A stretch of DNA of 32,434 nt from Bordetella parapertussis (GTDB lineage: Bacteria > Pseudomonadota > Gammaproteobacteria > Burkholderiales > SG8-41). The DNA is taken from assembly GCA_945864585.1 (NCBI GenBank), contig CAMBCF010000057.1:1-32434 (forward strand), in the 5' to 3' direction. Position 1 is the stretch's first letter; every line of letters starts with the position of its first letter. This document shows, piece after piece, positions 1 to 32,434 of the stretch. Position numbers and translations under genes: made by a program. A model generated the notes under the pieces. The model was not told the origin of the DNA and did no database searches. It saw only the letters and a list, made by a program, of their open reading frames with translations.

Positions 1-149
1 CCAGTCGCGATTCTCGTTGGCATCGGCCAAGGTGCTGCGGGCGATCCCGCCGCGAATGCCCAAGTGGTAGAGCTTGCTCGAATGCGCCCGCAGACAAGCC
101 TCGATGTCGCGCAGGCTTTCCCGGTAAGTGAGCTGCGCGAAGGTCATGC
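1..149 (-). pseudogene. IS4-family transposase, internal fragment (left of IS3 insertion)
   Basis: Read leftwards from position 149, the frame gives MTFAQLTYRESLRDIEACL and continues to the window edge with LYHLGIRGGIARSTLADAN. These are signature blocks of IS4-family transposases that carry an N-terminal DUF4372 domain. The ATG at 147-145 is not the true start: it is an internal Met codon, and the real N-terminus lies at 1560-1692 beyond the IS3 element. Joining the two pieces across one copy of the TGC target duplication restores the frame (CTA TGC ATG ACC, Leu-Cys-Met-Thr). The rest of the gene, including its DDE residues, lies outside the window. The gene is therefore broken by insertion, not by base decay. 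Confidence 0.85.
147..149. repeat. Target-site duplication, left copy (TGC)
   Basis: TGC at 147-149 is repeated at 1560-1562 immediately outside the two inverted repeats of the IS3-family element. A 3-bp duplication is usual for this family. Removing the element plus one copy restores the interrupted IS4-family transposase frame. Confidence 0.85.
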
Positions 150-174
150 TATAGTGGACCCCAGATTTAAGACA
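150..174 (+). repeat. IS3 element left terminal inverted repeat
   Basis: It begins TATAGTGGACCCC and ends AAGACA. Against the reverse complement of the right end, 21 of 25 bases are identical, with mismatches at repeat positions 3, 14, 17 and 19. Confidence 0.85.
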
Positions 175-213
175 GCAGTTTAAGCTATACGCTGTCATGG
201 GGAACGAAAAGAA

Positions 214-513
214 ATGAGCGAAGCGAAGAAGCGCAAGGTCCACACGCCGGAGTTCAAGGCGAAAGTTGGTCTGGAGGCATTACGCGGGGCGAAGACGATC
301 AACCAGATTGGGCAGGATTACGATGTTCATCCGGTGCAGATCGGGCTATGGAAAAAGGAAATTCAGGCGCAAGCCAAAACACTGTTTGAAGGCAAACGCG
401 GCTCCAAGCCGGTGGCGGCGTACCGCGAGCCGGAGTTGCTGTATAGCGAGATCGGCAAACTGAAGGTGGAACTGGACTGGCTGAAAAAAAAGTCCGGGAT
501 CAGCCTGTCATGA
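214..513 (+). CDS. IS3-family transposase OrfA
   Basis: A 99-residue, basic, helix-turn-helix protein of the transposase_8 (IS3/IS911 OrfA) type. The segment around residues 10-50 (TPEFKAKVGLEAL, INQIGQDYDVHP) is the DNA-binding fold that recognises the element's terminal repeats. The C-terminal third (ELLYSEIGKLKVELDWLKKK) is a heptad-rich helix of the leucine-zipper kind used for multimerisation. The ATG at 214 follows a purine-rich stretch (GGGGAACGAAAAGAA). The stop overlaps the orfB start in an ATGA arrangement. Alone, OrfA usually acts as a regulator or accessory factor; fused to OrfB by frameshifting it forms the active transposase. Confidence 0.9.
   Translation: MSEAKKRKVHTPEFKAKVGLEALRGAKTINQIGQDYDVHPVQIGLWKKEIQAQAKTLFEGKRGSKPVAAYREPELLYSEIGKLKVELDWLKKKSGISLS
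486..492 (+). other. Programmed -1 ribosomal frameshift signal (A AAA AAG)
   Basis: Eight A's followed by G span 484-492. In the orfA frame this reads AAA AAA AAG, so 486-492 is the canonical slippery heptamer A_AAA_AAG of IS3-family elements. OrfB lies in the -1 frame, and after slippage translation reads VRDQPV and then the OrfB start Met without a stop, giving an OrfAB fusion. I did not analyse a downstream stimulatory structure. Confidence 0.8.
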
Positions 514-1520
514 TTCGCCAAGCGTGGATCGACAGCGAAGATTGCGTGAGCGTAGTTCAGCAATGCGCTCTGACGGGTGTATCGCGCGCCACGGTCTATG
601 CCCGGCGACAGCCCAAGCCGATAAATGAACTTGACCTACTGCTCAGCGGCCTGATCGACGAGGAATATACGCGGCACCCGTTCTACGGCAGCCGCAAAAT
701 GGTGGTCTTTCTGGGTAAGGCAGGCCACAGCGTCAATCGCAAACGCGTGCAGCGTCTGATGCGGCTGATGGGGCTGGCGGGTATGGCGCCGGGGCCGAAC
801 ACCAGCCGCGCGGCGCCGGCGCACAAGGTCTACCCCTACCTGCTGCGCGGCGTGCCCGTGGTCAGACCCAACCAGGTCTGGAGCACGGACATCACCTACA
901 TTCGCCTTGCGCACGGCTTTGCCTACCTGGTGGCGATTATCGACTGGTATTCGCGCCGCGTGCTCAGTTGGCAGATCAGCAACAGCATGGAAGCGCAATT
1001 CTGCGTCGATTGTCTGGAAGAGGCGTTGCGCACCCACGGCAGGCCGGAAATCTTCAACAGCGATCAGGGTTCCCAGTTCACCAGCGAAACCTTCACCGGC
1101 GTGCTCAACCGCGAGGGCATCGTTATCAGCATGGACGGGCGGGGACGCGCGTTCGACAACATCTTTGTCGAGCGGCTCTGGCGCAACGTCAAATATGAAG
1201 ACGTGTATTTGAAGGGCTACGCCACGATGGGCGAACTGATGATCGGCCTAGCCGAGTATTTCGTGTTCTACAACGGCGAACGCCCGCACCAGTCGCTGAA
1301 TAACAAGACGCCGAACGTCGTGTATCAAACTGCTGTCGGCGGCGGTGCGCTGATCGTGGATAAATTCCGCGGCAAGGTGGAACAAGCGTCCGTTTCGCTA
1401 TGCGACGGCGTTACTGATGTAACCGCAGAAACAAGATCAGAGTCAACAGCAAAGACCACAGCAAAGGCAAAACCGGGGCAGCGCCGTCCAGCTGCGAATG
1501 AAGTCGAACGTGTAACTTAA
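510..1520 (+). CDS. IS3-family transposase OrfB (DDE integrase)
   Basis: A 336-residue catalytic subunit. Residues ~10-100 form the HTH_21-type region (DEEYTRHPFYGSRKM, KRVQRLMRLMGLAGM). An rve/DDE integrase core follows, with visible catalytic acids in WSTDITYI (first Asp), IFNSDQGSQFTS (second Asp) and DNIFVERLWRNVKYE (Glu). The usual tail YNGERPHQSLNNKTP comes next, then an extended Ala/Thr/Lys-rich C-terminus. It cuts and joins the element ends, probably through a circular intermediate as known for the family. The ATG overlaps the orfA stop, and the main product is expected to be the OrfAB fusion made by frameshifting at 486-492. No inactivating change was seen. Confidence 0.93.
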   Translation: MIRQAWIDSEDCVSVVQQCALTGVSRATVYARRQPKPINELDLLLSGLIDEEYTRHPFYGSRKMVVFLGKAGHSVNRKRVQRLMRLMGLAGMAPGPNTSRAAPAHKVYPYLLRGVPVVRPNQVWSTDITYIRLAHGFAYLVAIIDWYSRRVLSWQISNSMEAQFCVDCLEEALRTHGRPEIFNSDQGSQFTSETFTGVLNREGIVISMDGRGRAFDNIFVERLWRNVKYEDVYLKGYATMGELMIGLAEYFVFYNGERPHQSLNNKTPNVVYQTAVGGGALIVDKFRGKVEQASVSLCDGVTDVTAETRSESTAKTTAKAKPGQRRPAANEVERVT

Positions 1521-1534
1521 ACTCACCGCATTAT

Positions 1535-1559
1535 TGTCTTGACTCAGGGGTCCACTTTA
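1535..1559 (-). repeat. IS3 element right terminal inverted repeat
   Basis: The reverse complement begins TAAAGTGGACCCC and ends AAGACA, pairing with 150-174. It lies 14 bp beyond the orfB stop and abuts the second TGC duplication copy. Confidence 0.85.
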
Positions 1560-1562
1560 TGC
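1560..1562. repeat. Target-site duplication, right copy (TGC)
   Basis: Second copy of the 3-bp TGC duplication, matching 147-149. Confidence 0.85.
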
Positions 1563-1692
1563 ATAGATATTGATCGAAATGCGAAAACGTGAGCGTGGGA
1601 TATGCTCCAGCGTATTTCGCTACGCATCGCCGGAATGTGTGAAGCGGCAGATATTCCATCAGTTGCGCGAACACCAGCTTTCCCGTATGCAT
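1560..1692 (-). pseudogene. IS4-family transposase, N-terminal fragment (DUF4372)
   Basis: The frame starts at the ATG at 1692-1690, preceded seven bases upstream by a good Shine-Dalgarno (GGAGG). It encodes MHTGKLVFAQLMEYLPLHTF and then FSHFDQYLC, the conserved DUF4372 start of IS4-family transposases. It runs straight into the right end of the IS3-family element. The remainder of the protein resumes at 149 and runs off the left edge. The start codon and ribosome-binding site are intact, so a short truncated peptide reading into IS3 DNA could still be made. The outer terminus of this element should lie upstream of the ATG, somewhere in 1700-1850, but I could not fix its inverted repeat because the other end is outside the window. 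Confidence 0.85.
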
Positions 1693-2029
1693 CGAACCAC
1701 CTCCAGAAAAATCCGGAAGTTTCCAACACATTGAAATCGGTGACACCCGTGTTAATCATTTTTGTACGTATTATCAGTAAGTTAAGTCGCGCTCACCCCA
1801 AAATCTCCGGACAGCAGTGATTCTATATCAAGTATTTAATCAGCTTGCGAAGCGATCTGCCATTTTCATTACAGGCCTGCCGCTTTGCGCGAAAAAGCAC
1901 CCGCTTGCCGTCAATTTTGAGGTGCTTGCCATCCGCCGCACAGTGTCAATGCGGACCTTGAGGAATGTTCGCGATCATTTGGGACAAAGGCTTGTGGCCT
2001 TCAGTCTACCCAGCGCGTGCATGCGCGAT
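1693..2029. other. Gene-poor junction region
   Basis: No coding region is supported here. The first part should be the untranslated outer end of the IS4-family element. An open frame at 1817-2071 is in phase with the downstream tautomerase stub, but it has no ribosome-binding site or family resemblance. The stretch around 1740-1860 is clearly more AT-rich than its neighbours. I read the region as mobile-element end plus rearranged sequence leading into the promoter at 2030. Confidence 0.5.
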
Positions 2030-2038
2030 TGCTATAAT
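2030..2038 (+). promoter_or_regulatory. Extended -10 promoter (TGCTATAAT)
   Basis: A perfect TATAAT at 2033-2038 is preceded by TG at 2030-2031, the extended -10 motif. No convincing -35 box lies 16-18 bp upstream, which extended -10 promoters tolerate. It sits 34 bp before the ATG of the tautomerase stub and is the closest promoter candidate for hpnE. Confidence 0.55.
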
Positions 2039-2071
2039 CCGCCATTAGCAGCGTCATCGGGAGTCAGCGCC

Positions 2072-2152
2072 ATGCAAACCAAAATCCTCTGCGTCATCAT
2101 GCGTGGCGGCGCCTCTCGCGGCCCGTTTTTCCATTTTATCAGACGTGTCTGA
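2072..2152 (+). pseudogene. N-terminal stub of a PrpF-family / 4-oxalomesaconate tautomerase-like gene
   Basis: The ATG at 2072 has a Shine-Dalgarno (GGGAG at 2059-2063) and opens with MQTKILCVIMRGGASRGPFF. That closely matches the N-terminal signature of PrpF-fold isomerases, especially GalD/LigU-type 4-oxalomesaconate tautomerases (MRGGTSKG-FF). The family is about 350 residues or longer, but here the similarity ends after about 20 codons and the frame stops at 2150-2152 after 26. A deletion or rearrangement has therefore joined the first codons of this gene to the front of hpnE, with the breakpoint near 2133-2145. The promoter and ribosome-binding site of the lost gene remain. The family call rests on this short motif only. 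Confidence 0.65.
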
Positions 2153-3455
2153 CACGCCTCTGCAAGTCGCTATCATCGGTGGCGGCTATGCCGGTATGGC
2201 TGCCGCGGTCACGCTGGCGGAACAAGCCATACCCGTCACCGTCTATGAAGCGGGCGCAGTACTCGGTGGCCGCGCGCGGCGCGTGGAAATCAACGGCGTC
2301 ACGCTCGACAATGGTCTGCACCTGCTCATCGGCGCGTATCGCGAAACGTTGCGATTGATCGCGCAGGTTCATCCGGCGCCCGCGCGTGCGCTGCTGCGCA
2401 TGCCGCTTGATTGGTACCAGCATCGCAGCCTGCATTTGCGCGCGCCCAGATTGCCGGCGCCGTTGCATCTGGTGAGCGCGCTGCTCACGGCCAAGGGTGC
2501 GAATTGGCGTGAACGCTGGGCGGCGATACGCATGATGCGCGCGCTGCGCGGCGCGAATTTTCGTTTACCGCGCGACATTACAGTCAGCGCATTACTCGAG
2601 GCCCACGCGCAGGGACCGGTGCTCACGCAATACTTGTGGATGCCGCTGTGCGTCGCAGCGCTCAACACACCGCCGTCGATCGCCTCCGCGCAATTGTTTC
2701 TCAATGTGTTGCACGACGGACTTCATGCCGAACGTGCGAGCAGTGATTTGCTGATTGCGCGCGTGGATTTAAGCGCATTGTTCCCGGAACCGGCGGCGGA
2801 CTACGTACGCACTCGCGGTGGCGAAGTGCTGACCGGCCGCCGCGTCACTGTCATTGACCCTGCGATCAGCGGCTTTCACATCACCACGAGTGCCGAAATG
2901 CGCATCTTCAGCCACGTGGTCTGCGCCCTGCCGCCGCATCAGGTAGCGGCGTTCCTCACAAGTATAACGGTGCTTGCGGAAACGATGGCGCTGGTGCAGG
3001 CGCTGGAATATCAGCCGATCACCAGTGTGTATTTTCAGTTCGAGGGCCGCGTGAGCTTGCCCGCGCCGATGACCGGTTTGTCCGCCGGTGTTGCCCACTG
3101 GTTATTCGACCGCGAAACCATTTGCGCACAGCCCGGTCTGGTCGGCGCGGTGATCAGTGCTGAAGGGCCGTATCAGGATTTGACGCAGGAAGCGCTGGGC
3201 GCGCGGGTACACCAGGAATTGGCTGCACAGTTCGGCCCGCTGCCGCCGCTCAAATGGCTGCGCGTGATCACCGAAAAACGCGCAACCTTTTCTGCCACGC
3301 CGGGATTATGCCGTCCCGCACAGAAAACGCCGTTGAAAAATTTCTGGCTGGCCGGTGATTACACCGCCAGCGAGTATCCGGCTACGCTGGAGGCCGCGGT
3401 ACGCAGTGGTATCGTATGCGCGCTCGGCATACTTGCCGAAACGAAAACGTTATAA
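2145..3455 (+). CDS. hpnE: Hydroxysqualene dehydroxylase HpnE (FAD-dependent)
   Basis: A 436-residue flavoprotein of the squalene-associated FAD-dependent desaturase family. In hopanoid-producing bacteria HpnE reduces hydroxysqualene to squalene after HpnC and HpnD act. The N-terminus has the FAD-binding Rossmann motif VAIIGGGYAGMAAA, then VYEAGAVLGGRARR and the family-typical LDNGLHLLIGAYRETL. The C-terminal FAD-contact segment FWLAGDYTASEYPATLEAAVRSG closes the fold. I prefer the GTG at 2145 (VSDTPLQVAII): the in-frame GTG at 2103 would put extra residues inside the tautomerase stub and adds nothing conserved. The start overlaps the stub stop by 8 bp, so translation may be coupled. hpnC and hpnD, its usual partners, are not in the window. 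Confidence 0.88.
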   Translation: MSDTPLQVAIIGGGYAGMAAAVTLAEQAIPVTVYEAGAVLGGRARRVEINGVTLDNGLHLLIGAYRETLRLIAQVHPAPARALLRMPLDWYQHRSLHLRAPRLPAPLHLVSALLTAKGANWRERWAAIRMMRALRGANFRLPRDITVSALLEAHAQGPVLTQYLWMPLCVAALNTPPSIASAQLFLNVLHDGLHAERASSDLLIARVDLSALFPEPAADYVRTRGGEVLTGRRVTVIDPAISGFHITTSAEMRIFSHVVCALPPHQVAAFLTSITVLAETMALVQALEYQPITSVYFQFEGRVSLPAPMTGLSAGVAHWLFDRETICAQPGLVGAVISAEGPYQDLTQEALGARVHQELAAQFGPLPPLKWLRVITEKRATFSATPGLCRPAQKTPLKNFWLAGDYTASEYPATLEAAVRSGIVCALGILAETKTL

Positions 3456-3485
3456 TCTCGGTAAATTAAACACGGTGCTCCTCTT

Positions 3486-3587
3486 CCCTCACCCCAACCC
3501 CTCTGCTTCGCTTCAAGTGTGCCCTTGTCCCGGAGGACGAGGGGCTTTTCTCCCTTCTCCCTCCGGGAGAAGGGCCGGGGATGAGGG
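3486..3587. repeat. Palindromic intergenic repeat with strong hairpin
   Basis: The outer arms are CCCTCACCCCAACCCC at the left and GGCCGGGGATGAGGG at the right. Inside is a perfect 10-bp stem with a 3-base loop (CCCTTCTCCC at 3552-3561, GGGAGAAGGG at 3565-3574). Dispersed elements of this look (CCCTCACCCC ... GGGGTGAGGG) occur in many proteobacterial intergenic regions. It separates hpnE from the ETF-QO gene and could end or attenuate transcription, but no T-run follows. Confidence 0.75.
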
Positions 3588-3627
3588 CGGCTGTTGAAGC
3601 AGATAGTCACGCATCAGGAGTCTTAAA

Positions 3628-5277
3628 GTGTCCGCACGCGAATCCATGGAATACGATGTTGTTATCGTTGGCGCCGGCCCCGCCGGGCTCGCCGCGGCCA
3701 TCCAATTAAAGCAGCTCGCCGCCGAGCATAGCCACGAGATCAATGTCTGCGTGGTCGAAAAAGGCTCGGAAGTCGGCGCGCACATATTGTCGGGCGCGGT
3801 AATGGATCCGCGCGCCCTGAACGAGTTGCTGCCCAACTGGAAGGCGCTCGACGCGCCGCTCAATACACTGGTCAGCGAAGACCGCTTCCTGTTCCTGACC
3901 GCAACGGCTTCGCTGCAGTTGCCGACGTTCATGCTGCCCGGCTGTCTGCAAAATCATGGCAACTATGTGGTGAGTCTTGGCAATGTGTGCCGCTGGCTGG
4001 GGCAGCAGGCCGAGGGCTTGGGGGTGGAAGTTTTTCCCGGCTTCGCCGCCGCCGAAGTGCTGTTTGACGACAACGGCGCCGTGGTTGGCGTGGCTACCGG
4101 CGACATGGGCATAGCTCGCGACGGCAAGCCCACCGACGCGCATCAACCGGGCATGGAACTGCGGGCGAAGTACACGCTGTTTGCCGAAGGCTGTCGCGGC
4201 CATCTGGGCAAACAATTGCAGGACAAATACCTGCTGCGCGAAGGTGTCGAACCGCAACTTTATGGTATCGGCCTCAAGGAACTGTGGGAAATCAAAGCAG
4301 AAAAACACCAGCAGGGACTGGTCATCCACACCGCTGGCTGGCCGCTGGAGAACGATACCTACGGCGGCTCGTTTTGTTATCACCTGGAAAACAATCTGGT
4401 AGCCATCGGCTTTGTGGTCGGGCTGGGTTACACCAATCCGTATCTCAACCCCTATGAGGAATTCCAGCGTTACAAGACGCATCCGGCGATCCGCACCTAT
4501 CTCGAAGGCGGCAAGCGCATTTCGTATGGCGCGCGCGCCATCAACGCCGGCGGTTTGCAATCGCTGCCGAAACTGGTGTTCCCGGGCGGCTGTCTGATTG
4601 GCGATGACGCGGGATTTCTTAACGCTTCGCGCATCAAAGGCAGTCACGCCGCCATCAAGTCGGGCATGCTGGCAGCGGACGCGGTATTTGACGCCGTGCG
4701 CCAGGGCCGTGCCGGCGATGAACTCAACGCTTATCCGCTCGCATTTGAAGGCAGTTGGCTGCACGACGAACTGTATCGCGCGCGCAACTTCAAGCCGTGG
4801 ATGAGCAAGGGGCTCTACATGGGCACGCTCATGTTTGGCATCGATCAGGTGCTGCTGCGCGGGCGCGCGCCGTGGACGCTGCATCACCATGGCCCCGATC
4901 ACGAGTCGCTCAAGAACAAGGCCGAGTGCGAGCCTATCGCGTATCCCAAACCCGACGGGGTTATCACCTTCGACCGGCTGTCATCGGTGTTTATTTCCAA
5001 CACCAATCACAACGAAGACCAGCCGGTGCATCTCACGCTCAAAGACGCTGCGGTGCCGGTTGCGGTGAATCTCGAACTCTATGATGCGCCAGAGCAGCGC
5101 TATTGCCCCGCAGGCGTTTACGAAATTGTGCGCGATGCCGATGGCGCCAATCCCCGGCTGCAGATCAACGCGCAAAACTGCGTGCACTGCAAAACCTGCG
5201 ACATCAAAGACCCGACGCAGAATATCGTGTGGGTGGCGCCCGAAGGCGGCGGTGGGCCGAACTATCCGAATATGTAG
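3628..5277 (+). CDS. Electron transfer flavoprotein-ubiquinone oxidoreductase (ETF-QO)
   Basis: A 549-residue membrane-associated FAD/iron-sulfur enzyme that passes electrons from reduced ETF, loaded by acyl-CoA dehydrogenases, to ubiquinone. The FAD Rossmann motif VVIVGAGPAGLAAAIQ lies at residues 11-26, followed by GAHILSGAVMDPRAL and the central GCLIGDDAGFLNASRIKGSHAA. The C-terminal ferredoxin-like domain supplies the 4Fe-4S ligands Cys493, Cys518, Cys521 and Cys524 (NCVHCKTCDIKDPTQNI). The length is normal for the family. The GTG start at 3628 is supported by AGGAG eight bases upstream. It converges on the beta-oxidation cluster, whose two acyl-CoA dehydrogenases would feed it through ETF; etfA and etfB are not in the window. 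Confidence 0.96.
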   Translation: MSARESMEYDVVIVGAGPAGLAAAIQLKQLAAEHSHEINVCVVEKGSEVGAHILSGAVMDPRALNELLPNWKALDAPLNTLVSEDRFLFLTATASLQLPTFMLPGCLQNHGNYVVSLGNVCRWLGQQAEGLGVEVFPGFAAAEVLFDDNGAVVGVATGDMGIARDGKPTDAHQPGMELRAKYTLFAEGCRGHLGKQLQDKYLLREGVEPQLYGIGLKELWEIKAEKHQQGLVIHTAGWPLENDTYGGSFCYHLENNLVAIGFVVGLGYTNPYLNPYEEFQRYKTHPAIRTYLEGGKRISYGARAINAGGLQSLPKLVFPGGCLIGDDAGFLNASRIKGSHAAIKSGMLAADAVFDAVRQGRAGDELNAYPLAFEGSWLHDELYRARNFKPWMSKGLYMGTLMFGIDQVLLRGRAPWTLHHHGPDHESLKNKAECEPIAYPKPDGVITFDRLSSVFISNTNHNEDQPVHLTLKDAAVPVAVNLELYDAPEQRYCPAGVYEIVRDADGANPRLQINAQNCVHCKTCDIKDPTQNIVWVAPEGGGGPNYPNM

Positions 5278-5333
5278 TGCGCAGCTGACCTCGGCGCGCG
5301 CCTGCAATCCGCTGCACGTTTACCCGCCTGCGG

Positions 5334-5945
5334 TCAGAACAGCTTGAAGCCGCCCGCACCACCCAGCATCGCATCGCGCAGGCGGCCGTCCACCGGCCGC
5401 GCGCCTATCCAGATGCGCAGCAGGGCGCGAAAAAAATCCTCGCCCTTGATGACCAGTTTGTCCTCGCTGTTGATGCGGATATGGGTGCCGCTTGCGGGTT
5501 GATAACTCAGGCTTACCACCGTGCCTTTTTTCAGCACCCGCTCGCTGATCATCATGCGGTTCAGCTCGCGCAAACGGTCTTCGATCAGCGCCAGCTGCGC
5601 GGGGATATGATTGGCCGCCAGCGCATTGTTCATCGATGCCACCAGATCGCTGGCCGTGATCTCATCGGCCAGCACGAACATGGCGATGCGTTTGGGGCCG
5701 CTATCCTTGAGTATGTCATCGGCGCCGGCTTTTTTCGCGGGCAAATACAACGCGCCCACGTAGAGTTTAATGAACGACAGTTTGTAGCGCACGCCGGCGC
5801 CATTGAGCACCAGCGGCGCGCCGTCGGCAAGCGTGATGCGCTCTTCAACGCTCACGCCTTCGATGTCCGCGGCGCGCGCCAACGCGCAGCAGAATAAAAG
5901 TGCGCTTAGCGCACAGCTGAGGATTTTAAATTTATGCGCGGTCAT
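5334..5945 (-). CDS. Exported chalcone isomerase-like protein
   Basis: A 203-residue protein with a clear signal peptide (KFKILSCALSALLFCCALARA, cleavage near residue 25). The mature part matches the bacterial chalcone-isomerase-like family: LNGAGVRYKLSFIKLYVGALYLP near the N-terminus and IRINSEDKLVIKGEDFFRALLRIWIG near the C-terminus. Proteins of this fold in bacteria are usually periplasmic or secreted and of unproven activity; some members of the fold bind fatty acids. That would fit its place as last gene of the fatty-acid cluster, 20 bp after the thiolase. I chose the ATG at 5945 because it begins the signal peptide, although no strong ribosome-binding site precedes it. Confidence 0.8.
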   Translation of the reverse strand: MTAHKFKILSCALSALLFCCALARAADIEGVSVEERITLADGAPLVLNGAGVRYKLSFIKLYVGALYLPAKKAGADDILKDSGPKRIAMFVLADEITASDLVASMNNALAANHIPAQLALIEDRLRELNRMMISERVLKKGTVVSLSYQPASGTHIRINSEDKLVIKGEDFFRALLRIWIGARPVDGRLRDAMLGGAGGFKLF

Positions 5946-5965
5946 GGGGGCAGGAGATTCGTGAT

Positions 5966-7165
5966 CTACAGCGCTTCGAACAACCCGGCCGCGCCCATGC
6001 CGGTACCAATGCACATGCTCACCATGCCGTATTTCTTTTTGCTGCGCTTCAGACCGTGCAGCAGCGTGGCCACGCGAATGGCGCCGGTGGCGCCCAGCGG
6101 ATGACCCAGGGCAATTGCCCCGCCCAGCGGATTTGTTTTTGCGCTGTCGAGTCCGAGTTCCCTGATCACCGCCAGCGATTGCGCGGCAAACGCCTCGTTC
6201 AGCTCAATCCAGTCGAGCGCATCCTGCCTGAGGCCGGCCTGCGCCAATACTTTTGGAATCGCCTTCACCGGTCCGATACCCATGATATCCGGCGGCACGC
6301 CAGCCACCGCGTAACCCAGAAAGCGCCCCATCGGCGTTGCGTTAAAACGTTGCATCGCGCCCTCACTCATCAACACCACAGCGCCCGCGCCATCGGACAT
6401 CTGCGAGCTGTTGCCGGCGGTGACGCTGCCCTTCAGCGCAAACGCCGGGCGCAGCCGCGCCAGTCCTTCGGGTGAAGTATCGCGGCGCGGGCCTTCGTCG
6501 GTGGCGACGTCGCGCGACTTGACGGCGATCTCGCGGGTGACCAGATCGGGCATGCGGTCACTGACCGTGTAGGGGGTGATTTCATTTCTAAAATCACCAT
6601 TCTCTATCGCGCGCAACGCACGGCGGTGACTCTCGGCGGCGAACATATCCTGATCTTCGCGGCTGACCTTCCATTTTTCCGCCACACGCTCAGCGGTAAT
6701 GCCCATGCCGTAGGCAATGCCAACATTCTCGTCGTTGTCAAAAATCGCCGGACTGAACGAGGGCTTGTTGCCTCCCATCGGCACCATGCTCATGCTCTCG
6801 GTGCCCGCCGCGATCATCACATCGGCTTCACCCAGACGTATGCGATCGGCAGCCAACGCTAACGCTTGTACACCCGACGAACAAAAGCGATTGATGGTCA
6901 ATCCTGAAACCGTATCAGGAAAACCAGCCAGCAACAATCCGATACGTGCCACATTCATGCCCTGCTCCGCTTCGGGCATGGCGCAGCCCACAATCACATC
7001 ATCAATGGTCGTCAAATCCAGACCGGGGCATTGGCTCACCACCGCCTTCAGCACGTGCGCCAGCAAATCGTCGGGGCGCACGTTCCTGAACATACCGCGC
7101 GGCGCTTTGCCGACCGGCGAGCGGGTGGCGGCAACGATATAGGCGTCTTGGATTTGGCGGGTCAT
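5966..7165 (-). CDS. Acetyl-CoA C-acyltransferase (3-ketoacyl-CoA thiolase, FadA-like)
   Basis: A 399-residue thiolase that cleaves 3-ketoacyl-CoA with CoA in the last step of beta-oxidation. The nucleophile is Cys95 in NRFCSSGVQ. The second-domain His355 lies in GHPLGATGA and Cys385 in [12 protein letters not shown]. Length and start ([20 protein letters not shown]) are typical. A GAGGTG ribosome-binding sequence lies just upstream of the ATG at 7165. It is downstream of the FadB-like gene on the same strand, separated by 176 bp holding an inverted repeat, so the two may be co-transcribed with differential stability. The family also includes acetoacetyl-CoA thiolases, but the pairing with the FadB-like fusion favours a beta-oxidation role. 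Confidence 0.95.
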
Positions 7166-7190
7166 GCATCACCTCGTGATAGGGTTTGAA

Positions 7191-7326
7191 GGGTGAACGG
7201 GTGAACGAGTGAACGAGTGAACAAGTAACCCGGCGCTGTGCTCCCTCAGCATGTGGCCAACAGTAGCCGGGCGAACGCATGGGATGGGGTTCACCCGTTC
7301 ACTCGTTAACTTGTTCACTCGTTCAC
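7191..7326. repeat. Inverted repeat built of GTGAACGRGT units
   Basis: The left arm 7191-7229 is a run of imperfect 8-bp units (GTGAACGG, GTGAACGA, GTGAACAA). The right arm 7288-7326 is its approximate reverse complement (GTTCACCC, GTTCACTC). About 58 bp lie between them. Transcribed, it can form a long hairpin between the FadB-like and thiolase genes. A smaller relative occurs at 10354-10393. Confidence 0.75.
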
Positions 7327-7341
7327 GCCTTCGCTCATTGA

Positions 7342-9846
7342 CTAATTCCTCAAAGGCCTTCCCGTCTTAAGCATATGCTCAATCCGCGCCTGGGTTTTTT
7401 CCGTGGCGAGCAATTCCATGAAATGCCGGCGTTCAAGATCAAGATACCATTGTTCATCGACCAGGCTGCCGGCCTCGATATCACCGCCGCAGATCACGGT
7501 GGCGACCTTGCAGCCGATCCAATGATCGTGCTCGGAAATATGCCCGCCCGCCAGCATGTTCTCGAGCACCGTGCGGATGGTAGCAATCGCACTGCGCCCC
7601 GCCGCCGGTATGGCAGTCGCCCGCAGCGGTGGACGATACCCCCCAGCCGCCAGTGCACGCACTTCGGCCTTGGCAATCTCCAATAACTCGAAACGGTTCA
7701 TCACCACTTTATCGGTGGCGCGCAGGTAGCCGATGTCGCGTGCGTGTTCGGCGCTGCGCCCGACCTCGGCCATCGCCACCAACCTGAAATACTTCTGGAT
7801 AAACGCCGAAGTGTCGCCGCCCTTCGCGTCGGCTACCGCGCGCATCGCGAACTCCTTGCAGCCGCCGCCCGCGGGCAACAGGCCGACGCCAACCTCAACC
7901 AGGCCGATATAACTTTCCAGCGTCGCCACCGCGCGATCGCAATGCATCACAAATTCGCAACCACCGCCGAGCGCAAACCCGTCAACCGCGGCCACGGTTG
8001 GCGTCATCGAATACTTGAGCGCTTGCGTGGTAATCTGGAATTGCTCAACCAAATGCTCAACTTCGCCGAGCTTGCCCGCCATCAACTGATCTGCCACACC
8101 CAACTGCCGCGCGGCCTTCAGCGCCAGTGATTCGGCTTCTTTCCTGAACGATTTGAAAAGCCTGCTCATCGCCGATGGCGTGGCTGCGGACCGTGCCCCG
8201 CCCGCAGGCGTCTTTTTCAGATTTGCACCAACAGAGAACGGCGCCTCGGTCTGCCAAACCACCAGCCCCAGGTAGTTTTCTTCGGCTACTTCTATAGCCT
8301 GCTGCACACCTTCCAGCACATCATCGCCAATGGCGTGCATACGGCTTTTGAAACTGACTATGGCAATGTCGTCGCCGGTGTGCCAGCAGCGCACGCCATC
8401 GGTCTCGAATATCGTTTCACCGTATTTGCGTTCCTCGTCCAACAGCTTGTCGGGAAATGGCTGGCGCCCGTAGACCGGCAGCGTCGAGCGTGCCTGATAG
8501 TTGTTAGCTGACGGCGCGAACGAGCCTTGTGGCGTATGCACACCTGCACGCGCTGCATCCGTTGCCCACGCCGGCAACGCCGCGTGTGCCATCGATTTTC
8601 CCGTCGCGGCATCTTCGTTAATCCATCTCGCCACCTGCTGCCAGCCCGCGGCTTGCCAGATTTCAAATGGCCCCATGTCCCAACCGAAACCCCAGCGTAT
8701 CGCGAAATCCAGGTCACGCGCATTGTTGGCGATGGCGCCCAGATGCACGGCGCAATAGTGAAACGAATCGCGGTATATCGACCACAAGAACTGCGCCTGC
8801 GGATGCGTGCTGGCGTGCAACTGCGCAAAACGCTCAGCAACATTCCTGTTCTTGAGAATTTCCACCACGCCGTCGTCCGCCACACCGTCCGAGACGCGGT
8901 AAGTATTTTGTTTTAAATCAAGCACTTGTATATCGTTACCCATCTTCTGATAAACACCGCGCTTGGTCTTTTGTCCCAGTGCGCCCTGATGGATTAAGGA
9001 TTTCAGCCACGCTGGTACCGCGTAGTACTTGTGCCACGGATCTCCGGGCAGCGTGTCTTTCATGGTGTTCACGACATGCGCGAAAGTGTCTAGGCCCACC
9101 ACATCGGCAGTGCGGAAAGTGGCACTCTTAGGGCGGCCGATCAGCGAGCCGGTCAGTGCATCCACGGTATCAAAACCGATACCCAGGCGCTCGGCATGAT
9201 AAATCGTCGCCAGCATCGAAAACACGCCCACCCGATTGGCGATGAAGTTCGGCGTATCTTTGGCGCGAATCACGCCTTTGCCGAGCGTGGTGACCAGGAA
9301 TTTTTCGAGATTGTCGAGGATAGCGGCGTCGGTTTCCTTGCAGGCGATCAACTCCACCAGATGCATGTAGCGCGGCGGATTGAAAAAATGCACGCCACAA
9401 AACCGATGCTGCAATTCAGCCGGAAATGCATCCGCCAGTTGGTTGATCGACAGCCCCGAAGTGTTGCTCGCGAATATGGTATGCGGCCCCAGATGCGGCG
9501 CGACCTTTTTGTAAAGCTCGGATTTCCAGTCCATGCGCTCGGAAATGGCTTCGATCACGAGATCGCATTCCTTCAGCCGTTCAAGATGCTGAGCGTAATT
9601 GGCCGGACCGATGAAGCCCGCGCGCGCCGCTGTGGCCAGCGGACTCGGTTCGAGCTTGCGCAGATTGTCCACCGCCTTCAGCACATTGCCGTTGGGATCA
9701 CCCTCTTTCGCCGGCAGTTCAAACAGGATGACTTCGACGTTGGCGTTGACGAGATGCGCAGCGATCTGCGCACCCATCACGCCGGCGCCCAGAACGGCGG
9801 CTTTACGCACCAGAAACGGCGAAGCCGAGGGAGAAGCAGATGACAT
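7342..9846 (-). CDS. 3-hydroxyacyl-CoA dehydrogenase / enoyl-CoA hydratase fusion (FadB/FadN-like)
   Basis: An 834-residue bifunctional beta-oxidation enzyme. Unlike E. coli FadB, the NAD-dependent dehydrogenase comes first (Rossmann motif VLGAGVMGAQIAAHL at residues 18-32, then ASNTSGLSI and GVHFFNPPRYMHLVEL). The crotonase domain is C-terminal (~480-720; GFALGGGCEFVMHCDRAVA, then GLVEVGVGLLPAGGGCKEF). This order matches the FadN-type family. It hydrates 2-enoyl-CoA and oxidises the 3-hydroxyacyl-CoA to 3-ketoacyl-CoA, the substrate of the downstream thiolase. The GAGG-like purine content before the ATG at 9846 is weak, but the Rossmann fold begins at residue 14, so the start is well constrained. 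Confidence 0.95.
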   Translation of the reverse strand: MSSASPSASPFLVRKAAVLGAGVMGAQIAAHLVNANVEVILFELPAKEGDPNGNVLKAVDNLRKLEPSPLATAARAGFIGPANYAQHLERLKECDLVIEAISERMDWKSELYKKVAPHLGPHTIFASNTSGLSINQLADAFPAELQHRFCGVHFFNPPRYMHLVELIACKETDAAILDNLEKFLVTTLGKGVIRAKDTPNFIANRVGVFSMLATIYHAERLGIGFDTVDALTGSLIGRPKSATFRTADVVGLDTFAHVVNTMKDTLPGDPWHKYYAVPAWLKSLIHQGALGQKTKRGVYQKMGNDIQVLDLKQNTYRVSDGVADDGVVEILKNRNVAERFAQLHASTHPQAQFLWSIYRDSFHYCAVHLGAIANNARDLDFAIRWGFGWDMGPFEIWQAAGWQQVARWINEDAATGKSMAHAALPAWATDAARAGVHTPQGSFAPSANNYQARSTLPVYGRQPFPDKLLDEERKYGETIFETDGVRCWHTGDDIAIVSFKSRMHAIGDDVLEGVQQAIEVAEENYLGLVVWQTEAPFSVGANLKKTPAGGARSAATPSAMSRLFKSFRKEAESLALKAARQLGVADQLMAGKLGEVEHLVEQFQITTQALKYSMTPTVAAVDGFALGGGCEFVMHCDRAVATLESYIGLVEVGVGLLPAGGGCKEFAMRAVADAKGGDTSAFIQKYFRLVAMAEVGRSAEHARDIGYLRATDKVVMNRFELLEIAKAEVRALAAGGYRPPLRATAIPAAGRSAIATIRTVLENMLAGGHISEHDHWIGCKVATVICGGDIEAGSLVDEQWYLDLERRHFMELLATEKTQARIEHMLKTGRPLRN

Positions 9847-9923
9847 AAAAACTTTCTGTAGGAGCTGGCTTTGATTCTAGCACCGCGGCGCTGTGCTGCG
9901 TAGACCTAGACCCGGCGAGAAAG

Positions 9924-10331
9924 CTAGTTGCGGGGCGCACTTACAACACGCGGCTGACGATTTTCATCCACCGCCACACAGGTCAGCGTCGCCTCGGTCA
10001 CTTTCACGCACAGTTTTTTTTCGCGCCGCCGCTGCGCATAGACCTCGACATCCACGGTGATCGAAGTGCGCCCGACCTTCACCACCTCGGCGTAAAAACT
10101 CACCACATCCCCCACAAACACCGGCTGGCGAAACACGAATGAATTCACCGCCACGGTAGCCACGCGTCCCTGCGCCAGCCGCACGGCCTGTATGCTGCCC
10201 GCCAGGTCCACCTGCGACATGATCCAGCCGCCGAAAATATCGCCGCTGTGATTGGCGTCAGCCGGCATCGGAATCACCCGCAGCGTGGGTTCTTTTCCGG
10301 GCAGCGTAATAGCGCTTGGTTGTTGGCTCAT
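9924..10331 (-). CDS. Acyl-CoA thioesterase, YciA-like hotdog protein
   Basis: A 135-residue single hotdog-domain protein. The segment MPADANHSGDIFGGWIMSQVDLAG (residues ~22-45) is the YciA/acyl-CoA hydrolase signature containing the catalytic Asp-Asn region and the central helix. FVFRQPVFVGDVVSFYAEVVKVGRTSITVDVEVYA follows as the beta-sheet. YciA enzymes hydrolyse a broad range of acyl-CoAs, freeing CoA when intermediates build up. It sits between the acyl-CoA ligase and the FadB-like gene on the same strand, which suits a CoA-recycling valve for the cluster. Confidence 0.92.
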   Translation of the reverse strand: MSQQPSAITLPGKEPTLRVIPMPADANHSGDIFGGWIMSQVDLAGSIQAVRLAQGRVATVAVNSFVFRQPVFVGDVVSFYAEVVKVGRTSITVDVEVYAQRRREKKLCVKVTEATLTCVAVDENRQPRVVSAPRN

Positions 10332-10353
10332 TGTTAACTTCGTGAAGCGGGAA

Positions 10354-10393
10354 GGGTGAAGAGTGAAGGGGTACCCCGTTCACCCGTTCGCCC
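10354..10393. repeat. Short GTGAA-type inverted repeat
   Basis: GGGTGAAGAGTGAAGGGGT is followed at once by ACCCCGTTCACCCGTTCGCC, an imperfect palindrome with GGGGTACCCC at its centre. It uses the same GTGAAC/GTTCAC units as 7191-7326, and lies between the YciA-like gene and the stop of the acyl-CoA ligase. Confidence 0.65.
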
Positions 10394-10394
10394 T

Positions 10395-12209
10395 TTAGTG
10401 TCCCGCATACATCCCATCAATCTCGGCATTGAATTTTTCCATTACTTTCGGACGCTTGAGTTTCAGCGTAGGCGTCAGCATACCGTTTTCGACGCTCCAC
10501 GGCTCGAGCGACAGCGTCGCGCGCCGCACCTGCGCGTAGCCAGGGAACACTCTTAACTGTACACCCACGCGCTGTGTGATTTCCTTTTCGACATTCGTGG
10601 CGCGCAGCGTCGCGGGATCATCCGCGTCCCAGCCTTTGTCCAGCGCGAGCTTTTTCCAGTGCTCGGCGTTGAGCACAGCAATCACACTCAGGTAAGGCTT
10701 GGCTTCACCCAACAACATAATTTGCTCGAACAGCGGATCGCGCAAAATCGCGTTTTCCATATCCACCGGCGGCAATTTCTCGCCGTTGGACATGACAATG
10801 ATTTCCTTGATGCGCCCGGTAATAAACACGTGGCCCTGCTCATCAATACGCGCGGTGTCGCCTGAATTTAACCAGCCATCGGGCTGTATCATCGCCTTGG
10901 TCGCTGCCTCGTTTTTCCAGTAGCCCATCATGATATTCGGGCCTTTGATCAACAGCGCATTGTTGTCGCCGATTTTTACCTGCACGCCCGCAACCGCCAC
11001 GCCCACACTGGCCGGCAGATTGTCCGACGGGCCATTGGCGCAGGCGATCGGGCTGGTTTCCGTCAGCCCATAACCCTGCAATACCGGCAGCCCCAGCCCA
11101 ATGAACACCCGCGAGATTTCCGCCGGTAACGCGGCCCCGCCTGACATTGCCGCACGCATACGCCCACCCAGGCGCGCCAGCACCTTGCTCGCCACCAGCG
11201 CATGCAACACCGGCCACAACAAAAACGATGGTTTCCACGGCCCCCGTCCCTGCGCATGCTCAAAACGTGCGTAGCCCACATCCACCGCCAGCAAAAACAG
11301 TTTCTTGCGCAGCGGCGGCCCTTCGTCAAGTCTGGCGCGTATCGCGCTCCAGATGCGCTCGTAAATACGCGGCACCGATATCAACATCGTCGGACGGATG
11401 GTTTGCAGATCCTCCCCCAACTGGGAAATGCCCCGCGAATACGATACCGTGGCGCCGCACATCATCGTCAGGTAGTAGCCGCAGGTGCGCTCAAAGGTGT
11501 GCGACAGCGGCAAAAACGACAAAAACGAATCATCCGCGCGCACCGTGAGCCGCTGCAAACCCGCGTAGGCGTTGCTGAGTATATTGGCGTGACTAAGCAT
11601 CACACCCTTGGGCCGCCCTGTGGTGCCCGAGGTGTAGACGATGGTTGCCAACTCATCGCTGTTGCGCGACAGGTGTTTGGTTTCAGTGCCGTGCGCAGGC
11701 AACCAGTGATCTATATCCCGCAAACGCGGGGCGCCCGGCGCGCCGGCATCCGGCAACGGCTCCACCGTGAGGATGCGCGTGAGACCACTCAACTGGCCGC
11801 GCACTTCAGCAAATGTTTGCCACTGCGCATGGGTGCCGAACAGCAGCACCTTGCAGCCGGAATCATTGACTATATAGGCGACGTTGTCGGGCCTATCCTG
11901 CGTGTACAGCGGCACCACCACCAGACCCAGGCCCAGCGCTGCTTGATCGAAGATCACCCATTCGGGCGAGTTGCGCAGCATCACCGCCACACGGTCACCC
12001 GCCGTCAAGCCCTCTTTCTCCAATGCCGCCTGCCAGCGCGCTACCTGGTGATCAATCTGCGCCCAAGTGTAATCGCGCCAATTGGCATGCTGCGCGTTGT
12101 AATCGCGGTAGGCAATCGCCTCCGGTGTACGTTTTACCCGTTCGCGCAGCAGACCGTCCAGCGTACCCGCAGTTGCGACGGAAATCACGTGTTCCATTGC
12201 GTCCGGCAT
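10395..12209 (-). CDS. Long-chain fatty acid-CoA ligase (AMP-forming)
   Basis: A 604-residue ANL-superfamily enzyme that activates fatty acids to acyl-CoA via an acyl-adenylate. The P-loop YTSGTTGRPKGVML lies at residues 192-204. Later motifs include GYGLTETSP, the hinge WLNSGDTARIDEQGHVFITGRIKEIIV and the C-terminal NGEKLPPVDMENAI. The length and motif pattern fit the FadD15-like long-chain ligases rather than E. coli FadD. A strong AAGGGGGGA ribosome-binding stretch precedes the ATG at 12209. It is 55 bp downstream of the enoyl-CoA hydratase gene, in the same leftward cluster, and supplies its substrate. Confidence 0.94.
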   Translation of the reverse strand: MPDAMEHVISVATAGTLDGLLRERVKRTPEAIAYRDYNAQHANWRDYTWAQIDHQVARWQAALEKEGLTAGDRVAVMLRNSPEWVIFDQAALGLGLVVVPLYTQDRPDNVAYIVNDSGCKVLLFGTHAQWQTFAEVRGQLSGLTRILTVEPLPDAGAPGAPRLRDIDHWLPAHGTETKHLSRNSDELATIVYTSGTTGRPKGVMLSHANILSNAYAGLQRLTVRADDSFLSFLPLSHTFERTCGYYLTMMCGATVSYSRGISQLGEDLQTIRPTMLISVPRIYERIWSAIRARLDEGPPLRKKLFLLAVDVGYARFEHAQGRGPWKPSFLLWPVLHALVASKVLARLGGRMRAAMSGGAALPAEISRVFIGLGLPVLQGYGLTETSPIACANGPSDNLPASVGVAVAGVQVKIGDNNALLIKGPNIMMGYWKNEAATKAMIQPDGWLNSGDTARIDEQGHVFITGRIKEIIVMSNGEKLPPVDMENAILRDPLFEQIMLLGEAKPYLSVIAVLNAEHWKKLALDKGWDADDPATLRATNVEKEITQRVGVQLRVFPGYAQVRRATLSLEPWSVENGMLTPTLKLKRPKVMEKFNAEIDGMYAGH

Positions 12210-12264
12210 GGTGTCCCCCCTTCTGCTGCCCAGGTGGCATTAAACTTATTGAGCTTTGACATTT

Positions 12265-13050
12265 TCATTTTCCCGAAAACACAGCCTTGCGCTTCTCCAC
12301 AAATGCCGTCACACCCTCGGCAAAATCCGGCTGCGCCGCACAGCGCGCAAAGGCCTCTGCCTCAGCCACCAGATGCTTAGCAAGTTCTTGATTCATTGAT
12401 GCATTTACCAACGCCTTGGTCTCGGCGTAAGCGCCTGCCGGACCCGCCGCCAGGCGTTGTGCGAGTTTTAGGGTTGCGGTTGCTAGCGCCGCTGCGGCGA
12501 CCACCCGGTTGATTACGCCCAGCGCCTGCAAAGTAGCCGCGTCAACCACATCGGACAGCAGCAGCAACTCCATCGCTTTTTGATAACCCGCGAGACGCGG
12601 TAAAAACCAGCTCGCACCCCCGTCAGGGCTGGTAGCGATGCGGCTGTAGGCCATGCTGAACTGCGTGTCATCTGCGGCGACTATCAGATCGCACGCCATC
12701 ATGATGCTCATGCCCGCCCCCGCCACCGCGCCATGCACGCTGGCGATCACCGGTTTGGGCGCGCGGCGCAAGGCGAGAATGCCGCGATGCAATTCAGCCG
12801 TGAGATCGAGCACTTTGCCGGAGATATTCGCCAACTGGGCTTTGAATGACCCCACATCACCGCCCGCCACAAACGCCGGCCCCGCACCACGCAGCACCAC
12901 CACCCGCGCCTGCGTGTCCTGTTCCGCGCGCTCACACAAGTCACGAAATACCCTGATCGATGGCGGATCGAGCGCATTCATCACCTGCGGCCGATTGAAG
13001 GTGATGGTCGCTATGCCATCGGCGACGGCATATAAAATAAGCTCGCTCAT
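12265..13050 (-). CDS. Enoyl-CoA hydratase/isomerase family protein
   Basis: A 261-residue crotonase-fold protein. The oxyanion-hole segments are visible (AGPAFVAGGDVGSFK around residues 56-70 and SVHGAVAGAGMSIMMACDLIVAADD around 104-128), followed by the family-typical FSMAYSRIATSPDGGASWFLPRL. The second glutamate of classic hydratases is not obvious in SPDGGASW, so an isomerase or PaaG-like role is possible. It is 29 bp downstream of the FadE-type gene and upstream of the acyl-CoA ligase. It probably serves side-chain or unsaturated substrates alongside the hydratase domain of the FadB-like fusion. Confidence 0.9.
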   Translation of the reverse strand: MSELILYAVADGIATITFNRPQVMNALDPPSIRVFRDLCERAEQDTQARVVVLRGAGPAFVAGGDVGSFKAQLANISGKVLDLTAELHRGILALRRAPKPVIASVHGAVAGAGMSIMMACDLIVAADDTQFSMAYSRIATSPDGGASWFLPRLAGYQKAMELLLLSDVVDAATLQALGVINRVVAAAALATATLKLAQRLAAGPAGAYAETKALVNASMNQELAKHLVAEAEAFARCAAQPDFAEGVTAFVEKRKAVFSGK

Positions 13051-13079
13051 ACCCGTCTCACTGGCGTCTCATTGGCGTC

Positions 13080-15563
13080 TTACTTGCGTGCAAGCGCTTC
13101 AAAAGTCACCGCCTGCGTGGTCTGAAACAGTTCGCTGCGACTGAAATCCTTGGGGAAATCATCGACCATGATCACCCTGCGGCGCAATGATTTTGCATGC
13201 GCGAGGCTGTCGGCCTCGGGCTGCGTAATCACGCCTTTGGCCAGAGCATCCTGCGCCACCTGATCGCCGAACTCGCCACTGATCGCGCCGGCGTGCTGCG
13301 CCGCGCGAATTTTTGCTTCGATGGGTTCCGCCGCTATCACCGCCAGCAGGGCGGCATCGATCACCGTCACCGGATCCTCCGCATCCCGCGGGATGCACAT
13401 GCCTTGCGTGAGGCGGTCGCGCGACGGCCCCGGCGTCATCAGCAAGCCCACCACCTGGCTGCCCAATGTATCGGCGGGCGCATCAAATGCGCGACCCCAC
13501 GGGAAGATGGTCAGGCGCAGCGCCCATCCCACCCGGCGGCTCGGCAAATTTTCAAATAAACCGTAAAACGCCTCCTGCGTGCGATTCAATGCATCCTGCA
13601 TTGCCCAGTGCAGGAACGGCAAGTCTTCGGCGGGCTTGCCGTCATCCTCAAACCGTTTCAGCACGGTTGATGCCAGATACAGCTGGCTCAATATGTCGCC
13701 GAGCCGCGCCGATAACCGCTCGCGGCGCTTGAGCGACCCGCCGAGCACGAACATCGCCACATCCGACGCCCACGCAAACGCACTCGAAAGCCGCGTCAGT
13801 TGCTGGTAGTACTGCCGCGTGTGCTGGTCTCCGGGCGTCAGCACCAGGCGCGCGCAGGTCAGTCCCATCCACGCCGCGCGCGCTTTGTTGGAAATCGCGA
13901 ACGCCACATGGCCGAAGAACGCCGCATCGAGTTCGCGCAGCGCCCTGGCATCGTCTTTCTCGTGCGCCGCCTCCATCTCCTTCAACACAAACGGATGGCC
14001 GCGAATCGCGCCCTGCCCGTAAATAATCATCGAGCGCGTGAGAATATTCGCGCCTTCGACGGTGATCGCGATCGGTACTTGCTGATAGCTGCGCCCGAGA
14101 TAATTATTCGGCCCCATGCAAATGCCTTTGCCGCCGTGCACATCCATCGCATCATTCAACACCTGGCGCCCGCGCTCGGTGAGATGGTATTTCACGATGA
14201 CGGAAACCACCGACGGCTTTTCGCCCAGATCAATCGCACCGGCGGTCATCACCCGCGCGGCGTCCATCAAATACAGATTGCCGCCGATGCGCGCCATCGC
14301 TTCTTCAACCCCTCCGAAACGCCCGATGGAAATATTAAATTGCGTGCGCACGCGGCCATAACCACCGGTGGTACGCGCGGCGAGCTTGGACATACCCACG
14401 GAATTGGCCGGCAGCGAAATTGAGCGCCCCGCCGCAAGGCAATTCATCAGCATCTTCCAGCCCTGACCCACGTACTCGACACCACCGATCACGCAATCCA
14501 TCGGCACAAAAACATCCTTGCCCCAATTAGGGCCATTCATGAACGCGCCGTTCAGCGGAAAATGCCGGCGCCCGATATTCACACCCGCAGTGTCCGTCGG
14601 AATAATGCCCAGCGTGATGCCGCGATCCTCAGTCGGGCCGAGTATGTGATCGGGGTCGTAGAGTCTGAAGGCAAGGCCCAGCAGTGTCGCTATCGGCCCC
14701 AGCGTGATATAGCGTTTCTCCCACGTGAGGCGTATGCCCAGCACATCCTGCCTGCCCTGCCATTCACCTTTGCATACCACGCCAAAGTCGGGGATGCCGC
14801 CTGCATCGGAACCCGCTTCCGGACTGGTCAGAGCGAAGCACGGCATTTCCAGCCCCTTGGCGAGACGCGGCAGATAGTAATTTTTTTGCGTCTCGGTGCC
14901 GTAGTGCAACAGGAGTTCCGCCGGGCCCAGCGAGTTGGGAACCATCACCGACACCGCCGCGGTGCCGCTGCGCGTGGTGAGCTTGACGATCACCGCCGAA
15001 TGCATCAGCGCCGAGAAACCCTTGCCGCCGAATGCCTTGGGAATAATCATGCCGAGAAAACCCTGATCCTTGATGAACTGCCATGCGCGCGGCGGCAGAT
15101 CATGCAGGTCATTGGTGATTTCCCATTCATTGAGCATCTCGCAAAGCGCTTCGACCGGACCGTCGAGAAAGGCCTGCTCTTCGGCACTCAGGCTGGGCTT
15201 GGGATAGGCGTGAAGTTTTTTCCAGTCCGGGTTGCCGCTGAACAGCTCGCCATCCCACCACACGGTGCCGGCCTCTAGCGCTTCTTTTTCGGTAGTCGAC
15301 ATCTGCGGCAAAATTTTGCGGAACAAATCGAGCAACGGCGCGCCCAGCAGCGCGCGGCGTATTGGGCCGGGATTAAGCACGAGTGCAAGGATCGCAAAAA
15401 TAATCCACGCCAGCGCTAATACCACCGGCGGCGCGCAGCCGGAGTAACCCAGAGCCAGCAGTCCCGCCGCCGCGGTGACAGTCCACAGCAACGCTGGCGC
15501 ACGATGGTAGGCGAGCGCCCAAACAATGGCGCCCACAATACCGATTGCGATCGATGTAACCAT
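13080..15563 (-). CDS. fadE: Membrane-associated acyl-CoA dehydrogenase (FadE-type)
   Basis: An 827-residue acyl-CoA dehydrogenase of the FadE class. Residues 1-65 contain hydrophobic segments (IAIGIVGAIVWALAY, LLWTVTAAAGLLALGYSG, VVLALAWIIFAILALVL) that anchor it to the inner membrane. The catalytic region follows, with FALTSPEAGSDAGGIPDFG, GYGRVRTQFNISIGRFGGVEEA, DVHGGKGICMGPNNYLGR and the DUF1974-type C-terminus (~550-827). The length agrees with E. coli FadE (814). I chose the ATG at 15563, which begins the first membrane segment; the frame is open upstream to 15605 but those codons add nothing conserved. It is the first gene of the leftward cluster and performs the first oxidation of beta-oxidation, passing electrons to ETF. 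Confidence 0.94.
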   Translation of the reverse strand: MVTSIAIGIVGAIVWALAYHRAPALLWTVTAAAGLLALGYSGCAPPVVLALAWIIFAILALVLNPGPIRRALLGAPLLDLFRKILPQMSTTEKEALEAGTVWWDGELFSGNPDWKKLHAYPKPSLSAEEQAFLDGPVEALCEMLNEWEITNDLHDLPPRAWQFIKDQGFLGMIIPKAFGGKGFSALMHSAVIVKLTTRSGTAAVSVMVPNSLGPAELLLHYGTETQKNYYLPRLAKGLEMPCFALTSPEAGSDAGGIPDFGVVCKGEWQGRQDVLGIRLTWEKRYITLGPIATLLGLAFRLYDPDHILGPTEDRGITLGIIPTDTAGVNIGRRHFPLNGAFMNGPNWGKDVFVPMDCVIGGVEYVGQGWKMLMNCLAAGRSISLPANSVGMSKLAARTTGGYGRVRTQFNISIGRFGGVEEAMARIGGNLYLMDAARVMTAGAIDLGEKPSVVSVIVKYHLTERGRQVLNDAMDVHGGKGICMGPNNYLGRSYQQVPIAITVEGANILTRSMIIYGQGAIRGHPFVLKEMEAAHEKDDARALRELDAAFFGHVAFAISNKARAAWMGLTCARLVLTPGDQHTRQYYQQLTRLSSAFAWASDVAMFVLGGSLKRRERLSARLGDILSQLYLASTVLKRFEDDGKPAEDLPFLHWAMQDALNRTQEAFYGLFENLPSRRVGWALRLTIFPWGRAFDAPADTLGSQVVGLLMTPGPSRDRLTQGMCIPRDAEDPVTVIDAALLAVIAAEPIEAKIRAAQHAGAISGEFGDQVAQDALAKGVITQPEADSLAHAKSLRRRVIMVDDFPKDFSRSELFQTTQAVTFEALARK

Positions 15564-15659
15564 GATGTGTCTACCCCGATGAACATTTAGCGCATTATTC
15601 CACAATGCATCGGCATCCCGCGCCGCTCAGACCCAAAGCGCTTGCAAATCACCGGCCGT

Positions 15660-15980
15660 CTACTCAGTTTCAAACCCATGACTCGAAAACTTCAGCGTGC
15701 GACTGTTTTCCGTAACGGTCCGCACAACATTGTCGGGCGCACCAGACGGAAGCACCGCCTCGATCTCGAGTGTTACCTTTACCTCTGCACCGACCAAGCT
15801 GCCAAGATGCGCGATGACCTCTTCGGCGATGCGGCTGGCGTCGCGCCCGACACGAGTTGCATCGAGGATTACGGCGCCATGGAAGCGCTTCGGTTGGGTT
15901 GGCCCAGTGACGGGAGCAGGCGCTCCTGTCGGATCACCCCCGGATGTCGTCGCTGTTGGCCCGGTGGGCGAGCCGGTCCT
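15660..15980 (-). pseudogene. C-terminal remnant of a DUF499-like ATPase
   Basis: An open stretch of about 106 codons ends at a TAG at 15660-15662 and has no start of its own. It reads a Gly/Pro/Thr-rich linker (TSGGDPTGAPAPVTGPTQP), then KRFHGAVILDATRVGRDASR and IAEEVIAHLGSLVGAEVKVT, and ends DNVVRTVTENSRTLKFSSHG. From memory this is the conserved C-terminal domain of large DUF499 ATP-binding proteins found in phage-defence and restriction-like loci. Everything upstream in that gene is gone: its 5' side fuses near 15975-15990 to a remnant of the neighbouring helicase, in another frame. It is a deletion scar rather than a functional gene. Confidence 0.65.
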
Positions 15981-17281
15981 TTACCGCCGCCTCGGTTTTC
16001 TCAAGCAACTTGAATCTGGGACCCCGGACCTCCAATAGATGCTCCGGCACGACGTGAGCCACAGCATAGCCGGCTTTCCAATCGTTCATGACGGCGGCGC
16101 AGCGATTGATAAATTGCTTCGGGCGAAGATGCGAGTCGTCGCTGCAGGATCGTCAACGCAAAGCCGACGGTGCCCGCGCGCTTGTCATTTTCGAGCGCTT
16201 CAACGCGATTGAACTCGTCGCGCACATAATCCGTCACTGCCCCGTACAGGTGTGCCTCAGCCTTCGAGAGCTTGTATGGCACGGTGTAGGCAATGCGCGG
16301 CGGGAACAACGGCGTGCCGTCGAACTTCAGCAGGCTCTCCTTCACCATTCGGCGCATCAGGTCCGAAACATCGGCCACATGAACGCCATCGCGGAAACGG
16401 CCCTCGAAACGGTCGCCGTCGAGTAACGCCATGAACAACTGAAAATCCGCTTCCTTGCCGTTGTGCGGTGTCGCCGTCATCAGCAGGAAGTGGCGCGTGA
16501 GGGTCGAGAGCAGTTGCCCAAGCCGGTAACGTTTGGTGTACTTGGTCTCACCGCCGAAAACCGTGGCCGACATCTTGTGCGCTTCGTCGCAGACTACAAG
16601 GTCCCAGCGGCAATCCGGCGCCTGGAGCTTTGCCTGCACGTCTTCATTGCGCGAAAGTTTGTCGAGCCGCGCGATCACAAGATTAGTTTCGAGAAACCAG
16701 TTGCCGGTACGCGCGGCCTCGAGCTTGTCGTTGGTGAGAATCTCAAACGGCAGATGGAAGCGCCGATAGAGCTCGTCCTGCCACTGCTCGGCAAGACTGC
16801 CGGGACATACGATCAGGCAACGTTGCAAATCCCCACGGGCGATCAGCTCCTTGATCAACAGCCCCGCCATGATTGTTTTGCCGGCACCAGGATCATCGGC
16901 CAGTAGAAAGCGAAGGGGCTGACGCGGTAGCATGGCCTCGTACACTGCGGTGATCTGGTGTGGAAGCGGGTCCACCAGCGAAGTATGCACCGCCAGTACC
17001 GGATCAAACAGGTGCGCCAAGCGGATGCGATGCGCTTCAGATACAAGGCGGAAGAGCTTGCCATCCCCGTCGAAGCTCCAGGGCCGGCCTTGCGCTACCA
17101 CTTCGATTCGGGGCTCATGGTGTCGGTATAGCAACTCATTCGCCACCTTACCCGCCGGAGTTTTATAGGTGAGTTCCAGCGCCTCCGAGCCAAACCATTG
17201 CACATTCACGACCGTGACCAATGCGTCTGGCAGAATGCCGCCTACCGCGGCATTGGGCTGGAGATCTTCGAGTTTATTCAT
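15978..17281 (-). pseudogene. Truncated SNF2/DEAD-like helicase of a defence system
   Basis: The intact part encodes about 395 residues. It has an N-terminal region, then the first RecA domain with Walker A LADDPGAGKTIMAGLL (residues 127-142), the DEAH box VVCDEAHKMSA (229-239) and motif III LLMTATPHNGK (267-276). Homologues of this kind are usually around 1000 residues with a second RecA domain. Here, after RLESRL the frame derails and stops at 16001-16003. In the next frame a remnant VVPEHLLEVRGPRFKLLEKT + EAAVKDRL appears, resembling a more C-terminal helicase segment, before the junction with the DUF499-like remnant. An internal deletion has thus removed the second helicase domain. Similar helicase and DUF499 ATPase pairs occur in methylation-linked defence loci (for example Hma-type), but no methylase remains here. 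Confidence 0.78.
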
Positions 17282-17298
17282 GCCGAATCGTTAGCGGG

Positions 17299-17327
17299 TT
17301 TATATATAAATTAGTTAATAAAAACAA
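17299..17327 (-). promoter_or_regulatory. Sigma70-type promoter of the helicase remnant
   Basis: On the leftward strand, TTGTTT (17327-17322) and TATAAA (17304-17299) are separated by exactly 17 bp. They lie 18-46 bp upstream of the helicase ATG, in a 60-bp AT-rich island that contrasts with the GC-rich surroundings. This suggests that the promoter arrived with the insert. Confidence 0.6.
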
Positions 17328-17331
17328 TAAG

Positions 17332-17353
17332 TTACATTACTTTTCTAATGTAA
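17332..17353 (-). terminator. AT-rich hairpin after the acyl-CoA dehydrogenase
   Basis: A perfect 8-bp inverted repeat, TTACATTA and TAATGTAA, with a 6-base spacer starts 1 bp after the dehydrogenase stop. Leftward, it is followed by CTTATTGTTTTTATT, a T-rich tract. The low GC of the stem makes it a weak intrinsic terminator; alternatively it is a dyad operator of the helicase promoter. Confidence 0.4.
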
Positions 17354-17354
17354 T

Positions 17355-19139
17355 CTAAAACTGCGATTCCGCCAGCGCCATCACACTGTCTGCACCCCTG
17401 AGCACTGTAGAGCTGTACGCCGCCGCGCGCGGTAGTTCATGCTCGACGTAGAAGCGCGCGGACACGACTTTGGCTTTCAGAAACTCGGTGTCGGCGCCGG
17501 CTGCGCCGAGTTTGTGCGTGGCCGCCAACGCTGCGCGCACCATCATCCAGCCGCCACCGACGGTGCCGAACAATTTGAGATACGGCACCGCGACCGCGTA
17601 TACCGCGTTGGGATCTTGCGGGAACGTTGTGACGATCCAGCGCGTGGCTTCCTCCAATGCGTCGATGGCGCCGGCGAATGATTTCCCGATGGCGGACAAT
17701 TCACCTGCCGCAAGTGCTGTGGCCGTCAGGCGCATTTGCGCGATCAGCGCCAGCGCCGTGGCGCCTTTTTCATAACCCACTTTGCGCCCCACCAGGTCAT
17801 TGGCCTGGATGCCGGTGGTGCCTTCGTAAATCGTGGTGATGCGTGCATCGCGCAGGTACTGCGCTGCCCCGGTTTCTTCGACATAGCCCATGCCGCCGTG
17901 TATCTGCACGCCGGTAGAGGCGATTTCCACGCACTGTTCGGTACACCATGCCTTGACCACCGGGATCAGCAAATCAGTCAGCGCCTGGTTGCGCCGCTGC
18001 TGCGTGATATCGGGATGGCGCTTCGCCTTGTCCAGCGCCGCTGCGGCGAAATACGCCAGTGCGCGCATGGCTTCAATCTGCGATTTCATACTCATCAACA
18101 TGCGCCGCACATCCGGATGATGAATGATAGTCACGCGATCACCACTGCGCTGTCCAACCGCACGCCCCTGTACACGCGTTTTCGCGTGCTCCAGCGCGTG
18201 TTGATAGGCGCGCTCCGCAACCGCCACGCCTTCGAGGCCCACCGCGAGGCGCGCGTGGTTCATCATGGTGAACATGTACTCCAGCCCGCGATGAGGTTCG
18301 CCCACCAGATAACCTGTAGCCCCGCCGCCATCGCCATACTGCATCACGCAGGTGGGACTGGCATGGATGCCAAGCTTGTGTTCGATGGACACACACTTCA
18401 CATCGTTGCGCGCGCCGGGACTGCCATCGGTATTGAGCTGGCACTTGGGCACGATGAACAGCGAAATGCCTTTCACGCCCTCGGGCGCGTCAGGCAGGCG
18501 CGCCAGCACCAGATGCACGATGTTCTCGGTCATATCGTGCTCACCCCAGGTGATGAAGATCTTGGTGCCGCTGATTTTGAAATGATCGCCTTCCGGTACG
18601 GCTTTGCTACTCACTGCGGCAAGATCCGAGCCTGCCTGCGGCTCGGTGAGATTCATGGTGCCGCTCCACTCGCCCGAGGTCAGCTTCGGCGCATAACGCT
18701 GCAACTGCCCGGCGGAAGCGTGATGTTGCAACGCCTCCAGCACACCGGAGGTCAACATCGGGCACAGGCAAAACGCCATGTTGCTGCTATTCCACATCTC
18801 CTGCACCGGATTGGAGACGATATGCGGCAAGCCCTGGCCGCCGTATTCGGTCATGCCGCCAAGGCCGTTCCAGCCCGCCGCGGTGAATTGCCGGTACGCC
18901 GCTTTAAAACCGGGCGTCGACGACACCACGCCATCGGCCAGCCGCGCGCCTTCGGTGTCGCCCACGCGATTCAGCGGCGCCAACACCTCCTGCGCGAATT
19001 TCGCCGCTTCGCCCAGCACCGCTTGCACCAAATCCGCGTTGACTTCCTCGCAGCCGGGCAATCGGGCCACCTCATCCAGCCCCGCAAGCTCGTTAATCAC
19101 GAACAGCATGTCCTTGAGCGGTGCAACGTATGACGGCAT
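17355..19139 (-). CDS. Acyl-CoA dehydrogenase with C-terminal extension (DmdC/FadE5-like)
   Basis: A 594-residue flavoprotein of the larger acyl-CoA dehydrogenase class. Its N-terminal segment (MPSYVAPLKDMLFVINELAG) is typical of this class. The FAD/substrate domain has MNLTEPQAGSDLAAV and the beta-domain ISGTKIFITWGEHDM; the C-terminal helical domain has QIHGGMGYVEETGAAQYLRDARI + TTIYEGTTGIQANDLVGRK, followed by an extension of about 150 residues. It oxidises an acyl-CoA to the 2-enoyl-CoA; in related enzymes substrates range from long-chain acyl-CoA to 3-methylmercaptopropionyl-CoA, so specificity is open. AAAGGGA precedes the ATG at 19139. It reads in the same direction as the main beta-oxidation cluster but is cut off from it by the decayed defence insert. 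Confidence 0.93.
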   Translation of the reverse strand: MPSYVAPLKDMLFVINELAGLDEVARLPGCEEVNADLVQAVLGEAAKFAQEVLAPLNRVGDTEGARLADGVVSSTPGFKAAYRQFTAAGWNGLGGMTEYGGQGLPHIVSNPVQEMWNSSNMAFCLCPMLTSGVLEALQHHASAGQLQRYAPKLTSGEWSGTMNLTEPQAGSDLAAVSSKAVPEGDHFKISGTKIFITWGEHDMTENIVHLVLARLPDAPEGVKGISLFIVPKCQLNTDGSPGARNDVKCVSIEHKLGIHASPTCVMQYGDGGGATGYLVGEPHRGLEYMFTMMNHARLAVGLEGVAVAERAYQHALEHAKTRVQGRAVGQRSGDRVTIIHHPDVRRMLMSMKSQIEAMRALAYFAAAALDKAKRHPDITQQRRNQALTDLLIPVVKAWCTEQCVEIASTGVQIHGGMGYVEETGAAQYLRDARITTIYEGTTGIQANDLVGRKVGYEKGATALALIAQMRLTATALAAGELSAIGKSFAGAIDALEEATRWIVTTFPQDPNAVYAVAVPYLKLFGTVGGGWMMVRAALAATHKLGAAGADTEFLKAKVVSARFYVEHELPRAAAYSSTVLRGADSVMALAESQF

Positions 19140-19353
19140 GGCGGATCCCTTTGAAAAAGTGCTGTGACCGCGTGGGGCACGCCATGATGTTACCGCAAAG
19201 TATGCGTGGCGCTATACCCATGGACGCTTGCCCCTGCGAGTCGGGAGGATTAGCATCGCATTTTCTCAAGCTGCGCAGCAGGTGGCGAGCGGCCGTTTGC
19301 CTGCCCGCGCACAACCACGTACCGCACGCATCACACGCACACGGAGCTACAGC

Positions 19354-19869
19354 ATGGCACGCATACCTTATCCAGATGTCAACGCAAACGCGGAAGTCAT
19401 CGCACTGGCCGCGCAGATTCGCAAGGAGCGCGGCCGCCTGCACAATTTGTATCATCTGCTGCTCAACAGCCCGCCGGTGACGCGCGGCTGGCTAAATCTG
19501 CTCACCGCCGTTCGTCAGCAGTGCAGCCTTGCCGGCAAGTATCGCGAGTATGCGATTTTGCGTATCGCCATCATCAACGGCGCTGATTTCGAATACACCA
19601 GTCACATACCGTTTGCGCTCGAGGAAGGCATACGTCAGGAACAAATCGATGCGCTTAACGCGTGGCAAAATTCGCCAGTCTTTAATGCCACCGAGCGGGC
19701 GGTGCTGGCCTACACCGACGCCATGACCGAGGACATCCAGGTGCCGGATGCGGTATTTGACGCGCTAAGACCGCACTTCGATGCGCGCGAGTTGACCGAG
19801 CTTACTGTGACGATTGCAACCTACAATCTGGTATCGCGTTTTCTCGAAGCGCTGCAGGTCGATCATTAA
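19354..19869 (+). CDS. Carboxymuconolactone decarboxylase-family protein (AhpD-like fold)
   Basis: A 171-residue all-helical protein of the CMD/AhpD superfamily. LNLLTAVRQQCSLAGKYREYAILRIAIING (residues ~48-78) and the following DFEYTSHIPFALEEGI match the core. The Cys-x-x-Cys redox pair of true AhpD is absent: EYTSH replaces it. A peroxidase role is therefore unlikely, and a decarboxylase or isomerase-like role on small acids is more plausible. The ATG at 19354 has GGAG eight bases upstream; the frame is open further upstream, but those codons overlap the divergent promoter region. It precedes the catabolic operon on the same strand, separated by a palindromic element. Confidence 0.85.
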   Translation: MARIPYPDVNANAEVIALAAQIRKERGRLHNLYHLLLNSPPVTRGWLNLLTAVRQQCSLAGKYREYAILRIAIINGADFEYTSHIPFALEEGIRQEQIDALNAWQNSPVFNATERAVLAYTDAMTEDIQVPDAVFDALRPHFDARELTELTVTIATYNLVSRFLEALQVDH

Positions 19870-19919
19870 CAATAGCTGACACGCGCCACGCGCAGTGGTG
19901 TAAACCCCGCCAGACTAAC

Positions 19920-20093
19920 CTATGCACACATCTCCCGTAGCCCGGAAGGAGTCCCAAGGACGTATTCCGGGAAGAAGCACCGCGCATCGACACCACGCGA
20001 GTCCATCTACCCACACTTCCCCGGAATACGGCCATGAAAAGCCATGGCCTTCTTCCGGGCTACGTGCTCTCACACTCAATGTTGTGTGCATAG
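19920..20093. repeat. Nested palindromic element (MITE/REP-like)
   Basis: The outer 11-bp arms are perfect inverted repeats, CTATGCACACA (19920-19930) and TGTGTGCATAG (20083-20093). Inside, 19936-20064 forms a second palindrome. It runs from CGTAGCCCGGAAG to CTTCCGGGCTACG, with inner matches GTATTCCGGG and CCCGGAATAC. No coding frame is supported in it. The form resembles the dispersed GTAGCCCGG...CCGGGCTAC intergenic repeats of proteobacteria. It separates the CMD-family gene from the BKACE operon. Confidence 0.75.
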
Positions 20094-20115
20094 ATTCACC
20101 CACCAGGAGCAGACC

Positions 20116-21051
20116 TTGGCCGAAGCCCGTAAAGTAATCATCACCTGTGCCGTCACCGGTTCAATACATACTCCGACCATGACGCCCTATTTGCCGATAA
20201 CGCCAGCCGAGGTTGCAGCCGGCGCGATAGGCGCCGCTGAGGCGGGTGCGGCGATTCTGCATCTGCATGCGCGCGATCCGCTCGATGGCCGGCCCACGCC
20301 CGACCCCAAGGTGTTCATGCAGTTTCTGCCGCAGATCAAGGCGGGCACCGACGCGGTGATCAATATCACCACCGGCGGCGGACACGGCATGACGGTGCAG
20401 GAACGCCTTGCCGCGCCGCTGATCGCCAAGCCGGAAGTGTGTTCACTCAACATGGGATCGATGAATTTCGGCCTCTATCCTAACCTCGACAAGCGCCGCG
20501 AGTGGAAGCACGAGTGGGAGCCGCAATATCTGGAGGCCAGCCGTGATTTCATTTTTCGCAATACATTCAAGGACATAGAATTTACGCTCAAACACCTCGG
20601 CGAAGACTGCGGCACACGCTTTGAATTCGAGTGTTACGACATCGGGCACCTCTACAACCTCGCGCACTTTCTCGAGCGCAAGCTGGTCAAACCGCCGCTA
20701 TTTGTACAAACCATTTTCGGCATCCTCGGCGGCATCGGTGTGCATACCGAGAATCTGATGCACATGAAAACCATCGCGGATAAACTTTTCGGCGATCAAT
20801 ACCTGTGGTCGATCCTCGGCGCCGGCCGTCACCAGATGGGATTGGTGACGATGGGTGCGCTGATGGGCGGCAATGTGCGCGTGGGCCTTGAAGACAGCAT
20901 CTACCTCGGCAAAGGCGAACTCGCCAAGAGCAACGCAGCGCAGGTGGCGAAGATACGCCGCATCCTCGAAGACCTGTCGCTAGAAATCGCGACCCCGGCT
21001 GAGGCGCGCAAGATGCTGGCGCTGAAAGGCGGGGACAACGTCGCGTTCTAA
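20116..21051 (+). CDS. 3-keto-5-aminohexanoate cleavage enzyme family protein (BKACE, DUF849)
   Basis: A 311-residue TIM-barrel enzyme. BKACE members condense a beta-keto acid with acetyl-CoA and cleave it to acetoacetate plus a new CoA ester, using a divalent metal. The metal-binding pair is His49 and His51 in ILHLHARDP, and the later acidic ligand corresponds to Glu259 in VRVGLEDSIY. INITTGGG and SLNMGSMNFG are family signatures. The start is a TTG at 20116 with a well-placed AGGAG (20105-20109); it aligns with the usual N-terminus, whereas an upstream ATG at 20044 lies inside the palindromic repeat. First gene of a four-gene operon. The substrate cannot be read from the sequence. Confidence 0.92.
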   Translation: MAEARKVIITCAVTGSIHTPTMTPYLPITPAEVAAGAIGAAEAGAAILHLHARDPLDGRPTPDPKVFMQFLPQIKAGTDAVINITTGGGHGMTVQERLAAPLIAKPEVCSLNMGSMNFGLYPNLDKRREWKHEWEPQYLEASRDFIFRNTFKDIEFTLKHLGEDCGTRFEFECYDIGHLYNLAHFLERKLVKPPLFVQTIFGILGGIGVHTENLMHMKTIADKLFGDQYLWSILGAGRHQMGLVTMGALMGGNVRVGLEDSIYLGKGELAKSNAAQVAKIRRILEDLSLEIATPAEARKMLALKGGDNVAF

Positions 21052-21069
21052 GTTCAAGGAGAAAAATCC

Positions 21070-22710
21070 ATGCAAGGCACCATGATGAATTTTCCGCTGA
21101 CGCTTGCGCACGTGCTCGAGCGCGCGGGCCGCCTGTTTGGCAATTCGGAAATTGTGTCGCGTCTGCCGGATCGCTCGTTGCACCGCCAGAGCTATGGTGA
21201 TTTTTACCGGCGTGCGTGCGCACTGGGCGCTGCGCTGCAAAAGCTCGGGCTGAAAAAGGGTGACCGCGTGGCGACGCTGATGTGGAATCACTACGCGCAT
21301 CTGGAGGCCTACTTTGGCATCCCCTGTGCGGGCGGCGTGCTGCACACCCTGAACCTGCGGCTGCATCCCGACGATATCGCCTATATTGCCAATCACGCCG
21401 AGGATCGATTTCTGATCGTCGATGATGTGCTGTTGCCGCTGCTGGACAAATGCCACGCGCAGGTCAAGTTCGAGCGCGTTGTGGTGGTGCCATTAAGCGG
21501 CAAACCCGTGCCGACCGCCTACGACGATTACGAAAAGCTGATTGCAGATGCGCCCCGGTTCGAGATGCCGCAGCTCGACGAGAACGACGCGGCAGGCATG
21601 TGTTATACCTCCGGCACCACCGGCAAACCGAAAGGCGTGGTGTATACGCACCGTTCCATCGTGCTGCACGCGCTGGCAACCTCCACCGTGGATGTGCTGG
21701 GACTCAGCAATCGCGATTCGCTGTGTCCGATAGTGCCGATGTTTCATGTGAATGCATGGGGATTGCCGTTTTCGGCGGTGATGGTGGGTGCAAAAATCGC
21801 GTTTCCCGGGCCGCATCTGGATGCAGCAAATCTGCTGGATCTCTACCAAGCGGAAAAAGTTTCGATGTCGGCGGGCGTGCCGACAATCTGGATGGGCATG
21901 TTGCAAGCGTTGCAAAAGGAACCGCAGCGCTGGAAACTGGCTTCGGGATTGCGCATGGTGTGCGGCGGCGCTGCCGCGCCGGAATCGATGATTCGCGCAT
22001 TTGATGCGTTTGGATTGCGCGTCATTCACGGCTGGGGCATGACCGAGACTTCGCCGCTGGGCGCAGTCAATTACATCAAGCGTGAATTGGATGGACTGAC
22101 CACGGATGAGCAGTACGCGGTGCGTGCAAAACAGGGCGTGCCGCCGCCGTTTGTCGAACTGCGTACCATGGCCGAAAACGGCGAAGCGCCGTGGGACGGA
22201 AAAGCGATGGGGGAGTTGCAGATACGCGGGCCGTGGGTGGCGGCGAGTTATCACCAGTTGCCGTCCGAAGCGGATAAGTGGACCGCAGACGGCTGGTTTT
22301 GCACCGGCGACATCGCGATCATCGATGCGCACGGTTACATGAAGATCGCCGATCGGGTGAAAGACCTGGTTAAATCAGGCGGCGAGTGGATCAGCTCGGT
22401 TGATCTGGAAAACGCCCTGGTGGCCCATTCCGCGGTACTGGAGGCCGCCGTCATAGGCGTGCCGCATCCCAAATGGGACGAGCGCCCGTTGGCCGTGGTG
22501 GTATTAAAACCGGGCCAGAGCGTGAGCGCCGATGCCTTGCGCGAACATCTTGCGCCGCAATTCGCGAAATTCTGGCTGCCGGATGCCGTGATGTTCGTCG
22601 ACGCCATACCAAAAACCTCGACCGGCAAGATGTTGAAGGCGGCACTGCGTGAGCAATACAAAGCGCAATTTAGTGGAACAAACGCAAGTGTCGACTTGGA
22701 GAATCGCTAA
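21070..22710 (+). CDS. Acyl-CoA ligase (AMP-forming, medium-chain/AlkK-like)
   Basis: A 546-residue ANL-superfamily ligase that activates a carboxylic acid to its CoA thioester. The P-loop YTSGTTGKPKGVVYTHRS spans residues 179-196. Further motifs are GWGMTETSPLGAV, the hinge GWFCTGDIAIIDAHGYMKIADRVKDLVKSGGEWIS (shown in parts: GWFCTGDIAII, DRVKDLVKSGGEWIS) and the catalytic C-terminal Lys in TSTGKMLKAALRE. The pattern is that of AlkK-type medium-chain or aryl-acid ligases. A strong AAGGAG precedes the ATG at 21070, 18 bp after the BKACE stop. It probably activates the product or precursor of the BKACE and bicupin reactions. It differs clearly from the long-chain ligase at 10395-12209. Confidence 0.93.
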   Translation: MQGTMMNFPLTLAHVLERAGRLFGNSEIVSRLPDRSLHRQSYGDFYRRACALGAALQKLGLKKGDRVATLMWNHYAHLEAYFGIPCAGGVLHTLNLRLHPDDIAYIANHAEDRFLIVDDVLLPLLDKCHAQVKFERVVVVPLSGKPVPTAYDDYEKLIADAPRFEMPQLDENDAAGMCYTSGTTGKPKGVVYTHRSIVLHALATSTVDVLGLSNRDSLCPIVPMFHVNAWGLPFSAVMVGAKIAFPGPHLDAANLLDLYQAEKVSMSAGVPTIWMGMLQALQKEPQRWKLASGLRMVCGGAAAPESMIRAFDAFGLRVIHGWGMTETSPLGAVNYIKRELDGLTTDEQYAVRAKQGVPPPFVELRTMAENGEAPWDGKAMGELQIRGPWVAASYHQLPSEADKWTADGWFCTGDIAIIDAHGYMKIADRVKDLVKSGGEWISSVDLENALVAHSAVLEAAVIGVPHPKWDERPLAVVVLKPGQSVSADALREHLAPQFAKFWLPDAVMFVDAIPKTSTGKMLKAALREQYKAQFSGTNASVDLENR

Positions 22711-22737
22711 TTGAACTGCTCAAGGAGAAAATCAGTC

Positions 22738-23874
22738 ATGGCACTAACCCCGATCCGCAGAGTAGTCACCGGCGACGACGCGCATGGAAAATCAAAAGTC
22801 GTTTGGGATGGTCCCTCGCCCGGCACACATGAAGCCAATTTCAACGGCAGAGGCCATACCGATTTCTGGGTGTGGCGCGAAACGCCGGCGCCGCTCGATG
22901 GCAAGGAAGATGCCGGCACATGGGACGACGAGTTCCCCAATCCGGTCGGCGGCGGTCATCAACGCGTGGTGCATTGGCTGGCGAAGACGGCCGAGTCTCC
23001 ACCTAACGATCCCTACAAAGCGCCGGAGCCGCACGGCCGCACCTGGGATCGCGGTGGCGGTAACCAATACAATCGCTCCTACATGCATAAAACCAAATCC
23101 GTCGACTACGGCATCATGATTGCGGGTGAACGCGTGATGGAGCTCGACGACTGCACGCTCACGCTTAAACCCGGCGACATTGTTATCGACGTCGGCGCGT
23201 GGCACCTGTGGGACAGTTCAAGCATGGGTTGCATGATGGCGTTCGATATGTTCGACGCCGAATTCGCCGATGGCCCCGCAGGCACCGTGCAGGGCAACGA
23301 CAAGCCGATGCGCGCGCCGCAAAACCAGCAACTCCCGCCGGGCGTAAAGCCGCAGCGCCGTATCGTCGCTGTCGATCGTGTAGCAGGTAAATCGAGTCTG
23401 GTCGGCGACGGCCCGTCCCCGGATGTGCGCACCGATCCCGCGCGGCCGGGTTTTGCCCTGCAGCGCATGTGGGTGGTCGATAGCGCGCCGGCAAAACTCG
23501 TTTTCGAGACGCTGCACCTGCCCCATGTGATCCAGCCGCCTGCCCAGGGTTCGGTACTGAACGTGGTAACGTTTCCGCCCGACGCCGCATGGCAGGGCAA
23601 AGTAGGCGCAAGCGAAGTCGCCGCGTATTTCAAGTCGGTGGGCGCGCCCGGCGCATCAACCTACTCTGCGCAGGCGCCGCATCCCTATATGCAAAAAACC
23701 CGCACCCTGGATTTGTGTATCGTGTTGGAGGGTGAGATTGTGCTGGTGCTCGACACGCAGGAGGTCCCAGTCAAGGCCGGGGAATTCATCGTGTTGCGTG
23801 GCTCCAACCATGCCTGGAGCAATCGCTCGGGCAAGCCTGCTGTGGTATCTATTGCATCGCATGGTGCGAAATAA
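22738..23874 (+). CDS. Tandem bicupin protein (duplicated cupin domain)
   Basis: A 378-residue protein made of two related halves. Each begins with the same block (PIRRVVTGDDAHGKSKVVWDG at residue 5, PQRRIVAVDRVAGKSSLVGDG at 205) and ends in a cupin barrel (YMHKTKSVDYGIMIAGE, residues 115-131; YMQKTRTLDLCIVLEGE, 317-333). Candidate metal ligands in the first cupin are His117, Glu131 and His156. In the second, His117 is replaced by Gln319, while Glu333 and His358 (SNHAWSNRSGK) remain. Single-domain relatives are common uncharacterised cupins; a dioxygenase or decarboxylase-type role is inference. AAGGAG precedes the ATG at 22738, 27 bp after the ligase stop. It is soluble, with no signal peptide. 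Confidence 0.85.
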   Translation: MALTPIRRVVTGDDAHGKSKVVWDGPSPGTHEANFNGRGHTDFWVWRETPAPLDGKEDAGTWDDEFPNPVGGGHQRVVHWLAKTAESPPNDPYKAPEPHGRTWDRGGGNQYNRSYMHKTKSVDYGIMIAGERVMELDDCTLTLKPGDIVIDVGAWHLWDSSSMGCMMAFDMFDAEFADGPAGTVQGNDKPMRAPQNQQLPPGVKPQRRIVAVDRVAGKSSLVGDGPSPDVRTDPARPGFALQRMWVVDSAPAKLVFETLHLPHVIQPPAQGSVLNVVTFPPDAAWQGKVGASEVAAYFKSVGAPGASTYSAQAPHPYMQKTRTLDLCIVLEGEIVLVLDTQEVPVKAGEFIVLRGSNHAWSNRSGKPAVVSIASHGAK

Positions 23875-23899
23875 CGATGGTCAACTTACTGGAGATATT

Positions 23900-24958
23900 A
23901 TGAAATCAATCAATCGTCGTGCCGCAGTGGCGCTAGCCATGGTTGCAGGCATTGCAGCCGGCAGCGCGTTTGCGCAACAGCCGCCCGCCAAAAGGGATTT
24001 CGATGCGGAAATCAGCGCTGCGCTGGCATCGGCAAAATCCGCCGCTGGATTTGAATTTTTAGGTACTCTGGTCAGAACCTGCCTGGTGCCACAGAGCGGT
24101 GGTGAAGACACCCGCGACATTCCTGCGCCGTACGTAACCAATCCCGCCAAAGCGCCGCCGCGCGATTCCTGGTACACCGAACCGGCCAGGGTGTTTGACA
24201 ATCTCTACTTTGTCGGCGGCAAAATTCACTCGGCGTGGGCGATGACCACCCGGGAAGGCATCATCCTGTTCGACACGATTTACCCTTACAACTCCGAAGA
24301 ACTGATCATCGGCGGCATGAAAAAACTCGGTCTTGATCCAAGGGACATCAAATATCTGATCGTCTCGCATGCGCACGGCGACCACATCGGCGGCGCCGAG
24401 ATGCTGCAAACCCGCTATGGCATGCGTGTGGTCATGGCGGGGCCTGATTGGGATTTGGTCGAAAAATATCCGAACCGCTACAAGACCATGGCGCCCAAGC
24501 GCGATATCGTCGCCACCGACGGCATGAAGCTCACGCTCGGCGAAAGCACGGTGACGATCACCCACACCCCCGGCCATACACCGGGCACGCTGTCTTATAC
24601 CTTTCAGGTATTCGATAAAGGCAGGCCGGTCAACGTTGCTTACTCAGGCGGCACTGCGTTTAATTTCGTCAACAACACGCCCGATCCGGGCATCAGGAAT
24701 TTTCAGATTTATATCGATTCACAACGGCGCTTCGCCGCCAATGCAGCCGCCACCGGCGCGACCGTACTCATGTCGAATCACTCCGAATTTGACATCGCAG
24801 ACAGCAAAAATAAAATGCTCGCTGCGCGCGGCAATGGCCCGCATCCGTACGAGAACGGCGCTGATGCCGTACAGCGTTATTTCAGGGTGATGCAGGGGTG
24901 TGCGCGGGCAGCGCAGATCAAGCTGGAACAAAAACAGGCAGAATCTGCCAAGCCGTAA
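23900..24958 (+). CDS. Exported metallo-beta-lactamase-fold hydrolase (subclass B3-like)
   Basis: A 352-residue protein with a signal peptide (residues 1-25, ending GIAAGSAFA-QQ), so probably periplasmic. The zinc motif SHAHGDHIGG gives His157, His159, Asp161 and His162. His226 in THTPGHTPGTLSY and a later His in MSNHSEFD complete a B3-like set, while the bridging Asp of glyoxalase-type members is replaced by Gly in YSGGTAF. Homologues include B3 beta-lactamases and many unassigned hydrolases; a lactonase or esterase acting on an imported compound fits the operon better than antibiotic resistance. GGAG lies six bases before the ATG at 23900, 25 bp after the bicupin stop. Last gene of the operon. 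Confidence 0.88.
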   Translation: MKSINRRAAVALAMVAGIAAGSAFAQQPPAKRDFDAEISAALASAKSAAGFEFLGTLVRTCLVPQSGGEDTRDIPAPYVTNPAKAPPRDSWYTEPARVFDNLYFVGGKIHSAWAMTTREGIILFDTIYPYNSEELIIGGMKKLGLDPRDIKYLIVSHAHGDHIGGAEMLQTRYGMRVVMAGPDWDLVEKYPNRYKTMAPKRDIVATDGMKLTLGESTVTITHTPGHTPGTLSYTFQVFDKGRPVNVAYSGGTAFNFVNNTPDPGIRNFQIYIDSQRRFAANAAATGATVLMSNHSEFDIADSKNKMLAARGNGPHPYENGADAVQRYFRVMQGCARAAQIKLEQKQAESAKP

Positions 24959-24981
24959 GCACACAACCCCAAGAACATTTC

Positions 24982-25055
24982 GACAGGATAAACAGGACTC
25001 ACAGGATAAAACCTCCTTCTGGTCTATCCTGTTCATCCTGTAAATCCTGTCTATC
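24982..25055. repeat. ACAGGAT repeat cluster (inverted)
   Basis: Three spaced ACAGGAT/ACAGGAC units at 24982-25010 face three ATCCTGT units at 25023-25054 across a short spacer, so the region can fold back on itself. It lies between two convergent genes. Clusters of this ACAGGAT...ATCCTGT kind recur in intergenic regions of many bacteria; a role as bidirectional terminator is possible but unproven. Confidence 0.65.
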
Positions 25056-25128
25056 GATGTTCAAGACGATCTGCCATCGCTGTTGATGCGCTACCGTCGT
25101 CACCGGCATCCTGGCCGACGGTCGCCAC

Positions 25129-26109
25129 TCAGTGCTTCGGCATCTTCGCGTCCTGCGCGACTTTCGCCCACTTGATGAGATCAACAGCGATCATCTTGCG
25201 AATTTCGGCGGGACTGCGAGCTTCGACCTCTGCGCCTTCGGCAGCGAACCGCTTTTCGATTTCGGGACGCTTGAGTATGGTCGCAACTTCGGCGTTGAGT
25301 TTGTTGATTACAGCTACTGGCGTGCCGCCCGTCGCCGCCCATGCCCACCAGATCGACGCTTCGTAACCCGGCATTCCCGCCTCGGACACGGTGGGCAGCT
25401 CGGGCATGACCGCAAGGCGCTTGGCGCTGCCGCTCGCCAGCGCCTTGATCTTCCCGCCACGCAGATACGGACCCACCGTCGGAATTGTCGCTACAGCCAT
25501 GTGCGCGCTACCTCCCGTCACATCAATCAGTGCCGGGGCGCCGCCCCTGTAGAGCGCGATGACCGCATCGAAGCCGGCCTGGTTACGGAACATTGCCGAC
25601 ACAAAGTGCATGAATCCGCCTGCCGAAGCCATGGTGATGTAGTTGGGCTTGGATTTGCCGAGCGCTACCAGTTCCTTTATCGAGTTAACCGGCAGCGATG
25701 GCCCGACGATAATCAGCACGGCCCCGCGGCCCAGCGTTGCAACAAAATCAAAGTCCTTGATGGGATCGTACGGCAACTTGTTGATCACCGCCGGATTCAT
25801 GGTGAACGCGGTCGAAGCCATCAGCATGGTGTAGCCGTCGGGTGCCGCGCGCGCGACGATTTCGGTGCCGATCATGCCTTCCGCCCCCGGCCGGTTGTCG
25901 ACCACCACCTGAGCGCCCAGACGTTCACCCAGTTGGCTGCCGATGTAGCGGGCAAAGATATCGTTGCTGCCGCCGGGCGCCTGCGGCACGATCAGCCGGA
26001 TCGGCTTGGAGGGGAAGTTCGCATCGGTAGCTGCCGCCCGTTGCGCCGCACACACGCCGGGCAGGGATGTCAGTATCAGGATCACGCTCGCTGCAAAACT
26101 CGCCTTCAT
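25129..26109 (-). CDS. Bug-family tripartite tricarboxylate transporter substrate-binding protein
   Basis: A 326-residue periplasmic receptor with a signal peptide (MKASFAASVILILTSLPGVCA). The mature start is typical of the family: FPSKPIRLIVPQAPGGSNDIFARYIG, with the ligand-contact loop PGGSND. VVVDNRPGAEGMIGTEIVARAAPDGYTMLM and PELPTVSEAGMPGYEASIWWAW follow, both hallmark segments. Bug proteins capture small carboxylates for TctAB-type carriers or act in signalling; no tctA or tctB is in the window, as is common for orphan Bug genes. The ATG at 26109 has AAGGAG just upstream. The frame is open for 90 further codons upstream but the signal peptide fixes the start. It is divergent from the dehydrogenase at 26398. 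Confidence 0.93.
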   Translation of the reverse strand: MKASFAASVILILTSLPGVCAAQRAAATDANFPSKPIRLIVPQAPGGSNDIFARYIGSQLGERLGAQVVVDNRPGAEGMIGTEIVARAAPDGYTMLMASTAFTMNPAVINKLPYDPIKDFDFVATLGRGAVLIIVGPSLPVNSIKELVALGKSKPNYITMASAGGFMHFVSAMFRNQAGFDAVIALYRGGAPALIDVTGGSAHMAVATIPTVGPYLRGGKIKALASGSAKRLAVMPELPTVSEAGMPGYEASIWWAWAATGGTPVAVINKLNAEVATILKRPEIEKRFAAEGAEVEARSPAEIRKMIAVDLIKWAKVAQDAKMPKH

Positions 26110-26397
26110 GGGTCGCTCCTTTGGTAAATCAGCCGTTCGGTACAGTGTAACGTGACACTCAGTTGCGCGTGGAAGTATGGCATCAAATCCCGGCCGCTTA
26201 CAAATGTGCGCCGGAATCGACGCAAGGCTATCATGACGTACCGGCGCGAAAACCGGCGAAGTATTGCGCTCGCAGAGAACAGCCGGGGCGTTGTTGGTTC
26301 GGGACGGCAGCGTTAGAATCAAGCCGGACTTGCGGCATCTGCGCACTGCAGCGCGGAACGCATCAAGAAAATTCAGCACGATTTTTAAGGAGTGGTC

Positions 26398-27360
26398 ATG
26401 AGTATTGATGTGCTGGCTCTGGTGCAGCTATCCGCTGAACGAGTCGGCGTACTGGCCGCCGCCGGTTATGCCGTTCGCGAGGGAAAGAAGTATCCCAATC
26501 GGCTAGACGCCCTTCGCGACGGAAGCGCCGCCATCAGGGCCGTTCTGACCAACGGCCGTGGTGGTTTGAGCCGCGACGAGATGGCATTGCTGCCGCAGCT
26601 CGAATTCGTCTGCACCGTCGGCGCAGGTTATGAAGCGGTCGATCTTGAGACGGCGCGCAGTCGCGGCATCGCGGTCGCCAATTGCCCCGACACCAATGCA
26701 TCAGCTGTCGCCGACTCCGCCATGATGCTGTTGATGGCGGCCACCCGGCACCTGCTTCAGGCCGATCGCTTTGTGCGTGCCGGTGGATGGCAGGAGCAAT
26801 GGGCTGTCGTCACCCCGACCATTTCCGGCAAGCGTCTGGGCGTTCTCGGTCTTGGCACGATCGGCAACAAGATTGCGCTGCGCGCTGCGCGCGGCTTTGA
26901 GATGGAAATCGGCTATCACAACCGCAGGGCCGTAGCCGGATCTACTTATCGATTTTTCGAAAGTCTCACCGCGCTTGCGACGTGGGCCGACTTCCTGATC
27001 TGCGCTGCGCCAGGCGGCGCGGAGACACGACACCTGGTCAACGCGGAAGTACTCACGGCGCTCGGACCGCGAGGGTATCTCGTCAACATTGGACGCGGTA
27101 CGGTGGTGGACACGGCGGCACTGATCGACGCGCTGCGATCAAAGCGCATTGCGGGGGCGGGCCTGGATGTGCTCGAAGGCGAACCGGCCGCACCGCCGAT
27201 CCTGCCGGAGCTGCTGCAATTCGACAGCGTGGTGATCACGCCGCACTACGCCGGACGCGCACCGGAGGCGCGCACCGCGGCAACGGCGTTGATACTCGCT
27301 AATTTGAATGCGTATTTTGCGGGAAAGCCGCTGCCGTCTGCGGTCTCATTAAAGCCCTGA
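26398..27360 (+). CDS. D-isomer-specific 2-hydroxyacid dehydrogenase
   Basis: A 320-residue NAD(P)-dependent dehydrogenase that interconverts a 2-oxoacid and the D-2-hydroxyacid. The NAD fold GKRLGVLGLGTIGNKIALRAA lies at residues 145-165. The catalytic set is Arg233 (NIGRGTVVDTAAL), Glu262 (LDVLEGEP) and His283 (VITPHYAG). The adenine-side motif YHNRR suggests a preference for NADPH, as in glyoxylate/hydroxypyruvate reductases; the exact substrate is open. AAGGAG precedes the ATG at 26398 by five bases; an in-frame GTG six bases earlier overlaps this site and is less likely. It lies between two Bug receptor genes, which points to metabolism of an imported hydroxy- or keto-acid. Confidence 0.93.
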   Translation: MSIDVLALVQLSAERVGVLAAAGYAVREGKKYPNRLDALRDGSAAIRAVLTNGRGGLSRDEMALLPQLEFVCTVGAGYEAVDLETARSRGIAVANCPDTNASAVADSAMMLLMAATRHLLQADRFVRAGGWQEQWAVVTPTISGKRLGVLGLGTIGNKIALRAARGFEMEIGYHNRRAVAGSTYRFFESLTALATWADFLICAAPGGAETRHLVNAEVLTALGPRGYLVNIGRGTVVDTAALIDALRSKRIAGAGLDVLEGEPAAPPILPELLQFDSVVITPHYAGRAPEARTAATALILANLNAYFAGKPLPSAVSLKP

Positions 27361-27404
27361 GTGCGCACGCATAGCAGGCGCCTGCTTGCGGTAGCGCCGC
27401 ATCC

Positions 27405-28388
27405 CTACATCTTGGGAATCTTCGCGTCCTTGATCACTTGCGCCCAGCGCGCAATCTCCGCGCGCATAAACTTGTCGAACTCATCGCGGGTGGTCGGCGC
27501 CGGTGGCATCCCCAGCTCGGTCAGGCGCTGCTCAATATCCGGCATGCGCAATACCGAGGTGATATCGGCGTTCAGCTTATCCAGCAACGCCACGGGAACG
27601 CCGGCCGGCGCGCATACGCCATACCAGGAATTGACCTCGAAGTCGGGCACGCCCGATTCGTTCATGGTGGGCACGTCCGGCAACAGCGTCTGACGCTTTG
27701 CGCTCGCAACCGCCAGCGCGCGCAAGCGGTCGCTCTGAACAAATCCTATAGCCTGCGGAAAGTTCGTGATATTGATCGGCAGCTGGCCGGCAATAACATC
27801 TGTCGTTCCCTGCCCTGCGTTCTTATAAGGAATATGCACGATGTCGAACTTCATCCGCAGTTTGAGCCACTCCATCGTCAGATGCGGCGAGGTGCCGACC
27901 GTCCCGGCGGCGTAACTCAACTTGCCCGGATTGGACTTCGCATAAGCAACCAACCCCTTGATTGATTTGAACGGCGTCGAGGGGTGTACGACAATAATGT
28001 TAGGCGGCATGCCGATGCGCGTGATCGGCGCAAAATCTTTGTGCGCGTAGGGCATGTCCGCGATCATCGACAGGGAAATGGCATTCGGGGCGATATTGCA
28101 GTGGAGCAGCGTGTACCCGTCGGGCGGCGCCTTCGCGGCAAACGCCGCACCGATGGTGCCGGAGGCGCCTGCCCGGTTGTCAACGACGACCTGCTGGCCC
28201 CACAACCGCGTCAAACGATCCGCGAGCAGACGTCCGACGATGTCGTTCGAGGTGCCCGCGGGAAACGGGATAACGTAACGCACAGATTTGACTGGATAAT
28301 TTTGTGCCCACGACGCCGCACTGCACAGCCACGCTGCAGCCGCAACCGAGACCATCACCCCACGACTTGCTCTGACCACACCTCGCAT
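27405..28388 (-). CDS. Bug-family tripartite tricarboxylate transporter substrate-binding protein (second)
   Basis: A 327-residue periplasmic receptor. The signal peptide (RGVMVSVAAAAWLCSAASWA) is followed by QNYPVKSVRYVIPFPAGTSN and DIVGRLLADRLT, VVVDNRAGASGTIGAAFAAK, PPDGYTLL and the C-terminal LPDVPTMNESGVPDFEVNSWYG, all standard Bug motifs. It is clearly diverged from the receptor at 25129-26109, so it is a second specificity rather than a recent duplicate. GGAGG lies before the ATG at 28388; codons further upstream are excluded because the signal peptide begins here. It converges with the 2-hydroxyacid dehydrogenase, 44 bp apart, and no transporter membrane subunits accompany it. Confidence 0.93.
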   Translation of the reverse strand: MRGVVRASRGVMVSVAAAAWLCSAASWAQNYPVKSVRYVIPFPAGTSNDIVGRLLADRLTRLWGQQVVVDNRAGASGTIGAAFAAKAPPDGYTLLHCNIAPNAISLSMIADMPYAHKDFAPITRIGMPPNIIVVHPSTPFKSIKGLVAYAKSNPGKLSYAAGTVGTSPHLTMEWLKLRMKFDIVHIPYKNAGQGTTDVIAGQLPINITNFPQAIGFVQSDRLRALAVASAKRQTLLPDVPTMNESGVPDFEVNSWYGVCAPAGVPVALLDKLNADITSVLRMPDIEQRLTELGMPPAPTTRDEFDKFMRAEIARWAQVIKDAKIPKM

Positions 28389-28563
28389 CACGCACCTCCG
28401 AAAGTTAGGCACCGTAACGATGAACGACCTGCCGTTAATGCTCAAGAAATTTTTAGCGTTTCACACCTAGACTTAGCAATTTCAAACGCCGCTAATGACC
28501 GAGCAGCACAGTAGCGCCGGTTCAGCAAACGGTCAACTGCGGCAATTACTTACACCGCGCCAT

Positions 28564-29733
28564 TTAACCGGCATTGCCTGCAGTATCGTTGATCCCGCGC
28601 TGCCACGTCGAAGGCTTGATGCCCACGCGATTGGCCGCCCGTTTTCCCAGCCAATATCCCAGCGACTGCCCCACATTGGCAAAGGGCGACTCCACCTCCA
28701 GCTTCTGCGCGGCGTCTATCGGCCAGTTCGGGTTGTGCAAAAATTCGCGCCCGAGCGCCACCAGATCCGCGCCGCCCGAACGGATGATTTCTTCGGCCTG
28801 ATCGGCGTGGATGATCATGCCCACGGCCATGGTTTTAATATCCGCGCCGGCCCTGATAGCCCGCGCATAAGGCACCTGATAGCCATAGCTCGGCGCGGCA
28901 TCTGCCGTGCTGGCATCGGACATGCCGCCTGCACTGCAATCGATCACATCCACACCGTGCGTTTTGAGCACGCGCGCTACGGCACTGCTGTCGTCAGTGC
29001 TCCAGCCCGCTTCGTCCACTGCCGACATGCGCAGAAACAGCGGTTTATGTTCCGGCCAGTACTTACGCACTTCGCACACCACCTCGATCGGGAAACGCAT
29101 GCGTTTTTCGGGCGTGCCGCCGAATTCGTCGCTGCGCTGATTGGCCACCGGCGACAAAAATTGATGCAGCAGGTAGCCGTGCGCACCGTGGATTTCCAGC
29201 ACGTCGAAGCCGGCTTCATCGGCGCGTCGTGCCGCCTGCCCCCAATTCGATATCGCTTCCTGTATGTCGTCGTGCGTCATCGCGCGCGGCACCGCGTATT
29301 TGCTGTTAAACGCAACCGCGCTCGGCGCAATCAGTTCCCATTCTTCGCCATGGTCCACTCCCGGACAACTTGCCAGCGGCGCGCGCCCTTCCCACGGCAC
29401 GCTACGGCGCGCCTTGCGCCCCGAATGGCCGAGTTGCAGCGCCGGCACCGCGCCGTTGCGCCTGACCAGATCGGCGATGCGCTTGAACGGCGCGATGAAA
29501 TCGTCTTTCCACAGCCCCAGATCGCGCGGCGTGGAACAGCCGCGCGGATCGACCTTGGTGGACTCGACGAACACCAGCCCGGTGCCGCCGGCGGCAAACT
29601 TGCCGTAATGCATGAGATGCCAGTCGTTGACGTGGCCGTTGTCCGCGCAATACTGCAACATCGGTGACAGAACAATACGATTCTTCAGCGTAACGCCGCG
29701 TATTTGCAGCGGCGAAAACAATTGGGCTTCCAC
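28564..29733 (-). CDS. NADH:flavin oxidoreductase / Old Yellow Enzyme family (YqjM/NamA-like)
   Basis: A 389-residue FMN-binding TIM barrel that would reduce activated alkenes such as enones with NAD(P)H. The N-terminus LFSPLQIRGVTLKNRIVLSPM is standard. The substrate-anchoring His pair is in EIHGAHGYLLHQFLSP and the C-terminal FMN-phosphate region in ADLVALGREFLHNPNWP. At residue 26 the flavin-tuning Cys of YqjM (SPMCQYSA) is Leu here (SPMLQYCA), with a Cys three residues later. I chose the GTG at 29733 because it aligns with family N-termini and is preceded by AAGGA; an open extension of 41 codons upstream shows nothing conserved. It is 125 bp downstream of the deacetylase gene on the same strand. 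Confidence 0.92.
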   Translation of the reverse strand: MEAQLFSPLQIRGVTLKNRIVLSPMLQYCADNGHVNDWHLMHYGKFAAGGTGLVFVESTKVDPRGCSTPRDLGLWKDDFIAPFKRIADLVRRNGAVPALQLGHSGRKARRSVPWEGRAPLASCPGVDHGEEWELIAPSAVAFNSKYAVPRAMTHDDIQEAISNWGQAARRADEAGFDVLEIHGAHGYLLHQFLSPVANQRSDEFGGTPEKRMRFPIEVVCEVRKYWPEHKPLFLRMSAVDEAGWSTDDSSAVARVLKTHGVDVIDCSAGGMSDASTADAAPSYGYQVPYARAIRAGADIKTMAVGMIIHADQAEEIIRSGGADLVALGREFLHNPNWPIDAAQKLEVESPFANVGQSLGYWLGKRAANRVGIKPSTWQRGINDTAGNAG

Positions 29734-29858
29734 TACATTTTCCTTCGCAATTGATAAACCGGTGATTAGTTTTAATACCGAGTATGGGTATGATTGTTGA
29801 ATTGTCGCATAATCGCTGTTTTCTGCGCTGCACGCCCGCCCATGCAGTGTGGACAAAC

Positions 29859-30701
29859 TTATTGATTATTTTTTGACCGGAGATCGAACGCTGCAGCCGC
29901 ATCACCGAGCCGCATGAATACAGCGCCGTTGTTTTTGAGGGTGCGAATCAGTTTTTCAAGCACGATCATGCGGTGGCCGCGCCCGATCACGAACGGGTGA
30001 AAGGTGTAGGTGATCACGCCCCACTCGAGATGATCGCGCAGATAGATAAAATCGTCGCTCCAGTTTTGCAGCACATGATGCGCGTTCATGTTGCCCGGCA
30101 GTATGGTGGTGTTGGTGCGCACAAATTCAAAGTGCGGGTAGTCGTCGAGCGACCAACTGACCGGCATTTCAATCAGCGGCGTCGCGGCACCGAACAGCGC
30201 CGGTTTTTCCAGCTCGATCACATCGCCCTGCCGCACACGGTACGGCGTGTAATCGTCGCCCATCATGCTGCTATCGTAGTAAAAGCCGTGCTTCAACAGC
30301 AGTTCCACCGAATGCGCGCTCAGGTCCCACGACGGCGAACGGTAGCCGCGCGCGTAGTGCCCGGTGAGTTTTTTAATTTGCTCGTTGGCGCGCACGAGGC
30401 CTGCTTCTTCCTGCTCGCGCGTCATTGCCGCCGGCGGCACATGGGTCCAGCCGTGATGACCGATTTCGTGGCCCGCGTCAAACACCCGCTTACATTGCTC
30501 CGGGTAGGTTTCAAGCGTGTGGCCGGGGATGTACCAGCTCGACGGCACCTCATATTTTTTCAGCAAGTCGAGGATACGTTGCGCGCCGACATTCGCGCCA
30601 AACTCGCCGCGGGAAATAGGTGACGGCGACGTCATGCCGCGCGAAATAAATCCCGACATGGCGTCGAAATCGAAGGTCAGACAAGCGATATGTTTTTTCA
30701 T
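29859..30701 (-). CDS. Polysaccharide deacetylase-family hydrolase (HpPgdA-like)
   Basis: A 280-residue NodB-fold, metal-dependent amide hydrolase. Motif 1 is LTFDFDAM, with the catalytic/metal Asp pair at residues 11 and 13. Motif 2 is HEIGHHGWTH, with probable metal ligands His83 and His87. GYRSPSWDLS is motif 3 and GVITYTFHPFVIGRGHR carries the late catalytic His. The protein has no signal peptide and contains the linker ISRGEFGANVGAQRILDLL typical of the Helicobacter PgdA-like subgroup. Members of this subgroup often act on small amides or ring amides rather than on peptidoglycan, so cytoplasmic amidase activity is plausible. The ATG at 30701 begins at MKKHIACLTFDFD; a TTG three codons earlier is also in frame. 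Confidence 0.9.
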   Translation of the reverse strand: MKKHIACLTFDFDAMSGFISRGMTSPSPISRGEFGANVGAQRILDLLKKYEVPSSWYIPGHTLETYPEQCKRVFDAGHEIGHHGWTHVPPAAMTREQEEAGLVRANEQIKKLTGHYARGYRSPSWDLSAHSVELLLKHGFYYDSSMMGDDYTPYRVRQGDVIELEKPALFGAATPLIEMPVSWSLDDYPHFEFVRTNTTILPGNMNAHHVLQNWSDDFIYLRDHLEWGVITYTFHPFVIGRGHRMIVLEKLIRTLKNNGAVFMRLGDAAAAFDLRSKNNQ

Positions 30702-30911
30702 CGATACCAATATTGCTCAATCGCGACGCACTCTGATGCAGAGGCACGAACGATACCATGCGTTTCAATGTCATTGAATTTGCTTGTATTTCAAGGTCAA
30801 ATCGTGCAAAAATTTGGCCTCGCAGAATACCCCGCTCCTTCGCTGCTTGGTTGTGATTCACTTTCCGCTGCTCATCAACCGAATACGCAGCGCCGGGATA
30901 GCGCTAAATGT

Positions 30912-30942
30912 TTGTTTTTGTTGTGTTTTCATTGTTTACAAT
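30912..30942 (+). promoter_or_regulatory. Candidate promoter of the M24-family gene
   Basis: TTGTTT (30912-30917) and TACAAT (30937-30942) have a 19-bp spacer, slightly long, within a T-rich stretch of the divergent intergenic region. The predicted start would leave a leader of about 25 bases containing the AGGAG at 30962-30966. Confidence 0.35.
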
Positions 30943-30973
30943 TCCAAAAAACCAGCAATATCAGGAGATCGTA

Positions 30974-32251
30974 ATGGCAAATGTCGGTATGGTAGGCCTC
31001 GATTGGCAAGAGCGGGTTAACTGGGACCGGCTGCGCAAGTACCGTCTGGCGCGCGCGCGCGAACGCATGAAGGCGCACGGCCTTGGCGCGATGCTGCTGA
31101 TGTATGACGAAAATGTCCGTTATGTGACCAGCACCCTCACCCCCGGCTGGAACCGCCTGAAGCCCGGCCTGCGCTACGCCCTGCTGTGCGGCGATGACGC
31201 GCCGGTGCTGTTCGAGCAAGGCGACATCGGCGTGCATATCGCCAAGCACTCGCCGTGGATCCCCAAGGAAAACATCAAGTATTCCTACGCCTGGATAAAG
31301 GGGGCCGCGGGCGCCGCCTCGTTGCAGCAGGTGACCAAGTTCACCAACGCCATCAAGAAGGAAATGAAAAAGAGCGGCGTTGACGGACAAAAGCTCGGCG
31401 TCGATTTCGTCGATATCAACATGATCCAGATTTTCAAGGACCAGAAGATCGACTGGGTTGATGGCATGACGCCGATGATGGAAGCACGCGCCGTCAAGAA
31501 TGAAGACGAACACGAGTGTATGCGCCAGGTCGGCGCCATCGGCGATGCCGCGCACTGGGAATTCATGCGCTTCCTGAAGCCCGGCCTCACCGAAAACCAG
31601 TTGACCGCGCACATCATGAAGTTCCTCTACGACATTCCGGGCATGGAAGACGTGGAAGACGTGATCGTGTCTTCGGGTCTCAATACCTGGCCGAACTGGC
31701 GCAACTTCTCCGACCGCATTATCAAGCCGGGCGACATGGTGTTCATGGACCTCGCTGCGTTGACCTGGAATGGCTACAAGTCCTGCTACTACCGCACTTA
31801 CATGGTAGGCCGTGAGCCGAATCAGGAGCAAAAAGACATTTACTTACTGGCGCTGGGCTGGCTGTATGACTCAATCAAGGCGGTAAAAGTCGGCGCCACC
31901 ACGCGTGATATCGCGCTGAAATGGCCGTCGGCGAAAGAAATCTGGGGCTACGAAGAAGAAGACCAGGCCGCCGCCAACCTGTGGGGCCATGGCCTGGGCC
32001 TCGCGCAATACGATCAGCCGGTGATTTCGCGCATCTGGTCGCTCGATCACCCGATCGAGATCAAGGAAGGCATGGTGTTCGCGCTGGAAACCCAGCACGG
32101 CAAGACCCATCAATGGGGCGTGCGCATCGAAGAGATGCTGATCGTGCATAAAGACAGCGTGGAGATCGTGTCGAACTTCCCGGTGGAGCAGATCACGGTG
32201 GTTGATCCGATGCCGGGTTACTGCAATTACGGCAAGCTGCCGGGGCGGTAA
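30974..32251 (+). CDS. M24-family (creatinase/aminopeptidase P/DddP-like) protein with altered metal site
   Basis: A 425-residue pita-bread-fold protein. An N-terminal creatinase-type domain (residues ~20-165; GAMLLMYDENVRYVTSTLTPGW) precedes the M24 domain (~175-400). Of the usual five metal ligands, Asp259 (MVFMDLAAL), His339 (LWGHGLGLAQY), Glu372 (FALETQHG) and Glu386 or 387 (VRIEEMLIV) are present. The second Asp, expected where the family reads GD-ITRT or TD-ISRS, is Cys271 (YKSCYYRTY). Metal binding may be changed or lost, as in creatinase, so peptidase activity should not be assumed. AGGAG lies eight bases before the ATG at 30974. It is divergent from the deacetylase gene, and the two share a 272-bp regulatory region. 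Confidence 0.88.
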   Translation: MANVGMVGLDWQERVNWDRLRKYRLARARERMKAHGLGAMLLMYDENVRYVTSTLTPGWNRLKPGLRYALLCGDDAPVLFEQGDIGVHIAKHSPWIPKENIKYSYAWIKGAAGAASLQQVTKFTNAIKKEMKKSGVDGQKLGVDFVDINMIQIFKDQKIDWVDGMTPMMEARAVKNEDEHECMRQVGAIGDAAHWEFMRFLKPGLTENQLTAHIMKFLYDIPGMEDVEDVIVSSGLNTWPNWRNFSDRIIKPGDMVFMDLAALTWNGYKSCYYRTYMVGREPNQEQKDIYLLALGWLYDSIKAVKVGATTRDIALKWPSAKEIWGYEEEDQAAANLWGHGLGLAQYDQPVISRIWSLDHPIEIKEGMVFALETQHGKTHQWGVRIEEMLIVHKDSVEIVSNFPVEQITVVDPMPGYCNYGKLPGR

Positions 32252-32310
32252 GTGGTGAGCATGTAAAAGAAATTCCCTCCCCTTCAAGGCATCGGCATCT
32301 ACACATCTTT

Positions 32311-32433
32311 TTATGGTCCGTGCCGGTTTGGAAAGACAAATTGTGCATATTGTTTGAGTTGATCCACATCATAATGTTCAAGCAGCGTCAGAGTCGAAAG
32401 CAACAGCCACAGTCCGGCGAGCAAAGCGGGCGC
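32311..32433 (-). CDS. C-terminus of an unidentified membrane protein (partial)
   Basis: Reading leftwards from the right edge, a frame of 40 codons ends at a TAA at 32311-32313. It contains a hydrophobic segment ALLAGLWLLLSTLTLLEHY followed by a hydrophilic tail DQLKQYAQFVFPNRHGP. The composition, a membrane helix followed by a charged end, looks like a real protein C-terminus, and the other leftward frames are broken. The start lies outside the window. I do not recognise the family. Confidence 0.4.
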   Translation of the reverse strand, partial: APALLAGLWLLLSTLTLLEHYDVDQLKQYAQFVFPNRHGP

Positions 32434-32434
32434 T

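Follow-up and report, generated by a model that had tools for sequence, protein, structure and literature searches.

The window analysed here, a 32,434-nt stretch of a Bordetella parapertussis contig, carries on its forward strand four consecutive genes that encode a BKACE of 311 aa (20116..21051), an AMP-forming acyl-CoA ligase of 546 aa (21070..22710), a bicupin of 378 aa (22738..23874) and an exported MBL-fold hydrolase of 352 aa (23900..24958). The genes are separated by gaps of 18, 27 and 25 nt, and by eye a GGAG ribosome site can be recognized ahead of each of the four starts. A sequence-only reading of this DNA had described the set in the same terms, and both its spacing and its domain assignments are upheld by Pfam (BKACE, AMP-binding plus C-terminal domain, Cupin_2 and Lactamase_B, respectively). 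The neighbouring genes that it had named are likewise real, namely a CMD-family gene upstream and, as found by domain search downstream, two TctC/Bug receptors, a 2-hydroxyacid dehydrogenase and an OYE. Since a scan for promoters and terminators in this region returned no more sites than were found in shuffled sequences, co-transcription is deduced from the spacing alone. The four genes constitute a real catabolic operon centred on BKACE, and the wider locus is supported as well, the Bug receptor and OYE setting being found again in relatives.

The BKACE gene begins with TTG, a start that we accept because three relatives (L054, L055 and L180) have an ATG at this very codon. Its product matches PF05853 (348.7 bits), has structural relatives under PDB entries 3e49, 3e02 and 8rio/8rip, and contains H49 and H51 in an HxH arrangement that we take to be the zinc motif. 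It passes the NCBIfam model NF053538, 3,5-dioxohexanoate:acetyl-CoA acetone transferase, with 533.6 bits over residues 2-311 against a cut-off of 430, and thus belongs, with a predicted activity, to an enzyme group that already has a name. That model spreads a single name over a promiscuous family. Two other models were not passed: that of the lysine-fermentation KCE (NF052387; 232.3 bits, cut-off 382) and that of the 3-oxoadipate BKACE (NF053568; 155.9 bits, cut-off 350). BKACE15 of Paracoccus denitrificans (PDB 8RIO/8RIP/9HNF) is of the same subfamily and matches over nearly its full length (E 8e-118), with its catalytic Tyr173 (that of PdKce) aligned to Y174 of the window enzyme; an involvement in aromatic degradation is suggested in a remark of its paper. 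The idea that the operon is undescribed, which assignment of its BKACE to a known pathway would have undone, therefore holds in part: the activity has a name, yet the paper on the best-studied relative describes the role of that enzyme as unknown (PMC11961710).

The ligase falls into the PRK06187 subfamily (575.9 bits, cut-off 476). It scored 638 bits with the 3-methylthiopropionyl-CoA ligase model PRK07008/NF005426, below the cut-off of 822, and passed no acetoacetate-specific model. In the bicupin only the C-terminal lobe was scored by Cupin_2, and the AlphaFold2 model (mean pLDDT 82) finds cupin matches in the PDB. Dioxygenase chemistry is putative for this protein, because its lobes lack what we take to be the usual HxH motif of cupins; a 3-His or 3-His-Glu metal site in a lobe, as in cupin dioxygenases of the beta-diketone or quercetin type, is likewise putative. 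A search of the literature on the cupin StrC, bicupins and diketone dioxygenases provided no lead. A Bug gene lies within 500 bp of 28 of 40 bicupins as compared with 25 of 130 other genes at ten related loci; the link between Bug and bicupin genes is nonetheless weak, since the control loci are not random and the genome of the window is rich in Bug genes (at least 150, from 150 of 568 candidates scored).

Upstream of the operon, the CMD-family protein (171 aa; 19354..19869, forward strand) matches PF02627 with 49.6 bits, reached neither cut-off of the two NCBIfam models that it touched, and contains E80 and H84, which are invariant in eight sequences. A CMD gene also lies directly upstream of BKACE in L053, L055, L081 and L180, and CMD historically formed one unit with BKACE. 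The two genes are separated by 10 nt in L055 and by 54 nt in L053; in the window their distance is 246 nt, and this spacer contains a 130-bp repeat (19936..20065); at least 28 matches to this repeat, its own copy included, occur in the genome of the window (40 of 54 candidates scored). The pathway of the Methylobacterium pca cluster presumably holds a CMD-type step as well. In that cluster DUF849/BKACE stands in place of PcaIJ, a role that its report proposes (PMC8963497), but the Methylobacterium enzyme is of the beta-ketoadipate group, whose 3-oxoadipate model the window BKACE fails.

The MBL begins, by eye, with a signal-peptide-like stretch and has a full, B3-like zinc site: six positions that we take to be the zinc ligands (H157, H159, D161, H162, H226 and H294) are invariant in 11 sequences. 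Its best match is BJP-1 (B3) by sequence, and a HARLDQ-type MBL and BJP-1 by fold. While it shares the fold and all zinc ligands with the subclass B3 metallo-beta-lactamases BJP-1 and L1, it differs from these in that the match starts at residue 93, with about 90 residues ahead of it, and in that catabolic genes adjoin; with the subclass B3 model NF033105 it scores 132.8 bits, below the cut-off of 240. On the reverse strand downstream lie the first Bug/TctC receptor (PF03401; 25129..26268, start uncertain), which is kept in L053, L177 (the contig of L054), L184, L192 and L193, and the YqjM/NamA-like OYE (28564..29787; PF00724, 250.7 bits; 359.1 bits with the NamA model, below its cut-off of 431). 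It is to this OYE that the MBL is linked: among 15 genomes with the MBL, an OYE copy of at least 80% identity lies within about 5 kb of it in seven, as against BKACE near it in two.

The distribution of the genes among relatives bears directly on the idea that the four enzymes form one pathway. BKACE, bicupin, MBL and ligase were searched for in 74 family genomes, and neighbours were recorded there and at 80 named BKACE loci as matches above 80 bits. Ten of the family genomes carry a close BKACE, and the complete four-gene set was found in one of them, that one being the window; at 76 of the 80 named loci, the best 80 of at least 584 relatives, no bicupin, MBL or CMD above 80 bits was present in the stretch examined. 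Across both samples the whole set is thus not conserved, except in part in L053 and L081, whose BKACE is 99% identical to that of the window. In L053 the bicupin has been lost, leaving a relic, whereas BKACE has been kept; three close BKACEs (G265, G257 and G248) stand without any partner gene; and five of 10 close bicupin loci are without BKACE. From the loss in L053 and these five loci it follows that neither BKACE nor bicupin needs the other. The older core is CMD-BKACE-bicupin, which is intact in two other genera (L055/L179 and L180), with BKACE decayed in a third (L187); in L054 BKACE and bicupin are seen, the region upstream not being visible, and L042 has a bicupin of 54-56% identity with a CMD-like gene (37%) just upstream.

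A linear pathway for one compound, in which the MBL would act in the periplasm to open a ring or an ester, the bicupin would oxidize or decarboxylate the product, BKACE would cleave it and the ligase would activate it, could account for the single, tightly spaced operon, and the bicupin relic of L053 implies that CMD, BKACE, ligase, bicupin and MBL stood together before that loss. It is improbable all the same, given that the full set is confined to one of 10 genomes, that the MBL seldom lies near BKACE (two of 15 genomes), and that the ligase orthologue lies elsewhere in all nine other genomes read. The unity of the four genes as proposed from the sequence alone is therefore not borne out, and its order of steps is doubtful too, as the ligase may, by analogy with other BKACE loci, act after BKACE on acetoacetate and the MBL accompanies OYE more often than BKACE. 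The operon is rather a mosaic of separable parts, a new arrangement and not a conserved unknown pathway. How far such modularity goes is seen in the slot before the frame amidohydrolase-Bug-amidohydrolase-OYE-TauD-PrpD, which, as regards the five genes CMD, BKACE, ligase, bicupin and MBL, is filled by the MBL alone in L192 and L193, by CMD-bicupin in L184, by BKACE-bicupin in L177 and, before a reduced frame, by all five genes in the window. Together with the single-gene losses in relatives, this variable filling might indicate an opportunistic cassette locus, in which enzymes from various small-acid routes replace one another within one induced locus without sharing a pathway. We consider this rather unlikely, because CMD, BKACE and bicupin are kept together in three genera (in the window with the ligase between them), and because in two of these genera (L179 and L180) they lie outside the frame.

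The neighbours of related BKACEs offer a guide to function. In the BKACE tree, from which the broken L183 enzyme and L002, a second BKACE encoded in the window's genome, are absent, the window clade (SH-aLRT 100) lies within a clade of 18 (SH-aLRT 97) that holds L073, L076, L069, L092, L078, L181 and L182. The BKACEs of L181 and L182 (80 and 77% identity) adjoin a cyclase of PF04199, which we take to be the family of dihydrophloroglucinol cyclohydrolase; those of L069, L076 and L078 adjoin a gene of the 3-hydroxyacyl-CoA dehydrogenase type; that of L130 (67%, Paraburkholderia) has an SDR directly upstream; and that of L061 adjoins both 3-oxoacid CoA-transferase subunits on one side and a PHA depolymerase on the other, all over cut-off. 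Because of these cyclase, dehydrogenase, SDR and CoA-transferase neighbours, the comparison suggests a source of the keto acid before BKACE and an activator of acetoacetate after it. The cyclases recall the phloroglucinol module PGR-DPGC-TfD-TAL, where BKACE receives its substrate from a cyclic diketone whose ring has been opened: the cyclohydrolase there is of the isatin-hydrolase 'cyclase' family and its partner BKACE cuts triacetate (PMC10470551). Unlike that module, the window operon has neither a cyclase nor an SDR, and CMD and MBL are not among the genes of the module, nor does the word cupin occur in the main text of that paper. The L181 cyclase, used as probe, had no homologue in the window at E 1e-10, although three (73, 54 and 32%) occur elsewhere in its genome. 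This lack of a dehydrogenase or cyclase in the operon speaks against the lower pathway proposed below.

That BKACE acts on a keto acid resembling a sugar acid, for instance 2-deoxy-3-keto-ribonate, as it would in the oxidative catabolism of deoxyribose, is quite unlikely. Pseudomonas simiae mutants of a BKACE, or of the SDR in its operon, which also has a lactonase, are reported to fail to grow on deoxyribonate, and BKACE and SDR genes are of importance in Paraburkholderia bryophila as well (PMC6365646); the SDR upstream of the L130 BKACE would agree with this, L130 being at most a candidate for the published cluster. However, the SDR-linked Burkholderiales BKACEs (L118, L129, L130 and L132) fall into a different clade, the gene list of the operon contains no SDR, and a search of the window with the L181 SDR gave no match at E 1e-10.

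While the identities of the genes, their order, conservation, losses and modularity are directly established, their joint function allows a tentative reading, to which we give somewhat less than an even chance: a mosaic lower pathway centred on a BKACE that cuts a neutral C5-C6 beta-keto acid. The enzyme, dependent on zinc and acetyl-CoA, would convert this acid to acetoacetate and an acyl-CoA, its substrate most likely being 3,5-dioxohexanoate (triacetate) or a closely similar acid, e.g. 3-oxohexanoate; against triacetate, the PHA depolymerase beside the L061 BKACE would fit plain 3-oxo acids better. From this acetoacetate the ligase would then form acetoacetyl-CoA, to be split by thiolysis. 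CMD and bicupin, which recur as partners in this BKACE clade, are probably the makers of the keto acid, as they hold the slot that dehydrogenases or ring-opening cyclases occupy beside some sister BKACEs, and the MBL would be a separate periplasmic zinc hydrolase of the downstream Bug/OYE/amidohydrolase locus that joined the operon secondarily. In a bolder and very improbable version, CMD-BKACE-bicupin would constitute an aerobic pathway, so far undescribed, that degrades cyclic 1,3-diketones or 2-pyrones (triacetic acid lactone, for example), with the MBL opening the lactone, CMD and bicupin leading to the 3,5-dioxo acid, BKACE cutting it with acetyl-CoA and the ligase activating acetoacetate. 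Among the open-access papers listed for these topics there was no account of the CMD/BKACE/ligase/bicupin/MBL set and none on a pyrone lactonase, and we know of no gene assigned to lactonase activity on such pyrones. If true, that route would be a counterpart of the beta-ketoadipate pathway that serves uncharged substrates, and it would supply a gene for this orphan activity. As for the mosaic reading, the comparison provides the question of the role of this BKACE subgroup with a small set of partners, a keto-acid source and an acetoacetate activator, makes CMD, bicupin and MBL the candidates for the slot before BKACE in the window clade, and portrays an operon whose genes are gained and lost singly.

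The four-gene set lies on the plus strand and comprises, by gene calls and family searches, a beta-keto acid cleavage enzyme (BKACE; 20116-21051), an acyl-CoA ligase (21070-22710), a bicupin (22738-23874) and an exported MBL-fold hydrolase (MBL; 23900-24958), with intergenic gaps of 18, 27 and 25 nt; a CMD-family gene (CMD; 19354-19869), called in the same way, precedes it on the same strand. The family searches bore out the assignments that the sequence-only reading had given to the four genes, and domain searches confirmed all of the Bug receptors, 2-hydroxyacid dehydrogenase and old yellow enzyme (OYE) that it had placed downstream, beyond which lie a polysaccharide-deacetylase-family gene and an M24 gene. 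A minus-strand block 5' of the operon encodes thiolase, 3-hydroxyacyl-CoA dehydrogenase, AMP-binding and acyl-CoA dehydrogenase domains, and most of it is retained in the relatives' loci L053 and L081. An imperfect repeat of CAGGAT-like units was seen by eye 3' of the MBL gene (24978-25060), and an IS3-type transposase gene with rve and HTH_21 domains occupies 510-1520. The window's own 5.0-Mb assembly (G000) holds at least 150 TctC/Bug receptor genes (150 of 568 candidates scored).

When BKACE relatives in named genomes were scanned, the best 80 of at least 584 were kept as loci, many of them short, and neighbours were counted only where matches exceeded 80 bits. Among these best 80, the bicupin adjoins BKACE in two (L054, L055), and a close ligase is found near it in two (L053, L081), MBL in one (L053) and CMD in three (L053, L055, L081); bicupin, MBL and CMD were all absent at that score from 76 of these loci. 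Within the window's bacterial family, a close BKACE occurs in 10 of 74 genomes (threshold 1e-100), a close bicupin in 45 (1e-100), a close ligase in 30 (1e-220) and a close MBL in 15 (1e-80). All 10 family BKACE loci, window included, were inspected, and the complete set is found in the window alone, so that the test of its being conserved together elsewhere went against the sequence-only reading. The order is CMD-BKACE-ligase-MBL in G267 (equated with L053), CMD-BKACE-ligase up to the contig end in G264 (equated with L081), and CMD-BKACE-bicupin in G229 (L055) and G233; the genome search assigns G267 and G264 to the genus of the window. The G264 assembly lacks an MBL under 1e-80, and none of its bicupins exceeds 62%. 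BKACE-bicupin stands at the beginning of a contig in G260 (L054), whose ligase lies elsewhere and whose assembly has no close MBL at 1e-80. BKACE is frame-broken in G261, and in G265, G257 and G248 it is present with no CMD, ligase, bicupin or MBL found at the locus. Positions 9055-9986 of L183 hold a frame-broken BKACE.

Some loci carry traces of loss. In L053, the final codons of bicupin survive between ligase and MBL as a relic (12540-12640) read on from the ligase gene, so it is very likely that this lineage formerly had all five genes and that the bicupin was then deleted. In L187 (G206), BKACE is a decayed remnant (9123-9578) flanked by intact CMD and bicupin, and in L184 (G203) CMD is directly followed by bicupin. 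The CMD-BKACE spacer of the window harbors a 130-bp repeat (19936-20065), its ends inverted as judged by eye, with 28 matches in G000, itself counted, when 40 of 54 candidates were scored, and most of these matches share 89-95% identity; the spacer measures 54 nt in L053, 140 nt in L081 and 10 nt in L055.

The partners are also found apart. Ten family loci have a bicupin of 76% identity or more. Next to it, BKACE is intact in four of them (with the ligase in between in the window), a decayed remnant in one and not seen in five, and CMD lies 5' of the bicupin in five, the upstream side not being visible in G260 and covering only 1 kb in L189, a locus without BKACE. Neither BKACE nor CMD was found at three further close bicupins of the same taxonomic order (L033-L035), and upstream of the L042 bicupin (54-56%) lies a CMD-like gene (37%). 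At forty bicupins of greater distance, inspected over 3.4-10 kb each, BKACE, ligase and a close MBL were all missing, and a partial CMD turned up at one of the forty. Inspection of all 15 family MBL loci revealed BKACE near MBL in two and an OYE with 80% or higher identity, about 5 kb or less away, in seven. Near the ligase orthologues of nine other genomes (L247-L255, 70-87%), BKACE, bicupin and MBL were not found in any; an AidB-like acyl-CoA dehydrogenase adjoins the ligase in three of six probed orthologue loci (L250, L252, L253). In L180 an AidB-like gene lies about 3 kb past CMD-BKACE-bicupin, followed by a 57-residue ligase fragment ended by the contig end. A recurrent downstream frame, with the order amidohydrolase (PF04909), Bug, amidohydrolase (PF07969), OYE, TauD and MmgE/PrpD (Pfam), is present whole or in part in L177 (the contig of L054), L184, L192, L193, L163 and L194, and the slot in front of it varies: of the five genes, L192 and L193 have MBL alone there, L184 has CMD-bicupin, and L177, where the frame is visible up to OYE, has BKACE-bicupin. 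In L053, CMD-BKACE-ligase-MBL is followed by a partial frame, and L163 and L194 read MBL-OYE-TauD-PrpD.

The window BKACE passed the NCBIfam model NF053538 (3,5-dioxohexanoate:acetyl-CoA acetone transferase) with 533.6 bits against a cut-off of 430, and fell below cut-off in the lysine and 3-oxoadipate models. Its relatives of solved structure are 3e49, 3e02 and Paracoccus BKACE15 (8rio/8rip); the paper on BKACE15 describes its physiological role as unknown and its gene context as suggestive of aromatics (PMC11961710). Triacetate in phloroglucinol degradation is cut by a different BKACE (PMC10470551). Judged by its sequence, the window BKACE is thus an already named enzyme, physiologically unplaced. 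G000 encodes a second, distant BKACE (L002, C209:2348-3187, 161.8 bits).

Across 20 bicupin sequences, H117, K118, T119, D123, Y124 and H156 are invariant in the N-lobe and Q319 and H358 in the C-lobe. Because the usual cupin motif, HxH, is absent from this alignment, the metal site, if any, would be unusual. The predicted bicupin model (pLDDT 82.1, pTM 0.86) gave tied matches to many cupins, quercetinase included, and the closest PDB sequence is 3es1, a cupin of unknown function. CMD has an E80/H84 pair, invariant in 8 sequences, where peroxidase-type members carry two cysteines. MBL keeps six zinc-ligand positions across 11 sequences and scores below the B3 beta-lactamase NCBIfam cut-off.

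The genes flanking BKACE were catalogued for all 80 loci, with labels mostly by eye and nine proteins checked with NCBIfam. The preceding gene is of 3-hydroxyacyl-CoA dehydrogenase type in L069, L076 and L078, no NCBIfam model being over cut-off, and an SDR in L130; an acetoacetate-CoA-ligase-like protein, under cut-off, follows BKACE in L078. In L061 (2141-5803), a PHA depolymerase precedes BKACE and both 3-oxoacid CoA-transferase subunits follow it, all over NCBIfam cut-offs, a context as compatible with common 3-oxo acids derived from storage polyesters as with any diketo acid. L065 and L070 resemble this arrangement by clustering. In L181 and L182, sisters from the window's family, a PF04199 cyclase adjoins BKACE, and the dihydrophloroglucinol ring-opening enzyme is described in PMC10470551 as being of the isatin-hydrolase cyclase type. 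Two homologues of the L181 cyclase are encoded elsewhere in G000 (C43:27098-28063, 73%; C19:16800-17774, 54%) and might provide ring opening in trans. In a quick BKACE tree of 85 rows, labeled by us and supported by SH-aLRT alone, the window clade (7 rows, 100) is nested in an 18-row clade (97) that also holds five dehydrogenase-linked rows and L181/L182; SDR-linked Burkholderiales rows and the CoA-transferase-linked L061, L065 and L070 fall outside it.

By analogy with the slots before and after BKACE in sister loci, the ligase, directly after BKACE, would most likely activate acetoacetate, and CMD and bicupin, as recurrent partners, are candidates for providing the keto acid to BKACE. The four-step pathway proposed earlier, from opening by MBL through bicupin and BKACE to CoA activation, finds no support as a conserved unit; a smaller CMD-BKACE-bicupin unit does, together with parts of the outer locus. 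The operon is real and BKACE-centred, a new arrangement of known enzyme kinds with a limited spread.
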